From Oceanicoccus sagamiensis (GTDB lineage: Bacteria; Pseudomonadota; Gammaproteobacteria; Pseudomonadales; Dasaniaceae), in the NCBI RefSeq assembly GCF_002117105.1, contig NZ_CP019343.1, positions 496,001 through 560,000 of the forward strand: a stretch of DNA of 64,000 nt. Reading direction: 5' to 3'. Position numbers and translations under genes: made by a program. Of this stretch, positions 1 to 64,000 are shown piece after piece; the first letter of the stretch is position 1; every line of letters begins with the position of its first letter. The notes beneath the pieces were generated by a model. It ran no database searches and had not been told where the DNA came from. It saw only the letters and a list, made by a program, of their open reading frames with translations.

Positions 1-14
1 TTCAGGGGACCACT

Positions 15-962
15 ATGCCGGAATTAAATCACAGCAATAATAGCGACCAACGAGAATACTGGACCACACCTAACCCGGACAAACTGCTGCCAGGTACCCG
101 TGAACAGCTAGAAAAGTGGATTAAGCACAGCCATGATATGCGCGGTTTTGTGCTTCGCCGCTGTGACCTTAGCGGTATCAACCTCGCCAAAACCGCCGAA
201 CACCCCGAAGGCTTTAACTTCCAGGACGCCGACTTATACCGTGCAGATTTTTCCAGAGCTCACCTTTTCTCTGTCGACTTTCAAAATGCCTGCTTAATGA
301 AAGCTAATTTCAGCGGCGCCAATCTCCATTGCGCCAATATGGAAAACGCTAATTTATTAGGTATTAACCTCGAGCATGCAAAGCTGGATAATATCCACTG
401 GGGAGATACTGTCATTCAAGAGCAACAGGCCATCGTGGAAGCCAAAAAGGGCAATACTCAAAAGGCAACTGACCTCTATCTTGAAGCTGAAGAAAGTTAC
501 CGCAACCTGAGAATCAACCTTGAAAGAGCGGGCCTGTTTGAAGTGGCCGGCCATTTCTTCCACCGTGAGATGGTGATGCGCAGAAAACGTATGCCGCGCT
601 TTTCAGTCACCCGCAGTTTATCCCTGATTGTGGATTTATTATCGGGCTATGGTGAAAGGCCGTTAAGGGTGGTCGCTTTTTCACTGTGTTTTATTGTGTT
701 TTGTGCCAGCTGCTATTTTTTTTCTTCGGGAATTTTATATCAGGGTATGGAAATGGGCTTTGATGCAAATAAAAGCCTCGCCACCAATATTGAGCATTTC
801 TTTTCCTGTCTGTATTTTAGCGTGGTGACCTTTACCACACTCGGTTATGGCGACGTTACCCCACAGGGTGCCACCAGAGCCATTGCTGCGATGGAGGCCT
901 TTGCAGGCAGTTTTACTATGGCTTTATTTGTGGTGGTATTTGTTAAAAAGATGACCCGCTAA
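15..962 (+). CDS. Pentapeptide-repeat protein with two-TM potassium-type ion channel domain
   Basis: The 315-residue protein has an N-terminal pentapeptide-repeat region (about residues 45-130, many A-[DN]-L/F-x-x units such as DADLYRADFSRAHL), a helical linker (about 135-210), and a C-terminal channel module. The module has one membrane helix at about 216-240, a pore loop with the K+ selectivity filter TTLGYGD at 274-280, and a second helix at about 290-310. This is the Ion_trans_2 layout of bacterial 2TM channels, so passive K+ conduction in the inner membrane is the likely role; the pentapeptide helix may be a cytoplasmic sensor or assembly domain (inference). The ATG at 15 has a GGGG ribosome-site candidate just upstream. 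What lies upstream is outside the window. Confidence 0.85.
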   Translation: MPELNHSNNSDQREYWTTPNPDKLLPGTREQLEKWIKHSHDMRGFVLRRCDLSGINLAKTAEHPEGFNFQDADLYRADFSRAHLFSVDFQNACLMKANFSGANLHCANMENANLLGINLEHAKLDNIHWGDTVIQEQQAIVEAKKGNTQKATDLYLEAEESYRNLRINLERAGLFEVAGHFFHREMVMRRKRMPRFSVTRSLSLIVDLLSGYGERPLRVVAFSLCFIVFCASCYFFSSGILYQGMEMGFDANKSLATNIEHFFSCLYFSVVTFTTLGYGDVTPQGATRAIAAMEAFAGSFTMALFVVVFVKKMTR

Positions 963-1005
963 ACACCCATTGACTCAAACGACGGATCAGCTTCCTTAGG
1001 TCGAT

Positions 1006-1033
1006 TTGACCGCACCCTTAATTGCTATACAAT
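1006..1033 (+). promoter_or_regulatory. Candidate sigma-70 promoter of the TetR gene
   Basis: TTGACC (1006-1011), 16 bases, then TACAAT (1028-1033). It lies inside the longest possible reading frame of the TetR gene, so the farthest-upstream TTG start is probably a -35 element rather than a start codon. Seen by eye only. Confidence 0.4.
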
Positions 1034-1077
1034 TTAACTCGCCTGTAAATAAACACTATAAACACTCGGAAACTATT

Positions 1078-1683
1078 TTGTCTGACTCAGAGCCCGCCAT
1101 TGCCAAGCCCAGCTACTCGAAACGTGAGGCTTCCCGATTGCATATTTTGGACGCTGCTCGCGAGCTGGTTATGGAAATAGGCTATCAATCGGTCACCATG
1201 ACCGTCGTTGCCGATAGAGCCGGGGTCTCCAGGGCAACCCTTTACCGCTACTACTCTACCAAAGAGCAACTCTATAGCGATGTATCGATTCAGTGGGGCA
1301 TCAACTTTGTTGACCATATGCGGCAAAACCCACCCCAGGGTAATACCATCGGTGAGCGTATTACTGAAGTGATTCGCGCAACGGTGAATGCCTCGGCGGA
1401 TAATACCCGTTTAATGGCGGCGCATATTGCCACCATGATTTCTGATGAAGATACCCTTAAGGCGGACCAACGCCGATTAAAAACCTTGATTCCGGGCATT
1501 ATTAAAGTAGCAGCGGGAAAAACCGATGCAGAAAATCTGGAGTTGGCCGCATCCACATTGCAGCATGTACTGATTTCAAATTTGATTTTATTGCATGCAG
1601 GAAAAGCACAGCGCAGCCATATTATTATCGAAATGGAGAGTATTGCCGCGCGACTACTGGCCGAAGTATGGGATCAACCCTAA
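1078..1683 (+). CDS. TetR/AcrR family transcriptional regulator
   Basis: A DNA-binding regulator of about 201 residues. The TetR N-terminal helix-turn-helix is clear: ILDAARELVMEIGYQSVTM, then VVADRAGVSRATLYRYYSTK, with the family YRYY signature in the recognition helix. The C-terminal ligand/dimer domain is not assignable to a ligand. The frame is open back to a TTG at 1006, but that TTG is part of a promoter-like TTGACC-N16-TACAAT. I therefore prefer the TTG at 1078, preceded by CGGAA; the first conserved TetR residues follow it. No palindromic operator was recognised nearby and the target is unknown. It points away from the convergent diguanylate cyclase gene, only 15 bases downstream. Confidence 0.85.
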   Translation: MSDSEPAIAKPSYSKREASRLHILDAARELVMEIGYQSVTMTVVADRAGVSRATLYRYYSTKEQLYSDVSIQWGINFVDHMRQNPPQGNTIGERITEVIRATVNASADNTRLMAAHIATMISDEDTLKADQRRLKTLIPGIIKVAAGKTDAENLELAASTLQHVLISNLILLHAGKAQRSHIIIEMESIAARLLAEVWDQP

Positions 1684-1698
1684 GCATAACAAGCAGCG

Positions 1699-2682
1699 CT
1701 AAACCTTCATCGAACTGTTAGTTTCAGGCTCTGCCAAATCGATATAGTGCACACAGTTTCTGCCCGCCGCCTTGGAAAGATAAACACCCTGATCAGAGCA
1801 GGCAATTAACTCTTTGGCAATGTCATCTTCAGAGCCTTCTTCAAAATCATTCATTGGCAACCAGCAACAAACCCCCATCGACAAAGTGACGCTGACTTCC
1901 TTGCAGCCATCTTCTTCCGCATCGTCGTTAGCAATCATCAACTGACTAATTTGCTGGCGAATACGCTCGGCAATCTCCATCGCACGCTGCTGCCCACAGT
2001 TCGGTAAAACCAGCGCAAACTCCTCACCCCCGTAGCGGCAGACATGGTCAGTTTTACGCAACATTTCGTTAATATACTGGGCCACTTCTTTTAGCACCTT
2101 GTCCCCCATCGGGTGACCGTAGGTGTCGTTGATTTGTTTAAAATAATCCAGGTCGACAAACAACAGGCTAAGCGGGTCACCACTGCGTCCGGCTCGAGAA
2201 ACCTCTTTGTCCAAGGCCTGATGAAAAGCTCGACGGTTTTTAACTTTGGTCAACATATCGTACATGCTGAGACGGTGCAGCCGCTCAAGGTTGACGGCGT
2301 TTTCCAAACAGACGGAAACAATGGAAGCCAGGTGATCAATAAAGTCCGTGGATTTATCCAGGGTAAAACGCTGGTGACCGCGAGAACCAAAATGCAGACT
2401 GCCCACCAGCACGCCATGGCGCACCAAAGGAATAAGAGCTGCCGAACGCAGATGCTCACCCTCAAAGACCGGTAGCGGAGTACCATCACCAGTGGTCACC
2501 AGACGAACACTGGGGTGCTTGCCATAAAGCTGGTCTAACGGGACAGATTTGGAAAAAAGATGCAGCTCTGGCAAGTTCAGGTAATTCTCAGGAAGCAACT
2601 CGACCAGGGTATCTTGTGGATCATAGAGCCATAGCTCGACATTATCGAGCTGGAAGTGATCCACTGCATTGCGTAGCAGCAT
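1699..2682 (-). CDS. GAF/DUF484-like sensor diguanylate cyclase (GGDEF); 5' end out of frame
   Basis: Makes c-di-GMP from two GTP. Counted from the in-frame ATG at 2682, residues 1-130 form a GAF/DUF484-like sensor and residues 135-305 a GGDEF domain with an active GGEEF motif (218-222) and an RxxD inhibitory site (RKTD, 209-212) five residues before it. The reading frame stays open upstream to 2835 and encodes clearly homologous sequence (NRRLENLSTTVNDLFQ and on, as in DUF484 proteins) but offers no ordinary start codon. The natural start looks like the GTG at 2867, one frame away across a C6 tract (2827-2832); see the separate entry. With one extra base the protein would be 389 residues. 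Enzymatic competence of the GGDEF part is likely; expression from the sequence as given is doubtful. Confidence 0.8.
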   Translation of the reverse strand: MLLRNAVDHFQLDNVELWLYDPQDTLVELLPENYLNLPELHLFSKSVPLDQLYGKHPSVRLVTTGDGTPLPVFEGEHLRSAALIPLVRHGVLVGSLHFGSRGHQRFTLDKSTDFIDHLASIVSVCLENAVNLERLHRLSMYDMLTKVKNRRAFHQALDKEVSRAGRSGDPLSLLFVDLDYFKQINDTYGHPMGDKVLKEVAQYINEMLRKTDHVCRYGGEEFALVLPNCGQQRAMEIAERIRQQISQLMIANDDAEEDGCKEVSVTLSMGVCCWLPMNDFEEGSEDDIAKELIACSDQGVYLSKAAGRNCVHYIDLAEPETNSSMKV

Positions 2683-2867
2683 ATCTAACAGTTCTTCAAA
2701 GCCCGCATGGTCAAGCAGCTTTAATTCAAATTGTTGATAACGGCGCAGGATCTGTTCATTTTGAACAGCTTTTTGGAATAAATCATTGACGGTGGTGCTC
2801 AGGTTTTCCAGCCGACGGTTACTTAACCCCCCGACTTACGATCTAACCTCCCCGGATGACGACGCAC
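2683..2867 (-). other. Frameshifted 5' part of the diguanylate cyclase gene
   Basis: On the minus strand a GAGG ribosome site sits 8 bases before a GTG at 2867. That frame reads MRRHPGRLDRKSGG and then meets TAA immediately after six Gs (plus-strand C6, 2827-2832). Adding one G makes it run straight into the conserved DUF484-like sequence and the GGDEF domain without a stop (1699-2867 plus one base is 390 codons including the stop). A perfect -10 hexamer TATAAT lies at 2904-2899. The promoter, ribosome site and start codon therefore all belong to the shifted frame. Either the tract is one base short through sequencing error, or it is a slippage site that turns the enzyme off. Confidence 0.6.
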
Positions 2868-2898
2868 TGACAAGCCCTCAAGCTTTAGATAAAGACTG

Positions 2899-2904
2899 AT
2901 TATA
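2899..2904 (-). promoter_or_regulatory. -10 element (TATAAT) for the diguanylate cyclase gene
   Basis: Exact TATAAT on the minus strand, about 30 bases upstream of the GTG at 2867. No good -35 hexamer is seen at 16-18 bases (a TTGACT lies 23 bases upstream), so the promoter may be weak or activator-dependent. Confidence 0.35.
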
Positions 2905-2951
2905 GACCGTACTCTAAAGGGATAGGTAGTCAAATATCAGCGCTGGCCAGA

Positions 2952-4469
2952 TCACTTAAAGGACTCCAGCAAATCTGCAATGCTGGCATTGCTATTATTT
3001 TGCAGCACTTTAAGCAAACTCTCCTGTGAGCCAAAACGCTGCTGATCATAGCCATGGTTATACGACTCCCTCGGGACCGAGGCACTTAGTGAAGGTGTTG
3101 GCATATCGGTTTGATCGCTGCTGGTATTGGCACTGCGCTCTGACATTTCACTGGCAGCAGTAGCGGCATCCTTCACTTCGCTGATAATTTCAAAGGTGGG
3201 TTTGACCGCAGCAGGCTCAGGCTGAAGTGGCAGGCTCTGTGAGGGCGCAGGCTCCACCGGGTCTTCATCAAAAGCGGGTAAATCGCTAATCGATAACTCA
3301 TCCAGTGGTGGCGTATTCGTTAAACCCGCCCAGGGTTTAACCCGCTCGGCAATATCACGCACCAGTTGATCATCACGGTCCGGGGATGACACCAACTGCT
3401 CAACAGTTTTTAATAGATCTACTGGGGACTTGTCATGCCTTTTGATAAAGGCCTCAAGGCTCTCCTGTAACAAGCTTGCCACTGAGGCCTCATCGGCATG
3501 GCCCTGCTCAATCAACAGCAATACTCTCGACCTGAGCTCCGATAAATAATCACTGTCTCTGCTCTCGGCTGTGGCCGCCTCGGTCAGCGCTTGCTGCGCG
3601 ACCGTGCCAGCCTGCTTGTCATCATCCTTGCGGTACTCACGGTACTGGCGGTGCCAAAAGGCACTAAAAGAGCCGCTGGCCGGCACCGTTTTGGTCACCG
3701 CAGCCAGGCTCTCTGACAATTTCATAAAGCTGCGACTGGAGGGGTCATCATCCGGGAACATCGCCACAGGGTTCTGTAATACGACCGCTGCCCGCATACT
3801 CTCATCGCGCAGGATAAAACCCAGATAATGGCACTGGGCACTGATATATTTCTCAACTGCCGCCGCAAACCGGTGAAACACCTCTTTGGCCTGGCTGGCG
3901 CTACTGCACATATTAACCACCACCTGATAATGGGCGGAGTGACGACGTCGCTTTAATAATTTAATCAGCGAAAAGGCATCCGTAAGCGAGGTCGGTTCAG
4001 GGGTGATAACAATCAGGGTATGGTGGGCGGCACCGATAAAGTCCAGCGTGGTATCGGCAATACCAGCTGCCGTATCGATTAACAGAAAATCAAAATCCCC
4101 TTCAACCCTGGCCAGTTCACGGGTCAGGCGCAGCTGCTGGCGGGGATGCAGGCTGACACATTCACTAATGCCATTAGCACCGGGAATAATTTTTAGCCCA
4201 TGGGGCCCATCCAACATAATTTCATCAATATCCTTGGCGCCATAGAGAACATGTTCGATACTGAATTCAGGAGTAATACCCAATAGAATATTGGCATTGG
4301 CCAAGCCTGTGTCCGCATCTAACAAGCAGACTCTGGCACCGGTTTTAGCCAGAGATATACCCAGATTAACGGCAATACTGGACTTGCCCACCCCGCCTTT
4401 GCCACTGCTTATCGCAATCACACGGGGTAGATCTGCTTGACTATCCTTGGTGGGTGGTGCTTTTTGCAC
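2952..4469 (-). CDS. MinD/ParA-family ATPase with long C-terminal extension (FleN/FlhG-like)
   Basis: A 505-residue protein. Residues 14-265 are a MinD/ParA ATPase: deviant Walker A SGKGGVGKSS (22-31), switch-like LLDADTGLANANILLG, and Walker B-like FLLIDTAAGI. This part is most like FleN/FlhG, the flagellar-number ATPase that restrains FleQ, but those proteins are about 280-300 residues and usually lie beside flhF, which is not in this window. The remaining 240 or so residues are polar, rich in E, S, P and Q, of no recognised family, and may be a partner-binding tail. It is followed by the diguanylate cyclase gene on the same strand, 84 bases away from that gene's GTG. Function as a polar-localisation or flagellar-regulatory ATPase is inference. 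Confidence 0.75.
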   Translation of the reverse strand: MQKAPPTKDSQADLPRVIAISSGKGGVGKSSIAVNLGISLAKTGARVCLLDADTGLANANILLGITPEFSIEHVLYGAKDIDEIMLDGPHGLKIIPGANGISECVSLHPRQQLRLTRELARVEGDFDFLLIDTAAGIADTTLDFIGAAHHTLIVITPEPTSLTDAFSLIKLLKRRRHSAHYQVVVNMCSSASQAKEVFHRFAAAVEKYISAQCHYLGFILRDESMRAAVVLQNPVAMFPDDDPSSRSFMKLSESLAAVTKTVPASGSFSAFWHRQYREYRKDDDKQAGTVAQQALTEAATAESRDSDYLSELRSRVLLLIEQGHADEASVASLLQESLEAFIKRHDKSPVDLLKTVEQLVSSPDRDDQLVRDIAERVKPWAGLTNTPPLDELSISDLPAFDEDPVEPAPSQSLPLQPEPAAVKPTFEIISEVKDAATAASEMSERSANTSSDQTDMPTPSLSASVPRESYNHGYDQQRFGSQESLLKVLQNNSNASIADLLESFK

Positions 4470-4858
4470 TGACTACTGACTCCCAACTAGTCATCCAATG
4501 GCCACGGCTCGATCCAACTTAAGACGCCGTGGCTGATAAATCTTGTTATAATTTTGTTCCGCTTAAAGCCTGAATACTAACAAAAAAACGGCTCGGCAGC
4601 GGTGCTTTTTACCAGCTTCTTTTCAGTGTAATAATTACATCATAAGTACTGTACATTTTTTAAGCAAACGGTGGCTAGTCAGCCAGCCCTTGACTATACT
4701 CATTCACATTATCCGAATTGTGTCGATAACGGCTAAAAGCAGCTAACTCAGGGCAACCGTTAGAGCCCGGCAAAATACTGCGAAGAACGGGCCAGCCGCT
4801 CTGCGGTAAGATAACAAAACGATTTAGACCATGGATAGACAGGTAAAAAGGCAGATAA
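4470..4858. other. Intergenic region between divergent MinD-like and HDOD-kinase genes
   Basis: 389 bases that should hold both divergent promoters. On the left side GCCACGGC (about 4500) and its complement GCCGTGGC (about 4526) form an inverted repeat in the leader of the MinD-like gene. The right half, before the GTG at 4859, carries short stems (for example CCGC-TCT-GCGG near 4796-4806) but no riboswitch consensus I can defend. No gene seen. Confidence 0.4.
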
Positions 4859-6940
4859 GTGGTAACAAAAACAGCAATAGACCAGCTACCGAGCTTGCCT
4901 CAAGTATTGGTACAAATTCTGGATGCGGTACAAAAGGATAGCGCTGATTACCAACGTATTGCCGATATCATCCGCCACGATGCCGGGATAGCAACCCGTT
5001 TGGTGGCCGTTGCCAATTCCAGCTACTACGGCCGCGCTAAAAACTGTGAAAGCATCGAACGAGCCCTGCTGTTTCTCGGCACCGATGTTGTTAAGACCAT
5101 TGTTATCACGGCATCCATCAAACAATTCTTCGGTCATTTTAACCAGCAACATCAGCAGTTTTTAAAACGCTTCTGGCGCCGCTCCCTGATTACCGCCAAC
5201 TTTGCTCAAGTGTTAGCAACGCTAACCAGTTATACCGCCCCCGACGAAGCCTACCTTTGCGGGCTGTTAGCCGACGTTGGCCAACTGATTGCTTTGACCC
5301 AGGATGAGCAGCAATACCTTGCCATGCTTGAGGGCGTAGAATCTGATACGCAACTACTGACGGCAGAACAACAGCAACTGGGCACCACTCACTGTGAGCT
5401 TGGCGCTGACCTGATCGACAGCTGGGGCATATCCGGCTTTATGGGAGACGCTGTCCGCTATCACCATGAAGCAGACTCATTGATTCAGGATGCTCACCAT
5501 TTAGTCAAAATCGTTAATCTGGCCAGCCAACTCAGCGCAGACGGCGATATTGATGATCAGGCACTGGCCACCGCGGATAATTTGTTTGGCCTTAATGAGT
5601 CACTCACCCGAGAATTATTCAGCCGGATTAACAGCGATGTTGATGCCATTGCCAGCAGCCTGGGCATTGATATTTCCGCGACGGATGCCAGCGAAGCAGG
5701 CTATCAGCAAGCACAGCAACAATTGGGCGAACGCCTTGGCGAGCTGGGTGAGCTTGCACAACTCAATGCCGCACTAGGGCAAGCCCGCAGCCAGGATGGT
5801 CTGCAACAAGCCGCTCAACGATCACTCTTTCTAACACTGGGTATTACTGGCAGCGTATTATTTTTACTGGATAGCCAAAAGCAACGGCTCTGCTCACAGC
5901 CTGCCTCACAGGACTCGCAGCAAGCCAATCAGGCATTAAATTTTGAAATCCCATTGCAGGCCGGCCGCAGTATCATTAGCGAAGCCTTTGTTAGCGGCAG
6001 CCAACAGTCCTCACAAGCAAGCAGTACCCTCAATGTTATTGACCGTCAAATGCTGCGCTATTGTCAGGGCGACACGCTGGTCTGCTGGCCCCTAACGCAA
6101 AACACCGCTGACGGCCACAACAGCGTGGGCGTACTGGTATTTGCCTGCACCGCGCCAAAGCTAAAGGAACTGGATGCCCGAGCCAGCTTGGTCCAACAAA
6201 TTTGTTATGAAATTGCCAATGCCATTGCGGATAACCAACAGCGCTTTGAGCAGATTGATCAAGAGGGCCCCAGCAGCCACCAATATCAGGAGCATATTCG
6301 CGAAGCGGTGCATGAAGCTAGCAACCCGCTGAGTATTATCCGCAACTACCTGGAGATGCTAAGAATAAAGTTAGGCAATGAACACGACGCCAATGAAGGG
6401 CTGGAATTAATCAAAGAAGAAATTGACCGGGTCGGTAATATTCTGCTGCGGCTCAAAGACCCCGATGAACTCACCGAGGGTAACGATGTCTTAAATATCA
6501 ATCAGGTGATTGATGCCACCAGCCATATTTTTGAAGACTCTATCTGTATCACCAAAAACATTAGCTTGGAAAAACAGCTGGATAGCTCGCTGGGAGAGAC
6601 TCCCGGCAACCCAGAGCACCTTAAACAAATACTGACCAATTTACTAAAAAATGCGGTGGAAGCACTGGAACCCGGTGGCAAAATTATTATTAGCAGTGAA
6701 GCCTCTGTTAGCTTTAGTGGACGTGATTTTTCCGCCATCAGCATACAAGACAATGGCCCGGGGATTGCCCCCGAGGTTAAGAAAAATTTATTTAGTCCAG
6801 TAGATACCACAAAAGGCCAGGGACATTCAGGCTTGGGGTTAAGTATTGTTAAAAAACTAATCGACGACATGGATGGTTCTATTGTTTGCCGCAGTAACCC
6901 TAATAGCGGCACTCAGTTTCAAATATTACTGCCCAACTAA
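4859..6940 (+). CDS. HDOD domain - histidine kinase sensor protein
   Basis: A 693-residue cytoplasmic signalling protein. Residues 5-200 are an HDOD domain (LPSLPQVLVQIL, then NSSYYGRAKNCESIERALLF), an HD-like fold usually without catalytic HD residues. About 290-470 looks like a GAF-type sensor. A HisKA-like dimer helix follows with the phospho-acceptor His in VHEASNPLSIIRNYLEML (about 485-505), then a HATPase domain with N box (LTNLLKNAVEAL), G1 (DNGPGIAP) and G2 (GLGLSIVKKL). There are no transmembrane segments. GTG start, with AAGG about 8 bases upstream. The next gene, 20 bases on, encodes a receiver-headed GGDEF-EAL protein, so the two probably form a two-component pair controlling c-di-GMP (inference from adjacency). 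Confidence 0.85.
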   Translation: MVTKTAIDQLPSLPQVLVQILDAVQKDSADYQRIADIIRHDAGIATRLVAVANSSYYGRAKNCESIERALLFLGTDVVKTIVITASIKQFFGHFNQQHQQFLKRFWRRSLITANFAQVLATLTSYTAPDEAYLCGLLADVGQLIALTQDEQQYLAMLEGVESDTQLLTAEQQQLGTTHCELGADLIDSWGISGFMGDAVRYHHEADSLIQDAHHLVKIVNLASQLSADGDIDDQALATADNLFGLNESLTRELFSRINSDVDAIASSLGIDISATDASEAGYQQAQQQLGERLGELGELAQLNAALGQARSQDGLQQAAQRSLFLTLGITGSVLFLLDSQKQRLCSQPASQDSQQANQALNFEIPLQAGRSIISEAFVSGSQQSSQASSTLNVIDRQMLRYCQGDTLVCWPLTQNTADGHNSVGVLVFACTAPKLKELDARASLVQQICYEIANAIADNQQRFEQIDQEGPSSHQYQEHIREAVHEASNPLSIIRNYLEMLRIKLGNEHDANEGLELIKEEIDRVGNILLRLKDPDELTEGNDVLNINQVIDATSHIFEDSICITKNISLEKQLDSSLGETPGNPEHLKQILTNLLKNAVEALEPGGKIIISSEASVSFSGRDFSAISIQDNGPGIAPEVKKNLFSPVDTTKGQGHSGLGLSIVKKLIDDMDGSIVCRSNPNSGTQFQILLPN

Positions 6941-6960
6941 GTCGGGCCCAAGACCATACT

Positions 6961-9120
6961 ATGAGTACTGCCGAAGCCATTAATAATAACAATCGCGGTG
7001 AAGCTCGCATCCTTTTAGCTGATGACGATCCTCGTATGCTTGACAGCCTGAGTAGCCTGTTAAGACTCTATGACTATCAAGTCGAAACGGCGCTTGGCGG
7101 CCAAAATGCGATTAACCGTTTATCCAGCGACCAGTTTGACCTGGTACTGCTAGATCTTAAAATGCCCAATGTCACCGGGCATGATGTGATGAACTTTATG
7201 TCACAGAACAATATCAACACCATGACGATTGTGGTCAGCGGCGAAACGTCCATGGATGATATTAGTAAAGCCCTACGCCATGGCGCCTATGACTACCTAA
7301 AAAAACCCTATGTGCCTGAAGAGCTCACCGCTACGGTTAATAATGCCGTGCGTAAAAAGCTGCTAGAAAAATCCAATCAATTAATGCAGTCACGCCTTAA
7401 CCAGTCAGAACGTTTGCATCGTTTTATTGTTAACAACTCCCCCGATATTATTTTTATTCTGGATAATAAAGGCCATTTCAGCTTTCTAAACTCAAAAATT
7501 GAAGCCCTGCTTGGCCACCCCAAGGGCAGCTTAACCGGCCAGCACATCACCTCAATTGTCGAAGATGACGAACTCGAAAAAATTAATTATTTTTTTGAAA
7601 ATTCCGTTAATACCTCAGGCATCCAAACAATAGAGACTGTACTGAAATCCAATAGCGCCAACGATAGCACCCGGCACTTTGAATTATCCCTCTACCCGAT
7701 TGAAGAAGATGATAACGGCAACCTGAATACCAACCAGCGCTATCGCATCTATGGTACGGCCAGAGATATTACGGAAAGAATGGAGGCTGAGGCCTTTATT
7801 AATTTCCAGGCTTATCACGACCTGTTGACCCGGTTGCCTAACCGCGCCTTATTTAAAGACCGCTTAAGTGTCGCCATTACCCAGGCCCAGCGCAATAATA
7901 CCGAACTTGCGGTGATGTTTATTGACCTTGATCGCTTTAAAATCATTAATGATTCATTGGGCCATACCATGGGCGACCGCTTATTACAGTCCGTGGCACA
8001 ACGCCTGCAAGCCTGTATTCGCAAAGGGGATACCCTGTCACGCTTTGGTGGCGATGAATTTACCCTGCTATTACCGGAAGTAAAAAACGCCGATGCCGCG
8101 GTACATATTGCTGAGAAAATTCTTGCTGATATTAAAAAGCCCTTTCAATTAGGTAACCGGGAAGTCTTTATCGGCGCCAGTATTGGTATCGCGATTTATC
8201 CTGAATCCGGGGAAGATATGGATGCACTGATTAAGAATGCCGATATTGCCATGTACCGGGTAAAGAAAACCGGCAAGGATGGCTATCAGCTATTTAATAG
8301 TGAAATGCACAACGCCTCCACCGAGCGCCTGATGCTGGAACAGGATATGCGCCGGGCTATTGATGAAGACGAATTTGAAATCTGCTACCAGCCACAGGTA
8401 GATACTGCCACGCAAAAAATCTGCGGGGTTGAAGCGCTGATTCGCTGGAACCACCCCGATCTGGGCCGCTTATCACCGGTTGAGTTTATTCATGTGGCGG
8501 AAGATAGCCGCCTGATTGTAGAAATTGACAAGCATACCCTGCGCAAGGCCTGCCGTGAGGTCCGCCATTATCATCGCAATGGTATGCCGACCCTGCGACT
8601 GGCTGTGAATCTATCGCCCGTGATGATTGAAAAAGATACCTTTATTGATGATATCCTCACCACCCTGAAAGAAGAACAATACCCACCGGGATTATTAGAG
8701 CTGGAAATCACTGAAAACATTTTGATGAACGATCAAAAAGATGTGATTGAAAAATTATTGCGCCTGGCTAATGAAGGCATCAATCTGGCTATCGATGATT
8801 TTGGCACCGGCTACTCATCACTGAGCTATCTGCAAAATTTCCCGGTCAATACCCTGAAAATCGACCGCAGCTTTATCAGCGAAATCAAAAACTCCGATGA
8901 CAATGCCTGTATCGTTAACGCCATTGTTTCAATGGCAAAGGGCTTAAAAATGTCGATTGTTGCAGAGGGGGTTGAGAACCATGAACAGTATAGCTATTTA
9001 AACTCTCTAGGCTGCGATGTGGTTCAAGGCTATTTATTTGGCCATGCCACCAGCCTTAATCAACTGGCACAGCAATTTAGTAGTGACTTAGCACTATTGC
9101 AAGACGCCTCAATCTCCTGA
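6961..9120 (+). CDS. Response regulator with REC-PAS-GGDEF-EAL domains
   Basis: A 719-residue c-di-GMP enzyme. REC occupies about 14-130 (acidic pocket ADDDPR, phospho-Asp in LVLLDLKMP near residue 66, KKP near 120). PAS is at about 155-275, ending in the GTARDITER linker. GGDEF is at about 285-450 with intact SRFGGDEF near 361. EAL is at about 465-710 with EALIRW (near 490), the TENILM helix and DDFGTGYSS. Both catalytic motifs look intact, so net synthesis or hydrolysis cannot be told by eye. It probably takes phosphate from the HDOD-kinase encoded immediately upstream. The ATG at 6961 lacks a strong Shine-Dalgarno sequence, consistent with coupling to the upstream gene. Confidence 0.9.
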   Translation: MSTAEAINNNNRGEARILLADDDPRMLDSLSSLLRLYDYQVETALGGQNAINRLSSDQFDLVLLDLKMPNVTGHDVMNFMSQNNINTMTIVVSGETSMDDISKALRHGAYDYLKKPYVPEELTATVNNAVRKKLLEKSNQLMQSRLNQSERLHRFIVNNSPDIIFILDNKGHFSFLNSKIEALLGHPKGSLTGQHITSIVEDDELEKINYFFENSVNTSGIQTIETVLKSNSANDSTRHFELSLYPIEEDDNGNLNTNQRYRIYGTARDITERMEAEAFINFQAYHDLLTRLPNRALFKDRLSVAITQAQRNNTELAVMFIDLDRFKIINDSLGHTMGDRLLQSVAQRLQACIRKGDTLSRFGGDEFTLLLPEVKNADAAVHIAEKILADIKKPFQLGNREVFIGASIGIAIYPESGEDMDALIKNADIAMYRVKKTGKDGYQLFNSEMHNASTERLMLEQDMRRAIDEDEFEICYQPQVDTATQKICGVEALIRWNHPDLGRLSPVEFIHVAEDSRLIVEIDKHTLRKACREVRHYHRNGMPTLRLAVNLSPVMIEKDTFIDDILTTLKEEQYPPGLLELEITENILMNDQKDVIEKLLRLANEGINLAIDDFGTGYSSLSYLQNFPVNTLKIDRSFISEIKNSDDNACIVNAIVSMAKGLKMSIVAEGVENHEQYSYLNSLGCDVVQGYLFGHATSLNQLAQQFSSDLALLQDASIS

Positions 9121-9191
9121 TGATCAGGGAACCTAATCACCACTTATCCGTCTTAGTTTATTGATTTAGAACTATGCACAGGGAGAATTTT

Positions 9192-9866
9192 ATGAACAGA
9201 CGCCTATGCAGCACGATTGCATTCACCTTACTGTTTGGCTTGTCGGCCTGTACCCAATACCCCGCCGAGCGAGGCCCGGTTAATGAGCAGGGGCTTACCA
9301 CCCTCACCCAATCCTCCTTTGACGAATTAGCCATACGTAGCAGCACCGACTTTAAGCAATACCGTAAACTAAAGATTGAGCCGCTAACGGTTAGCTATGA
9401 TAAGACACGCCGCCATGATTCGCTTAACCGCAAAGCCGATGCCTTTGAATTTGATGAGCGCGAAATGGCGCTATTTAATGAGCAGTTCCGCAAAGCGTTT
9501 AGCGGCACATGGGGTGAACGCTATGGCTGGGAACTAACCGAAGAAACAGCTGCGGATGTTATTGTCATCAAGGCAAGCATCACAGACCTCTATCTATATG
9601 CCTCCATCAAGAACAACGAAATCCTGCCGACTAAAGCCGCCACCAATGAAAGTAGCCGGATGGTGATTAATCTCGATCTGGTCGATGGTCAAAGTGGAGA
9701 GTTATTACTGCAAAGCAGTGGCAAAAAAACCACTGGCTTTAGGGGGACAGGCGTTGGCTCTATGACCCGGACCAGTAGCGTCAGGTACTGGAGTGATGCC
9801 TTCCAGGCCTTTAGGCAGTGGGCTAACCTACTAGCTAATCAGGTCGGCGATATTCCTACTTCCTAG
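9192..9866 (+). CDS. Predicted lipoprotein, DUF3313-like
   Basis: About 224 residues. It starts with a lipoprotein signal: MNRRLCSTIAFTLLFGLSAC, with lipobox LSAC, so it should be exported and lipidated. The remainder resembles DUF3313 lipoproteins (a conserved beta-rich fold of unknown function; for example YGWELTEETAADVIVIKASITDL and a hydrophobic VINLDLVDGQSGELL strand). An ATG 18 bases upstream (9174) is in frame, but AGGGAG sits exactly between the two, so 9192 is the preferred start. It lies 71 bases after the GGDEF-EAL gene and may be cotranscribed with it. No role is known. Confidence 0.7.
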   Translation: MNRRLCSTIAFTLLFGLSACTQYPAERGPVNEQGLTTLTQSSFDELAIRSSTDFKQYRKLKIEPLTVSYDKTRRHDSLNRKADAFEFDEREMALFNEQFRKAFSGTWGERYGWELTEETAADVIVIKASITDLYLYASIKNNEILPTKAATNESSRMVINLDLVDGQSGELLLQSSGKKTTGFRGTGVGSMTRTSSVRYWSDAFQAFRQWANLLANQVGDIPTS

Positions 9867-9893
9867 TTAGCGCTGACAGGCCATAGGCGATGG

Positions 9894-10070
9894 TTAGTGA
9901 CTGGATAACCAGTCAAATATATCTTCGGGCTTATCTTTCTCTTCAATGTCGCGGCTGATGGCTAGCACATGCCCCGTTTGCGGCTCTGTGTTCTGAGTGG
10001 GGGTGGAGGGGCTAAACTCGATAGCGGGTAAATCGGGCTTTAATCCAGCGGATCTATGTAATGCGTTCAT
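9894..10070 (-). CDS. Small hypothetical protein (58 aa)
   Basis: A small minus-strand frame starting at ATG 10070 (MNALHRSAGLKPDLPAIEF) and ending IFDWLSSH. The composition is acidic and Pro/Ser-rich, with no membrane segment. AGG lies 8 bases before the ATG. Codon choice resembles the neighbours and it fills an otherwise empty 490-base gap, but I recognise no family. It could be a spurious frame; homologues in related genomes would settle this. Confidence 0.4.
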   Translation of the reverse strand: MNALHRSAGLKPDLPAIEFSPSTPTQNTEPQTGHVLAISRDIEEKDKPEDIFDWLSSH

Positions 10071-10358
10071 AGACAGTACCTACAGCGATAAAGGAAAGAT
10101 TCTCAATCAAGTGGATAAACTATAGTGCCGGGCACTGAGACTGTAAGCCGTGGTAAATACCTATATAACAACAAAATCTTAGCCTCCCCCTTATACAGCC
10201 CTCTATATAACCGGAGCCTATAAAGAATAGATAGCGCAAGACTGCCATTTCTCTTCTAAAATAACCTTGTAAAATAAGACCTTAGCCAAAGCCAAAACGG
10301 CTTGGCGTAACCAGTCCCAACACCAGCCATACCCACGCTATATAAATAAAGGGCAACT

Positions 10359-13300
10359 ATGAAAAAGCTGTTTTCTATCCCCGGTGTGACAGCCTACCTG
10401 ATCGTTGTCTTTCTAAATGCCTTTGTTGACCTTGGCCATAAGATCACCATCCAGAACACCATTTTTAAAGTCTACGATGGCAATACCCAGATTATCTATG
10501 CCGCGATCATCAATAGTATGATCCTGCTGCCGTTTATTTTGCTATTTAGCCCCGCCGGTATTATCTCTGACCGCTATGCCAAAGAGGTTGTGATGCGCCT
10601 GTCTGCCTGGGCAGCGGTGGCCATTACACTGGGCATTACCTGCTGCTATTACATGGGTTGGTTCTGGCCCGCCTTTGGTCTAACGTTTTTACTGGCGATT
10701 CAGTCGGCCATTTATTCCCCGGCAAAATATGGCTATATCAAAACCCTATTCGGCAAACAGCATCTGGCCGAAGGCAATGGTCTGGTACAGGCGACTACCA
10801 TCTTCGCCATGCTGTTTGGCACCTTTGTCTTTTCAGTGATTTTTGAATCCCTGTTCCCCAAGGGCAGTGATACAAATAGCGGTTTAATGGCCGTGGCGCC
10901 GATCGGATGGCTACTAGTGCTAAACAGCATTATTGAATTGATTATGGCTTACCGCTTGCCGCTGATAGACCGCAGCCACAGTGATAAGCGTTTAACGGCC
11001 AAAGCACTGCTCAATGCAAAATCCATGATCGATAATATTAAGCCTGTCACCCGCAATCGGGTTATCAGGCTATCGGTGATTGGTATAGCGATATTCTGGT
11101 CCGTGGGGCAAGTTATGTTGGCAGCCTTCTCGGCCTTTGCCAAAGAAACCCTGGCGATTGATAACACCATTATTATTCAGGGCATTATGGCGTTCTCAGG
11201 GCTTGGCATTGCCATTGGTTCAACCTTGGCGGGCAAGTGGTCCAAAGGGCATATAGAAACCGGACTGGTGCCTATTGGCGCAGCGGGGATTGGTCTTGGC
11301 CTGTTATTACTGCCGCAAATTAATTCAGCGGCGGGGCACTTTGCCAACTTCTTGTTTATCGGCATTATGGGGGGCTTATTTATTGTGCCACTCAATGCGC
11401 TGATCCAATTTACCGCCAAAGAAAATGAGTTAGGCACTGTGATTGCTGGCAATAACCTGATTCAAAATATCAGCATGCTGAGCTTTTTAATCATCACCGT
11501 GCTATTTGCCATTGCCGGTATAGACAGCAAAATACTACTGACCCTGATCGCTATTGTGGCGATGATTGGCGGCTTTTACACCATCTATCAACTACCGCAA
11601 AGTCTGGTGCGTTTTTTAATTGGTGGGATTATGAGCCGCCGCTATAAAATTGATGTACAGGGTGTGCGGAATATACCCTCACAGGGTGGCGTTTTATTAT
11701 TGGGCAATCATATTAGCTGGATTGATTGGGCCATTATTCAAATTGCCAGCCCGCGCCCTATTCGCTTTGTGATGTTTAAAGATATTTATGAGCGCTGGTA
11801 TCTCAAAGGGTTTTTCAAGTTGGGTGGGTGCATTCCCATTGACTCTACTGCCGGTAGTCACAGTTCATTAAAAACGGTTGCCTCACTATTAGATAACGGC
11901 GAAATCGTTTGTTTATTCCCCGAAGGCAGTATCAGTCGCACCGGGCATTTAGGCGAATTTCGCCGGGGCTATGAACTGGCCTGTAAAAGAGTCAGCCAGG
12001 ATATTGTGATTATCCCGTTTTATTTACGGGGCTTATGGGGCAGCCAGTTTTCACACTCCTCAGAGAAATTAAAAACTATCCGCAGCAAAGGCCGCTTCCG
12101 TGAATTGATTGTTGCCTTTGGCAGCCCATTGCCCAAAGACACCGGTGTCGATATCTTAAAACGCCGTGTCTTTGATTTATCGATCGAAGCCTGGCAGCAA
12201 CATGTTAATGACCTGCCCTCACTACCCCATGCCTGGATTGACACAGTAAAACGCGTGGGCAGTGAAATGGCCATTGCCGATACCTCGTCTGAGCCGCTAT
12301 CGGCCACCCAGGCACTCTGTGCCAGTATTGCTTTTTCTAAACGGATTAAGACCCACAGCAGCAACACAACTATCGGCTTATTATTACCGACCAGCGCAGG
12401 CGGTATGATCGCCAATATGGCGGGGCTATTAGCGGGCAAAACCATCGTCAACCTTAACTACTCCGCCAGCGAAAGCACCTTGCAATCGGCGGTGCAACAG
12501 GCCGATATCAGTACTATTTTTACCTCTCGGTTATTTTTAGAAAAACTGGCTATGCGGGATATCCATTTTAAACAGCTACTGGAACATAACCAGGTGGTTT
12601 ATCTGGAAGACCTGAAAAGTACGATGACCAAGTATGAGTTATTGCGGCTTTGGCTAACGGTTAAACTGTTGCCCGCCTCTGGCTTACGCTGGCTATACTC
12701 ACGGCATATCAGTGCCGACCAAACCGCGGCGATATTATTTTCCAGCGGCAGCGAAGGTGCCCCCAAAGGGGTGATGTTAAGCCACCGCAATATTATGGCC
12801 AACTTAAAGCAGATATCGGATGTGCTAAATACCCAGGACAGTGATGTCGTGATGGCCTCCCTGCCCTTGTTCCATGCCTTTGGTTTAACCGTGACTCAGT
12901 TTATGCCACTGATCGAAGGCCTGCCTGTTGTCTGCCATGCCGACCCAACCGACGCCCCCAATATTGGTAAAGCGGTGGCCCATTATAAAGCCACCATTAT
13001 TTGTGGCACCTCCACCTTTTTACGGCTCTATACCAAAAACCGCAAAGTGCATCCGCTGATGTTTGATAGCCTGCGTATTGTGGTGGCCGGTGCAGAAAAA
13101 CTGAATGAGCAGGTCCGTGAAAGCTTCCAGCTTAAATTCAATAAAACTATTTACGAAGGCTACGGCGCTACCGAAACCACCCCCGTTGCCAGTGTGAATT
13201 TACCGGATGCACTGGATACCGATTATTGGGAAGTTCAAACCGGCGGTAAAATCGGCACGGTGGGTATGCCTCTGCCGGGCACCAGTTTTAAAATTATTGA

Positions 13301-13823
13301 CCCCGATACCGAAGCAGAGTTAGACACCGGTGAAGAAGGGATGATTATTATTGGCGGCTCTCAAATTATGCAGGGGTATTTAAAACTACCCGAGAAAACC
13401 GATGATGTGATTCGTACGATTGATGGCCAGCGCTGGTATATTACCGGCGATAAAGGGCGTATTGATAAGGACGGCTTTTTAACCATAATTGATCGCTACT
13501 CTCGCTTTGCCAAAATTGCCGGCGAGATGGTGGGACTGGGCAATGTTGAACAAAACGTTAAACAGGCTTTAAAAACGATGGGGGAAACCCTAAAGGACGA
13601 TGCCGAAGTACTGGCGGTCAATATCCCTGATGCCAATAAAGGCGAACGAATTGTGTTACTAACGACGGTAGAGATTGATAGCAGCACCCTGAAAAAGACG
13701 CTGCTGGATGCCCGCTGCAACGCACTGGCAATACCGGCCCAAATACTTCTGGTGGAAGACATACCCAAGCTGGGCTCTGGTAAAACCGATTTTAGTCAGG
13801 CGAAGATATTAGCGGCGCAATAG
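10359..13823 (+). CDS. aas: Fused lysophospholipid transporter (LplT-like MFS) - PlsC acyltransferase - acyl-ACP synthetase (Aas)
   Basis: A 1154-residue inner-membrane protein with three modules. An MFS transporter at residues 1-410 (about 11-12 helices; LplT-like start GVTAYLIVVFLNAFVDLGHK). A PlsC-type acyltransferase at about 420-620 with the catalytic NHISWIDW (HX4D) near 450 and FPEGSISR. An AMP-binding acyl-ACP synthetase at about 640-1150 with SSGSEGAPKG near 794 and YITGDKGRIDKDG. In E. coli LplT flips lysophosphatidylethanolamine inward and Aas re-acylates it using acyl-ACP; here all steps are in one chain, as in a number of proteobacteria. Start ATG with GGGC 5-8 bases upstream. 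It converges on the next gene with one base between stop codons. Confidence 0.9.
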   Translation: MKKLFSIPGVTAYLIVVFLNAFVDLGHKITIQNTIFKVYDGNTQIIYAAIINSMILLPFILLFSPAGIISDRYAKEVVMRLSAWAAVAITLGITCCYYMGWFWPAFGLTFLLAIQSAIYSPAKYGYIKTLFGKQHLAEGNGLVQATTIFAMLFGTFVFSVIFESLFPKGSDTNSGLMAVAPIGWLLVLNSIIELIMAYRLPLIDRSHSDKRLTAKALLNAKSMIDNIKPVTRNRVIRLSVIGIAIFWSVGQVMLAAFSAFAKETLAIDNTIIIQGIMAFSGLGIAIGSTLAGKWSKGHIETGLVPIGAAGIGLGLLLLPQINSAAGHFANFLFIGIMGGLFIVPLNALIQFTAKENELGTVIAGNNLIQNISMLSFLIITVLFAIAGIDSKILLTLIAIVAMIGGFYTIYQLPQSLVRFLIGGIMSRRYKIDVQGVRNIPSQGGVLLLGNHISWIDWAIIQIASPRPIRFVMFKDIYERWYLKGFFKLGGCIPIDSTAGSHSSLKTVASLLDNGEIVCLFPEGSISRTGHLGEFRRGYELACKRVSQDIVIIPFYLRGLWGSQFSHSSEKLKTIRSKGRFRELIVAFGSPLPKDTGVDILKRRVFDLSIEAWQQHVNDLPSLPHAWIDTVKRVGSEMAIADTSSEPLSATQALCASIAFSKRIKTHSSNTTIGLLLPTSAGGMIANMAGLLAGKTIVNLNYSASESTLQSAVQQADISTIFTSRLFLEKLAMRDIHFKQLLEHNQVVYLEDLKSTMTKYELLRLWLTVKLLPASGLRWLYSRHISADQTAAILFSSGSEGAPKGVMLSHRNIMANLKQISDVLNTQDSDVVMASLPLFHAFGLTVTQFMPLIEGLPVVCHADPTDAPNIGKAVAHYKATIICGTSTFLRLYTKNRKVHPLMFDSLRIVVAGAEKLNEQVRESFQLKFNKTIYEGYGATETTPVASVNLPDALDTDYWEVQTGGKIGTVGMPLPGTSFKIIDPDTEAELDTGEEGMIIIGGSQIMQGYLKLPEKTDDVIRTIDGQRWYITGDKGRIDKDGFLTIIDRYSRFAKIAGEMVGLGNVEQNVKQALKTMGETLKDDAEVLAVNIPDANKGERIVLLTTVEIDSSTLKKTLLDARCNALAIPAQILLVEDIPKLGSGKTDFSQAKILAAQ

Positions 13824-13824
13824 G

Positions 13825-15252
13825 CTAGTGACGCTGCTCATTATTACCGGTACCAAATTTTAAGGTGGTGACATTGAGCGGCTCCACCTCAGATGAATTT
13901 GGCATTTGCGGGTTTGCTTCAACACCGGCATTGCGCTGTGCACGCAACAGTAGCTCACGCTCGACCCGCAGCGGTAAAAAGATCAGCAGATCATAGACAT
14001 TAACCAACAACGCACCGGCCTGTAATGACAATGAGGCCGCCAGACGTAATATCAAAGCGGCCATATGCGAAAGGATTTGCAGCCCACTCCCCACCACCGG
14101 GCGCAAAGTGTGCAACAGATACTCCATCGGCAACATCACCATAGATAACACCAACGGCATCACCAAACCAATCACCACTAATAAAATCTGGGAGACCCCG
14201 GTTAATTGAGTCGCGGTATTAACAATGGGGGCACCTAATAAGGCCATAATCTCAACGCTGATTAAAGCCAATAACAAACCAGCCCCGCTAAACATCATCA
14301 GCTGTCGGCCGCGACGGGTCATGGCTGACACCATCGGAAAGAGGTGAGTAATTCGTAAACTTTCAGAGATCAAGGTGGCCGCAACAATGGTAAAAGCAAT
14401 ATGCAAACCTGCTACCACCGCCGCCAATGACACACCATCCAACTGTCTGACGGGCAATAATTCTTGTAAGGGCTGGCTAATCAGCTGCCAGTTTATCCAG
14501 GCAGCACCAATACCGACGATGACAAAACATAAGGAGGAAACAAAACGCATTAACATGGAAGACATCACGCCCTGGCCAGAACCGGCCGTCAGCATTTCAA
14601 ACTGCCCCATATGCTGGTCTACCTGACGTAAGCGATGACGCAACACATCGATATTGTTATCAATATTTTGCAGTAGCTTAGTGAGCTTACGCCACCGGGG
14701 CTGTAAACCGGACAAGACCTTATGGCGGGCCGAGACGGTCCAACGGTGCTCACGCAGGGCATCTCGCTGATGCTGCTTAACCGTTTTATGCATATCATCC
14801 AGTATTTTAGCCATCACCTCGGTATTGCGATCATCACCCTGTAAGTTGGCAATCGCCTCAACGGCCGTCACCCATTCAGGGGAGACTTCAGGCACATTGG
14901 CACTGGCGGCATAGTCTTCATCGATAGTCACTAACTGACGATTGATCTCAGCGGATAATTGTTGGTAGCTGGCTAAATCTCGCTCCACCAACTTTTCAAT
15001 ACGCATAAAGCGGCGCTCTAATTGCCGCTCCATCAACGACTCAGCCAAAGCCTTGGTCACTTCATGGTTGCGCAGGCGAATACGTTGAGCAGTGCGAAGG
15101 CAGGCACGGGACAGTAAGCGCAGCTGTGAATGGAGCAGACGGGCGACACGGGCTATCAGTGTGTGGGCGTGGGCGCGCACAAAATACATCAACAACAATG
15201 ACAGCAGCAGAAATGCTATCAACGACAGTGTTGGGTAGTTAGACCACATCAT
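13825..15252 (-). CDS. Unrecognised integral membrane protein with N-terminal coiled-coil region
   Basis: A 475-residue protein. One membrane helix at about residues 8-27 is followed by a long helical, charged segment (about 30-225; heptad-like runs such as QLERRFMRIEKLVERDLASYQQL and a second coil near 195-220). Then come about four to five membrane helices (about 235-430: FVSSLCFVIVGIGAAW, SLAAVVAGLHIAFTIVAATL, LMMFSGAGLLLALISVEIM, LLVVIGLVMPLVLSMVML) and a polar C-terminus. I know no family for it; the look is of a structural or mechanosensitive-type membrane protein, without proof. The start is supported by AAAGGA about 8 bases before the first of two adjacent ATGs. Confidence 0.65.
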   Translation of the reverse strand: MMWSNYPTLSLIAFLLLSLLLMYFVRAHAHTLIARVARLLHSQLRLLSRACLRTAQRIRLRNHEVTKALAESLMERQLERRFMRIEKLVERDLASYQQLSAEINRQLVTIDEDYAASANVPEVSPEWVTAVEAIANLQGDDRNTEVMAKILDDMHKTVKQHQRDALREHRWTVSARHKVLSGLQPRWRKLTKLLQNIDNNIDVLRHRLRQVDQHMGQFEMLTAGSGQGVMSSMLMRFVSSLCFVIVGIGAAWINWQLISQPLQELLPVRQLDGVSLAAVVAGLHIAFTIVAATLISESLRITHLFPMVSAMTRRGRQLMMFSGAGLLLALISVEIMALLGAPIVNTATQLTGVSQILLVVIGLVMPLVLSMVMLPMEYLLHTLRPVVGSGLQILSHMAALILRLAASLSLQAGALLVNVYDLLIFLPLRVERELLLRAQRNAGVEANPQMPNSSEVEPLNVTTLKFGTGNNEQRH

Positions 15253-15637
15253 TCTATTTTCCTTTCTTTACAAAGACTTAAGCCAATCAGGCAAGTCTTC
15301 CAGACTGTTTTTAGCAACAGGCTATATCACTTTAGAGAATCCAATAGGTGTTTGTATCACGGCCCGCCAGCGGCACCAATAGAGAAATCGGTCAAGATTC
15401 ACATTTACTCAAAATACTAATATTTAATACTTATATTTCAACAACTTAAGCACTAATTCCATAATTCAAATGAAAAAGTTGTCATAAAACTTTAAAAAAG
15501 CAGCAAAAAACTGGAAATTGATCAAAATAACGTCTAAATAGAAGGTTAAGAATATAAACCGCGCTGGCTGCAGGGACAAACCCCCGGCTAGTGCGTATTA
15601 AATAACAAGAGCAAGCTGTAAAGGTTTAAGTGCCACC
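15253..15637. other. AT-rich intergenic region between divergent genes
   Basis: 385 bases, strongly A/T-rich in the middle (15400-15540), consistent with promoters for both flanking divergent genes. No repeat, RNA gene or recognisable sigma-54 or sigma-28 site was seen. Confidence 0.4.
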
Positions 15638-16120
15638 ATGACTATTAATGCTGTAGATCTAACCGAACATGTCATCAAACCTACCCTTGATTATTTAGGT
15701 ATGCACTCTCTGGCGGCCGAAAAATTATTACTGGGCACCGCCGCGCAAGAATCTGATTTCGACCCCTTCTATCAACACTGTGAAAGTCAGAGTCAGGGTA
15801 TTGGGATTTACCAAATCACCTCGACGCAACATCGCACGGTATGGGATGAATATTTGGCTTTTCGACCAGACCTGGCCAGTAAAGTACGGGGCCTTGCCAG
15901 CCAGCACCAGTTTTTAAAAAACCCGGATCAAGAGCTAAAAACCAATTTGGCTTATAGCACGGCCATTGCCTGGATTATCTATTTACAGTCTGAGCACCAG
16001 CTACCTGCCGCTGATGATGTGGATGGACTTGGGCATTTTTGGGAGCAGAATTTTTGCCACCATAGCTCCTGCCATGCCCAGGATTTTTCCAGTTGGTTTA
16101 GTCGTCACGCTGTTGCATAA
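15638..16120 (+). CDS. Small lysozyme/transglycosylase-like protein
   Basis: A 160-residue protein without a signal peptide. Residues 28-62 (LLGTAAQESDFDPFYQHCESQSQGIGIYQIT) resemble the catalytic Glu helix and the following G-x-x-Q strand of SLT-fold lytic transglycosylases (ES with G(A/I)GLxQI), with E35 as the candidate acid. The rest matches nothing I recognise, and four Cys residues are present. It could be a phage- or tailocin-derived muramidase domain, or only a structural echo. It faces the fleSR operon (convergent, 58 bases between stops). A role in flagellar passage through peptidoglycan is conceivable but unsupported, since flgJ carries its own muramidase. Confidence 0.5.
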   Translation: MTINAVDLTEHVIKPTLDYLGMHSLAAEKLLLGTAAQESDFDPFYQHCESQSQGIGIYQITSTQHRTVWDEYLAFRPDLASKVRGLASQHQFLKNPDQELKTNLAYSTAIAWIIYLQSEHQLPAADDVDGLGHFWEQNFCHHSSCHAQDFSSWFSRHAVA

Positions 16121-16178
16121 CATCGTCTTGGCACAATCTTCTTTAAGGCAACCTTCTTTGCACAAGGCATTGAAGGAT

Positions 16179-17576
16179 TTAAGCTCCCTGCAAAGCACCC
16201 TCTAAACTAATCCCTATATCGCGCATCTTGGCTAATTTATAGCGCAAGGTTCTCGGGCTAATACCTAATTTTTCCGCGGTATTTTTACGGGAGCCACCTT
16301 CGCTCTTTAAAGTATCGACAATGATTTCAAACTCACGGCGCTGTAGATCATCTTCCAATACCGTGTGATTGCCAGCTGTTTGGAGCGCTCCTACTGAGGG
16401 AGCAACGTCCAGATTTATCGGCTGGTTATTGAAGGGGTCCAGACGTAAATGAAAATCAGAAATTACCGTGCCCGGCTGCATAATCAATGCCCGCTGCACC
16501 ACATTATCCAGTTCCCTCACATTGCCCGGCCAGTGATGGCTGCTTAAAGCCTGTACCGCAGTATGATCAAGATCAACCGGGGTACGACCCATTTTAGTGG
16601 TATGCATTTTTAATAATTTTTGCGCCAAAGGTTCAATATCCTGAGGTCGCTCCCGCAGAGGTAGCCACTGCAATGGGAAAACACTCAAGCGGTAATATAA
16701 ATCTTCTCGGAACCGCCCGGCCTGAACCTCTTCCGACAATTGTCGATTGGTGGTGGCAATAATCCGCACATCCAGATCAATCGTTTTACGGCCGCCCAGA
16801 CGCTCCACTTCACGCTCCTGAATCACCCGTAAAATTTTTGCCTGTAAACCAATATCCATTTCTGAAATTTCATCTAACAGTAAGGTACCGCCATTGGCCT
16901 GTTCAAATTTACCGGGCGCACTATTATAAGCACCGGTAAACGCCCCCTTCTCGTGGCCAAACAACATACCTTCCAGCATATTTTCCGGAATAGCCGCACA
17001 GTTAATGGCCACAAAAGGTTGCGCTGCCCGTTTGGATTGTTGATGAACATAGCGAGCCAGAACTTCTTTACCGCTACCGGATTCACCGCATATCAGTACA
17101 GTAGAATCGGTTTCTGCCACCCGTGTTGCCAACTGTAATAGTTGCAAGCTGGAGGGCTCTACAGCAACCGGTTGGTCGTCGGCATTAACACTGGCCACGC
17201 CCACATAGCGACTGACGGTCTCTACTAATAATTGTGGTTTAAAGGGCTTTACTAAATAATCGACAGCGCCATTGCGAATAGCCTCAACCGAGGCGCTGAC
17301 ACTCCCGTAGGCTGTGACTAATAACACCGGTAACTGTGGATAAAGACGACGAATTTCTTTTAATAAACCCAGGCCATCCATCGCCCCCATATTGATATCG
17401 GATACCACCATATCCAGCGCTTGCTCCGGAATAATCTCCAGGGCTTTTTCCGCACAATCGGCCTGTACTACTGAACAGCCAGCGATTTCCAGCGTATCCA
17501 CCAAGGCTTCTCTTAAGTCACGATCATCTTCTACGACTAAGACAGTAGCATTTAACTTTATGGGGGCAGAGGTCAT
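16179..17576 (-). CDS. fleR: Sigma-54-dependent flagellar response regulator FleR/FlrC
   Basis: A 465-residue NtrC-type activator. REC is at 10-125 (VVEDDRDLR; phospho-Asp in MVVSDINMGAMDG). The AAA+ sigma-54 interaction domain is at about 140-370 with Walker A GESGSGKE, the sigma-54 contact loop GAFTGA and Walker B GGTLLLDEI. A Fis-type HTH is at the C-terminus (NTAEKLGISPRTLRYKLAKMRD). It should activate class III sigma-54 flagellar promoters when phosphorylated by FleS. Its ATG overlaps the stop of fleS (ATGA), so the two are translationally coupled. Promoters of the expected type occur upstream of flgB and flgF in this window. Confidence 0.9.
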   Translation of the reverse strand: MTSAPIKLNATVLVVEDDRDLREALVDTLEIAGCSVVQADCAEKALEIIPEQALDMVVSDINMGAMDGLGLLKEIRRLYPQLPVLLVTAYGSVSASVEAIRNGAVDYLVKPFKPQLLVETVSRYVGVASVNADDQPVAVEPSSLQLLQLATRVAETDSTVLICGESGSGKEVLARYVHQQSKRAAQPFVAINCAAIPENMLEGMLFGHEKGAFTGAYNSAPGKFEQANGGTLLLDEISEMDIGLQAKILRVIQEREVERLGGRKTIDLDVRIIATTNRQLSEEVQAGRFREDLYYRLSVFPLQWLPLRERPQDIEPLAQKLLKMHTTKMGRTPVDLDHTAVQALSSHHWPGNVRELDNVVQRALIMQPGTVISDFHLRLDPFNNQPINLDVAPSVGALQTAGNHTVLEDDLQRREFEIIVDTLKSEGGSRKNTAEKLGISPRTLRYKLAKMRDIGISLEGALQGA

Positions 17577-18856
17577 TGGGCAACTCCATCATGATTGGCA
17601 TACTGATCCAGGATGACCGTTTTACTAACACCATCAAAAACAGGCAGCGTCAGCACCGCAGTGGTTCCACTGCCAGCTCTGGAAGACAGTTTAAAATCAC
17701 CGTGGTGGGCCTGAGCAACAGCCTTAACCACAGTGAGACCTAAACCGGTGCCCTGTGATTTGGTGGTGAAGAATGGTTCCTGTAAATTTTTTAGCACGTC
17801 GGGCTCAATACCGGGGCCATTATCAGCAATCATAATTTGCAGATTTTCACCGTCCTGGGTGCTGACCTTAATGCTAATGTCCACGCCTTCGCCCACTGAC
17901 TGAATCGCATTGTTAATTAAATTCATCAGTGCACCGACCATGCTATCGCGATTACATTGAATCATCGCATGGGTGCAATCGTTAGCAATGTTATAGCGGG
18001 AATGACTGCTCTCGATAGAGACCTCCATCGCCGCTTCCAACTGATGGATAAGTTCACCGACCGCTATGGTATCGGTGAGTTTTACATCGCCTTTTACAAA
18101 GATCAGCATATCTTTTACTTGCTGGTCCAAATGATTTAAACGGGAGAGAATTTTTTCTGAAAAGCGCTGGCTTTGCTGCTGGGTTAAATCGGAATCACAA
18201 AGATGGCCGGCATAGAGCATAGCAGCAGAAAGCGGGGTGCGAATTTGGTGAGCCAGTGATGACATCATCCGACCCATTTCCGAGAGACGGCGGTGACGAT
18301 CAAGGCGACGTTGCAGTTCCCGGGTTTCGGTTAAATCGGTCAGTAAAATTAACTGGCCGGGCTCACCCTGCATAGAACGGGTGACCATGCTGATACGGCG
18401 GCCGTCTTTCAGTGAAATCTCATGACCATCATCCACCTGTGGAGCAAATGAGCGGCGAATAACATCGCGCCAAATTTCACCCAATAACGGCTCACCGAGA
18501 AAATCTTCAGCTGCGGGATTACACGAAGTGACGACCCCTTTGCTATCTAACACAACAACACCTGCGGGCAGTAAATGCAGCAGGCTTTCTAAGCGATTGC
18601 TAACCCGTTCTTTTTCTTTTAGCTCCTGCAAGCGCTGCTCGGCAACCTGATGCAGCTCCTGGTTAAGCGAACCTACTCGCTCTTCCATTTCCTGATAGGT
18701 TTCCGCTAACTGGGCAGACACATTGTTAAAGACTTCAAAGGCGGACATCAGCTCTTCGCGGCTGCGGATAGGCTGGACATTCTCACCTTCTACCGGCATA
18801 GCCATAGAGGCATCGGCAGCTAAGGACTGGCTACTTTCAACGGCAGGAGGTGCCAT
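17573..18856 (-). CDS. fleS: Flagellar sensor histidine kinase FleS/FlrB
   Basis: A 427-residue soluble kinase. It has a coiled N-terminal region (about 25-95), PAS at 95-205 (GVVVLDSKGVVTSCNPAAEDFLG), HisKA with the phospho-acceptor His in MSSLAHQIRTPLSAAML (about 215), and HATPase with LMNLINNAIQSV, DNGPGIEP and GTGLGLTVVKAVA. It lacks membrane helices, as FleS and FlrB do. It is partner of the overlapping fleR, and a sigma-54 site at 18909-18924 lies 53 bases upstream, as expected for a FleQ-activated class II operon. Confidence 0.9.
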   Translation of the reverse strand: MAPPAVESSQSLAADASMAMPVEGENVQPIRSREELMSAFEVFNNVSAQLAETYQEMEERVGSLNQELHQVAEQRLQELKEKERVSNRLESLLHLLPAGVVVLDSKGVVTSCNPAAEDFLGEPLLGEIWRDVIRRSFAPQVDDGHEISLKDGRRISMVTRSMQGEPGQLILLTDLTETRELQRRLDRHRRLSEMGRMMSSLAHQIRTPLSAAMLYAGHLCDSDLTQQQSQRFSEKILSRLNHLDQQVKDMLIFVKGDVKLTDTIAVGELIHQLEAAMEVSIESSHSRYNIANDCTHAMIQCNRDSMVGALMNLINNAIQSVGEGVDISIKVSTQDGENLQIMIADNGPGIEPDVLKNLQEPFFTTKSQGTGLGLTVVKAVAQAHHGDFKLSSRAGSGTTAVLTLPVFDGVSKTVILDQYANHDGVAQ

Positions 18857-18908
18857 ATACTGTTTCTCTCAGCAGAAATTTGACGATAATCGATCTTTTG
18901 AGAGTTAT

Positions 18909-18924
18909 TGCAAACACCGTGCCG
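18909..18924 (-). promoter_or_regulatory. Sigma-54 promoter of fleSR
   Basis: Minus strand CGGCAC-N5-TTGCA, with -24 GG and -12 GC at the correct spacing and only the first base off TGGCAC. The position 53 bases before the fleS start fits FleQ control. Confidence 0.7.
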
Positions 18925-19009
18925 GTTTTAATTTTTCTTTATAAACAATATGTTAGCTAGTTATCGGCAGGGTGTTGTCAAGGAATTGGCAAGTGGGGGG
19001 GGGCTGGAG

Positions 19010-19119
19010 GGAGGGAGCGAGGGTTTGCCTTTCAGGGGACGCTACAAGTTCGTCCATGAAGGCTCGTGAAAAAGGTCCCTCTTTTTCACGCCCCTGAAAG
19101 ACAAGCCCTCGCTCACTCC
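19010..19119 (-). repeat. Nested inverted repeat, copy A
   Basis: Outer arms 19010-19038 and 19091-19119 pair almost completely (core GAGCGAGGG and CCTTTCAGGGG). Inside lies a perfect 10-bp hairpin, CGTGAAAAAG (19065-19074) with CTTTTTCACG (19081-19090), whose loop reads AGGGAC on the minus strand. Between hairpin and outer arm is the segment GAGCCTTCA-GGACGAACTTG-TAGCGT (minus strand), shared with copy B in opposite orientation. Same family as 19206-19315 and 60046-60192. Confidence 0.75.
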
Positions 19120-19205
19120 TTCAAGTTCACGCCATTATTTGAGTGTGTGAATATAAAGAATGCCAAAAGCCAAAAGGCTGGAAAGAAATTGTAAACGTGA
19201 TGCCA

Positions 19206-19315
19206 GAGCTGAGCTGGGTTGGGGTATATGAGACCGTCGCTGGCAGGGATGCCAGCGAAGAGCCTTCAGGGACGAACTTGTAGCGTGTCGCATATACCCC
19301 AACCCAGCTCAGCTC
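19206..19315 (+). repeat. Nested inverted repeat, copy B
   Basis: Outer arms 19206-19230 and 19291-19315 are a perfect 25-bp inverted repeat beginning GAGCTGAGCTGGG. Inside is GAGACCG, then a perfect 9-bp hairpin TCGCTGGCA-GGGA-TGCCAGCGA (19237-19258), then AGAGCCTTCAGGGACGAACT and GTAGCGTGTCGC. Flanks (GTGATGCYAG before, GTTCCA after) are shared with copy C at 60046-60192. Confidence 0.8.
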
Positions 19316-19366
19316 GTTCCAGCACCACCTAGTCGCTCAAGCCTCTTCCAGAGATACGGTAGAGGC

Positions 19367-20464
19367 TTACTTACGCTGCAAATCGTATTTACGCATTTTT
19401 TCCACCAGCGTAGTACGACGGATTTTCAGTTTTTCTGCGGCCCGAGCTACCACACCAACACTGTCATCCAAGGCTTGCTGAATCAGGCTGCGCTCAAGGT
19501 TGGTCAGGTATTCTTTAAGGTCGATGCCATTGACCGGTAACAGCGCTGTGCTATCCATGGTGGCAACCGTCGGCATACCTTCTGAACGGGCTGACTCGGG
19601 AATAATCAGGTCTTCATCGGCCTCATCAACATGGCGGAATTTTTTCGGTAACTCCTGTACACCCACCACACCATAGGGGTGCAGAATCGCCATACGCTCG
19701 ACCAGGTTAGCCAGCTCCCTGACATTGCCTGCCCACTCATGGCGGCACAGTGACATAATTGCCGCTGAGTTAAAGCGGATAGAACCGCGCTTTTCATTTT
19801 CCAGCCGGGTGACCAGCTCATTCAATAAAAGAGGAATATCTTCAACCCGGTCACGCAGTGGCGGCATTTCTATGGGGAAAACATTGAGCCGGTAATAAAG
19901 GTCTTCACGGAAACCGCCGTCACGAATCATTTCTTCAAGATTGCGGTGGGTCGCAGTGATAATCCGCACATCGGTTTGAATGGTTTTATTGCCACCAATC
20001 CGTTCAAAGCAGCGCTCTTGTAATACGCGCAGAATTTTTACCTGCATATCCAAGGGCATATCGCCGATTTCATCGAGAAATAAGGTACCGCCCTGAGCCA
20101 TTTCAAAGCGCCCTGCTCTGGCTGTTACAGCACCGGTAAAAGCTCCCTTCTCATGGCCAAATAATTCGCTCTCCAGTAACTCACGGGGGATAGCACCACA
20201 GTTAACCGGGACAAAGGGCATATTGCGACGGTGGGAGTTGTAATGCAGTGTGCGGGCGACGACTTCCTTACCGGTACCGGACTCACCGGTAATCAGTACG
20301 GTGACATCTTTATCCGCCACCTGAGCCATCATCTCGCGGACTTTTTGAATCTCACGACTGGTGCCCACCAGGCTGCGAAATAGCTGTACATCACGCTGCT
20401 GCACCCGGCCGGCATTAATATCATATTGCTCTCTATACACCTGAGCCCGGTGCAGGGAGTCCAT
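19367..20464 (-). CDS. fleQ: Flagellar master regulator FleQ/FlrA, main part (AAA+ and HTH) downstream of a frame break
   Basis: Residues 1-365 of this frame cover the FleQ body: [15 protein letters not shown] linker, AAA+ domain with Walker [15 protein letters not shown] sigma-54 loop, Walker [14 protein letters not shown], and the Fis-type HTH ([23 protein letters not shown]). FleQ is the c-di-GMP-responsive sigma-54 activator at the top of the flagellar cascade. The N-terminal FleQ domain lies in another frame (20486-20814). With one extra base in the G6 tract at 20480-20485 the two join as [17 protein letters not shown], matching known FleQ sequences, and total 482 residues. As written, the full-length protein cannot be made; translation from the ATG at 20464 would lack the N-terminal domain. 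Confidence 0.85.
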
Positions 20465-20814
20465 AAACTTATTGTAGCTGGGGGGAATTCCAGTTGAGCA
20501 ATCGCCTTATGCTGCAAATCGATATCATCAACCTGCTCTAGCTGGTGCTCGCCAATCAGAATAATCGGGCAGGCGCGGTCCCATTGCTGGGTTTCTTCAA
20601 GCCTCTGCTCAAGGGAAAGACCGCCACATTCCCCAAATACCAGCGCCTTGATCTGGCGGGTATTTTCTTTAGCGTCGTCGCTCTGGCAAATATCCGTCCA
20701 CTGCTGACAGGAAAAGGTCACCGGGTTCTCACCCAAAAAATCCAAAATTACCTGCGCATCATGGCGGCGCTGGTCATTATCGTCGATAACGATAATATTG
20801 TTGTCTTCCCACAT
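20329..20814 (-). pseudogene. fleQ: FleQ N-terminal domain, frame-separated from the rest of fleQ
   Basis: Starts at ATG 20814 (MWEDNNIIVIDDNDQRRHDA), the receiver-like FleQ N-terminal domain that lacks the usual phospho-acceptor chemistry. Homology runs to AQLEFPP at about residue 112; everything after that (20329-20479 in this frame) is a nonsense tail overlapping the true fleQ frame. The break is the G6 tract at 20480-20485 on the plus strand. Either a 7-to-6 contraction or a sequencing error. Promoter region upstream includes TTTGAC-CT-GTCAAA and a TTGACC -35 candidate near 20930. Confidence 0.75.
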
Positions 20815-20971
20815 AAATCCATAACCTTATTTCAGTGAAAGCTTTTATTAAAATTGTCAGCTTTTTGACTGGATAGCACTTTAGCACGTAATTGATGTTA
20901 ATTGTGCCAATTATTTTGACAGGTCAAATTTATGGCACAGAAATCAAGGGGCAGCAAGGGGGACGGGGTAT

Positions 20972-23164
20972 TTATTTGGCACTTTTCAGTGAGGTAACAG
21001 CACTTCGACTGCGCAACCATTCACTAATATCCTGAGCAGCCATTGGGCGGCAGTAATAATAACCCTGCACTTCATCGCAACGCAGTTGGCGAATCACATC
21101 TAATTCTGTTTCTGTCTCTACCCCTTCTGCCACCACATTAAAGTTCAGGCCATGGGAAAGGTTGGACACGGCGGAAACAATCGCCGCTTTTTCAGAGTCG
21201 ATAGTAATATCCTGCACAAAGCAGCGGTCAATCTTGATGGTATCAATCGGGAAGCGGGTAATATAACTGAGTGACGAATAGCCTGTACCAAAATCATCCA
21301 GTGATACCGCAATCCCCTTAGACCGTAACTCTGACAAGGTATCGCCGGTACTGGGGTCAGACATTAATACCCCCTCTGTCATTTCCAGCTCAAGATTTTC
21401 TTCTTTTAAACCGGTACTGGCCAGAGCACTTTCGATAACCTCGATCAGGTTACCCTCTTTAAACTGCCTGGCGGAGACATTGACTGCCACCCTGACATTC
21501 ACCAGGCCTTCATCCAGCCATTGCTTATTCTGCCGGCAAGCGGTTTCAATCACCCACTGGCCAATCTCAACAATTTGCCCGGTATCTTCAGCCACGGTAA
21601 TAAATTGGTTAGGCGGCACCAGGCCTTTAACGGGGTGGACCCAACGGATTAAAGCTTCAAAACCTTTTACGGAGGCATCACGGGTAGAAATTTTAGGCTG
21701 GTAAAATAGCTGAAACTCGCCATTTTGCAGTGCTTTTCTTAAATCGCTTTGAATCGATAAATGAGTAGAAACCTTAGCGACCAGATCTCCTGAGTACGCA
21801 CGGATTTCATTGCGCCCTTGCATTTTGGCTTCATGCAAAGCCAGGTCGGCTTTTTGCAATAGGCTTTCGGCAGTACTGCTGCCTGACTCTGAGTAAGCAA
21901 TACCAATACTGGCGGTAACAAATAACTCCTGGCCACGGTAGAGGAAAGGTTGCTGGAAACTGGCCTTAACGCGCTCAGCAAAACGCTCAACTTCACCACT
22001 ATTGCGATCTGCGCCGGTCATGGCAATGATGAAAGTATCAGCGGCCAGTCGCGACACCATATCCGTCGCAATATCATCCAGATTTGACTCAATCGACATG
22101 GACAGGCGCTCCAGATAAAGCCCCACATCCGCACAATTAACCAGCGTGTTGAGGCGCTCAGTCAGCTGCTGTAATACCGCATCACCGGCACTGTGCCCCA
22201 TTGAGTTATTAACCCGGTTAAATAAATCCAAATCAATACCCAAAATAGCAACCGCACCGCCATTCAGGTGTGATCGCGGTATCGCCTGCTCTAAGAGGCT
22301 TTCTAATAAAGAGCGGTTGGGTAACCCGGTCAAACGATCGCAATAAGCCAAGCGCAGAATTTCCCGCTCGGACTCTTTCCGGTCGGTAACATCAATACTG
22401 ATACCCAGAATATGGGTGCTACCGTCACCCTCATCCTGCATCACTGTCGTATGCACTTCCAGATAGCGCTCAGTACCATCATCAAACACAATGCGGTGCT
22501 CAACCCGCGCTTCCCGCAAATCACGGATCGACGCTATTAAGGAGTCTTGCAAATGCTGCCGGTCATCCGGGTGGCAGCGCTCCATCAGCACGGCGGTATC
22601 GGACTCTTCGTAGGCACCGTCCAGCCGGTAAAGACGGTGCATCTCTTCAGAAACCTGAAAACGGCCTTTTTCTACATGCAGCTCCCAATGACCCAGCTTG
22701 GCCACTTGCTGGGCACTGGCTAGTGACTGCTTACTCATGCGCAGCTGATCCATAATCAGGCGGGCACGCAGTAGATATTTGATGCGGTGAACTAATAAGG
22801 AGTGGTTGATCGGCTTGGTAAAGAAGTCGGTAGCCCCTACTTCATAAGCGCGATTAATCGAGCTCACATCATCCAGACCGGTCAACATAATAATGGGGAT
22901 ATAAACACCCTTGGGGTGGGCGCGCAGATGGCCACAGACATCAAAACCATCGATATCCGGTAGCAGGGCATCTAGCAGAATAATATCAGGCTGGTAATTC
23001 ACCACGGTATCGAGCACTACTTCGCCGCAGTCGACCGCAATCACCTCAAAATTGGCGTTACGTAAAATCTTGCCGACTAACTGGCGCTCCACAGGGTTAT
23101 CTTCGACCACCAGAACGATGGGCAAATCCGCTGAAGAGCCAATAGGATCGAGATTTTCTGTCAA
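20972..23164 (-). CDS. Response regulator REC-PAS-(degenerate GGDEF)-EAL, probable c-di-GMP phosphodiesterase
   Basis: A 730-residue protein. REC is at about 15-130 (VVEDNPVERQLV; phospho-Asp in IILLDALLPDIDG). PAS_3 is at about 150-265 (AKLGHWELHVEKG, then GISIDVTDRKESE). The GGDEF-fold domain at about 275-445 has its signature replaced by LAADTF, so it is probably not a cyclase. EAL is at about 460-715 with EALIRW, EMTEGVLM and DDFGTGYSS intact, so c-di-GMP hydrolysis is the likely activity. It lies upstream of fleQ on the same strand, separated by about 158 bases. FleQ binds c-di-GMP, so local control of the FleQ ligand is an attractive inference. Confidence 0.88.
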   Translation of the reverse strand: MTENLDPIGSSADLPIVLVVEDNPVERQLVGKILRNANFEVIAVDCGEVVLDTVVNYQPDIILLDALLPDIDGFDVCGHLRAHPKGVYIPIIMLTGLDDVSSINRAYEVGATDFFTKPINHSLLVHRIKYLLRARLIMDQLRMSKQSLASAQQVAKLGHWELHVEKGRFQVSEEMHRLYRLDGAYEESDTAVLMERCHPDDRQHLQDSLIASIRDLREARVEHRIVFDDGTERYLEVHTTVMQDEGDGSTHILGISIDVTDRKESEREILRLAYCDRLTGLPNRSLLESLLEQAIPRSHLNGGAVAILGIDLDLFNRVNNSMGHSAGDAVLQQLTERLNTLVNCADVGLYLERLSMSIESNLDDIATDMVSRLAADTFIIAMTGADRNSGEVERFAERVKASFQQPFLYRGQELFVTASIGIAYSESGSSTAESLLQKADLALHEAKMQGRNEIRAYSGDLVAKVSTHLSIQSDLRKALQNGEFQLFYQPKISTRDASVKGFEALIRWVHPVKGLVPPNQFITVAEDTGQIVEIGQWVIETACRQNKQWLDEGLVNVRVAVNVSARQFKEGNLIEVIESALASTGLKEENLELEMTEGVLMSDPSTGDTLSELRSKGIAVSLDDFGTGYSSLSYITRFPIDTIKIDRCFVQDITIDSEKAAIVSAVSNLSHGLNFNVVAEGVETETELDVIRQLRCDEVQGYYYCRPMAAQDISEWLRSRSAVTSLKSAK

Positions 23165-23479
23165 ACTGACGACCTCGCGAACACAGTAGCGCTATTTGTT
23201 TCGTGGTTTGTTATATGGATTTAAAGCTGTCTAAGCCCGATCAAAGGCTGCCCGATCAAAGATGGGGCTATACCCGGCGCTCTACTGCAAATCGCTTTAT
23301 AGTTATAACGATAGCCGAGGGGCGCTTAGGATGCTAGCAAACTTTGACTCATTAAGTACAATTACTTACCAAATCAAGTGCTTCGGGCATTTTTGCCCAG
23401 TAATAAGCACCCGCCTAAAACAAAAAATGGCCGGTAAACCGGCCATTTAAAGCTGCTATCGGGATTGTGGCTCCGAGTA
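23165..23479. other. Gap between fliS and the REC-PAS-EAL gene
   Basis: 315 bases holding the fliS terminator (23421-23448), a small GGGCATTTTTGCCC stem (about 23385-23400) and the presumed promoter of the minus-strand REC-PAS-EAL gene. No gene or repeat family member recognised. Confidence 0.4.
23421..23448 (-). terminator. Rho-independent terminator of fliS
   Basis: Perfect 11-bp stem (ATGGCCGGT core) with a 2-base loop at 23425-23448, followed on the minus strand by a T run. It lies about 35 bases after the fliS stop. Confidence 0.8.
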
Positions 23480-23866
23480 TTAAGCCACTTCCTCGGCAAT
23501 ACCATCCCAACCCGACTTAATCGTACGCATCAAAGCCATCACTTCATCGACAATGTCTTCGCTGCTGCCAATATTCGCTTCAAGCAAACGGCGCTGCATA
23601 TAGTCATATAAATCATCAAGGTTGTCGGCCATTTCACCGCCTACCTCTTTATTCAGACTATTGCGCAAACCGGCCACGATAGTAACAGCCTTACCAATGG
23701 CTTCGCCTTTTTCTGAGGCGGAATTACGCTGAATAGCACCTTTGGCCTCGGCCAGGCGCTGTAACATACCTTCCATTAGCATTTGGATTAAGCGATGTGG
23801 GGAAGCATCTTCAACACCTGAGCCGGTATTGACCTGCTGATACTGAGCTAAACCTTTATTTAACAT
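23480..23866 (-). CDS. fliS: Flagellin export chaperone FliS
   Basis: A 128-residue all-helical protein typical of FliS: N-terminal YQQVNTGSGVEDASPHRLIQMLMEGMLQRLAEA, then a helix with LYDYMQRRLLEAN. FliS caps the flagellin C-terminal helices in the cytoplasm and hands flagellin to FlhA for export. Here it is transcribed away from fliC on the opposite strand rather than after fliD, which is less usual. A sigma-28 promoter (23960-23986) precedes it and a strong terminator follows, so it appears to be a single-gene unit. Confidence 0.92.
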   Translation of the reverse strand: MLNKGLAQYQQVNTGSGVEDASPHRLIQMLMEGMLQRLAEAKGAIQRNSASEKGEAIGKAVTIVAGLRNSLNKEVGGEMADNLDDLYDYMQRRLLEANIGSSEDIVDEVMALMRTIKSGWDGIAEEVA

Positions 23867-23959
23867 GACAGATAATCCTGATTCGTTAATAACTGCGGTT
23901 TTAAATTCTGAAGTGAGATAACGCAGCTCTTATGTATGCGTTTACCTCTACTCCTATAG

Positions 23960-23986
23960 CTATCGGTCAACCATGCAATTCCTTTA
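23960..23986 (-). promoter_or_regulatory. Sigma-28 (FliA) promoter of fliS
   Basis: Minus strand TAAA-N15-ACCGATAG, one to two bases from the consensus TAAA-N15-GCCGATAA, about 95 bases before the fliS ATG. Confidence 0.65.
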
Positions 23987-24123
23987 GCCTAAATTCAAGC
24001 TTTTTTACACCCGCCACGGTCAGCAAGTGACTGATTCTGCTGTGCTTCTATATATAGAAAGCCTTACAACCTTTTCCTCAGAATATACCCTCTTCGATAA
24101 CTACAAGTTCTATATAAAAAAGC

Positions 24124-24150
24124 TAAAGATAACTAAAAGTGCGCCGATAG
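24124..24150 (+). promoter_or_regulatory. Sigma-28 (FliA) promoter of fliC
   Basis: TAAA (24124-24127), exactly 15 bases, GCCGATAG (24143-24150). This is a near-perfect FliA promoter, 93 bases before the flagellin ATG, and it lies within a longer upstream-open frame, which shows that frame extension is not coding. Confidence 0.85.
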
Positions 24151-24242
24151 AGTCACTGAAGACAATAAATTGGTGTGATTTCCACACTATAACCAACGCT
24201 CCCACAGGCCTGAGCCTTCCAAGGAGCCAAGGAGAACTAGCA

Positions 24243-25799
24243 ATGCCACAGGTAATTAATACGAATGTTGCGTCCTTGAACGCTCAGCGTAACCTGGATA
24301 AGTCGCAAGGGGCCCTACAAACCTCGCTACAGCGCCTATCTTCAGGTCTACGTATCAACTCTGCGAAGGACGATGCTGCGGGTCTAGCGATCGTCGATCG
24401 ATTCACTTCACAGATTCGAGGCCTTAACCAGGCGGCTCGTAACGCATCTGACGGTATCTCTATATCGCAGGTTGCTGAAGGCGCGATGGCTGAGAGCACG
24501 AACATCCTACAGCGTATGCGGGAACTGGCTATCCAGTCTGCAAACGGCTCTAACTCTGCCGATGACCGCGCTAACTTGAACAAAGAGGTTGTTCAGCTGC
24601 AGGAAGAGCTAACACGTATTGCGGACACTACACGATTTGGTACTCAGAAGTTACTTGACGGCTCTTTTGGTTCTCAAAGCTTCCAGGTGGGTGCAAACGC
24701 CAACGAAACAATCGATGTTGATTTGACTCAAAGTTTTGCAGCTGCAGCTCTGGGTACAGAAACAACTACCGGTAGCGCTGCCTACACGGTTAGTGCTTCA
24801 ACTATTGCTGCGACAGGTATTGGCGGTGTAAGCACTGCAGGTATCACTGGTGCTGGCAGCGTAACTTTCAGCGATGGCACTAACTCAGCTGCCGTTACTC
24901 TAAGCGCCGGTTACTCAGCTAAAACATTGGCTGCAGACTTAAACACTGCTTATAACACTGCAACTGCCCAGACTCTTGGCGCAGCAGCGGGTACAGCTTC
25001 ACTAACTGTTGCTATCGCAACTGCTGCTGCGGCCTTCACCGCCGGCCAGACCATTGACGTTGTAGTGGGTACTACCACTACTTCCGTAACATTAGGTTCT
25101 GCTGACCAAGGTATTACAGCATTGACTACTGCAGTTTCTGCTGCATTAGCCGGTAATGCCCAGGTAACAGCTCAAGGTATTGTTATCACATCTGATGGCA
25201 ATGGTTTCACCTTAACTGATGCTGACGGCGACAATATCAACGTTACTGTTATCACCAGCGCAGGTAACGGCCTTGATGTGACTGTAAACGGTCAGACCAC
25301 TTCTGCTGCTGCTTCTCTAGGCGGTATTGCGGTAGGTAGCGTAACGGTTGCAAGTGCAGCAGTTACAGCAACTAACGTTGCTTCTACTTTCGCTCCAACA
25401 GCAACAGGTACCGGCTTGCTTTCAGCCGATATCACTATTGGTGCAGCCACCTTCACTACTGTTGGTGTAGGTATTGCCGCTGGTGACAGTATCGCTGATG
25501 TTGATATCTCGACAGTAACCGGCGCACAGAGTGCTATCTCGGTAACTGACTCGGCGATCTCAACGATCGATAACGCCCGAGCCGATTTAGGTGCGATTCA
25601 AAACCGTCTTGAATCAACTATCTCTAACCTGACAAGTATCTCTGAGAACGTATCCGCTGCGCGGTCACGGGTTCAAGATGCTGACTTTGCTGCGGAAACA
25701 GCAAGCTTGACGAGAAACCAGATCCTCCAGCAGGCAGGTATTTCGGTATTATCACAGGCTAACTCGCTTCCACAGCAGGTTCTGTCTCTGCTACAGTAA
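24243..25799 (+). CDS. fliC: Flagellin
   Basis: A 518-residue filament protein. The conserved N-terminal D0/D1 ([35 protein letters not shown], about 1-150) and C-terminal D1/D0 (about 430-518, ending [15 protein letters not shown]) flank a variable central part rich in T, A, S, V and G that forms the surface domains. The start is the ATG at 24243 with AAGGAGAA 6-9 bases upstream. The frame is open to 24027, but the sigma-28 promoter lies inside that extension. Ser/Thr density in the centre offers many O-glycosylation sites, relevant to the sugar genes at 28244-30920. The N-terminal codons differ in style from neighbours, as is usual in highly expressed genes. Confidence 0.95.
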
Positions 25800-25820
25800 G
25801 ACTAGGAACTGGTATAACGG

Positions 25821-25847
25821 CCCCTTAAAGTCAGCTTTAAGGGGTTT
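25821..25847 (+). terminator. Terminator after fliC
   Basis: Perfect 10-bp stem CCCCTTAAAG-TCAG-CTTTAAGGGG followed by TTT. It may attenuate rather than stop transcription into flaG, 30 bases downstream. Confidence 0.65.
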
Positions 25848-25876
25848 GATACCAAACTTTGTGAAGGTGAATAACC

Positions 25877-26227
25877 ATGCTTAACGACATTGTTAACAGT
25901 GGTCTTCAGCCAGCGGTAAAAGCTCGGGAGGCTAGCGCTACGCCAGCCAAAACTGAGCAAGCCGAAGCGGCACAACCTGAACAAGAGGCTGTAGCACCTG
26001 AGCCGCAAGAGCTCCAATCAGCCGTCAGCAAACTGAATGACTATGTTCAAAATGTACAACGAACCCTGTCATTTAGTGTTGAGGAAGATACGGGAACAAC
26101 TGTAGTTCAAGTCTACGACTCTGAGACGGAAGAGTTGATTCGACAAATACCGGCGGAGGAGACCATTAAATTGGCAGCCTCAATAGAGGAACAAACCGCC
26201 AGCCTGTTCTTAAAAGAACAAGCTTAA
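25877..26227 (+). CDS. flaG: FlaG family protein
   Basis: A 116-residue protein. The N-terminal half is low-complexity (A, E, P, Q). The C-terminal half is the FlaG domain: SKLNDYVQNVQRTLSFSVEE, TVVQVYDSETEELIRQIPAEE. FlaG affects filament length in Pseudomonas and Campylobacter; the mechanism is unsettled. It sits between fliC and fliD as in Pseudomonas, and is bounded by hairpin terminators on both sides. GAAGGTG precedes the ATG. Confidence 0.88.
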   Translation: MLNDIVNSGLQPAVKAREASATPAKTEQAEAAQPEQEAVAPEPQELQSAVSKLNDYVQNVQRTLSFSVEEDTGTTVVQVYDSETEELIRQIPAEETIKLAASIEEQTASLFLKEQA

Positions 26228-26237
26228 GTAGTACTGA

Positions 26238-26264
26238 AAGGGGAGGCTTAGCCTCCCCTTTTTC
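26238..26264 (+). terminator. Terminator after flaG
   Basis: Perfect 10-bp stem AAGGGGAGGC-TTA-GCCTCCCCTT followed by TTTCCTTTT; it lies 11 bases after the flaG stop. Confidence 0.85.
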
Positions 26265-26316
26265 CTTTTAAAGGTAGTCTGTATTGCCCTTAAAAGCCCA
26301 AAGAGGTACCCCACCA

Positions 26317-26332
26317 TGGCACGATATATGCT
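26317..26332 (+). promoter_or_regulatory. Candidate sigma-54 promoter of fliD
   Basis: TGGCAC-N5-ATGCT, one base from the TTGCT -12 box, 94 bases before the fliD ATG and just after the flaG terminator. Confidence 0.5.
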
Positions 26333-26425
26333 CCCATTCCCTTTATTTAGTAATACTGTCAAACTCATGACTTCGCTGCACTTAAGCAGTAGCATGGGCT
26401 CTACAGCTAAAATGGGTAATTAATC

Positions 26426-27904
26426 ATGGCCTCTATTACTTCAGTGGGTGTCGGTTCAGGCTTAGACCTGGAAACTCTGATCGAGAATATTCTCGAGGCG
26501 GAAAAGACACCAACGGAAACCCGGTTAAACCTTCAGGAGACTGAAACACAGGCTACAATTACTGCTTTTGGCAGTATTAAAAGCACTCTATCCAGTTTTC
26601 AGGACTCTCTAGCCAACCTGAAAGACAGTAATTTCTTCTCCAGCCGACAAGCAACTTCCGGGAATAGTGAATCATTTACTGCCACATCCGAGTCGACCGC
26701 AGAGATCGGCAACTATGAAGTCGCCGTACTGGCACTTGCTGAAGCCAGTAAAGTAGCGACTAATGGCAGCTTTGCTGACCCTGATGCCACCGTAGGTGAA
26801 GGCACCTTAACCCTTGGCTTTGTCGACGGCGATAACTTCGATATCAGTGTTGCCGCCACTGACAGCCTGACCACCATACGCGATGCGATTAATAATGCCG
26901 AAGACAACACCGGTATTACCGCCAGCCTCCTTACTGTCGATGCCGGTATGGGAGATGGCTCCACCATTACCGAGCTAGTACTGACCTCCAATAACACCGG
27001 TGAAGCAAACCAAATCACCATTAGCGTTGACGATAGCGGCGATGGTGATGACACTGACGGCAGCGGCCTGTCACAATTCTACTTTGATGGTTCCGACCCC
27101 GACAATGTCGCCAACCAACTGGTCAATAAAGCAAGCGCTCAAGACGCCAGTATTACCGTAGATGGCTTTACCGCCTTTAGCGCTAGCAATACCTTCGACA
27201 GTGTTATTGACGGGGTATCTATTACTGCTGTCACTGCTGATGAGAACCCGGGCGACCCAACGACCGCCGCACTGAATGTAGCCATTGATACTACCGGCGT
27301 GCAAAATGAAATCACCACCTTTGCCGCTACTTACAATGAGCTTATTATCGTGATGAATCAACTGACCGATTACAATGCAGAGACTGAAACACGAGGCATA
27401 CTTAACTCAGACTCAAGCGCACGTATTATTGAAGAACAGATTCGTCGCATTATGACAGACACTGTGGATGGCGCGCCCTCAGACTTTAACAACCTTTCTT
27501 ACCTGGGCTTTTCCACTAACCAGAATGGTACCCTTAATCTAAAAACGGATAGTTCCTTAAGCTATGAGTCGAATCTGGCCGATGCTGTATCTTCAAATTT
27601 TGATGATTTAGCCAGTATCTTTACTGGAGACGATGGCGTTGCCACAAGACTGGATGACCTACTGGACTCCTTCCTGCAATCGGGCGGCACCATAGATACC
27701 AAAGAAAGCATCCTTCAGGAAGAACTGAATGTTATTGAAGAAGAGCGCTTTGACCTTGGCTTTCGTTTGGAAAAAATTGAAGACCGCTACCGGGCACAGT
27801 TTGCTGCACTGGATATTTTAGTGGCACAGCTTAATCAAACCGGTAATTTTCTGAGTGAGCAATTAGCCGCTACTGCCAATATCATCAGTGGCAATAAGGA
27901 TTAA
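26426..27904 (+). CDS. fliD: Flagellar filament cap protein FliD
   Basis: A 492-residue protein. The FliD N-terminal domain starts SITSVGVGSGLDLETLIENIL, then a variable D2/D3 region with many acidic residues. The C-terminal domain (about 270-470) is helical with FAATYNELIIVMNQLTDYN and a terminal coiled coil (LQEELNVIEEERFDLGFRLEKIEDRYRAQF, quoted in part as LGFRLEKIEDRYRAQF). FliD caps the growing filament outside the cell and lets flagellin fold. Preceded by a candidate sigma-54 site; it probably shares its transcript with the fliT-like gene 6 bases downstream. Confidence 0.93.
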   Translation: MASITSVGVGSGLDLETLIENILEAEKTPTETRLNLQETETQATITAFGSIKSTLSSFQDSLANLKDSNFFSSRQATSGNSESFTATSESTAEIGNYEVAVLALAEASKVATNGSFADPDATVGEGTLTLGFVDGDNFDISVAATDSLTTIRDAINNAEDNTGITASLLTVDAGMGDGSTITELVLTSNNTGEANQITISVDDSGDGDDTDGSGLSQFYFDGSDPDNVANQLVNKASAQDASITVDGFTAFSASNTFDSVIDGVSITAVTADENPGDPTTAALNVAIDTTGVQNEITTFAATYNELIIVMNQLTDYNAETETRGILNSDSSARIIEEQIRRIMTDTVDGAPSDFNNLSYLGFSTNQNGTLNLKTDSSLSYESNLADAVSSNFDDLASIFTGDDGVATRLDDLLDSFLQSGGTIDTKESILQEELNVIEEERFDLGFRLEKIEDRYRAQFAALDILVAQLNQTGNFLSEQLAATANIISGNKD

Positions 27905-27910
27905 CAGACG

Positions 27911-28237
27911 TTGAAAACGAACCCTAACTCAGACACCATAGAAACCAGCTGGGCTGAGATCATCAGCATTACCCAAAGCATCGAGAACAGTGCCGCCAAG
28001 GAAGCCTGGGAAGATATTTCATCCCTTGCCGTCAACCGGCATAAGAAAATTACCGGCCACTTTGCCCAATTCCCCGTAGGGCCAGACACAGCCTACTTTT
28101 ATGCTGAACATCTCAATAATTTTATTGCACAAGAACAGGTGCTATCTGATTTGGTTAAAGCAGCAAGAAAAGAAGCGCTTAAGCAAGGGATGACCATCAA
28201 TAACCGCAAGAAGGTTAATTCAGCCTACCTGAAATAG
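27911..28237 (+). CDS. FliT-like flagellar chaperone
   Basis: A 108-residue, highly helical, charged protein. It begins at TTG 27911, 6 bases after the fliD stop, with AAGGA 9 bases upstream in the end of fliD. Small helical proteins in this position are normally FliT, the chaperone for the FliD cap, but sequence similarity to FliT is too low for me to be certain. Central helix: FYAEHLNNFIAQEQVLSDLV. No membrane or signal segment. Confidence 0.55.
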   Translation: MKTNPNSDTIETSWAEIISITQSIENSAAKEAWEDISSLAVNRHKKITGHFAQFPVGPDTAYFYAEHLNNFIAQEQVLSDLVKAARKEALKQGMTINNRKKVNSAYLK

Positions 28238-28243
28238 TTAAGG

Positions 28244-29329
28244 CTAATAAACCCCTAACAGGTCGTAGTTTTTCTCAGCGTACTCAACCATCATTATCCG
28301 CTTTTCTTCACTCAGCCCAAGCTCACCATTAAGAGCATCGGTTAGAAGCTGTTTAAAACGGTTTTCAAAATCAGTGTCGCTCCATTTAAGGTAACCGTCT
28401 TCTTCCAGTAACTGATAAACGCCCTGTACTTTTGGCGTATTACTCGGGAAGGTAATACAGGGGACTCCCAAGGCAAGCCCCGCAATAGAATAGTGAAAAC
28501 GCCCGGAAATTAAGACTGCCGCACTGGCAATCACTCGACACCAGTGCTCAAAACTACCTGCTGTTACCAATTTAATATCCAGCCCTGCTTTTTGGAATTG
28601 CTCACAAATAACAGCATCTTCCTGAGCCAGGTGAGCCTTACCACCTAGTACAAATTCAAAGGAGTAATCTTTTTTATAAGCCGATAACTGCTCTACCAGT
28701 GTTTTAATCACCGCCTCAGGGTAATGGATACCACCACACAGCAGAATTTTCTGTTGATCCAATACCTCATTTCTTATACCAAGCAAATCATATCGACCAA
28801 TATACAATGGCAATGAATCAAACCCTTGGCGAAATCGAATGCCGGCAGAAGAATAAAATTCAGCAGACAAAGGCTCACGGATAACCACATCATCTAAAGC
28901 CGACAGAGCTAATTTATAAATACCATCAAAATCACCACGCTCGGTGCCGCCATTTGGGAATACAGAGTGATTAATTAATAACACCCTTTTTTTCATAAAC
29001 TGCTTGGATAAATAAATTAAATACAGCAGGGTCATAGAACCTTTTGATAAGCGATGCAGGGTACCCTCGCCATTAACCACTACCAGATCGGTTTCATCAA
29101 TAGCCGTGGCTATGGCAGCATTCTCTTTGAGAAACTCATTAGCAAATTGGGCACTGGTAAACTTTTCTCCGTTATCAGGAAAAACCGTTAAGCTATGTGT
29201 TGCCCTAACGCTAATAAAATTAACCAGATAGCCGGCCTCCACCAAACGATGATACATTTCATTAGAGGTACCGTAGCAACCATAATGATAGGTATTGCCG
29301 GTAAAATTAAGAATCAAAGCTGTTTTCAT
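28244..29329 (-). CDS. Polysaccharide pyruvyl transferase family protein
   Basis: A 361-residue protein. The GT-B-like PS_pyruv_trans features include an N-terminal Rossmann start MKTALILNFTGNTYHYGCYG, VVNGEGTLH, and the C-terminal signature ISGRFHYSIAGLALGVPCI (as in CsaB and WcaK). Family members add pyruvate ketals to sugars from phosphoenolpyruvate, or act as related sugar transferases. It lies 4 bases after the TPR-glycosyltransferase gene and both follow flgL on the same strand, inside the flagellar block, so modification of flagellin is likely (inference). The acceptor is unknown. Confidence 0.75.
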   Translation of the reverse strand: MKTALILNFTGNTYHYGCYGTSNEMYHRLVEAGYLVNFISVRATHSLTVFPDNGEKFTSAQFANEFLKENAAIATAIDETDLVVVNGEGTLHRLSKGSMTLLYLIYLSKQFMKKRVLLINHSVFPNGGTERGDFDGIYKLALSALDDVVIREPLSAEFYSSAGIRFRQGFDSLPLYIGRYDLLGIRNEVLDQQKILLCGGIHYPEAVIKTLVEQLSAYKKDYSFEFVLGGKAHLAQEDAVICEQFQKAGLDIKLVTAGSFEHWCRVIASAAVLISGRFHYSIAGLALGVPCITFPSNTPKVQGVYQLLEEDGYLKWSDTDFENRFKQLLTDALNGELGLSEEKRIMMVEYAEKNYDLLGVY

Positions 29330-29333
29330 GAGG

Positions 29334-30920
29334 TTATTCCGTTACAAAGTGTTCCAGGTCAGTGCCGACATCAGCCACAACATCATCCCAGCGATCAATT
29401 TCTTTTTGTCGATACAGCACCATAGATTTATACCAATAGCTTTTCTTCTCATCAGTAAACCAGCGCCACTCAGCGGCCACTGGAATAAGGTTCCACACTG
29501 GCAAACCAATGGCGCCAGCAAAATGCGCATTGGTATTATCCGCAGTAATATATAAATCCAGAGCAGACATATAGGCCAATACGGTATTGATATCAATGCG
29601 TAAATTAATGTCCGGGGTATAAACGCCCCGCTCCGCTAATTGGGCCTTCTCTTCATCAGTGGCATCATACTGAAAATTAATAAATTGAAAGCCTTGCTTT
29701 TCAAACAAGGGCGACAGCAGTTCTATATCGATTCTTCTGGCATGATTGCGGGTAGCAGCAATACCCCCACGCCAACCAAATCCAACCAGAGTCTTACCGG
29801 GGAAAAGTTGCTGAAGCTCTGTTCGAAACTGCTCACCCATAGCTTGATCAGTTTTTAAATAGGCTTCGCCCTGCTTAAAGTCATCAAAGGAGTGAATAAA
29901 GAATGCTGGCAGTGTCCCCATGGGTGTATGGTAATGATAAAGCGCATCACTAGCCGTCATTTCTTTGATACCTTCGCGATCAAAGGCGAAAAAGTCTTCA
30001 ATATCAAAACTGTCCATAAAGACTTTGCGCAAGCGGCGCTCCGCCATAATGGTGACACGGACACCGCTATCTATAAGTCGTCCGATAAGACTACAGTACA
30101 TAACCTGGTCACCCAGGCCCTGGTCAACCCAGACAAAAAGATGCTTGCCTTTAATATCTTCGTTATACCATCGCGGCATCGGCAGATTAAAGTTGGCAAT
30201 ATTTTTCATCGACTCATGAAAACGCCACTCATGGTGCTGCCAGCCTTCATCAAACAGCCCCAGCTTGAGCATAATATGGGCTAAATTAATATGCGCACCC
30301 AAGTGATCAGGGTTGGCATTGATCACCTTTGCCAAATATTCAACACATTCAGCATCGTTCTCAATCGCCATATAGGTCAGGCCTAACTGAAAGTTCGCTG
30401 TAATATTATCAGGCTGTAATTGCAAAGCCATCAAGCCTGCACCAACGGCATCATGGTAGCGATTGGTTTTAAAATACGCCTCATTCAAACCTAACAGGGC
30501 GTTAAAATGATAGATGGATTGAGGGTCAGCCAGGATGGCCTCATAAAGTGGCATAGAGTGTTCAAATCGATCCATTCGATTGGAAATCGCGGCCTCGGCA
30601 AGCGTTAGGTGCTGATTATCAGGTAGATAACTTTTGGCAATATTCAACAACTCAAGGGCTTTGTGGTGAGTATCGGAAAGAGGCTCTTTATCTAGCCATA
30701 GCGTTAACTGCAGGCATAGCTCAGGCTTTTCCTGAGTGGCTTTTTCAAAATTATATTTTGCCACATCCCAGAGCTTGGCATTTATACAGTACAGGGCTAT
30801 ATCAAGATACACCTCTGGCATCTGTGGGCGCTTATGAATTTTAGCAATAATTTTTTTAGCTTCGTTCACATCCCCATCTTTCAGGGTTTGTTCGAGTTTG
30901 CTTAATAATTTTTTTATCAT
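29334..30920 (-). CDS. TPR protein with GT-B (GT9/GT41-like) glycosyltransferase domain, candidate flagellin glycosyltransferase
   Basis: A 528-residue protein. Residues about 1-250 form helical TPR-like repeats (MPLYEAILADPQSIYHFNAL, AVGAGLMALQLQPDNITANF). The C-terminal about 260-528 is a glycosyltransferase-type Rossmann domain ending with ITADNTNAHFAGAIGLPVWN and RWFTDEKKSYWY, characteristic of TPR-linked transferases near flagellin genes. Likely acts on Ser/Thr of flagellin in the cytoplasm before export. The start at 30920 lies 37 bases after flgL, with no terminator seen between, so it can be read from the flg operon. Confidence 0.72.
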   Translation of the reverse strand: MIKKLLSKLEQTLKDGDVNEAKKIIAKIHKRPQMPEVYLDIALYCINAKLWDVAKYNFEKATQEKPELCLQLTLWLDKEPLSDTHHKALELLNIAKSYLPDNQHLTLAEAAISNRMDRFEHSMPLYEAILADPQSIYHFNALLGLNEAYFKTNRYHDAVGAGLMALQLQPDNITANFQLGLTYMAIENDAECVEYLAKVINANPDHLGAHINLAHIMLKLGLFDEGWQHHEWRFHESMKNIANFNLPMPRWYNEDIKGKHLFVWVDQGLGDQVMYCSLIGRLIDSGVRVTIMAERRLRKVFMDSFDIEDFFAFDREGIKEMTASDALYHYHTPMGTLPAFFIHSFDDFKQGEAYLKTDQAMGEQFRTELQQLFPGKTLVGFGWRGGIAATRNHARRIDIELLSPLFEKQGFQFINFQYDATDEEKAQLAERGVYTPDINLRIDINTVLAYMSALDLYITADNTNAHFAGAIGLPVWNLIPVAAEWRWFTDEKKSYWYKSMVLYRQKEIDRWDDVVADVGTDLEHFVTE

Positions 30921-30956
30921 ATATGCTATATAGCTTCAGTAGACAGTCGCCAAAAA

Positions 30957-32288
30957 TCAACGCAAAAAGTTAAACAAAGACAAATTACTGATCTTGGCAA
31001 AACTCTGCTGTGCAGCTTCCAGAGTAAATGTTTCCAGGCTCAAGCGGCTCAATGCTTCAGCATAATCTAGATCACGCAGTTCTGAAAGCACTTCTTGATT
31101 GACGATTTGTACCCCCTCATGCAACGAGCGAACACTATCAAGGGTATTTTGACGTGCGCCTATCTGCGCCTTGATCTTCGACATATTCGCTTCAGCGGCA
31201 TTAAGATTATCGAGGGTATCGGCCAATAGATCGTCCAGAATCAGCTCATCGGCCTCTGAGTCCGTCAGGTTTTTCAGCCCTTCAGATAGCTGGGCAACGG
31301 TGGTTAACAGGCCTTGCTTTTCAGAGGAGTTGACATAGAAGTGGTCGCTGTCAGCAGGGGTTCCCGTTAAGGTGATAGACCACCCCAGATTAGTGATATC
31401 AGGGCTGGCGGGTGTCAGGTCGATAGCATTGGCATCAATCGTTATTGGGCTACCGGTATCGGGGATAACCGCCGCATTTAAAGGGGTATCCAGGGTACCG
31501 TTATCCAGTAAGTCCGTTCGGTTATAAATATTATAGCCATCCGCAGGGAAGCCACCGGCGATGGTTTCATAGCGCACAATATAATCATCCGGATAGGCGT
31601 TGCGCTCATAATTATTTAGGCCATCAGCTGCATCAATGGTTTTATCAATAGCGCTATTAGTGATCACAGCTGTACCGGCATTACTGCCCTCTGCAGAGAC
31701 ATCAATCAGTTTGTTAGCCGAGGCAATATCCATAAAAATGGCTTTGCCACTATCACTGATAGCTATTTGGGTAGAGCTGGCGATTTGCACTAAACGCTGA
31801 CCGTCATCGCCATTATAAATAAACTCACCGGCCTGGGTTTTTTCAAAGGGCTGTACCGCACCCTGATAGCCTGCAAAAATATACTCACCATTGACATCGC
31901 GGGTATTGGCAAGGTCGAACAATTCATCCAGGCGAGTATCTAATTCAGCAGCAAGGCCTTGACGATCACTCTGGGTCAGTGCCAGGCCACCTGCCTGTAC
32001 CGTTAATTCGCGAACACGAAATAATAACGAGGATACTTGCTGAATTTGGTTTTCCGCTAAATTAAGTCTGTTCTCAACTGAATTTGCATTATCAATATAT
32101 TGACCAACCTGAGACAGTTCCTGATTAACCTGAATAATACGAGCAGACGCCACCGGGTCATCCGCAGGGCTAACGATCCGTCGCCCTGAAGAAACCTGCT
32201 GCTGGGTTTGATAAGTCTGCTGCTGGACACGTAAAATGCCCTGCACACTCTCATTAAAGCCTTGTAAAAACGAAAAACGAATCGCCAT
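30957..32288 (-). CDS. flgL: Flagellar hook-filament junction protein FlgL (HAP3)
   Basis: A 443-residue protein with flagellin-like ends: N-terminal QQTYQTQQQVSSGRRIVSPADDPVASARI and C-terminal SELRDLDYAEALSRLSLETFTLEAAQQSFAKI (conserved DxD motif region). A variable middle of about 200 residues makes it longer than E. coli FlgL (317). It joins the filament to FlgK at the hook tip. It lies 21 bases after flgK, the last structural gene of the flgF-flgL unit. Confidence 0.93.
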   Translation of the reverse strand: MAIRFSFLQGFNESVQGILRVQQQTYQTQQQVSSGRRIVSPADDPVASARIIQVNQELSQVGQYIDNANSVENRLNLAENQIQQVSSLLFRVRELTVQAGGLALTQSDRQGLAAELDTRLDELFDLANTRDVNGEYIFAGYQGAVQPFEKTQAGEFIYNGDDGQRLVQIASSTQIAISDSGKAIFMDIASANKLIDVSAEGSNAGTAVITNSAIDKTIDAADGLNNYERNAYPDDYIVRYETIAGGFPADGYNIYNRTDLLDNGTLDTPLNAAVIPDTGSPITIDANAIDLTPASPDITNLGWSITLTGTPADSDHFYVNSSEKQGLLTTVAQLSEGLKNLTDSEADELILDDLLADTLDNLNAAEANMSKIKAQIGARQNTLDSVRSLHEGVQIVNQEVLSELRDLDYAEALSRLSLETFTLEAAQQSFAKISNLSLFNFLR

Positions 32289-32309
32289 CGTTAATGCCTT
32301 TTCTATTAA

Positions 32310-34376
32310 TTAACGCAAGATACCTAACAAGGTATCGAAAATTTGCCGGGCGATAGTAATAATCTGCGCCGACGCATTATAAGACTGCTCAAACTTGATC
32401 AGGTTGGCGGCCTCTTCATCGAGATTCACCCCCGACATGGAATCCCGATTAGCCTGAGATTGAAATAACAGGGACTGTGCAGCATCGCGGCTGATCTGCG
32501 ACTGTGCTGTTTTGGTCCCTATTTCCTCAATCAGGCTGCCGTAGGCATTTTCAAAGTTAGTAGAACCACCATCGAGAATATCATTAGTTCTGACCTGACC
32601 TAAGGCCACCGCATTGCGGTTATCTGAAGAGCCGTTAGCATTAAAGTCAAAGGTAAACTCATCGCCATCATCCGGAAAACCACTTATCTCCGCCTGGAAG
32701 CCAATATAGTTGGCATCGCCAGGGTTATTGGAAAAAAGGTCATTGGCCTGCCCGGGTACAATCGTGTCAGAAAATAATAACTCCGGCGCAGTCGCATCTG
32801 AATTGGCATAGACGGTGTAATCGGTTGCCGAGGTAAAGACCACCAACACTTCACCGGACAATACACCCGGCGATGAATACACCGGGTTTGCCAGTGGCAA
32901 CGCGGCAGGTGCTGCAAAGTTAAAAGCCGTATCATCAACCAAATCCAGCACCGTGCCTGAACTGATGACACCCTGCCCGGTATTACCACTTTTTGCATCG
33001 GTAACAATGGGCACGCCGTAGGCCAGTTCCTGCACACGAGAAATTTCCACGGCCATATCGCTGCCGCCACTGCGGGTCGGGCGAATATAAAGGCGGTCAC
33101 CAAGCTCTAAACTAGACGGCGTAGCGGCATCAATATCAATGTCAAAACCATCGCCAAAATTGATAGTTTCTGCACCGCCATTACCACTGGCACTGTAAAC
33201 CTCAACGCCGTCACTACTGCGGATCACCTGATAATCAGGGTCGGCATCGCCATCAAGGTCAGTCACCACTAAAATATAGTCACTGGTGGTCAGCTGACTG
33301 ATATCGGTAATATTGACCGCCATCACCTGATTCTCAGGATCAGAGTTGGCGGAATCCACAATAACCCGTTGGCCGGGAATATCGCCATCATTGATATCCC
33401 TGAAAATACCTCCCCCCAGATTGCCATCGAGGTCGACGCCCAGCGAATTTTGCTGGTTTAAGGCATCCGCCAAACCAATGGCCAAACGCCCCAGAGAATT
33501 AATGACTTCAACCACAATCTCATCACGAAATTCTAATAAACCACCCAGCTTGCCGCCCGAGACAAATTCCGTAATCTCTTGCTCTACACCATTCTGGTCA
33601 ATAAACGAGACCTCAACATTGCCACTTTCTTTTCTACTAATGGTAGTGCCGAGCTGTGACGCATCACCGCCAACGACCAGAGGCAAACCATTACCGATAA
33701 AAACACTGAGGGAGTTATCGTTATCCACTGTAGTCACCGAAACCAATTCCGATAACTGCCGCAGTAACTCATCCCGTTGATCTAATAGTTGGTTGGGTTC
33801 TGCCCCGCCAGCACGGCCAATTTCTTCCTGAATAGAGGTATTGAGTGCTGCAATACCCGAAGCCAGTGTCGATACCTGAGTGGTCAGTGAAGTCACTTGA
33901 TCGTTTACCGAATCGGATTGTTGTAGCACCCGAGAGCTCAAAGTATTAATACGCTGGGCAAGACCTTCGGCCTCACTAATCACAACCTGCCGGGCAGGTT
34001 CTGAGGTAGGGTCCTGAGCGCTGGCCTCAATCGCCGCAAAAAAGTTTCCAATAGCTGGACCCAACCCACTAAAGTCATCCGCCAGCAAGGTATCCAGTTG
34101 GTCTATATTGGTGGTAAAAATATTCAGATTATTAAAGCTGGCGGTATCCAGTTGAATTTGGTTTATCAAAAACTGGTCAACCACACGACCAATATCGTTA
34201 ACAATCGCGCCAGCACCGATAAAACCACTGCCCTGTAATTGCTCAGGCAAGGTGGCCACTTCCACTCGCTGGCGGCTATAACTGGGTTGATCTGCGTTAG
34301 CAATATTATTACCCGTCACCTGCAATGAGGTTTGGCTAATATTCAGGCCGCTAACACCTATACCTAATAATGACAT
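32310..34376 (-). CDS. flgK: Flagellar hook-associated protein FlgK (HAP1)
   Basis: A 688-residue protein. N-terminal MSLLGIGVSGLNISQTSLQV then NNIANADQPSYSRQRVEV; the C-terminus has SGVNLDEEAANLIKFEQSYNASAQIITIARQIFDTLLGI. Long central domains with many acidic residues (including DLDGDADPDYQV) form the outer surface. It is longer than enteric FlgK (about 547) through these insertions. Exported by the flagellar type III system; lies 11 bases after flgJ. Confidence 0.94.
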   Translation of the reverse strand: MSLLGIGVSGLNISQTSLQVTGNNIANADQPSYSRQRVEVATLPEQLQGSGFIGAGAIVNDIGRVVDQFLINQIQLDTASFNNLNIFTTNIDQLDTLLADDFSGLGPAIGNFFAAIEASAQDPTSEPARQVVISEAEGLAQRINTLSSRVLQQSDSVNDQVTSLTTQVSTLASGIAALNTSIQEEIGRAGGAEPNQLLDQRDELLRQLSELVSVTTVDNDNSLSVFIGNGLPLVVGGDASQLGTTISRKESGNVEVSFIDQNGVEQEITEFVSGGKLGGLLEFRDEIVVEVINSLGRLAIGLADALNQQNSLGVDLDGNLGGGIFRDINDGDIPGQRVIVDSANSDPENQVMAVNITDISQLTTSDYILVVTDLDGDADPDYQVIRSSDGVEVYSASGNGGAETINFGDGFDIDIDAATPSSLELGDRLYIRPTRSGGSDMAVEISRVQELAYGVPIVTDAKSGNTGQGVISSGTVLDLVDDTAFNFAAPAALPLANPVYSSPGVLSGEVLVVFTSATDYTVYANSDATAPELLFSDTIVPGQANDLFSNNPGDANYIGFQAEISGFPDDGDEFTFDFNANGSSDNRNAVALGQVRTNDILDGGSTNFENAYGSLIEEIGTKTAQSQISRDAAQSLLFQSQANRDSMSGVNLDEEAANLIKFEQSYNASAQIITIARQIFDTLLGILR

Positions 34377-34387
34377 AATGCTTTACC

Positions 34388-35371
34388 TTAATGACTAGCC
34401 ATGGCTATGGGTTGGCTAGTAACTGCATGCTGAACAGCGTTTTTCATTTCTGGGCTATTGAGAATACGAATAATTTTTTCACTGTACTGTGGATCGGTGG
34501 CATAGCCGGCCTCTTCCAACGCGCGAATATACGATTCAGAATCATTCGCCTGACGCGCTTTTTCATAACGGGGGCTATTGCTAATAAACTCTACATAGTC
34601 ATCAAAGCTTTGCTTCGGCGACTCATAGGATCTAAAAGCTGCATATTCTTTGGTCGGTATACCCTGTCGAACTTCCAGCGTTTGCACCGTCACGCTATCG
34701 CCCTGCCAGCGTTTGTCCGCTTTAATATTGAATAAATTAAAACTGCTCTTCTCACCAATGCTGGTGATTTTTTTGCCCCAACCGGTTTCAAGGCCCGCTT
34801 GTGCAATTAACGCTTCGGGCGCAATACCTAATTTTTCTGCCGCCTGTTTTGCCATGCCATAAACCTGGCTAATAAAGGATTCTCTACTGCCATCAAATTC
34901 CATCGCAACGGGCTTGGCCGCTAATTGCTCATTGGTATCACTGGCCGCCGCTTTAGCTGACTCAAGGCCGGGAATAAAGCCACTGTAATTATTACGTTTA
35001 TTTAAATATTCTTGCAGGCTACCAGCGGCAATAGCTTTTTCTTCACTGCCAAAACGTTGATTCAACTGACGGACCATGACTTCGGCAATGCCCATACCCC
35101 TACCCTGTGACAGCGATAAGGCGATCTGGTCATCAAACATATCCTGATACATATCGCCTTCTTTACTGCTCAGAAAGTTACCTTCAGCAAATACACTATT
35201 GGCAGAACGCATGCTCTTCATCATCATGCGCACCATCATGGATTCAAATTGCTCGGCAATTTTTCCCAGAGCCTGACCCTTGTCTGTTTTACCCAACTGG
35301 GTAATCGAGTTCAGGTTGGCCAGATCTGTGTATGAATCGGCGCCGACATTGGCATTGCTGGTATTGATCAC
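34388..35371 (-). CDS. flgJ: Flagellar rod assembly protein and muramidase FlgJ
   Basis: A 327-residue protein of two domains. The N-terminal rod-scaffold domain (about 25-110; KIAEQFESMMVRMMMKSMRSAN, MFDDQIA) is followed by a C-terminal glucosaminidase-type peptidoglycan hydrolase (about 165-320; LIAQAGLETGWGKK with candidate catalytic Glu, then YATDPQYSEKIIRILNS). It opens the cell wall for rod passage. It lies between flgI (12 bases) and flgK. Confidence 0.93.
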   Translation of the reverse strand: MINTSNANVGADSYTDLANLNSITQLGKTDKGQALGKIAEQFESMMVRMMMKSMRSANSVFAEGNFLSSKEGDMYQDMFDDQIALSLSQGRGMGIAEVMVRQLNQRFGSEEKAIAAGSLQEYLNKRNNYSGFIPGLESAKAAASDTNEQLAAKPVAMEFDGSRESFISQVYGMAKQAAEKLGIAPEALIAQAGLETGWGKKITSIGEKSSFNLFNIKADKRWQGDSVTVQTLEVRQGIPTKEYAAFRSYESPKQSFDDYVEFISNSPRYEKARQANDSESYIRALEEAGYATDPQYSEKIIRILNSPEMKNAVQHAVTSQPIAMASH

Positions 35372-35383
35372 GGTAGCTATCCC

Positions 35384-36520
35384 TTAAATCACGATCAGGT
35401 CGGCTTGTAAGGCGCCGGCTTGTTTTAAGGCTTCCAGAATCGCCATTAAATCGCCTGGCGCTGCGCCCACTTCATTAACAGCTCTAACCAATTCGTTAAG
35501 TGTGGTAGTGGCTTCAAAGGCAAACATACGGTTGGCTTCTTGCGACACACTAACATCGGTCTGTGGCACCACCACGGTCCTGCCTCCCGCCAAAGCATTA
35601 GGTTGGCTAACCTGTGCGGTACTGGTAATGGTGACTGTTAGGCTGCCGTGGGTAACTGCTCCGGCGCGTACCCGAACATGTTCGCCGACTACAATGGTGC
35701 CGGTGCGGGAATTTATAATGACTCTGGCAGGCGCTTTGCCGGGGTCGACCTCCACGTTTTCTAACAACGACATAAACGAAACTCGTTGATTAGGGTCTCT
35801 TGGTGCTGTTACATGAATAGAGGCTGCATCTGCTGCGCGCGCCACATCAGGGCCTAGCAATTCATTAATGCTTTCAGCGACTCGACGAGCGGTGGTGAAA
35901 TCAGCTCGGTTTAAGTTAAAGGTTAGATGGGTACCGGTTGAAAAACTGTTAGCAATCATACGCTCAACAATAGCGCCATTCGGGATACGACCGGCACTGG
36001 GGATATTAACGGTAACACTGGAGCCATCAGCCCCTTCAGCACCAAAACCGCCAACCACTAATTCACCCTGGGCAATCGCATAAACCTGACCATCGGCGCC
36101 TTTCAGCGGCGACATCAATAAGCTGCCGCCGCGCAAACTTTTTGAGTTACCAATGGATGAGACCTGAACATCAATATTCTGACCGGGCTTGGCAAAGGGC
36201 GGCAAGGTGGCATGCACGGTAACTGCCGCGACATTTTTCAGTTGGAATGATTCACCTTCCGGGATCTGGATGCCCAACTGTTGCAACATAGAACGGAAGG
36301 ATTGGGAGGTAAAGGGTGTCTGTGTCGTTTGATCACCGGTACCGTCCAAACCCACTACCAGCCCATAACCAATCAAGGGGTTATCACGCACACCGGCAAT
36401 ATCGGCAATATCTTTAAGCCGCTCCGCATGGACCGACAAGGTTGTGGTCGATAACAGCATCAGGGCTATTAGGCACTTTGCCAGAACGCTTTTATGATTA
36501 CGTAAATTAGATAACATCAT
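35384..36520 (-). CDS. flgI: Flagellar P-ring protein FlgI
   Basis: A 378-residue protein with a Sec signal peptide (cleavage near [14 protein letters not shown]). Family motifs follow immediately: [23 protein letters not shown], and at the end [23 protein letters not shown]. It assembles into the periplasmic P ring around the rod. It lies 18 bases after flgH. Confidence 0.95.
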
Positions 36521-36538
36521 TGCTACACCTAGAATATT

Positions 36539-37222
36539 TTAAAACGGCCAGTATTCGCTGTTAAAGAAACGTGAACCCCAACCCTGCTTATTCGCATCGG
36601 CCAGGTCGCCAGTACCGCTATAGGTAATTCTTGCATCCGCCAAACGGGTTGATAGAATGGTATTGTCCGGCTGTACATCTTCCTGCCGAATTAAACCGCG
36701 GATGCGAATAAATTCTTCGCCGCGATTAAACGTCATCCATTTTTCGCCGCGCACCACCATTAAACCGTTAGGAAGAATTTCAGAAACCGTCACTGCGATG
36801 CTACCGCTTAAACTATTGCTTTGATCGCTGGAGGCTTCTCCGGTTAGCTCGCGGTTCTGGCTGACTTCAGTTTGTAAGTTGTAGTCACCTAAACTGGGCG
36901 GAACACCCAAGATATTGCCGGCTTCAAACGAGATATCGTTCTCTTTGGTAATCTCGGTATCAGCACTTTTACTCGACTGGGTTCGCTCACTCAGGATTAC
37001 GGAAATAATATCCCCTACCCGTGTGGCGCGGCGGTCTTCAAATAAAGCCACAGAGAAATTAGGGCGGTAAATACCACCGCGATTAGGCTGTGGTATTTCG
37101 GTAGACGCAGGGATAACTGGCGCATAAGCCGGATCATCGGGCAACGGCTCCGGACCAATAGTGCAGGCTCCCAGCATCGCTGTGACCATGACTAAAAGAC
37201 TGTGTCGAATAAACATATTCAT
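36539..37222 (-). CDS. flgH: Flagellar L-ring lipoprotein FlgH
   Basis: A 227-residue outer-membrane lipoprotein: signal with lipobox LGAC (Cys20), then SVALFEDRRATRVGDIISVIL, and C-terminal GSIAVTVSEILPNGLMVVRGEKWM and IRIRGLIRQEDVQPDNTI, the FlgH signature. It builds the L ring with the P ring. It lies 16 bases after flgG. Confidence 0.95.
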   Translation of the reverse strand: MNMFIRHSLLVMVTAMLGACTIGPEPLPDDPAYAPVIPASTEIPQPNRGGIYRPNFSVALFEDRRATRVGDIISVILSERTQSSKSADTEITKENDISFEAGNILGVPPSLGDYNLQTEVSQNRELTGEASSDQSNSLSGSIAVTVSEILPNGLMVVRGEKWMTFNRGEEFIRIRGLIRQEDVQPDNTILSTRLADARITYSGTGDLADANKQGWGSRFFNSEYWPF

Positions 37223-37238
37223 GACTAAATACCTAAAC

Positions 37239-38024
37239 CTATAGATTCTGCGAGATGTATTGCAGCATCTGGTCTGCTGTTGAAATCACTTTGGAATTCA
37301 TTTCGTAGGTGCGCTGGGTGGTAATCATACTCACCAGCTCTTCAACCACATCGACATTGGAGTTTTCTAATGAACCCTGCTCAATACTCCCTAAACCCTG
37401 ATTACCGGGAGTACCGGTAGAAGGCGAACCACTGGCCGCTGTTTCGGTATACATATTGGAACCGATAGCTTGTAAACCCGTGGGGTTAACAAAGTTGGTT
37501 ATGGTTAAGGTGCCTAAATTTTGCGCGGCGGGCTGACCTGCAATCGTGGCTTCCACAATACCGTCGGAGCTGATTGAAATAGTTTGCGCATCCTCTGGTA
37601 CCGTAATGCTGGGCTGCAACTCCAAACCACGGGCTGTTACGATCGCACCATCGGCATTAATCTGGAATTGGCCATTACGGGTATAGGCCGCACTGCCATC
37701 TGGTAAAAGTATTTCGAAAAAGCCTCGACCAACAATCGCCATATCCAAAGGCTTATCGGTAATTTGCATACTGCCCGGAGAAAATTCTTTCTGGGTACCA
37801 ATCACTCGTACACCGGTTCCGACCTGCAAACCCGAGGGTAGCTGAGTATTTTGCGAAGACTGTGCACCTGGCTGGCGGCGGATTTGATACAGCAAATCTT
37901 CAAACACCACATCGTCGCGTTTAAAACCTACGGTGGCAGCATTGGCCAGGTTATTGGATATGGTGGCCAGGCGAGTATCTTGTGCACTTAAGCCGGTTTT
38001 ACTAATCCATAATGACTGATTCAT
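37239..38024 (-). CDS. flgG: Flagellar distal rod protein FlgG
   Basis: 261 residues, the usual family length. N-terminal LWISKTGLSAQDTRLATISN then NLANAATVGFKRD; C-terminal NVDVVEELVSMITTQRTYEMNSK. Exported by the flagellar secretion system to form the distal rod. It lies 50 bases after flgF. Confidence 0.96.
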   Translation of the reverse strand: MNQSLWISKTGLSAQDTRLATISNNLANAATVGFKRDDVVFEDLLYQIRRQPGAQSSQNTQLPSGLQVGTGVRVIGTQKEFSPGSMQITDKPLDMAIVGRGFFEILLPDGSAAYTRNGQFQINADGAIVTARGLELQPSITVPEDAQTISISSDGIVEATIAGQPAAQNLGTLTITNFVNPTGLQAIGSNMYTETAASGSPSTGTPGNQGLGSIEQGSLENSNVDVVEELVSMITTQRTYEMNSKVISTADQMLQYISQNL

Positions 38025-38074
38025 AACTAACCTCTTTTAAACCTTTTCTATTCTACGATTGCTGAGTATGTGGC

Positions 38075-38818
38075 TTACTGCGCGCGTAAGACTTGCGCTA
38101 CAGCACTGGAATTCTCTTCGATCATTTTCATCATTTTGACATTGACCTCGAACTGCCTGGCCAAAGCCATAATGCTGGTTAATTCATCCACGGCATTGAC
38201 GTTACTGGTTTCTACAAAACCGGACTGCAAACGAATGCTCGCGTCTGGCACCTGCTCCTGGCCATCACGGCGACGAATCAAACCATCTTTGCCTTTAACC
38301 AGTTCAGCCTCATCGGGCTTAACCAGCTTAATGCGGTCAACGGTCGCTAACACATCCGCGGGCTGACCGGCGGGCTGAATGGTGATCGTGCCATCAGCAC
38401 CCAGGGTGACTTTGTCAGCGGGGGGTAAAGCAATAGGACCACCATTGCCCATAACAGGTAGGTTATTGGCTGTTAATAGCTGCCCGTTGGGGTCAAGCTT
38501 TAATGAGCCGGCACGAGTAAACGCTTCGGTACCATCTGGTGCCTGAATTGAAATCCAGCCATCACCTTCCACCGCCATATCCAAATCCCGACCCGTCTCA
38601 TTTAATGAGCCACGCTGGAAATCGGTACCGGGGTTTTCTGAACGGGAATAGGCACGCGTACTAAGCCCCTCACCGTAATACACACCCAGTGACCGGGCCT
38701 GAGCAAAATCTGCCTGAAAGCCATTGGTATTGGCATTGGCCAGGTTATTCGCATGTATTGCCTGAGCGGCCATAATATTCTGGCCGCTAGCCATGGCGAT
38801 ATATACTGCCTTATCCAT
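38075..38818 (-). CDS. flgF: Flagellar proximal rod protein FlgF
   Basis: 247 residues from the preferred ATG at 38818 (MDKAVYIAMASGQNIMAAQ), which has GGAG 6-10 bases upstream; a GTG seven codons earlier (38839) is the longest possible start but lacks a comparable site. NNLANANTNGFQADF and the C-terminal NVNAVDELTSIMALARQFEV are family hallmarks. First gene of the flgFGHIJKL unit, with its own sigma-54 promoter at 38943-38958. Confidence 0.94.
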   Translation of the reverse strand: MDKAVYIAMASGQNIMAAQAIHANNLANANTNGFQADFAQARSLGVYYGEGLSTRAYSRSENPGTDFQRGSLNETGRDLDMAVEGDGWISIQAPDGTEAFTRAGSLKLDPNGQLLTANNLPVMGNGGPIALPPADKVTLGADGTITIQPAGQPADVLATVDRIKLVKPDEAELVKGKDGLIRRRDGQEQVPDASIRLQSGFVETSNVNAVDELTSIMALARQFEVNVKMMKMIEENSSAVAQVLRAQ

Positions 38819-38942
38819 ACTTTTCTCCGCTATTTCCACCGTTGCCGCATGGCAAGTTGGGGTGGAATTTGTTTGCCGCTTTTAGTCTTAAAACACTGTA
38901 TTTACAGGGTTTTTCTTTATATTTTTACTCTATAGAGGAAAT

Positions 38943-38958
38943 TGCAAGATGGGTGCCA
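38943..38958 (-). promoter_or_regulatory. Sigma-54 promoter of flgFGHIJKL
   Basis: Minus strand TGGCAC-N5-TTGCA, a full consensus match, about 125 bases before flgF and just downstream of the flgE terminator. Confidence 0.85.
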
Positions 38959-38987
38959 AGTTTGCTTTTAGCACTGTTTTTTACCGA

Positions 38988-39019
38988 CAAAAAAAAGCCG
39001 CGATAGCGATCGCGGCTTT
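38988..39019 (-). terminator. Terminator of the flgBCDE operon
   Basis: 11-bp stem (AAAGCCGCGAT with ATCGCGGCTTT) and 4-base loop at 38994-39019, followed on the minus strand by a run of Ts; 22 bases after the flgE stop. Confidence 0.88.
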
Positions 39020-39040
39020 GAGCGTTAATGGATAAAACGA

Positions 39041-40741
39041 TTAACGGATATTGATTATCGCCTGGGTTACCGTATCAGCCGTTTCGATCGTCTTGGCATT
39101 GGCCTGGAAGTTACGCTGGGCAACAATCAAGCGTACCAGTTCTTCGGATAAATCCACGTTGGACTCTTCCAGTGCACCGGACTGGATGGCACCCAGAGTA
39201 CTGGTTAGTGGCGCACCTACGACGGGCTCACCGGACTCAAAGGACTGCGCCCATGAGGTATCGCCCTGCGGGCTTAAACCCTGCTCATTGGCAAATGAAG
39301 CCATCGCCACCTGACCAAGAATCAGAGCTTCACCATTGGTATAGCGGGCAAAGACTTCACCGGTATTATTAATCTCCAAACCACTTAGCTGACCAGTGGC
39401 AAAACCGTCCTGGTCAACCGTAGCTACGGCAAAATCACTACCGAACTGAGTGGAAGTGCCTATATCGACAATAAAGTCAGAGGCTGTTACGGTGGAGCCA
39501 TCTGATGAAGACTGATTAGCACCTTCGGGGTTCCAGTTATCAATATTTAATGTCGCTGGGTCTGAACTTTGTAAAGTACCATCTGTACCAAAGGTCAGTT
39601 CAAAATAGGGGACTGTAAGCCCGGCTGTTTTTGCGGCACTGATATCCGCAGAGGTAGTAGCTGCCGCTGTCGCCAAGGCCAGAGCGTTGGGGTTATTGGA
39701 ATTGATCTCATCCAGAATAGCCTGAGCCTCCGTCACATTCAAAGCATCCTGAAACCCGCCATTGACAGGCCCTGTACCCAGCCCCAGGGCAGTATTAATA
39801 GAATCCAATGCTGCCTGATACTCATTAAAAGAGTTAGTGGTGGTCGCAGCATCCCTCGCTGCTATTAATGCAGCTTGAGCCAGTTCCAATGAATCAGTCA
39901 CTGCCAGAGCATTAGCAGCGGAAAAGGCACCCGCCGAAGTCACTGCATCGGTTTCAGCAACGCCCACCGCTGTTAATGCCGCCTGACCTGCGGTATTGGC
40001 TGCAGTTGCAAGCGCCTCTTCTGCCCCACTAACAGAACCGGCCCCAATGACATTTTGTAAATTACCATCGCCATTAGGAATATAGTTATACATATTCCAA
40101 ACATTATCTTCGAAGGGAGACTTTACATAATAGGTTGACAGCACATGGGACTGACCACGGCTATCAAAAATCGTTAGTGAGGTTGAGCTATTAAAGGTAT
40201 CCGCATCATTCGGGTCAAAGGTAGTTACCAGTGGGCTATCATCTCTGGCATCGAGGTTAAATAATAAGTCTACCTGACCTGTTGCTGCCGGAGGTAAATC
40301 CCCTACCTGAACCTGTAAATCATCCGGCGTACCACCAACACCCGTTCCCGACCCTGTTGGCAAAAAGCCCTGCAACCGTGAACCGCCATTATTGGTGATA
40401 TAGCCTGACTCATCCAAACCAAAATAACCGGCCCGAGTAAAGGTGGTGGCACCCGACACATCCGCCAGAATAAAAAAGCCGGTACCGTTAATCGCTAAAT
40501 CCAGACTGTTATCGGTAAACGACACATTACCCTGGTCAAACTGTTGCGCGATTGCATTCACCAACACACCACTACCCGCCTGATTATTGCCGCTACCCAC
40601 CAGTGAGTTGGCGTAGACATCACCAAACTCTGCACGTGAGCGTTTAAAACCGGTAGTACTGGCGTTGGCAATGTTATTACCGGTTACTTCCAAATCCGTG
40701 TTAGCAGCACGAAGTCCACTGAGTGCGGTATTAAAAGTCAT
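39041..40741 (-). CDS. flgE: Flagellar hook protein FlgE
   Basis: A 566-residue protein. N-terminal [40 protein letters not shown]-terminal [20 protein letters not shown] then [19 protein letters not shown]. An Ala-rich insertion of roughly 130 residues in the middle (about 240-375, starting [18 protein letters not shown]) makes it longer than enteric FlgE (about 400); it should be a surface domain of the hook. It lies 90 bases after flgD. Confidence 0.94.
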
Positions 40742-40831
40742 GGTGTTACCCCTTTTGTTTTAGCAACGTTAGTTGTTTGGCTAGTTGTAATGTTCTATGT
40801 AATCTTGCTCTGCATTAACGATAAAAGCAGG

Positions 40832-41512
40832 CTATAAAATTTCTCTGATTTCGGCCATGGATCTAGTACCAGCACCCGCAATATTTAAGCTGATGGCACC
40901 GTTGGCCCCCACACTCACGCTATCGACGTTATGACTGAGAGCAGTATTTAATCGAACCGGGTTACCGCCGTAGTTGGCAGTCACTTCAAAGGTGTAGTAA
41001 CCGGCGGGTAATTGATTACCCTGACCGTCACTACCATCCCAGGCAAAGGGTATTGGACCCGCGGCATTTTCACCCATCATTTCCTCGGCGACTTGCTCAC
41101 CGTCTGAGTTAAACACCTTCACTTTCAGGTCATTGGTGCTTTGGGTTAAATCAATGGTTCCGGCAATTAAGCCGTCATTACCCAGATAAGATGTGTCCGA
41201 GTCCACTTTGACAAAACGCCCGACCATCGCCGATGCTTGCAATGCCTGGTTCGACTGAAAAGAGCCCACAAAGTTATCCATGGTGTTATTCAGCTTATCC
41301 AGGCCTTCAACGGAACTAAACTGGGCCAACTGGGCAACAAACTCACTGTTTTCCTGCGGGTCTAGTGGGTTTTGGTTTTGCATTTGCGTCACCATCAGTT
41401 CCAGGAAAACATCCTGCCCCAGTTCTTGCTTTTCTTTGCCAATCGTACTGGAGCCATATTTTTCCTGTACGGAAATATCGCTAAGTAGGCCTGTGCTAAT
41501 TGAGTCTGTCAT
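40832..41512 (-). CDS. flgD: Flagellar hook cap scaffold FlgD
   Basis: 226 residues from ATG 41512 (MTDSISTGLLSDISVQEKYG; GGATC upstream), preferred over a TTG at 41539. Signature FLELMVTQMQNQNPLDPQEN near residue 45, and C-terminal FlgD Ig/Tudor-like part with FAWDGSDGQGNQLPAGYYTF. Acts as the removable hook cap. It lies 37 bases after flgC. Confidence 0.93.
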   Translation of the reverse strand: MTDSISTGLLSDISVQEKYGSSTIGKEKQELGQDVFLELMVTQMQNQNPLDPQENSEFVAQLAQFSSVEGLDKLNNTMDNFVGSFQSNQALQASAMVGRFVKVDSDTSYLGNDGLIAGTIDLTQSTNDLKVKVFNSDGEQVAEEMMGENAAGPIPFAWDGSDGQGNQLPAGYYTFEVTANYGGNPVRLNTALSHNVDSVSVGANGAISLNIAGAGTRSMAEIREIL

Positions 41513-41548
41513 TGTTACGATCCGTTTTATCGATATCAAAAATAATGG

Positions 41549-41992
41549 TTACTGCCCTAATGTCAGCACGCGCTGCATCATGGTTTTTGCTGAGTTCATC
41601 ACTTCAACATTAATTTGGAAGGAGCGAGAAGCCGACACCATATCCGCCATCTCTTCGACCATATTGACGTTGGGATAATAAACATAGCCGTCTTTGTCGG
41701 CCTTTAAATGGCTGGGCTCATATTTACGCTCGAGGGGCTCGTCAGACTCGACGATACCGCTAACCCGAACCCCCATGGCAGAATCACTGGCCATTGGGTT
41801 CATCGACATATAGTCGTTATTCATCATGTCCCGGCGCATGGTTTCAAAAACCGGGTGACGGGCACGGTAAACCTGGCTGGCATTACTGTCAGCGGCCTGG
41901 GCATTGGCAAGGTTACTCGCCGTGGTGTTCAGGCGAATACTTTGGGCTGACATACCCATGCCAGCAATATCAAATACACTGTTAAGTGACAT
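41549..41992 (-). CDS. flgC: Flagellar proximal rod protein FlgC
   Basis: 147 residues. MSLNSVFDIAGMGMSAQSIR, ASNLANAQAADSNASQVYRARHPVFE (in part), and C-terminal NVNMVEEMADMVSASRSFQI. The ATG overlaps the flgB stop by one base (TAATG), giving translational coupling. Confidence 0.95.
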   Translation of the reverse strand: MSLNSVFDIAGMGMSAQSIRLNTTASNLANAQAADSNASQVYRARHPVFETMRRDMMNNDYMSMNPMASDSAMGVRVSGIVESDEPLERKYEPSHLKADKDGYVYYPNVNMVEEMADMVSASRSFQINVEVMNSAKTMMQRVLTLGQ

Positions 41993-42393
41993 TAAACGTC
42001 TCCTTTAATGGCATTCTTTAAGCCTTTGAATTTTCCGTTTAGCATTTGGAAGCTGGCTTGAAAATCCATGGTATTTTGGGCGAAGCGACTCATTTCAACC
42101 TGTTCTTCAACGGTGTTGCCATCCAGTGAAGGCTGTAGCGGAGTCCGGTATAGCAATTGCGGGTTCACCATATCGGCACCACCGGCACCAAAGTGGCGGC
42201 TGTTGGTAGCCGCTATATTCATACTGCCGCTACCCATCTGGTTTCTCAGGATGCTTTTAAAATCGATGTCGCGGGCTTTAAAGCCGGGGGTATTGGCATG
42301 GGTCAGGTTATTCGCCAGTACTTCTGCCCGCTTGGCCCGAACATGCAGGGCTTTTTCGTGAATACCTAATGCACTGTTAAAACTGATTGCCAT
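41992..42393 (-). CDS. flgB: Flagellar proximal rod protein FlgB
   Basis: 133 residues from ATG 42393 (MAISFNSALGIHEKALHVRA), with AGG upstream. The frame is open further back (to 42543), but that extension has no homology and contains the sigma-54 promoter. NNLTHANTPGFKARDIDF and VEEQVEMSRFAQNTMDFQAS are family motifs. First gene of flgBCDE. Confidence 0.95.
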   Translation of the reverse strand: MAISFNSALGIHEKALHVRAKRAEVLANNLTHANTPGFKARDIDFKSILRNQMGSGSMNIAATNSRHFGAGGADMVNPQLLYRTPLQPSLDGNTVEEQVEMSRFAQNTMDFQASFQMLNGKFKGLKNAIKGDV

Positions 42394-42437
42394 ATTGCCT
42401 AACCTGAACGTATTTAAAAGAATCTCAAACAAGTTAT

Positions 42438-42453
42438 AGCAACGGCTGTGCCA
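42438..42453 (-). promoter_or_regulatory. Sigma-54 promoter of flgBCDE
   Basis: Minus strand TGGCAC-N5-TTGCT, a perfect -24/-12 consensus, 45 bases before the flgB ATG. Confidence 0.88.
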
Positions 42454-42646
42454 GATTTTTAAACCATTGATAAATAAGGAATTTATTATTAAAGGGGTGG
42501 GATAACGGCAAGGGGTTTCCGCTTTTTTGGGAGGAGGTGGCAAAGGGCGGCAATGCTGTGGTGTTATTGCCGTCTGTGTATTTTGCTATTCCCTTGGCTG
42601 TGTTCTGTTAAAGAGATTTCAAGACACCGCTAACGATCAGACATAG

Positions 42647-42711
42647 TAGGGTGGATTATAATCCACCAAGCCCAACCAGAAGCAGTCATTAAGGGCGGAT
42701 TATAATCCACC
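42647..42711. repeat. GTAGGGTGGATT-type palindromic repeat, pair
   Basis: TAGGGTGGATTATAATCCACC at 42647-42667 (perfect palindrome GGTGGATTATAATCCACC from 42650) and a second near-identical palindrome at 42694-42711, 26 bases apart. Same family as 49203-49268 and 59883-59953. Similar sequences are common small mobile-like repeats in proteobacteria. It lies between flgB and cheR. Confidence 0.75.
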
Positions 42712-42756
42712 CCAGCTAATGGGCCTTTGCCGGGGTGACGTAACGGGCTATGGGTT

Positions 42757-43584
42757 TTAGATCGCGCGGTAGATAATACCGGGATGGCACTGAACCATTT
42801 CATAATAGTCCTTCACCCCCGACAAGCCTTCAGAAGCCCCCAACACCAGATAACCACCGGGTCGCAGGCTGGCGTGAATACGGCGCAGGATATCCAGCTT
42901 TAGGTCAGCTGAAAAATAAATCAACACATTGCGGCAGAACACCACATCAAATTTGCCCATGGTAGCAAAGCTGTCCAACAGGTTTCTGGTAGAGAACTTA
43001 ATGGGCTTACGCAGCTCAGGCTTAACTCGCCAGACACCACCATCGGCCTGGTCGAAGAAACGTTTTAAACGCTCCGGGCTGAGGCCTCGGCCCAGCGACA
43101 GACTATCGTATTCGCCGAGTTTGCACTGCTCCAACATAGACGGTGACAGATCCGTCGCCACGATTTCAACCGGGTTTTTTAAACTACCCATTTTTGCAGC
43201 GCGGTATTCCTCCGTTAACATACTTAAGGAATAAGGCTCCTGACCGGAGGAACAGGCCGCACACCAGATACGGAAAGCACCCTTGCGCCCATCTTGATAT
43301 TCAGGCAGTAAGCGGTTCTTAAAGATGTCAAAGGGGTGAGTATCGCGGAACCACAAGGTTTCATTGGTCGTCATGGCATCGACCACCTTATCTTTAAGGC
43401 GCCGATTGGAAATCTGACTGATGCTTTTCACTAAGTCACTGAGTGTTTCAATATCGTGCTCAGCCATTAATTTGCTCAGACGACTGGAAACCAGATACTG
43501 CTTATTTTCACCCAGCAAAATACCACAGGCATCCTCAAGAAAATCCCGAAAGACTTGATAATCCGCTGGTGAGCTAGCAACCAT
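42757..43584 (-). CDS. cheR: Chemotaxis protein methyltransferase CheR
   Basis: 275 residues from ATG 43584, preceded by GAGG; a longer frame to 43620 is less likely. N-terminal helical CheR domain (DYQVFRDFLEDACGILLGENKQYLV), then the SAM-binding domain with IWCAACSSGQEPYSLSM and FDVVFCRNVLIYFS, GGYLVLGASE. It methylates glutamates of chemoreceptors using S-adenosylmethionine. It follows cheV on the same strand (156 bases) and precedes flgB, as in Pseudomonas. Confidence 0.94.
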   Translation of the reverse strand: MVASSPADYQVFRDFLEDACGILLGENKQYLVSSRLSKLMAEHDIETLSDLVKSISQISNRRLKDKVVDAMTTNETLWFRDTHPFDIFKNRLLPEYQDGRKGAFRIWCAACSSGQEPYSLSMLTEEYRAAKMGSLKNPVEIVATDLSPSMLEQCKLGEYDSLSLGRGLSPERLKRFFDQADGGVWRVKPELRKPIKFSTRNLLDSFATMGKFDVVFCRNVLIYFSADLKLDILRRIHASLRPGGYLVLGASEGLSGVKDYYEMVQCHPGIIYRAI

Positions 43585-43740
43585 TGGCAACCTCAAATAA
43601 GGCAGACATACGACGGCCACAGGCTAGAAACATAGATAAACTCCGACAAACATACTGGAATAACGAACAACCGCGTTAGGTAAATGGTGCTGTAGTTACA
43701 GCGGCTATTCTCATTTTAAAACACTAGGGCAATAGTCCCT

Positions 43741-44676
43741 TTACTCGCCACCATCGGCTGCTTTTATTCGATCTGTCACCATGGTCGCTAACTGATCCGG
43801 GTTAAACTTGGCCAGGAAGTTATCTGCCCCAACCTTCTTCACCATCGCCTGATTAAACACACCGCTGAGTGAGGTATGCAGTACCACATGTAAATTAGCC
43901 AATCTCGGATCGTTCCTAACGGCGGCGGTTAAGGTATAGCCATCCATCTCTGGCATCTCAATATCTGAAATCATCACCAGATACTTTTCCGCCACGCTCT
44001 CACCCTCTTCCGCAATAGCCAGCAGATGGTCCAGCGCCTGGCGGCCATCATTGAGCAGCGTGGTTTCGACCCCTACGGTCTCCACACAGCGCTTAATCTG
44101 TTTACGGGCAATCGCCGAGTCATCAACAATCAGTACATGCTTGGATGCCGCTGACTGGGTGACTTCTTCTTCCAGGATTTCCTCTGAAATCTCCTCCTCC
44201 ATGGGGGAGACTTCTGAGAGTATTTTCTCTACATCAATAATTTCTACCAGCTTACCTTCAACCTCTGTCACGGCGGTCAGGTAATGTTCTTTACCGGAGC
44301 CCTTGGGTGGCGGATGAATATCCTCCCAGTTCATATTGATAATACGTTCCACCCCCCGCACCAGAAAGCCCTGGGTGGCGGTATTATATTCAGTGATAAT
44401 CACAAAGCAGTTATCAATATTGTCCAGCATCGCCTGACCTGTGGCCAGACTCATATCCATAATCGATAAGGTGCCGCCACGGATATGGGCAATCCCTCTC
44501 ACGACCGGGTTACAGTGAGGCATCATGGTGAGCTTGGGGCATTGCAGCACCTCTTTCACCTTAAACACGTTAATACCGTATACCTGATCACCTGCAAGTT
44601 TGAATAACAAGAGCTCTAGTCGGTTTTGGCCTACTAGCTGAGTGCGTTGGTTAACGCTCTCCATTACACCTGCCAT
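43741..44676 (-). CDS. cheV: Chemotaxis coupling protein CheV (CheW-REC)
   Basis: 311 residues from ATG 44676 (MAGVMESVNQRTQL), with CAGGAG 6-7 bases upstream; a longer frame to 44739 lacks this. A CheW-like domain (about 15-165; LLLFKLAGDQVYGINVFKVK) is followed by a receiver domain (about 185-310; VLIVDDSAIARKQI, phospho-Asp in MISDIEMPEMDG). It couples receptors to CheA and may buffer phosphate. Divergent from flgA. Confidence 0.94.
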   Translation of the reverse strand: MAGVMESVNQRTQLVGQNRLELLLFKLAGDQVYGINVFKVKEVLQCPKLTMMPHCNPVVRGIAHIRGGTLSIMDMSLATGQAMLDNIDNCFVIITEYNTATQGFLVRGVERIINMNWEDIHPPPKGSGKEHYLTAVTEVEGKLVEIIDVEKILSEVSPMEEEISEEILEEEVTQSAASKHVLIVDDSAIARKQIKRCVETVGVETTLLNDGRQALDHLLAIAEEGESVAEKYLVMISDIEMPEMDGYTLTAAVRNDPRLANLHVVLHTSLSGVFNQAMVKKVGADNFLAKFNPDQLATMVTDRIKAADGGE

Positions 44677-45002
44677 ACATATCTCCTGAGAATTAACGAC
44701 TACGTTGAAAACCGATGCCCCAATGGCACATAAAGGCACAGTTATTGCTTTGAATCACTTAGACGTATTTACCGACAGTTTTTCGACGATCAAAGCGGCA
44801 ACACGCTGGTCTTCCAGGTGAACACAATGGGCTATCGATAGTTTCAACATGGCCTCATGGCTTCTAAAGCGCATCTATAGCTGAAGCCAGATAACTTCGG
44901 GGAAATACCTACTCTACTGTGTGCCAGAAAGCAGTCTTAACAGGCTATCGGCAAGCATTAGAAACAATTTAGCCTCTACTACATAGAGCATAGGCCAAGA
45001 TC
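44677..45002. other. Intergenic region between divergent cheV and flgA
   Basis: 326 bases with the two divergent promoters expected, though no sigma-54 or sigma-28 box could be called. A 39-codon minus-strand frame (44755-44874, MRFRSHEAMLKLSIAHCVHL and on) looks protein-like but has no ribosome-binding site; I do not annotate it as a gene. Confidence 0.35.
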
Positions 45003-45716
45003 ATGATAGTACGTAGTTTTTTCATTATTTTTAGTGCGCTGATATGCCTGTTTAACAGCATGGCTTATGGGGATATAGGTGCAGACGATATCAAAGCTCG
45101 GGTCAATGTGTTTATGGATGACCATATTGCCCTACTAGCCGAGGATTATGGTGATAACGTCCGTATTGAGTACAGCATCAATAATCTGGACTCCAGACTG
45201 GCCATGAAAGACTGCCCGGATGAGCTGGAAACCGAGCTTAAGTCCCGCAATAACATTGGTCGGGTCAATATTCGGGTTAGCTGTAATGAGCAAAACCCAT
45301 GGTCCTTATATGTCCCGGTGGAGGTCGATCTCTACCGCCCTATTGTCACCACGTTGATTCCCGTGGCCAAGGGCGAAATTATCAGCCGCTCAGTGCTGGA
45401 AATGCGGGAGATGGATATCAGCCGCCTCAATGGCACTTATTTTACCCAGATGGATGATGTCACCGGGATGCAGGCCAAGCGCCCCTTAAGGGCTGACAAG
45501 CCAGTAACCGCTAACTATCTGGAACCCCCGCTACTGATTAGAAAAGGTGAGCAGGTACAAATGACCGCCCGCTCTGGAGGCCTGGTGGTCAAAATTGCCG
45601 GAGTGGCTTTAACCGATGGGCATAAGGGTGAGCAAATCAGCGTCCGCAACAATCAATCGAAACGCGTTGTGGAGGCCAGAGTCAGTGGCCCGGGACAGGT
45701 CGCTATCCAGCTATAA
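45003..45716 (+). CDS. flgA: Flagellar P-ring assembly chaperone FlgA
   Basis: A 237-residue periplasmic protein with a Sec signal (IVRSFFIIFSALICLFNSMAYG). The SAF-like C-terminal domain starts at about 115 (IVTTLIPVAKGEIISRSVLE, DKPVTANYLEPPLLIRKGE) and ends VVEARVSGPGQVAIQL. It helps FlgI assemble into the P ring. It heads flgA-flgM-flgN, divergent from cheV. Confidence 0.92.
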   Translation: MIVRSFFIIFSALICLFNSMAYGDIGADDIKARVNVFMDDHIALLAEDYGDNVRIEYSINNLDSRLAMKDCPDELETELKSRNNIGRVNIRVSCNEQNPWSLYVPVEVDLYRPIVTTLIPVAKGEIISRSVLEMREMDISRLNGTYFTQMDDVTGMQAKRPLRADKPVTANYLEPPLLIRKGEQVQMTARSGGLVVKIAGVALTDGHKGEQISVRNNQSKRVVEARVSGPGQVAIQL

Positions 45717-45799
45717 AAACGGCAACCATAGGAAGTTAATAAGGGCATCCGAAACGTGAATATTCACGCTTTCATTGAGGCTGCTAAGCCCATTTATGC

Positions 45800-45826
45800 T
45801 AAAGTTCGACACAGTATTGCCGACTA
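45800..45826 (+). promoter_or_regulatory. Sigma-28 (FliA) promoter of flgM
   Basis: TAAA-N15-GCCGACTA, 62 bases before the preferred flgM start. It allows flgM-flgN to be transcribed by FliA itself, giving feedback, in addition to any read-through from flgA. Confidence 0.7.
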
Positions 45827-45888
45827 ATACTAGGATCGTTCTATAAATTGCCCAACGGCGCTCTGCGCCACAGTAATGGATGTTAAAA

Positions 45889-46203
45889 ATGGTTAGAGAT
45901 ATCAATGGCTTAGGAGGTTACTCCGGCCCTAAAACACTAGCGGAACAAGGCAGTAAAAAAGCCGACGGCCCAGCCACTTCAGCGCCTGCCAGCGCTGACA
46001 GCAGCAGCGCAGAACAAAGCGATGGCGTGCAGCTGAGTAGCGAGGCCAAAACTTTACAAAGCATGGCGGACAAAATTAACAGCCTGCCAGATGCCAATAT
46101 CGAGCGCGCCGAGAAAATTAAGGCCGCACTGGAAAATGGCGAGTACAAGGTCGACGACCTGGTGCTGGCTGACAAGATTATCAATTCCGAGGCGCTACTC
46201 TAA
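45889..46203 (+). CDS. flgM: Anti-sigma-28 factor FlgM
   Basis: 104 residues from ATG 45889 (MVRDINGLGGYSGPKTLAEQ); an ATG three codons earlier (45880) is possible. N-terminal half low-complexity and Ser/Ala-rich, C-terminal sigma-28 binding helices: DGVQLSSEAKTLQSMADKIN and IKAALENGEYKVDDLVLADKI. It holds FliA inactive until exported through the completed hook. Sigma-28 promoter 62 bases upstream. Confidence 0.92.
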   Translation: MVRDINGLGGYSGPKTLAEQGSKKADGPATSAPASADSSSAEQSDGVQLSSEAKTLQSMADKINSLPDANIERAEKIKAALENGEYKVDDLVLADKIINSEALL

Positions 46204-46302
46204 GCCCTGCGGCACTGGTACTGGCTAAACCCTATGGGCAGGGTTTAACCAAAAACATATAGAACACCATTACGAACAATGAACGATCCGAGGTACAGTG
46301 CA

Positions 46303-46785
46303 ATGACAAAGTCACTCAATAACACTCTGTGGACCGAACTGGAAGCTACGTTTAAGCATGATATTCCAGCGACTTCAAAACTGCTCGACTTACTGCAAAG
46401 AGAACGCAAAGCGTTAGAAGAGCGTAATTACGATGAGTTTCAAAAAATCATCGGCCAGAAACAGCAATTGCTAACCATTCTGGAATTCCACGCCAATACC
46501 CGCCAACAATTACTCACCGCTGCTGGTTATACCGATGAGCCAAGCACTCTGGTGGCTGCGGACCAACAAGCCCCCTTAGTTGCCAAAGCCTGGCGCAAGC
46601 TTGCCGATGAATGGCGTCAATGTCAGGAACTGAATGAAATCAATGAGCGTATCGCCAAACGCACCCGTTTAGTTGTAGGGCAAATATTGGATTTACTACG
46701 CGGCAGCAATAGCAAAAATAAACTTTATACCAGCAAAGGTGATGCAACCGCCCCCTCCGGTGGTCGAGCTATTACCAGCGCATAA
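46303..46785 (+). CDS. flgN: Flagellar chaperone FlgN
   Basis: 160 residues from ATG 46303 (MTKSLNNTLWTELEATF; GAGG about 9 bases upstream), in preference to an ATG 24 bases earlier. A helical protein with LLQRERKALEERNYDEFQKI and the C-terminal RTRLVVGQILDLLRGS typical of FlgN, the export chaperone of FlgK and FlgL. It is the last gene of flgAMN, followed by a strong terminator. Confidence 0.9.
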   Translation: MTKSLNNTLWTELEATFKHDIPATSKLLDLLQRERKALEERNYDEFQKIIGQKQQLLTILEFHANTRQQLLTAAGYTDEPSTLVAADQQAPLVAKAWRKLADEWRQCQELNEINERIAKRTRLVVGQILDLLRGSNSKNKLYTSKGDATAPSGGRAITSA

Positions 46786-46816
46786 GTACGCCGTTTATTC
46801 GGCCAAGGGTAATAAG

Positions 46817-46843
46817 GTCCTCCGCCCTCGCGGAGGACATTTT
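46817..46843 (+). terminator. Terminator after flgN
   Basis: Perfect 9-bp stem GTCCTCCGC-CCTC-GCGGAGGAC followed by ATTTTAG; it overlaps the stop region of the convergent gene and may serve both directions. Confidence 0.8.
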
Positions 46844-47477
46844 AGTCTCTATCCAGATCAACCGTTAAGGCTGGCAGAGATTTTTTCAACACCATAACAT
46901 CTTCAGGTCTATCAATATCTCTTAACGGTTCAAGCTCACACCAGGCCACCCCCTGTAGCCGTGATACCGTCTCAGCAAAGACCGTCTCCCCACCCCAGGG
47001 CATAGTCTGGAATAAAGCCGGCATGGGCCGCTTTAAACCCAATAAAACATAGCCACCATCTTTTGCAGGGCCAATAACCGCCGAGTTTTGATCCAGACTA
47101 TCGAACGCCGACTGCACATAGTGCGGCGTTATCCACGGGCAATCGGTCCCCATAATTACGGCCTTATCGGAACGTGATAGCACATCATCAAAGGCCGACA
47201 ACATGCGCTCGCCCAAATCCATACCACACTGCTTATGCAGCGTAATAGCATACTGCCCAGCCAATTGATCCCACCATACATGGTCACTACCCACCCATAA
47301 CTCAACCTGGCAATGCTCCAATAAGCTGGCCGTTTTCAGCGTGTGAAGAACCAAGCGGCGATGCAGTTGCGCTGCATTTTCCGCGGATAAAAAAGGGCTT
47401 AAACGTGTTTTTACCTCACCGGCAATCGGTGCTTTGGCAAAGACAATCAGACGAGAAATGTCGCTAGACTTAGCCAT
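46842..47477 (-). CDS. TIGR04282-type small glycosyltransferase (DUF2064)
   Basis: 211 residues. A nucleotidyltransferase/glycosyltransferase-A-like fold with LIVFAKAPIAGEVKTRLSPFL, IMGTDCPWITPHYV and VIGPAKDGGYVLLGLKRP, all marks of this family (often paired with the next gene). Substrate unknown; in many genomes it accompanies arsenosugar-type ArsS. Its start overlaps the upstream gene by 8 bases, so the three genes are translationally coupled. Confidence 0.8.
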   Translation of the reverse strand: MAKSSDISRLIVFAKAPIAGEVKTRLSPFLSAENAAQLHRRLVLHTLKTASLLEHCQVELWVGSDHVWWDQLAGQYAITLHKQCGMDLGERMLSAFDDVLSRSDKAVIMGTDCPWITPHYVQSAFDSLDQNSAVIGPAKDGGYVLLGLKRPMPALFQTMPWGGETVFAETVSRLQGVAWCELEPLRDIDRPEDVMVLKKSLPALTVDLDRD

Positions 47478-48174
47478 AATAGATTTTTACCAGCCGGTCC
47501 GGACTGGCTCCTAAAAAATAGGCCAGCCGCAAGCGCCACATCAATAATACTGTCGCTAACATACCGCGCTGCTCCCAACGGCGACTGGAGGTCAGTACTT
47601 TATCCTTGCATACCCAGGGCGATGACTGCTGACGCAATACTTTGCATAGAGCAACATCTTCCATTAAAGCCATATCGGGAAAACAGCCCGCCTTTAAAAA
47701 AGTCGCTCTATCGACAAATAAACACTGATCACCGGTGGCCACGGACGTTAACCTTGAGCGCCAATTAATTGCTGTTTCAATCACGCGGAAAAAGCCATGA
47801 CGCCCGGTCAAAGACAAACAGAAAAAGCCCCACCGCTGGTGAGTCACTGCCAGCTCCGTTAAAAACGTGGAAAAATTTGCTGTTAATAAGGTATCCGCAT
47901 GTAAAAACAGCAAGTACCGACCTTGGGCCAAAGCCGCCCCAGCATTCATCTGCCTGGCCCTACCCTTGTCTGCTGATACCGACTGGTCAATCCAAGGGGT
48001 TGCCAGGGCGACCGTGTTATCGTCGCTACCGCCATCCGCCAGAATAATTTCACAGCTACCGTTATCTCGAAAATTTTGCAGGGGCAATAAGCTGGATTCA
48101 ATCGCATCAGCTTCATTGAAGGTAGGAATAATAATGCTAAGCAAATACGAAGGGGGACTGTCTCGCTCAGTCAT
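47470..48174 (-). CDS. TIGR04283-type GT2 glycosyltransferase
   Basis: 234 residues. A family-2 glycosyltransferase with LSIIIPTFNEADAIESSLLP, ILADGGSDDNTVALA, RARQMNAGAALAQGRYLLFL-HAD and the C-terminal MRLRLAYFLGASPDRLVKIY (as WRLRLAYFLGASPDRL in the sequence). Acceptor unknown. Overlaps both neighbours by 8 bases. Confidence 0.82.
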   Translation of the reverse strand: MTERDSPPSYLLSIIIPTFNEADAIESSLLPLQNFRDNGSCEIILADGGSDDNTVALATPWIDQSVSADKGRARQMNAGAALAQGRYLLFLHADTLLTANFSTFLTELAVTHQRWGFFCLSLTGRHGFFRVIETAINWRSRLTSVATGDQCLFVDRATFLKAGCFPDMALMEDVALCKVLRQQSSPWVCKDKVLTSSRRWEQRGMLATVLLMWRLRLAYFLGASPDRLVKIYYG

Positions 48175-49135
48175 TCAAAGCGCCACCACAGCTACTGCCT
48201 TGACCCGCGGTACAACCAAAACAGTGATCGGCAATATAAATATCGTTGCCGTCCATCGCGGTACCCAATATATCTGCCAAATGGGTTTTGGGCTTATCAC
48301 TGCTGATTAAAGGCATTTCCAGCATTTGATTAAAATCACAGTCATAGATATAACCCTGCCAATCAATACTGATTAAACTGCGGCACATCACCGTGGCTAA
48401 ATTATCCGTGCTAAAGTTTTCTTTTAATAAATCCATATACGGATCAAACTGGCCATGGGACATCAAGACGCTGCCAAAGCGACTAATCGGCATATTCGTA
48501 ATGGTAAATAACTGATTAAATTCAATCCCAAAACGCTGCCTTAACTCACGCTTATAATCCGCCTGCAACTGCTCCTGATCTGGCGGCAACACCGCACCCA
48601 CCGGGTTATAAACCAGATTGAGCTGCTTATTATCATCCATGCCATAACCCAGCGCATTAAGTTTTAGCAGCGCCTCAATGCTTTCGTCATAAACACCTTT
48701 GCCCCGCTGCTTTTCTACATTCTCTTCAGAATAACAGGGCAGCGAAGCCGTCACCGTCACCGCCTGCTCGGCTAAAAATTCTGCCAGCCCAGCCTCAGCA
48801 TACGCCGGCTCTAATAAAATAGTGAGATTACAGCGATCAATGACCTCAACGCCGCGGCGGCGCGCCTCGGTCACCAAAAAGCGAAAATGAGGATTCATTT
48901 CTGGAGCACCGCCCGTTAAATCCAATACCTTGATCGCATGTTGATCAATATATTGCAGAATAAGCTCAATGGTAGGGAGGTCCATTAATTCGGTACGGGA
49001 CGGCCCTGCGTTTACATGACAGTGCACACAACTTAAATTGCAGAGATAACCGAGATTGACTTGCAGGGTTTCAAGGCGACCCCGTTTTATCGGTGGGAAA
49101 TCTGTCGCTAATAACAGCGGGCGACTATCTAGCAT
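48167..49135 (-). CDS. arsS: ArsS-family radical SAM protein (arsenosugar biosynthesis type)
   Basis: 322 residues from ATG 49135 (MLDSRPLLLATDFPPIKRG, GAGA upstream); an in-frame ATG at 49174 is possible. The radical SAM CxxxCxxC motif is in NLGYLCNLSCVHCHVNAGPS, then a DUF3641-like C-terminus with CDFNQMLEMPL and HCFGCTAGQGSSCGG. ArsS makes the dimethylarsinoyl-deoxyadenosine step of oxo-arsenosugar synthesis in characterised cyanobacteria; without arsM nearby the substrate here is open. Heads a coupled three-gene unit. Confidence 0.8.
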   Translation of the reverse strand: MLDSRPLLLATDFPPIKRGRLETLQVNLGYLCNLSCVHCHVNAGPSRTELMDLPTIELILQYIDQHAIKVLDLTGGAPEMNPHFRFLVTEARRRGVEVIDRCNLTILLEPAYAEAGLAEFLAEQAVTVTASLPCYSEENVEKQRGKGVYDESIEALLKLNALGYGMDDNKQLNLVYNPVGAVLPPDQEQLQADYKRELRQRFGIEFNQLFTITNMPISRFGSVLMSHGQFDPYMDLLKENFSTDNLATVMCRSLISIDWQGYIYDCDFNQMLEMPLISSDKPKTHLADILGTAMDGNDIYIADHCFGCTAGQGSSCGGALND

Positions 49136-49202
49136 TGTATTATTCTCAAGAGAATGGGCAGCCCACTCTAACAACGAATTATCAGCCTAACAAGCCTGCA
49201 CA

Positions 49203-49268
49203 TGTAGGGTGAATTGCAATCCACCTTTATACAGCCAGCAGCTTTTGGTGGATTACAATCCACCCTAC
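49203..49268. repeat. GTAGGGTGGATT-type repeat, composite copy
   Basis: Two palindromes, at 49203-49225 and 49247-49268 (GGTGGATTACAATCCACC plus CTAC), separated by 21 bases. Outer ends TGTAGGGTG and CACCCTAC form terminal inverted repeats, giving a 66-bp MITE-like unit. Lies upstream of arsS. Confidence 0.75.
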
Positions 49269-49290
49269 GGGTTAAGGTTTTTCAGTGCAT

Positions 49291-49325
49291 AAAAAAGGCA
49301 GCAAGCCGGGGGAAGCTTTGCTGCC
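49291..49325 (-). terminator. Rho-independent terminator, minus strand
   Basis: Stem GGCAGCAA / TTGCTGCC (49297-49304 with 49318-49325), with T6 following on the minus strand. No minus-strand gene ends just upstream, so it may insulate arsS from transcription entering from the right. Confidence 0.6.
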
Positions 49326-49571
49326 TGAAGTGCCCTGGGTGGGCTAGGAGACCATGAATGGTGAAGGTTGGCAACCAGTGGCATTGTGACGTTTCGTTTA
49401 CTTTGCGTTGTTGCCTTGCTTGGTAGTTATATTAGGTAAGCTAGCATAATTACACCAATGCAACATTACTATCCAAAGCATGCCTTCAGGTAATAGTAAG
49501 AGATTAATCAGGGCTGGGCAGGAGAAGAATATTCTTTTAGAATCAGCGGCCTTCTTGTTTGGGAAATTATT

Positions 49572-49612
<41 letters not shown>

Positions 49613-49674
49613 TTTAGGTCATGGGCGAAATGGACACTGAAGGGAAAGGTCAATACAAGTTACAATCTGCACAT

Positions 49675-49751
<77 letters not shown>

Positions 49752-49883
49752 TCTTCAAAATTCTGACCTAAACCCTAACTGATCACAAAACGTTTACGTT
49801 TTGCACGCCCGCTTTATTCAGGGCGCCCGCAGGGTCAATACACCCCTTAGGGTGTTTTGATTACAAATCACCATTTTTAGCTC

Positions 49884-49912
49884 GGTGACCAAACGGTGAC
49901 CATTTGGTGACC
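49884..49912. repeat. Three direct repeats of GGTGACC with 11-bp period
   Basis: GGTGACC starts at 49884, 49895 and 49906; units are GGTGACCAAAC, GGTGACCATTT and GGTGACCATGG. The exact 11-bp spacing puts the copies on one helix face. It lies 133 bases downstream of the tRNA, where an integrase arm-site would be expected; no integrase gene is present. Confidence 0.7.
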
Positions 49913-49985
49913 ATGGGTATATCTGGCTTGTCATTATTCGAGCTAAACGACCAACCCCTTAACCCCTAGCTGCGGCCGTCTTTTC

Positions 49986-50315
49986 TTAAGGGTTAATCGA
50001 TTGTGAAAATGCATTCATGACAACAACACCGCTAACAATCAGCAGCATGCCAATAACCGCTGGTAAATCCAGCTTTTGTTCAAAGAGAACCACGCCCACA
50101 ATGGCAACCAACACAATACCCACACCGGCCCAAATAGCATAGGCAATACCGATAGGGATGGTTTTTAGCACTAGCGAAAGGAAATAAAAGGCCGCACCAT
50201 AACCCAGCACTACGATAATACTGGGTATGGGTTTTGAAAATTCTTCCGAGGCTTTAAGTGCAGTAGTTCCTATCACTTCGGCAATAATCGCCACAGCAAG
50301 GTAGATGTATCCCAC
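49986..50315 (-). CDS. Small multidrug resistance (SMR/EmrE-type) transporter
   Basis: 109 residues from GTG 50315, with GGGAG 7 bases upstream; the longer frame (50351) adds non-homologous residues. Four membrane helices. The essential membrane Glu is in YLAVAIIAEVIGTTALK (residue about 13), and GIAYAIWAGVGIVLVAIVG is the SMR helix 3 signature (quoted in part). Proton-coupled export of cationic drugs or quaternary amines. Substrate not predictable between EmrE-type and Gdx-type; the GTTALK context favours EmrE-type. Confidence 0.88.
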   Translation of the reverse strand: MGYIYLAVAIIAEVIGTTALKASEEFSKPIPSIIVVLGYGAAFYFLSLVLKTIPIGIAYAIWAGVGIVLVAIVGVVLFEQKLDLPAVIGMLLIVSGVVVMNAFSQSINP

Positions 50316-50438
50316 AATATTTCTCCCAAAAAAAGTGCATAAAAGACGCACGTTAAGACATTTGGCCCCGCTATTTAAACGGATAAAACAACAGGGATAT
50401 TTCCGACGAGTGACAACAAAGCCAGCTCTGGCCTTTAT

Positions 50439-51209
50439 CTATTTAGGCTGCATCCTAATGGCCGCATCCATACGAATACATTCACCATTGATATAATCAT
50501 TATCAACGATATGTGCCGACAGCTTGGCAATCTCACTGGTTTTTCCCAGTCGTTTTGGATACACCGTTGATGCCGCCAAGGTGTCATAAATAGATTTTTC
50601 AACCGTATCGAACAATGGCGTGTGAATTAAACCGGGAACAATCGTGTTTACGCGAATGCCATAGGCTGCCAACTCTCTGGCCATTGGCAAAGTCATGCCG
50701 ACTACCGCACCTTTGGTTGCACTATAGGCGACCTGACCTATTTGACCTTCATAGGCTGCCACTGATGCGGTGTTGATAATAACGCCACGGCCACCGTCAT
50801 CGGTAACCGGCTCGTTTTGAGCCATTTTTTCTGCGGCTAAACGCGCCACATTAAAAGTACCCACCTGATTAACCATCACCACCTTGGTATAGAGGTCTAA
50901 AGGATGTGGTCCTTTTTTTCCATAAGTTTTGCAAGCTGAACCTATACCGGCATAGTTGTTTACAATATGCAGCGCACCAAATTTTTCAATCACGCCATCC
51001 ATTGCCGTCTGTACTGAATCTTCATCGGCCACATTGACATTAAAGTAAGCGACCTTTTCACCCAGACGCTGGGCCACTGCCTCACCGTCCTTTTCGTTGA
51101 GATCAAAAATAGCCACATTGGCACCATCGGCCGCATAGCGTTCAACCGTAGCCAAACCCAAGCCGGAAGCACCGCCGGTTACAACGGCTGTTTTATCTTT
51201 AATATCCAC
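50439..51209 (-). CDS. Short-chain dehydrogenase/reductase (SDR)
   Basis: 256 residues. Classical SDR: cofactor loop TGGASGLG (13-20), catalytic Ser in INTASVAAYEG and YxxxK in VAYSATKGAVVG. The third-strand motif reads NNYAGIG with an extra Tyr relative to NNAG. Strand-2 acid (IFDLNEKD) favours NAD over NADP. Resembles 3-hydroxyacyl-CoA dehydrogenase-type SDRs; actual substrate unknown. Stands 98 bases downstream of the ferric-reductase-like gene. Confidence 0.82.
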   Translation of the reverse strand: MDIKDKTAVVTGGASGLGLATVERYAADGANVAIFDLNEKDGEAVAQRLGEKVAYFNVNVADEDSVQTAMDGVIEKFGALHIVNNYAGIGSACKTYGKKGPHPLDLYTKVVMVNQVGTFNVARLAAEKMAQNEPVTDDGGRGVIINTASVAAYEGQIGQVAYSATKGAVVGMTLPMARELAAYGIRVNTIVPGLIHTPLFDTVEKSIYDTLAASTVYPKRLGKTSEIAKLSAHIVDNDYINGECIRMDAAIRMQPK

Positions 51210-51307
51210 ACTTTTTCCTCAAATAATTGATAAGTCTTATAAAATAGTCATACCGATCACAACTGCGACAGGCCTATTGATTGTTGCCAATGTTTTAAAT
51301 CAGTTTG

Positions 51308-51949
51308 TTATCGGCCAGTGCTTTTTTCCACCGAGAAGCGAGTCTTTATATAGGCTGCGATACGTATAAAAAGGACCAATAAACCCAAGGCCGAATAAAC
51401 AAAGTCAATGGTTTTGGCCTCGTTACTCAAAGCCTGCTCGGTATAACTGACCCAAATCGACGCCCAGAAATACCAGATACCCACGAAGTGCAACCAACGC
51501 CAGTGCTCGTTGCGCATTCTGCGGCGCACGGGAAAAAACGAGGTGACGGTCAACGCGATCAAAACGACATAGCTGACCAAGCGCAAAAACAAATCTATCG
51601 CCGAGTGCAACTCCTCACCGTAATAGGGAGGATGCAAAATCAGCAGCGCAATAATACACACCGCCTGCCAGCCAAACCCGGCAGCAAAGGATAAGCCAGT
51701 GTAACGCCGGTTGCGGGCAAGCCATCTCGATAGCGGGCCGGGATAAAGCTTCACCAGAGGTGAAGTGACAAACGCGATAAAAATCCAGGGAGAAGCTAAC
51801 TGCACCGACAGGCGAATCAGTGCTACCGTCGCCTCTGGCGTTGAGGTGCCAATCAACAACACACCCACTATCATTGCGACCAGGGTCAGCGTGGCAATCA
51901 GAAAAAATAACGGCCAGCCGTTAAGCCATCTATGCTGCAGCAAGGTCAT
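51308..51949 (-). CDS. Membrane protein, ferric-reductase-like heme domain (MsrQ-like) candidate
   Basis: 213 residues with about six membrane helices. Paired His/Arg context such as LILHPPYYGEELHSAID and RNEHWRWLHFVGIWYFWASI resembles the ferric-reductase-like transmembrane domain, in which His pairs hold heme. No flavin or NAD domain follows, as in MsrQ, but no msrP neighbour is present. Assignment is tentative. Confidence 0.5.
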   Translation of the reverse strand: MTLLQHRWLNGWPLFFLIATLTLVAMIVGVLLIGTSTPEATVALIRLSVQLASPWIFIAFVTSPLVKLYPGPLSRWLARNRRYTGLSFAAGFGWQAVCIIALLILHPPYYGEELHSAIDLFLRLVSYVVLIALTVTSFFPVRRRMRNEHWRWLHFVGIWYFWASIWVSYTEQALSNEAKTIDFVYSALGLLVLFIRIAAYIKTRFSVEKSTGR

Positions 51950-52016
51950 GCTGATACCTCTGCAACGGCCCGAAACGCCGCATCAATCTGATTACCCGCA
52001 AACAATGTTGTTGGCA

Positions 52017-52736
52017 TTACGAGCCTGATGACATCGCACTTTTAAAATTAGGGATCATAACGATGACAACCAAAATCAATAGCAGTGAAGCGCCTAAAAA
52101 GTTGGCTTCAATATCTTGCGGCGCTATTTCGCCCATAAATAAAGCGACCATCATCAGCTGATAGATAACGCCAAACAGACCGAGGGAAATTGATGTGATT
52201 TTCGCGGTTATCGCTTGACCATACAGTGGTATCGCTACCAGTAACGCAAATACGGAGTACAACCAGAACCCTAAATAATCAAAAGAGGTGTACAAAGAAA
52301 ACGGAATGGAAACATTGAGTAACAGCAGCAGTGAATCAGCCATTTCAGCCCCTACCGCCCCGGCGGTGATGGTGTCGGCCAACAAAGGGATTGTCCATAC
52401 TGCAATAAATTTGGGGATAATAAACGCCATAACGGACATCAATACCACCATCGCAGCAAGGATAGCGCTTAATGGGTGGCTAGGCGCAGCACGCCAGGCT
52501 AAGGCAAACCACACACCGGATAAAGCCAGCATGGCAACAATCTGGTTGACCCAACCTGCAATAAAGGCACCGCTGTTAGCGCTTAACCACGCTACTCGAT
52601 CAGCATGCTCAGCGGCATAACCACCCGGTGCATCCAACGGTAACAGCATCGTGATGACGAATGTCACCAGAGTAAGAATGGCGGACCAAAACCCGACCCG
52701 GTTAATATTGTAATCTAGTGTTGCTTTAGTATTCAT
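52017..52736 (-). CDS. Unrecognised multi-pass membrane protein (DUF4386-like)
   Basis: 239 residues, about seven hydrophobic helices (FWSAILTLVTFVITMLLPL, IAGWVNQIVAMLALSGVWFA, ILAAMVVLMSVMAFIIP, LGASLLLILVVIVMIP). General look of DUF4386-type proteins. It diverges from the glutamine-synthetase-like gene; the pair of palindromic operators (52868-52906) lies in their shared upstream region, so it may be co-regulated with polyamine genes. Confidence 0.5.
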   Translation of the reverse strand: MNTKATLDYNINRVGFWSAILTLVTFVITMLLPLDAPGGYAAEHADRVAWLSANSGAFIAGWVNQIVAMLALSGVWFALAWRAAPSHPLSAILAAMVVLMSVMAFIIPKFIAVWTIPLLADTITAGAVGAEMADSLLLLLNVSIPFSLYTSFDYLGFWLYSVFALLVAIPLYGQAITAKITSISLGLFGVIYQLMMVALFMGEIAPQDIEANFLGASLLLILVVIVMIPNFKSAMSSGS

Positions 52737-52867
52737 AACCCTTCCCCATTGTTGGTATTCATCAATCCTGCTACCTAGCCAGCACCTACATTCAAACCGG
52801 TGCGACCACTGGCGAATAAGCCCTAAACAGACGGTATTGCGCTCACCGATAAAACAGACAGGATTGA

Positions 52868-52906
52868 CATGTCGATCGACATGCTATTACATGTCGAATG
52901 ACATGT
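52868..52906. promoter_or_regulatory. Pair of palindromic operators upstream of the glutamine-synthetase-like gene
   Basis: CATGTCGATCGACATG (perfect 16-bp palindrome, 52868-52883) and ACATGTCGAATGACATGT (52889-52906; arms ACATGTC/GACATGT). Centres are 22 bp apart, two helical turns. The same half-sites recur before the flavoenzyme gene (54366-54420). Regulator unknown; the nearby tandem-GntR proteins are candidates. Confidence 0.65.
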
Positions 52907-52972
52907 AAAGAGAGGCTATTGACATATCTCAGCATAATTATTGATTTCATAACACCAAGAGACAGCAAGAAA

Positions 52973-54343
52973 ATGAGTAACGACTTTAACGAAGCACGCA
53001 AACAAGCCCTACAGTTTTTGGCAGATAACCCGGATATTGAGATCATAGAAGTGCTATTTACTGATCTTAATGGGGCCTTACGGGGTAAATGGCTACCAGC
53101 CAATAAACTTGAAAGCGTTTTTAATTGGGGCGATTTTAAAATGCCACTCACCACAACAACCCCGGATATATGGGGCCGGGATGTGGCAGCACTCTGCGCC
53201 AGTACCGGCGATGGCGACGGTCTTTGTAGCCCCATTATAAGCAGCCTCAAACGCCTGCCATGGACCGAACGGCCCACCGCGCAACTGTTTCTGCAAATGC
53301 ATGGTGAAGACGGTAGCCCTTGGGGTTTTGATCCACGGGTAGTACTAAAAAACGTCGTCGCTAAATACCAGACTTTAGGCTTGCGACCGGTTACCGCCCC
53401 CGAGTTGGAATTCCACTTACTGCTGGAACAACGTGACGCCATGGGTGTTCCGCAACTTCCGGATAGCCGCTGCAATGGCAAAACCAAAATAGCCGGCCAA
53501 CTCTATAGTATCGATATGATGCAGGAACAGGCAGCACTGCTGCACGAAATACGCGAAGCTGCACAGACCATGGAGCTGCCGCTGGATGGACTGCTCAAGG
53601 AACTAGGACCGGGCCAGTACGAGCTGAACCTTTACCATCTGGATGACCCATTGCAAGTGGCCGACAATATGCAGCTGATCAAACGATTGATTAAGGGCAT
53701 GGCAAAAAAGCACGGCTATATCGCCTCTTTTATGGCAAAACCCTTCGCGGACCAGGAAGGTAACGGCCTGCACTGCCATACCAGCCTGCTGGATAAAAAC
53801 GGCCACAACCTGTTTGATAACAACGACGAACAGGGCACCGATGTACTGCGCCACGCGGTGGCGGGACTGGCTGAAACCATGGCGGAAAGCATGCTGATTT
53901 TTGCGCCTCATTTAAATTCCTACCGACGCTTTACCGCAGGTAGCCATATTTCGCTGGCACCGACCTGGGGTTATGAAAACCGTGCGGCCGCGCTGCGCAT
54001 TCCCAATGGTAATACCAGGGCGCGACGGATAGAACACCGCGTCGCCGGTGCTGACGCCAACCCTTACTTAATGCTGGCAGTCATTTTAGCCGGCATCATT
54101 CACGGTATCAGCAACCAGCTAACAGCCCAGCCGCCGATAAATGACAATAGCCAACCCCCTGAACCCAGCCTGCCGAATAACTGGCACTCTGCGTTAGCGC
54201 TTTTTCAACACTCTGATTTTATCAAGCAGCAGCTGGGCACAGACTTCCACCGGGCTTTCTGCGCCGTCAAGCAGGCAGAGCAAGCCGAGTTTGCCCGTGC
54301 TATCAGTCCCTTTGAATACGATAGCTATCTGGTGATGGCATAG
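52973..54343 (+). CDS. Glutamine synthetase-like enzyme (gamma-glutamylpolyamine synthetase PuuA type)
   Basis: 456 residues from ATG 52973 (MSNDFNEARKQALQF); the frame is open to 52898, but that stretch contains the operator. GlnA-type motifs: VLFTDLNGALRGKWLPA (PuuA-like N-terminus), APELEFHLL, ELGPGQYELNL, GNGLHCHTSL, RRFTAGSHISLAPTWGYENR, RIEHRVAGADANPYLML. The family ligates glutamate to amines such as putrescine or spermidine with ATP. Context with spermidine dehydrogenase and aldehyde dehydrogenase supports a polyamine substrate; this is inference. Confidence 0.82.
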   Translation: MSNDFNEARKQALQFLADNPDIEIIEVLFTDLNGALRGKWLPANKLESVFNWGDFKMPLTTTTPDIWGRDVAALCASTGDGDGLCSPIISSLKRLPWTERPTAQLFLQMHGEDGSPWGFDPRVVLKNVVAKYQTLGLRPVTAPELEFHLLLEQRDAMGVPQLPDSRCNGKTKIAGQLYSIDMMQEQAALLHEIREAAQTMELPLDGLLKELGPGQYELNLYHLDDPLQVADNMQLIKRLIKGMAKKHGYIASFMAKPFADQEGNGLHCHTSLLDKNGHNLFDNNDEQGTDVLRHAVAGLAETMAESMLIFAPHLNSYRRFTAGSHISLAPTWGYENRAAALRIPNGNTRARRIEHRVAGADANPYLMLAVILAGIIHGISNQLTAQPPINDNSQPPEPSLPNNWHSALALFQHSDFIKQQLGTDFHRAFCAVKQAEQAEFARAISPFEYDSYLVMA

Positions 54344-54365
54344 CGTTTATGGGAATTGCAGCTTG

Positions 54366-54420
54366 ACATGTCAATCGACTTGAATGAACATGTCGAGTGA
54401 CATGTAGTCGATTGACATGC
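54366..54420. promoter_or_regulatory. Cluster of three operator-like palindromes before the flavoenzyme gene
   Basis: ACATGTC-GAGT-GACATGT (54388-54405) is the best site. A degenerate site ACATGTC-AATC-GACTTGA lies at 54366-54383, centred 22 bp to the left, and a half-conserved site with GATT-GACATGC at 54403-54420. Same half-sites as 52868-52906. Confidence 0.6.
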
Positions 54421-54444
54421 AAGGCTATGGCTGGAGAGCTAATA

Positions 54445-56382
54445 ATGACAAACAAAGTAACACGCCGGGATTTTCTAAACGGTATGGCGATTGGCGCCAC
54501 GGGTATACTGCTGCAGTCCTGTGGTGGTGCGTCCGACCCTTCGGCAAACTTTCCCCTCCCTGCGGCCACCCAATTCAGCCCGCCAGATGCCGGTGTTTAC
54601 TACCCCCCTACCCTCACCGGTATGCGAGGCAGTCATAAAGGTTCCTATGAAGTCGCCCACGCTCTGGCCTGGCGTGGTGAAAAACCGGACCACTATAAGG
54701 CGCTGGACGAGCACTATGATCTGGTCGTCGTGGGTGCTGGTATGAGCGGTCTGGCGGCTGCCCACTACTACCGGAAAAAGATGGGCCCCGAGGCACGTAT
54801 TCTGCTGCTGGATAATCATGACGACTTTGGTGGCCACGCCAAGCGCAATGAATTTCACCACGAAGGGCGAATGATGCTCAGCCTCGGCGGCGCCCAGAAT
54901 TTGGAAAACCCTGACAACTATAGCGATACCGCCGGCGCACTGCTAAACGATATAGGTATTGATGCCGACTTTACTGCGTCCATGAATAAACAGACACCAA
55001 AAGACTTTGCACTGGTCGGCAATTTCGAGGCGAATGTCAGTGTTGCGCTGCCCAGTGAAGACGGCCACGTCACCGCGGGTGGTCAATGGATGAAATCTAT
55101 TTTTGGCGCGGACGGTTATGAAGAAACCCTACGCGCACTGCCCTTGGCCGTTGCCGAACAGGACAAGTTAATCGCCTTTTTTAGCGGCGACCATGATTTT
55201 CTGGACGAACTCTCACTGAGCGAAAAATGGGACTATGTCAACACCGTCAGCTATAACCAGTTTCTGGTGGAACGGGTTGGCCTAGCGAAAGAAACCCTGC
55301 CGCTAACCAATGTTGTCATGCGCCATACCAGTGGTTTCACTGGCTGGAATCTCACCGTAGTGGAAGCCTTTGCCAATGGCGCTCCAGGTATACAGTCGAT
55401 GGGATGGCTGGGCAAAATGACAGCCTCACTGAGCCTGCGTTTTATGGATAGCATCATCGATGCGCAGATGTTCCCTGATGGCAATGCCTCTGTCGCCAGA
55501 CTGCTGGTACAAAAGCTGATTCCCGAGGTGGCACCTGATATGAAGGGCGTCGAGGATGTCGCTATTGCCCGCTTTGACTACAGCGCCCTGGATCCTGACA
55601 GCTCGACGGGCAATAAACCTGACACCCGAATCAGACTCAACAGCACGGTAGTCGGTGTGCGCGAAACCCATGGCGATCAAGTAGAAGTCGACTATGTCCA
55701 ACAGGGGACCGCACTACGTATCACCGCTGATCACTGCGTACTGGCCTGCTATAACGCCCTGATACCCAGACTATGCCCGCAGTTGCCTGAGCAGCAGAAA
55801 GAGGCATTGCTGTACGGGGTAAAAGTCCCCTTTGTTTATGCCAATGTCCTGCTGGAAAACGGCCGAGCCTTTTCCAAGCTGGACTCCACAATGGTCTATT
55901 GCCCCAATGATCCGTTCCAGTGGGTTAGCGCAGCACCCACCATGACCACCGGAGGCTACCAGCCACCGCGCACACCGGAAGATCCTATGGCGGTGTTTAT
56001 GATGCACGCCCCCACCCCTGAGCCGTCAGAACAACAAACCGGTCGAGACGTATTGCGGGTGGGCCGGGGCAAAGTCTACGCAACGCCCTTCTCCCGCTAC
56101 GAACAAAACATCCGCGAGCAGTTACAGTCACTACTGGGCAAACACGGCTTCAACCACGAAACCGATATCCGCGCGATTACGGTTAATCGTATTCCCCACG
56201 GCTATGCCTATGCCTATTTGTCACTCGATGACCCGGAATGGCCAGAAGGACAAGCACCCCATGAAATTGGCAGAAAGCCGTTCGGGCGTATTTCCATTGC
56301 TAACAGCGACTCCCAAGCACTCGCGCTAATGGATGCGGCATTTGATGCAGCCTGGCGAGCAGTGGAAGAACAAACGGCCTGA
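54445..56382 (+). CDS. spdH: Spermidine dehydrogenase-like FAD-dependent amine oxidase, Tat-exported
   Basis: 645 residues from ATG 54445 (GGAG upstream), in preference to 54397, which lies in the operator cluster. Twin-arginine signal TRRDFLNGMAIGATGILLQSC with a possible lipobox Cys. Then YYPPTLTGMRGSHKGSYEVAHAL (SpdH-like; given in part), FAD-binding DLVVVGAGMSGLAAAHYYR and a C-terminal FAD region near YAYAYLSLDDPEWP. SpdH in Pseudomonas oxidises spermidine in the periplasm to an aminoaldehyde and an amine. It should be exported folded. Confidence 0.8.
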   Translation: MTNKVTRRDFLNGMAIGATGILLQSCGGASDPSANFPLPAATQFSPPDAGVYYPPTLTGMRGSHKGSYEVAHALAWRGEKPDHYKALDEHYDLVVVGAGMSGLAAAHYYRKKMGPEARILLLDNHDDFGGHAKRNEFHHEGRMMLSLGGAQNLENPDNYSDTAGALLNDIGIDADFTASMNKQTPKDFALVGNFEANVSVALPSEDGHVTAGGQWMKSIFGADGYEETLRALPLAVAEQDKLIAFFSGDHDFLDELSLSEKWDYVNTVSYNQFLVERVGLAKETLPLTNVVMRHTSGFTGWNLTVVEAFANGAPGIQSMGWLGKMTASLSLRFMDSIIDAQMFPDGNASVARLLVQKLIPEVAPDMKGVEDVAIARFDYSALDPDSSTGNKPDTRIRLNSTVVGVRETHGDQVEVDYVQQGTALRITADHCVLACYNALIPRLCPQLPEQQKEALLYGVKVPFVYANVLLENGRAFSKLDSTMVYCPNDPFQWVSAAPTMTTGGYQPPRTPEDPMAVFMMHAPTPEPSEQQTGRDVLRVGRGKVYATPFSRYEQNIREQLQSLLGKHGFNHETDIRAITVNRIPHGYAYAYLSLDDPEWPEGQAPHEIGRKPFGRISIANSDSQALALMDAAFDAAWRAVEEQTA

Positions 56383-56508
56383 CATAGGCCAACGTAGAAA
56401 AGTCATTGCCAGGAAGAACATGCGGGGCGTAAGGCCCTGCTTTTTATCGACCAAGATTTTTCCTGGTTTAATTTTCTGTGCGAGGCTTGGCTGAAAGTTA
56501 GTCTAAGG

Positions 56509-56524
56509 CAAATGTAAACATTTG
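56509..56524. promoter_or_regulatory. Operator-like inverted repeat before the aldehyde dehydrogenase gene
   Basis: CAAATGTAAACATTTG: 7-bp arms around AA, ending 16 bases before the GTG start. Not identical to the ACATGTC half-sites. Confidence 0.4.
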
Positions 56525-56540
56525 ATCATTAGGAGTTAAG

Positions 56541-57983
56541 GTGAACAATAACGAAACAATCGCTGCGAATACTTCGGATTTAGACACTCTGTTTAAAAAT
56601 CAACGGGCGGCCCAGCTAAAAGATCCCTACCCATCACTTGCGCTTAGGCGCGATAGAATTAGCCGCTTGATTGATATGCTGGTTTGCCATGAGAAACCCT
56701 TAGTCGAAGCGGTGAATACGGATTTTGAAAATCGATCCGCCTTGATGACCAGGGCTTATGACATTATGCCGACACTGGAGAACCTCAAGCACGTTCATAA
56801 ACATATTAAACGCTGGATGAAACCTGACAAGCGCAACAGTCGATTTCCATTAGGGCTGTTGGGTGCTAAATCAAAAGTTGAATATATGCCGCTAGGTATC
56901 GTCGGGAATATTTCTCCCTGGAATTTTCCCGTGCAACTGGCTTTATCCCCGATGGCGGATATCTTTGGCGCAGGCAATCGAATTATGCTGAAACCTTCAG
57001 AGCTTAGCCCCCATACCTCAGAGGTGATGGCACAGATCATTGCTGGCAGCTTTGATGAAACCGAGCTTGGGGTGGTATTGGGAGGCCCTGAGGTGGCCGC
57101 CGAATTCTCCAGCTTACATTTTGATCATCTGCTGTTTACCGGATCCACCAATATTGCACGTCGAGTTGCTCAATCCACCGCGCACAACCTGGTACCGATG
57201 ACATTGGAGTTGGGCGGAAAGAATCCGGTGGTTATCTCCTCCACAGCAGATATTAAGCTGGCAGCTGAAAAAGTGATGTGGGCAAAAACATTGAATGGCG
57301 GTCAAATTTGCCTGTGCCCGGATACGGTGTTTATCCCCGAAAACTTGCTGGAAAGTTTTGTCGCCGAGTGTCAGGCAAGCGTTAAAAAAATGTACGCCGA
57401 TATTGCCCAAACTGAAGAATATACGCATATTATTACCCAGAGACATGCCGACCGACTCACAGAGATGGTAGCCGAGGCTAAAGGGGATGGTGCTCGGGTT
57501 ATTCCCTTATTTGATGAAGCAAGGGGTGATAAAGCAAGCCGTGGGCGTCGGGTGTTGCCTTCGTTGATTGTCAATGCCGATGCTAATAGTCGCGTCATGC
57601 AAGAGGAAGTGTTTGGTGCTCTGTTACCGATAATGACTTATTCAAACCTGCAAGAAGTGGTTGACTATATTAACGAACGGCCCAGACCACTGGCCCTGTA
57701 TTATTTTGGCCGCAGTGACCAGGAGATAGCAACACTAACTTATCAGACAGTCTCTGGCGGCATGGTAGTGAATGATATGTTTGCGCATATCTTACAGTCA
57801 GACCTGCCCTTCGGCGGTGTCGGCGATAGCGGCATGGGGGCTTATCACGGCTTTGATGGCTTTAAAAACTTCAGTCATGCCAAAGCTATTTATCATCAGT
57901 CGAGACTGGACCCTCTTAAATTACTTCGTCCGCCTTACGGAAAATTAATTGAGAAGGTTGTTAGTAGTCAGATAAAGCGATAA
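56541..57983 (+). CDS. NAD(P)-dependent aldehyde dehydrogenase (coniferyl aldehyde dehydrogenase-like)
   Basis: 480 residues, GTG start with AGGAG 6 bases upstream. ALDH motifs: GNISPWNFPVQLALSPM, MLKPSELSPHTSE, FTGSTNIARRVA, catalytic Glu in TLELGGKNPVV, catalytic Cys in NGGQICLCPD, and C-terminal FGGVGDSGMGAYHG. The HFD-type C-terminus and length match class-3-like coniferyl aldehyde dehydrogenases. In this context it could oxidise the aldehyde released by the spermidine dehydrogenase-like enzyme (inference). Confidence 0.88.
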   Translation: MNNNETIAANTSDLDTLFKNQRAAQLKDPYPSLALRRDRISRLIDMLVCHEKPLVEAVNTDFENRSALMTRAYDIMPTLENLKHVHKHIKRWMKPDKRNSRFPLGLLGAKSKVEYMPLGIVGNISPWNFPVQLALSPMADIFGAGNRIMLKPSELSPHTSEVMAQIIAGSFDETELGVVLGGPEVAAEFSSLHFDHLLFTGSTNIARRVAQSTAHNLVPMTLELGGKNPVVISSTADIKLAAEKVMWAKTLNGGQICLCPDTVFIPENLLESFVAECQASVKKMYADIAQTEEYTHIITQRHADRLTEMVAEAKGDGARVIPLFDEARGDKASRGRRVLPSLIVNADANSRVMQEEVFGALLPIMTYSNLQEVVDYINERPRPLALYYFGRSDQEIATLTYQTVSGGMVVNDMFAHILQSDLPFGGVGDSGMGAYHGFDGFKNFSHAKAIYHQSRLDPLKLLRPPYGKLIEKVVSSQIKR

Positions 57984-58024
57984 ATAGGAGGTTTAACGCC
58001 GAAAGAAGTGGCGGCCAACCTGGG

Positions 58025-58099
58025 AACGAGCTGTGCCGGGTTGGTATTTTATGCTTTCTTTCAGGGGCGTCAAAATGCAGGGAGGACGACTACATTTTA
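58025..58099 (+). repeat. Degenerate copy of the nested inverted-repeat family
   Basis: GAACGAGCTGTGCCGGGTTGG, CTTTCAGGGGCGTC and a broken inner stem AAAATG-CAGGGA...CATTTT recall copies A-C (19010, 19206, 60046), but only one outer arm is present. It lies between the aldehyde dehydrogenase and the first tandem-GntR gene. Confidence 0.5.
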
Positions 58100-58195
58100 G
58101 GCATGCCAACGGCAAACTATCGCCAATCACCCCGGTTTAGTATATTCTTTGCTGCAATAACAGCCCTATCCTATGCGCCGGAAAGCCAAAACAAG

Positions 58196-59632
58196 ATGCC
58201 CAAGCCAAAAACACAAAAGCTAGCCTCTCGACTAGCACAACAAATTGCTAAAGACATCTTTGAAGAGGGCTTGGAAACGGGGTCACCACTCGGTAAAGAG
58301 CCGGAGCTGCTTAAAAAATACAAGGTAAGCCGCGACTCATTTCGCGAAGCTGTTCGAATTCTTGAATGGCAAGGTATCGCCAAATCAGTAAGAGGCCCCA
58401 AAGGTGGCTTGCAAGTTGGGTCTCCGGCATCGGGTGCTATTTCCAATTTACTGCGTGATTACCTGCAACTGGCAGACACCCCCACTAAAGACCTGTTAGA
58501 AGCCAGCCGTGTCTTGAATGCCTTAACCATTAAAATATTATCTTCAACACTGGATAGCGAAGGCAGTGATAAACTGTTTAAGCTGACGGCAGAAAGAAAA
58601 GTACTTCATGGCTCGCCGAAAGAAGAACAGCGGGCCTTATGGAATGTTTTTAAAGAGATGGGGCAGCTAACCAACAACCCTGCTCTGGCCATATTTATGG
58701 CACCCATTCACGAAGTGCTGACCAGCATGGCGCTAAGTTCCCGTAGAACCAATAAAAAGGATTTTATCACTGAAGGTCAGCAGGTTTGGCGCAATATTCA
58801 CAAATGTACTGCGGCCATTATCGCAGGCGATGAAGCTACCGCTGTTACTCATATGAACTACTACCTCGACCAAATCGAGCAGTATATGGCCCCTGCGCCC
58901 AAACTAGCTTCAACCAAGCGCAAAACAAAAACCAGCTACCCGACCTGGATTAAAGAGAATGACAATAAGTTGGCCCAGTCATTTATGTACCAGTTACACC
59001 ATGATATTCATGCTAAACAACTGCAGCCCGGAGACCGCATTGGGCAAGAAACCGATCTCATCCCAAAATACGCAGTAAGCCGCTCTATTTTTCGAGAAGC
59101 CGTGCGCATGTTAGAAATGATTGGCTTAGTTGAGCAGCGCAAAGGCAGAGAAGGCGGCTTGGTTGTTGCTACGCCAGACTCCAGCGGTATTGTTCCCACC
59201 ATATCCATCTTTCTTACTCATATGAATTATGATTTTGACAAACTCAATCAGTCAAGATTACCGATTGAAATGAAAGTAGCCCAACTGGCTGCAAAAAAAA
59301 TCGATGAAAAAAGCGCTAAAGCTCTAACAGAAGCCATCAGCATTGAACAACAAGCCAGCGGCGAAGAATTTATTCCTGCAGCCACCCGTGTGCACACGCT
59401 GATAAACCGAATTGCTGATAACCGTGTTTTTTCACTCTATGTAGACGTTATGATGGATGCCAGAGCCTTCAAACTCGAAGAACCGCGCAGAGCCAACAAA
59501 GCTATAAAAAATGCCAAAAAAATCAAGGACAGCCATCGCTTACTCGCTAAGGCTATTCTTAATAAAGACCCATCACTGGCAAGCCGAAAAATGATTGAGC
59601 ATAGAAAACTCATGACTGAACTACAACGGTAA
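58196..59632 (+). CDS. Tandem FadR/GntR regulator: two complete GntR-FCD modules in one chain
   Basis: 478 residues from ATG 58196 (MPKPKTQKLASRLAQQIAKD); the frame is open to 58103 with non-homologous sequence. Module 1: winged helix at about 5-75 (EPELLKKYKVSRDSFREAVR, then ILEWQGIAKSVRGPKGGLQV), FCD-like helices at about 90-235. Module 2: winged helix at about 270-345 (ETDLIPKYAVSRSIFREAVR, MLEMIGLVEQRKGREGGLVV), FCD-like at about 355-475. In module 1 the usual FH metal ligand is replaced (NVFKEMGQLTNN), in module 2 a His is kept (RVHTLINRIADN). One chain could mimic a GntR dimer. Target and ligand unknown; location favours the adjacent polyamine-type genes. Confidence 0.85.
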   Translation: MPKPKTQKLASRLAQQIAKDIFEEGLETGSPLGKEPELLKKYKVSRDSFREAVRILEWQGIAKSVRGPKGGLQVGSPASGAISNLLRDYLQLADTPTKDLLEASRVLNALTIKILSSTLDSEGSDKLFKLTAERKVLHGSPKEEQRALWNVFKEMGQLTNNPALAIFMAPIHEVLTSMALSSRRTNKKDFITEGQQVWRNIHKCTAAIIAGDEATAVTHMNYYLDQIEQYMAPAPKLASTKRKTKTSYPTWIKENDNKLAQSFMYQLHHDIHAKQLQPGDRIGQETDLIPKYAVSRSIFREAVRMLEMIGLVEQRKGREGGLVVATPDSSGIVPTISIFLTHMNYDFDKLNQSRLPIEMKVAQLAAKKIDEKSAKALTEAISIEQQASGEEFIPAATRVHTLINRIADNRVFSLYVDVMMDARAFKLEEPRRANKAIKNAKKIKDSHRLLAKAILNKDPSLASRKMIEHRKLMTELQR

Positions 59633-59800
59633 GCCTGACTACATCACTCTCTGACAGGGTGGCTCATCATCCACTGCTGTCCCATAAATTCTACTTATCT
59701 TTGGCTTGTCTCTTTGATAGTGCGGCATAGGTCGAGTTAGGTGCTTTCGAGACATGAATTTTAATAAGCTTTGCGCTAACCGTCCGGCAGTGAGTGGATT

Positions 59801-59824
59801 GTGAGACCGTTAAAATACAGGGAG
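59801..59824 (+). repeat. Fragment of the nested inverted-repeat family
   Basis: GTGAGACCGTTAAAATACAG followed by GGAG is identical to the inner part of copy C (60068-60089) through GTGAGACCG-TTAAAATACAGGGA, then the sequences part. Arms are missing. Confidence 0.7.
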
Positions 59825-59882
59825 ACCCAAAGCGCTTCGCGGGGCCGGCCCGAATGGCACTGCCTTAAGCTTAAAATGCTGC

Positions 59883-59953
59883 TGTAGGGTGGATTATAAT
59901 CCACCAGCCGTTAATGATTTGCAGGCCGATGGTGGAATATATTCCACCCTACA
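59883..59953. repeat. GTAGGGTGGATT-type repeat, composite copy
   Basis: TGTAGGGTGG at the left and CCACCCTACA at the right are terminal inverted repeats of a 71-bp unit with two inner palindromes (GGTGGATTATAATCCACC, 59888-59905; GGTGGAATATATTCCACC, 59931-59948). Confidence 0.75.
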
Positions 59954-60045
59954 AGGCTACCTTTTAGATCACACATTCTTTGAGCTTTTTTTGAAAAAAG
60001 ACGTAAAACCCTGCAATGGTGATAAAAGTCGTGAACATGATGCTA

Positions 60046-60192
60046 GAGCTGTGCTGGGTAGGAGTTTGTGAGACCGTTAAAATACAGGGATGTATTTTAT
60101 CGAGCGCCGAGCCTGCCCCATGACCGAAGGGAGTGCTTTGGGTACAGGGATGGCTTGCAGCGTGTCGCACAAACTCCTACCCAGCACAGCTC
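60046..60192 (+). repeat. Nested inverted repeat, copy C
   Basis: Perfect 25-bp outer arms 60046-60070 and 60168-60192, starting GAGCTGTGCTGGG. The inner hairpin TAAAATACA-GGGA-TGTATTTTA (60078-60099) is perfect. GAGACCG precedes the hairpin and GCAGCGTGTCGC the right arm, as in copy B. Compared with copy B, five arm positions differ and every one is compensated on the other side. Confidence 0.8.
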
Positions 60193-60320
60193 GTTCCAAG
60201 CCTATAAAAAACTATGAGGCAGCAGAGGTTCATCACCCTGCCAAAATACCATACACACAACCCTGCACAACCTACCCCCTGCTTCCTGCAATAAAACACT
60301 TCAATCATTGCAAAAAACCA

Positions 60321-60363
60321 ATTGAGTATACTATTAACTTGATTATTGAGTATACTGTTAACT
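60321..60363. promoter_or_regulatory. Direct repeat with 24-bp period, candidate operator of the second tandem-GntR gene
   Basis: ATTGAGTATACTATTAACT (60321-60339) and ATTGAGTATACTGTTAACT (60345-60363), each with the palindrome AGTATACT, about 150 bases upstream of the TTG start. Two sites on a 24-bp repeat suit a regulator with two DNA-binding heads; autoregulation is inference. Confidence 0.5.
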
Positions 60364-60510
60364 GGTTTCGCCAAATAGGTACTGTTTTAATTGGGATTCA
60401 TACCAAAAAAAGCAAACCTTGTTAGACACCTATAACCATAAGAAATAGCGCTTGACGCTAGAGCCTGGCTAGCACTATGTCTGCCAGCAGCTAACAACAG
60501 GACGAAATAC

Positions 60511-61968
60511 TTGACCGAATCAGTGCGCCAAACACCCAAACGGGCAGCCCGTCTAGCGGAAGAAATCACCGCGGATATTATTGCCAACCAACTGCCCCAG
60601 GGTCATTATTTGGGCACCGAGCCGGACTTACTGATCAAATACCATATTAGCCGGGACGCCTTCCGTGAAGCTATTCGTATTCTTGAATGGCAAGGAATGG
60701 TTCAGTCGATCAGGGGGGCTCGCGGTGGCATTCAGGTTGCCAACCCCAGCCTGGACAATGTCAGCAATATGCTACGGGAATACATCCAACTTAGCGGTGC
60801 CTCGTTGCAGGATATTCTTAATACCAGCCGTATTATTAGCCAGTTCGCCATCGAGTTAGAAGTTAAGCAATTAAACGATGACACCAGAAGGGCATTGAAT
60901 AATCTGCTGGATGAGTACCTGGATTATTCACCGGCACAATGGTCAATGCAGACACTGACAGAGGAGTTGCATAAATACTCACAAATACTGACAGAATTTT
61001 CAAAACTGACCAAAAATCCTGTTGTCGCTATCTTTAACAAGCCGCTCAACGAAGTATTAACCAACAGGATAAACTTCAGCCAACTGAGTCAGGAAGAACT
61101 ACAGCAGGCGTTTTCGTTCGGCTGGAAACTGTATGCCGAGGTCACCCAAGCCATACTGGATGGCGATGCCCAAAAGGCGCTGGAGAAAAGATTTTCTTTC
61201 CTCGACAACCTTGAAATACTGATTGAAAAATCCAATAGCAAGAGCTCAGCCAGCGATGAACGGCAAGACTCTATTCCCTACTGGGTCACCGACACCCCGC
61301 ACAAAAAAGCACAAACGCTGCTTTACCGTATCAAACACCATATTGATAGCGAGCAACTTGAACCGGGCAACACCATTGGACGGGAACCTATACTGATAAA
61401 ACAATATGGGGTTTCCCGCTCCATTTTTCGGGAAGCCATCAGGCAGCTTGAAATTATCGGGCTGGTGCAGCAACGCAAAGGAAGAAGTGGCGGCCTGATT
61501 GTTGCTACCCCGAACTCCAGTGCTATTGTCAGGGCAGCCGTATTGTTTCTGGGTACCACCCACTTCGACTTAAACCAACTACAGCAAGCCAGAGTGGCCA
61601 TTGAAGTCAAAGCGGTAGAAGTTACCGCCACGGCTATCACCCCGCAGCAAGCGACTATTCTCAAGCAGGCCTTTGAGGCCAGCCAAGCACTCCATGGCTT
61701 TGACTATATTCAAGCAGCCCTGGAACTCCACTCACTGATTATTCAATTTTCAGGGAATCAGGTACTAGCCTTATTTATGGATGTACTGGTAGAGTCCAGT
61801 ATGATCAGGCCGGACGATAATGCGCACATTGAAAAAGTGATTGCCAATATTGAAGTGATTAAAAAAAGCCAACACGCCCTGATGACTTCCATTCTTGCCA
61901 GAGACCCGGTCAATGCCGTCAAACAGATGCGATCCCATGGGGAATGGGTGAGCAACATTATCCAGTAA
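60511..61968 (+). CDS. Tandem FadR/GntR regulator, second copy
   Basis: 485 residues, TTG start with AGGAC 8 bases upstream. Same layout as 58196-59632: winged helix 1 at about 8-80 (EPDLLIKYHISRDAFREAIR, ILEWQGMVQSIRGARGGIQV), FCD-like at about 85-235, winged helix 2 at about 265-340 (EPILIKQYGVSRSIFREAIR, QLEIIGLVQQRKGRSGGLIV), FCD-like at about 350-480. The two proteins align along their whole length, so they are duplicates of an already fused gene. Target unknown. Confidence 0.85.
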   Translation: MTESVRQTPKRAARLAEEITADIIANQLPQGHYLGTEPDLLIKYHISRDAFREAIRILEWQGMVQSIRGARGGIQVANPSLDNVSNMLREYIQLSGASLQDILNTSRIISQFAIELEVKQLNDDTRRALNNLLDEYLDYSPAQWSMQTLTEELHKYSQILTEFSKLTKNPVVAIFNKPLNEVLTNRINFSQLSQEELQQAFSFGWKLYAEVTQAILDGDAQKALEKRFSFLDNLEILIEKSNSKSSASDERQDSIPYWVTDTPHKKAQTLLYRIKHHIDSEQLEPGNTIGREPILIKQYGVSRSIFREAIRQLEIIGLVQQRKGRSGGLIVATPNSSAIVRAAVLFLGTTHFDLNQLQQARVAIEVKAVEVTATAITPQQATILKQAFEASQALHGFDYIQAALELHSLIIQFSGNQVLALFMDVLVESSMIRPDDNAHIEKVIANIEVIKKSQHALMTSILARDPVNAVKQMRSHGEWVSNIIQ

Positions 61969-61989
61969 ATACTCACCGGGTAAAAATAA

Positions 61990-62155
61990 CTACGTTTTTG
62001 GGGTAAGCTGTTGCAGGGAGCCGATAAAAGATTCCAGCAACACCCCAGCTTCTTTGTATTGCTTATTATGACGATAGCTACGCGCAAGATAGGCAACCAC
62101 TTCAGTGTTAGACGGGTTGAGCTTTTGTGCCTTTTTAAGCACTGCGATGGCTTTC
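61990..62155 (-). pseudogene. Truncated TPR-protein gene remnant
   Basis: The minus strand reads AIAVLKKAQKLNPSNTEVVA then YLARSYRHNKQYKEAGVLLE and SFIGSLQQLTPKT to a stop, a clear TPR pattern of about 1.5 repeats. A TAG stop precedes it directly at about 62160 and no start codon is available, so only the 3' end of a former gene remains. It lies 85 bases downstream of the PKD-protein stop. Confidence 0.6.
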
Positions 62156-62240
62156 TAAAGCCTCCCTTTTTCTCCAGGCAAACTCCCTTTGCCATTAATA
62201 GGAGAAAAGAGCGTGGCCGGGAGGCTAGTGCCCTGACCAC

Positions 62241-64000
62241 CTAGATGACCATACCTTCACTCACTTTCAGCTTTTTGCGTCGTCTGGCGGGTATCGCCAA
62301 TAACGCAAAAGCAAACAGTGCCGAACCGAATAAATTACCAGCATTGAGAAACCAGGCTTTCTCTACCGTAATGGTGACTTCACTTTCATCACTTACAATA
62401 CTGTCTTGAAGACCATCATTCACGGTAAGACGAAAGGTATAATCCCCAACCGCTGCGGCATGAAAGCCTGGAGTCTGCGCAGAAGCATTTTGAAAAACAC
62501 TGTCTGCAACGGTAACTAACTCCGGCACCATTTCGACTTCGCCCACCATCGGCGCCGACACCACCTCCCAGCTATAAGTCAGCTCATCCCCATCAGCATC
62601 ACTGCTGCCACTACCATCCAACAACTCAACGGGGAATTCACTCCCGGATATAGTCTTCGCGATTGTATAGGTGCCCTCTTTCACATCCGCAATAGCTACA
62701 GGCCTTGCATTGGTGATAGCGGTAATAACAAGGCTGTCACTAGCGCTTAGCCCACCATTATCAACGGTTAATGTTGCGGTGTAGCTACCCTCCACATCAG
62801 CAGTAAAACTGGCGTCCCTTGCAGCTGCGTTATTCAAGTTGGCAGAAGACCCATCCGGTGAAATCAAAGACCATAAATAGGTAATTACGTCACCACTTAC
62901 CGTTGCACTTAGATTAACTAACGCCCCTGTCAGCACCTGTTGATCAGAGCCCACAATCACTGACGGCGGTACATTTACTTTAATGGCAGTAGCCTTAATA
63001 CTGGTTATCACGGCCGGACTATCTTGCAAGTCACTTGCGACCAGAGTCACGGTATAGTCGCCATCCACCAGCATAGAAAATGTGGCAGCCGCACTGTTTG
63101 CATTGGTGACGGCAACGTCTCCCTCTGGCCCGGTAACCGTCCAGGCATAAGTCAGCGGATCATCGTCGATATCAGTACTGCCACTGGCATCAAGCTGAAC
63201 CAATGAACCGGTATCCAACGACGCATCTAATGCTGCAATCACTGCCACAGGTGGGGTGTTATCAGCCAATGTCGCCCTGTCAGCATCTGTCGGATAGAGA
63301 TCCTCATCGTCACAGACACCGTCACCATCACTATCGATAAACCCAGCTATCACACAGGCCGCTCTATCATCGTTATTAGCGCTAATAACGACAGTATCGT
63401 TAGCGGATAACTCACCATCATTAACCGTTAATGTTGCGGTATAATCACCCTCTACATCAGCGGTAAAACTGGGGGTCAGGTCATTCACATCACTTAAGGT
63501 GGCGGAAGAGCCTGCCGGTGAACTCAAAGACCATGAATAAGTAAGCACATCACCATTGGCATCGTTAACAACACCACTCAGATCAACCACCACCACTGCT
63601 GTGACCTGTTGATCAAGGCCCGCAAACGCTTGCGGCGCCACATTGCCTACCGGAGTAGTAGCCGAAAACCCTACTGTCGCCGCCAGACTGTCCTCCCGAT
63701 CACTAACGACCAGGGTCGCGGTATAGTCACCATCCGCTGAAATTAAAAAGCTGGCATTGACAGTCGTTGCATTATTGAGGGCAACATCTCCATCAGGCCC
63801 TACAACTACCCAGCTATAAGTCATCGGATCATTGTCGACATCACTACTACCACTGGCGTCAAGCTGAACTAATGAACCGGTAAACAACGACGCATCTAAT
63901 GCTGCAATCACTGCCACAGGTGACGTGTTATCAGCCAATGTCGTCCTGTCTGCATCTGCCGGATAGAGATCCTCATCGTTACAGACACCGTCACCATCGT
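62241..64000 (-). CDS. PKD-repeat surface protein with calcium-binding TSP3-like motifs and C-terminal sorting-like tail (partial)
   Basis: At least 585 residues; the frame continues past the window's right edge, since the sequence upstream of the in-frame ATG (63938) still reads GDGVCNDEDLYPADADRT, a repeat also found internally. Several PKD-type beta domains (LDASGSSDVDNDPMTYSWVV; DGDYTATLVVSD) are arranged in units with a 669-bp period, separated by DSDGDGVCDDEDLYPTDADR calcium motifs. The C-terminus has one membrane helix followed by PARRRKK, as in GlyGly/PEP-CTERM-type sorting tails, but no GG or PEP motif is visible. Likely exported and membrane- or surface-anchored; no catalytic domain in the visible part. 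Confidence 0.8.
   Translation of the reverse strand, partial: DGDGVCNDEDLYPADADRTTLADNTSPVAVIAALDASLFTGSLVQLDASGSSDVDNDPMTYSWVVVGPDGDVALNNATTVNASFLISADGDYTATLVVSDREDSLAATVGFSATTPVGNVAPQAFAGLDQQVTAVVVVDLSGVVNDANGDVLTYSWSLSSPAGSSATLSDVNDLTPSFTADVEGDYTATLTVNDGELSANDTVVISANNDDRAACVIAGFIDSDGDGVCDDEDLYPTDADRATLADNTPPVAVIAALDASLDTGSLVQLDASGSTDIDDDPLTYAWTVTGPEGDVAVTNANSAAATFSMLVDGDYTVTLVASDLQDSPAVITSIKATAIKVNVPPSVIVGSDQQVLTGALVNLSATVSGDVITYLWSLISPDGSSANLNNAAARDASFTADVEGSYTATLTVDNGGLSASDSLVITAITNARPVAIADVKEGTYTIAKTISGSEFPVELLDGSGSSDADGDELTYSWEVVSAPMVGEVEMVPELVTVADSVFQNASAQTPGFHAAAVGDYTFRLTVNDGLQDSIVSDESEVTITVEKAWFLNAGNLFGSALFAFALLAIPARRRKKLKVSEGMVI

Follow-up and report, generated by a model that had tools for sequence, protein, structure and literature searches.

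Small RNA genes with many short hairpins encode the sponge RNAs CsrB/CsrC and RsmX/Y/Z. Among palindromic intergenic repeats, the REP/REPIN elements, which go with RAYT enzymes, carry a GTAG-type tetranucleotide at the foot of the hairpin. In Yersinia, De Gregorio et al. reportedly described a palindromic repeat named YPAL in 2006. This repeat, YPAL/RU-2, measures 167-168 bp, and the RU-2 sequence was printed by Delihas (2007, PMC2759123). YPAL occurs in 60 intergenic regions of the genome described (Delihas, 2007, PMC2759123; review PMC2229807). It is reported to be mobile: sites occur both filled and empty, and target duplications measure 3-26 bp. The repeat is also reported to be transcribed together with the genes upstream of it, and it may influence the stability of their transcripts (PMC2229807). 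The RNA motif TwoAYGGAY (Rfam RF01731) was presented in 2010 as a probable RNA that is probably not cis-regulatory, and was reported from the human gut, Gammaproteobacteria and Clostridiales (Weinberg et al., PMC2864571). Binding of CsrA by TwoAYGGAY was proposed in 2014 (PMC4333381). Published CsrA/RsmE sites include the ANGGAN hexaloop and the SELEX sequence RUACARGGAUGU, and CsrA can bridge two sites that lie 10-63 nt apart, with an optimum above 18 nt (PMC7652899).

Here we describe a repeat family with two GGA-loop hairpins on one long stem. Its units are, in our favoured and fairly probable reading, dispersed RNA elements of the TwoAYGGAY/YPAL kind, each putatively docking one CsrA dimer.

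A double-hairpin repeat family in the window

The window, that is the whole 64,000-nt stretch of DNA analysed, corresponds to bases 496001-560000 of a 4.47 Mb single-contig genome. It holds three units, A, B and C, and two remnants.

19010..19119, minus strand: unit A; arms 19010-19038 and 19091-19119, core 19039-19090; covariance model match E 7.2e-18
19075-19080 and 19052-19057, minus strand: loops of unit A, AGGGAC and ATGGAC
19120..19205: spacer of 86 nt between the divergent units A and B
19206..19315, plus strand: unit B; arms 19206-19234 and 19287-19315; covariance model match E 2.7e-17
19245-19250 and 19268-19273: loops of unit B, AGGGAT and AGGGAC, 23 nt apart
58020..58099, minus strand: degenerate remnant with an outer arm end and a variant core (CAGGGAGGACGA on the plus strand of the window)
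59803..59823, plus strand: truncated unit reduced to the inner end of an arm, one half of stem 1 and AGGGA
60046..60192, plus strand: unit C; arms 60046-60074 and 60164-60192; covariance model match E 5.6e-17
60086-60091 and 60146-60151: loops of unit C, both AGGGAT, with a 36-nt insert between them that carries a further AGGGA

The original prediction, made from the sequence of the window, had located A, B and C here, with A inverted and showing an AGGGAC loop, and had pointed to fragments near 58025-58099 and 59801-59824; all three units are present and both fragments are remnants of the repeat. The arms of B and C are 29 nt each and 97% complementary, with a single mismatch: the outer stem consists of 25 perfect pairs, one A-G mismatch and 3 further pairs. 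Comparison of the 25-nt arms of B and C shows five differences, at positions 7, 15, 18, 21 and 23, each of them compensated in the opposite arm as had been claimed. The arms of A, also 29 nt, have 3 mismatches. The core of C is 37 nt longer than that of B, mostly through the 36-nt insert. Folding-energy z scores are -10.6 for B, -11.8 for C and -7.2 for A, and for each unit 0 of 200 shuffles folded as well. The spacer between A and B ends in GTAAACGTGATGCCA, which is common to other B-type units.

The inner stems of B and C do pair over 9 bp around GGGA, as predicted; an alternative reading is an 8-bp stem with an AGGGAT hexaloop. A constant GGGA loop, on the other hand, does not hold for the family: the second loop of A is ATGGAC, containing TGGA, and other copies show AAGGA, ATGGA or ACGGA. 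The loop is better described as an ANGGAN hexaloop closed by a C-G pair.

Across copies, a unit reads in the order arm, first hairpin, GAGC linker, second short hairpin, GCGT, arm. The typical unit is thus a stem of 20-35 bp carrying two hairpins with C-G closed ANGGAN loops; the median arm length is 28 nt, with 157 of 168 units between 20 and 35 nt. Units in the window's genome span 88-147 nt excluding the spacer, and 6 of the 17 tabulated have an insert of about 36 nt with a further AGGGA. In units of other genomes a common core is CGTC-stem-CANGGATG-stem-TCGAGCGTACANGGAYGTATTYACAGCGT.

Copies in the same genome and across the class

BLAST of unit B against its own genome gave 27 matches at E<=1, five of them, counting B itself, at E<1e-10. 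A covariance model trained on 14 units of this genome gave 21 matches there at E<=0.01, and further copies were found in other genomes of the class. Since both methods recover copies beyond A, B and C, the repeat family is not a chance resemblance, and a real double-hairpin repeat family is confirmed.

In an evenly sampled set of the class, the covariance model found the family in 29 of 274 genomes and 25 of 222 genera. Among 22 relatives, the window's genome included, 9 carry it. Matches per genome within the window's genus number 21, 0, 3, 0, 0, 0 and 3, and two relatives are rich in units (G285 with 20 matches and G287 with 13). The exact core pattern was found in at least 118 stretches in named genomes, 80 of which were turned into loci; genera among the matches listed include Marinobacter, Microbulbifer, Sedimenticola, Rheinheimera, Zobellella and Pseudomonas, from which we take the class sampled to be Gammaproteobacteria. 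A 32-nt core had no match among 50,697 phage records, viral contigs gave no exact match to the core, and plasmids gave 2 partial core matches. The core pattern also occurs in nine records titled Klebsiella pneumoniae MAG (L094, L095, L111, L117, L125, L132, L136, L155 and L157), whose titles look doubtful.

For comparison between copies we aligned 105 units (104 distinct) from 86 loci, namely 62 of the 80 pattern loci and 24 of 28 class loci; the 18 pattern loci left out were cut, weak, without match or oddly titled, and the 4 class loci left out were shorter. The pattern that fetched 62 of the 86 loci fixes most of loop 2 and the model was trained on units of the window's genome, so conservation among the model hits is partly selected.

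First-loop letters were counted in the 77 of 105 units whose first stem has at least 5 pairs; many of the other 28 have an interrupted stem around a similar loop. In these 77 units the fixed places are nearly invariant (A in 76, G in 75, G in 76 and A in 75). The second letter varies freely between T (40) and G (33), with A in 3 and C in 1, and the last letter is T in 54, C in 19 and A in 4. Of the 104 distinct rows, 101 have a C-G pair closing loop 1 and all 104 have one closing loop 2, the latter pair being set by the fetch pattern for many of these rows. By our reading, tandem G-A mismatches persist in several of the first stems (in Microbulbifer units and G285 variants), a feature also noted for TwoAYGGAY (PMC4333381).

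Selection on the folded strand

The original prediction held that the folded form of the repeat is under selection, and both lines of evidence below bear this out. In the alignment of 105 units, standard pairs fill 95.2% of pair cells. The covariation score is 0.798, compared with 0.170 for shuffled alignments and no more than 0.148 for slid controls; the alignment was fitted to the structure and therefore leans towards a high score.

Mismatch asymmetry is a less model-dependent test. When one arm of a hairpin undergoes a transition, G-T and A-C are equally likely to result, and selection on one folded strand separates the two. From 183 units we retained 168 after removing repeated arms and arms shorter than 14 nt; the window's genome is represented by the 17 units of the hairpin script and not by all 21 model hits. 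Read on the ANGGA strand, the arm mismatches comprise 121 G-T and 28 A-C (p 6e-15), and beyond the modelled positions 80 and 20 (p 1e-9). Counted by unit, G-T is in excess in 71 and A-C in 12. Other mismatches include 16 G-G vs 2 C-C and 34 A-G vs 12 C-T, and 52 of the 168 units have no arm mismatch. Twenty-four control inverted repeats in the pattern loci show G-T and A-C in equal measure (12 vs 11).

The strand favoured by the asymmetry is the one that carries the GGA loops. Selection on the folded ANGGA strand is therefore well supported, and that strand is most simply RNA; single-stranded DNA would show a similar strand preference, so RNA is the simplest reading and not a proven one.

Relationship to TwoAYGGAY and YPAL

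The original prediction knew of no named family with these features. Named relatives do exist, namely Rfam TwoAYGGAY and the Yersinia repeat YPAL/RU-2, to which other members of the class match. A match to a named repeat, which the prediction had listed as an outcome that would count against it, is thus found at the level of the wider family, and for A, B and C themselves, which match neither clearly, it is not.

Within the window's genome the link to TwoAYGGAY runs through another copy, L035, with loops AGGGAT and ATGGAT. It scores 47.7 against the RF01731 cut-off of 43 bits, and unit B matches it by BLAST at E 2.6e-11. A copy in G218 is also over the cut-off, and L036 scores 33.2. A genome-wide RF01731 scan with stricter filters, in which 9 candidates were scored, missed L035 in the window's genome. 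At the gathering threshold RF01731 did not match A, B or C; it gave no match to A/B at E<=1 and none to the loci of B (L040) and C (L043) at E<=10. An Rfam scan of the window at gathering thresholds returned tRNA only, and the models of the CsrB/RsmZ group had no match. Matches to eukaryotic miRNA families lay far below the cut-offs and were read as chance matches of long hairpins. The Yersinia small RNA Ysr224 also stayed below its cut-off of 70 bits, with scores of 30.3, 22.5 and 21.2 on the strand complementary to that of the ANGGA loops. Over the class sample, RF01731 matched 17 of 274 genomes, 13 of them over the cut-off, and only G073, G186 and G218 are shared with the 29 found by the model of the window's units.

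The printed YPAL/RU-2 sequence (PMC2759123) has a long stem bearing the loops CAAGGATG and CATGGATG at a distance of 24 nt. BLAST of YPAL/RU-2 against class members gave its best match at L088 (87% over 54 nt, E 5.9e-12), on the ANGGA (plus) strand only. Matches to the window copies are short and weak (E 0.056 for C, 0.20 for A and 2.6 for B), so the link to YPAL runs through other class members.

The window family shares with TwoAYGGAY two GGA-loop hairpins on one base stem, here supported by covariation, as well as several copies per genome and divergent pairs. It differs in that the loops of the window branch are mostly AGGGAY and that A, B and C fall below the cut-off: AYGGAY in both loops is found neither in A (AGGGAC, ATGGAC) nor in B (AGGGAT, AGGGAC) nor in C (AGGGAT, AGGGAT). 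With YPAL it shares two loops on a long stem and a dispersed distribution, whereas its units in the window's genome are shorter, at 88-147 nt against about 168 bp. We conclude that the window family, TwoAYGGAY and YPAL look like branches of one superfamily, and that the AGGGAY-rich branch of the window is a formal member of neither. The Yersinia repeat of 2006 and the RNA of 2010, which was left without an assigned function, would then belong to one apparently class-wide superfamily. What is new is the AGGGAY-loop branch and the proposed joining of two families that have so far been treated apart.

The resemblance to other systems is more partial. Several GGA hairpin loops of the CsrA/RsmA type are shared with CsrB/CsrC and RsmX/Y/Z, from which the family differs in having two loops per long stem and many dispersed copies. 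Like REP/REPIN and other palindromic intergenic repeats, the units are short, intergenic, multicopy and found in inverted pairs; unlike REP/REPIN, they have arms that vary between copies yet stay complementary, CsrA-like loops and no link to Y1 enzymes.

Predicted docking of CsrA

ANGGA motifs were counted in 162 cores, from which repeats and one false hairpin (L248) had been taken out. Two motifs are present in 128 cores and three in 8; the 26 cores with a single motif count against a two-site reading. In the 136 cores with at least two motifs the distance from start to start is 23 nt in 99 and 24 nt in 20; these 119 lie within the published CsrA bridging range of 10-63 nt, with gaps of 18 or 19 nt between motifs. 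The antisense strand lacks ANGGA in 156 of the 162 cores. Among the 82 cores of loci that were not fetched by pattern, the exact SELEX 12-mer is present in 9.

We infer that the ANGGA strand is transcribed in this organism, mostly within the 3' portion of the transcript of an adjacent gene and otherwise as a small RNA. The long base stem would then hold two short hairpins side by side, and one CsrA/RsmA dimer may clamp both of the C-G closed ANGGAN hexaloops across the 18-19 nt between them. With many such sites in a genome, CsrA would be drawn to the transcripts bearing them, or sequestered on them. Strand-specific mismatches, free N places and a near-fixed spacing of 23-24 nt argue independently that the RNA is folded and that CsrA is its partner, and on these grounds we consider the predicted docking of CsrA by the units reasonably probable. 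Papers on CsrA together with palindromic, interspersed or REP repeats included, judging by titles and the starts of abstracts, none that treats these elements as CsrA sites. In the text of the review that covers YPAL (PMC2229807) CsrA occurs 0 times, and no paper naming both YPAL and CsrA was found in a search of main texts that covered few subscription papers.

CsrA genes were found in 27 of the 29 element genomes of the class sample and in all 22 genomes of the relatives set, including the window's genome. With CsrA in 235 of 274 class genomes its presence tests little, and it does not discriminate carriers (27/29) from others (208/245; p 0.40); the two carriers showing no CsrA are G069 (88% complete) and G100 (67% complete). 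Two or more CsrA genes were found in 12 of 29 carriers vs 42 of 245 others in the class sample (p 0.005). Among the relatives, however, a single CsrA gene is present in each of the unit-rich genomes G285 (20 matches) and G287 (13), while no match was obtained in G276 and G274, which have 6 and 4 CsrA genes. CsrA gene number as a driver of the family, being associated in the class sample and not among relatives, was set aside. The window's genome itself has eleven CsrA-type genes (L299-L309), ten of them near-typical with a VHREE or IHREE stretch. Ten genomes of its taxonomic family, this one included, have 3 to 11 CsrA genes; in the class sample, by comparison, 220 of 274 genomes have at most one. 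The high number looks like a family trait.

Divergent pairing and genomic context

Among contigs with at least two hits near each other, 30 of the 33 pairs of model hits within 400 nt are divergent, against an expected share of one quarter (p 2e-15); two are minus-minus and one is plus-plus. The hairpin search found one convergent pair (L254). Pairs from the Rfam TwoAYGGAY model (e.g. in G158 and G269) are likewise divergent. In 14 divergent pairs the spacers range from 34 to 257 nt, and in pairs of the window's genome and some of G285 similar leader letters appear, inverted, at both ends of the spacer.

The A/B pair is flanked by two minus-strand genes, a PAS histidine kinase and a sigma-54 activator by Pfam. 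A simple scan around A/B (18950-19370) found no sigma-70-like promoter and no terminator-like site. In relatives G274, G277 and G278 the corresponding gap is shorter and without the pair, at a distance too great to define ends or duplications. G275 and G279 have another repeat in place of the pair, and G276, with its flanks on different contigs, was outside the comparison. The repeat in this gap at loci L285 and L286, from two relatives, differs from the present family (GACGTCATTCCCGCGAAGGCGGGAAT), so the gap may be a landing site for repeats.

Neighbouring genes were taken from rough ORF calls, with which 30 of 105 units overlapped, while 10 were without a neighbour. For the 65 units with both neighbours called, the layout was co-directional forward in 22, convergent in 21, co-directional reverse in 15 and divergent in 7. 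The upstream gene is co-oriented with the unit in 43 of these 65, which favours the 3' ends of genes. Intrinsic terminators were considered and rejected: a run of at least 4 T follows the arm in only 5 of 104 units, and none was found at A/B.

How the copies spread and what maintains them

The dispersal of the family invites an explanation at the level of DNA. The units could be mobile palindromes of the MITE or REPIN-like kind, in which a transposase reads a single-stranded DNA hairpin and the GGA loops serve as recognition marks. This would account for the many copies in the window's genome (21) and in G285 (20), their patchiness within the genus, the divergence of 30 of 33 close neighbours and the lack of the pair from the A/B gap of relatives. 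It would also agree with the filled and empty sites and the 3-26 bp target duplications of the relative YPAL (PMC2229807), and the strand asymmetry could arise in single-stranded DNA as well. The original prediction had raised copying through a hairpin intermediate, with a RAYT or other HUH enzyme to be looked for, and copying by such an enzyme gained no support: Y1_Tnp is found in 23 of 29 carriers vs 163 of 245 others (p 0.21), the carriers G054, G069, G073, G079, G202 and G239 have no match, and the window's genome has one weak match. The core was not found in the phage records or viral contigs, and variation at the N places of ANGGAN is a prediction of CsrA binding. We regard a mobile DNA-level palindrome as an unlikely account of the family, though it may apply to the spread of the copies. 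A related idea, that the arms are copied from the target at insertion, came from G285, where arms differ while cores are near-identical. It was set aside: arms have similar lengths and end letters within a genome (the window's, G285 and G269), and in two Marinobacter records (L085/L086) with flanks 94% identical the arms are the same but for one base.

Two further accounts concern what keeps the structure in place. Hairpins are reported to arise and to be kept up through template switching (PMC8794818), and if correction of this kind during DNA replication were the only reason for complementary arms, with no selected function, the 52 of 168 units with perfect arms would follow readily. It does not predict the loops or their spacing, and a symmetric process would not favour G-T (121 vs 28, with 12 vs 11 in the control). 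Unequal base pair frequencies in the stems of RNAs can, however, be accounted for by template switching according to the same paper (PMC8794818), which leaves this argument strong and not absolute; as a full account we hold it to be quite improbable, while template switching may help to keep the arms perfect. Alternatively, the units may be structured 3'-UTR elements for mRNA stability or processing, read by a protein other than CsrA such as an RNase. The co-oriented upstream neighbour in 43 of 65 units and the rarity of gaps between divergent genes (7 of 65) speak for a position of this kind, though from rough ORF calls, and YPAL possibly affects the stability of upstream transcripts (PMC2229807). 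Two ANGGAN loops at such spacing point to CsrA instead, and another reader appears very improbable. To our knowledge, no reader other than CsrA is described for two such loops at this distance.

Returning to units that dock CsrA, a bolder version is possible, although we put it forward tentatively and on balance doubt it. The superfamily uniting YPAL and TwoAYGGAY might act as a self-spreading, distributed CsrA sponge, in which MITE-like two-site hairpins, often in divergent pairs, move into the 3' ends of genes across Gammaproteobacteria and connect, in each genome, tens of unrelated transcripts to the Csr network. If this were true, a repeat element would be carrying the binding sites of a global regulator around genomes.

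Other features of the window

In the sigma-54 activator region next to unit B (19367-20814, minus strand), ORFs 19367-20464 and 20329-20814 overlap in different frames, which may point to a split gene or to a sequencing error. Unit C is flanked by two similar genes, at 58103-59632 and 60511-61968, each of which has two GntR stretches together with either one or two of the FCD type. Another inverted-pair repeat (GTAGGGTGGATTATAATCCACC ... GGTGGATTGCAATCCACCCTAC), which looks unrelated to the first, is present at 42646-42712, 49204-49265 and 59884-59949 of the window and at L025. It forms a tandem array near position 1374600 of the contig, and at several loci it lies inside or beside remnants of the double-hairpin element. 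Finally, a 42-nt stretch at 49571-49612 is an exact copy, 103 nt upstream, of the one covering the first 41 nt of tRNA-Arg(cct) (49675-49751), as after duplication or integration at the tRNA start.
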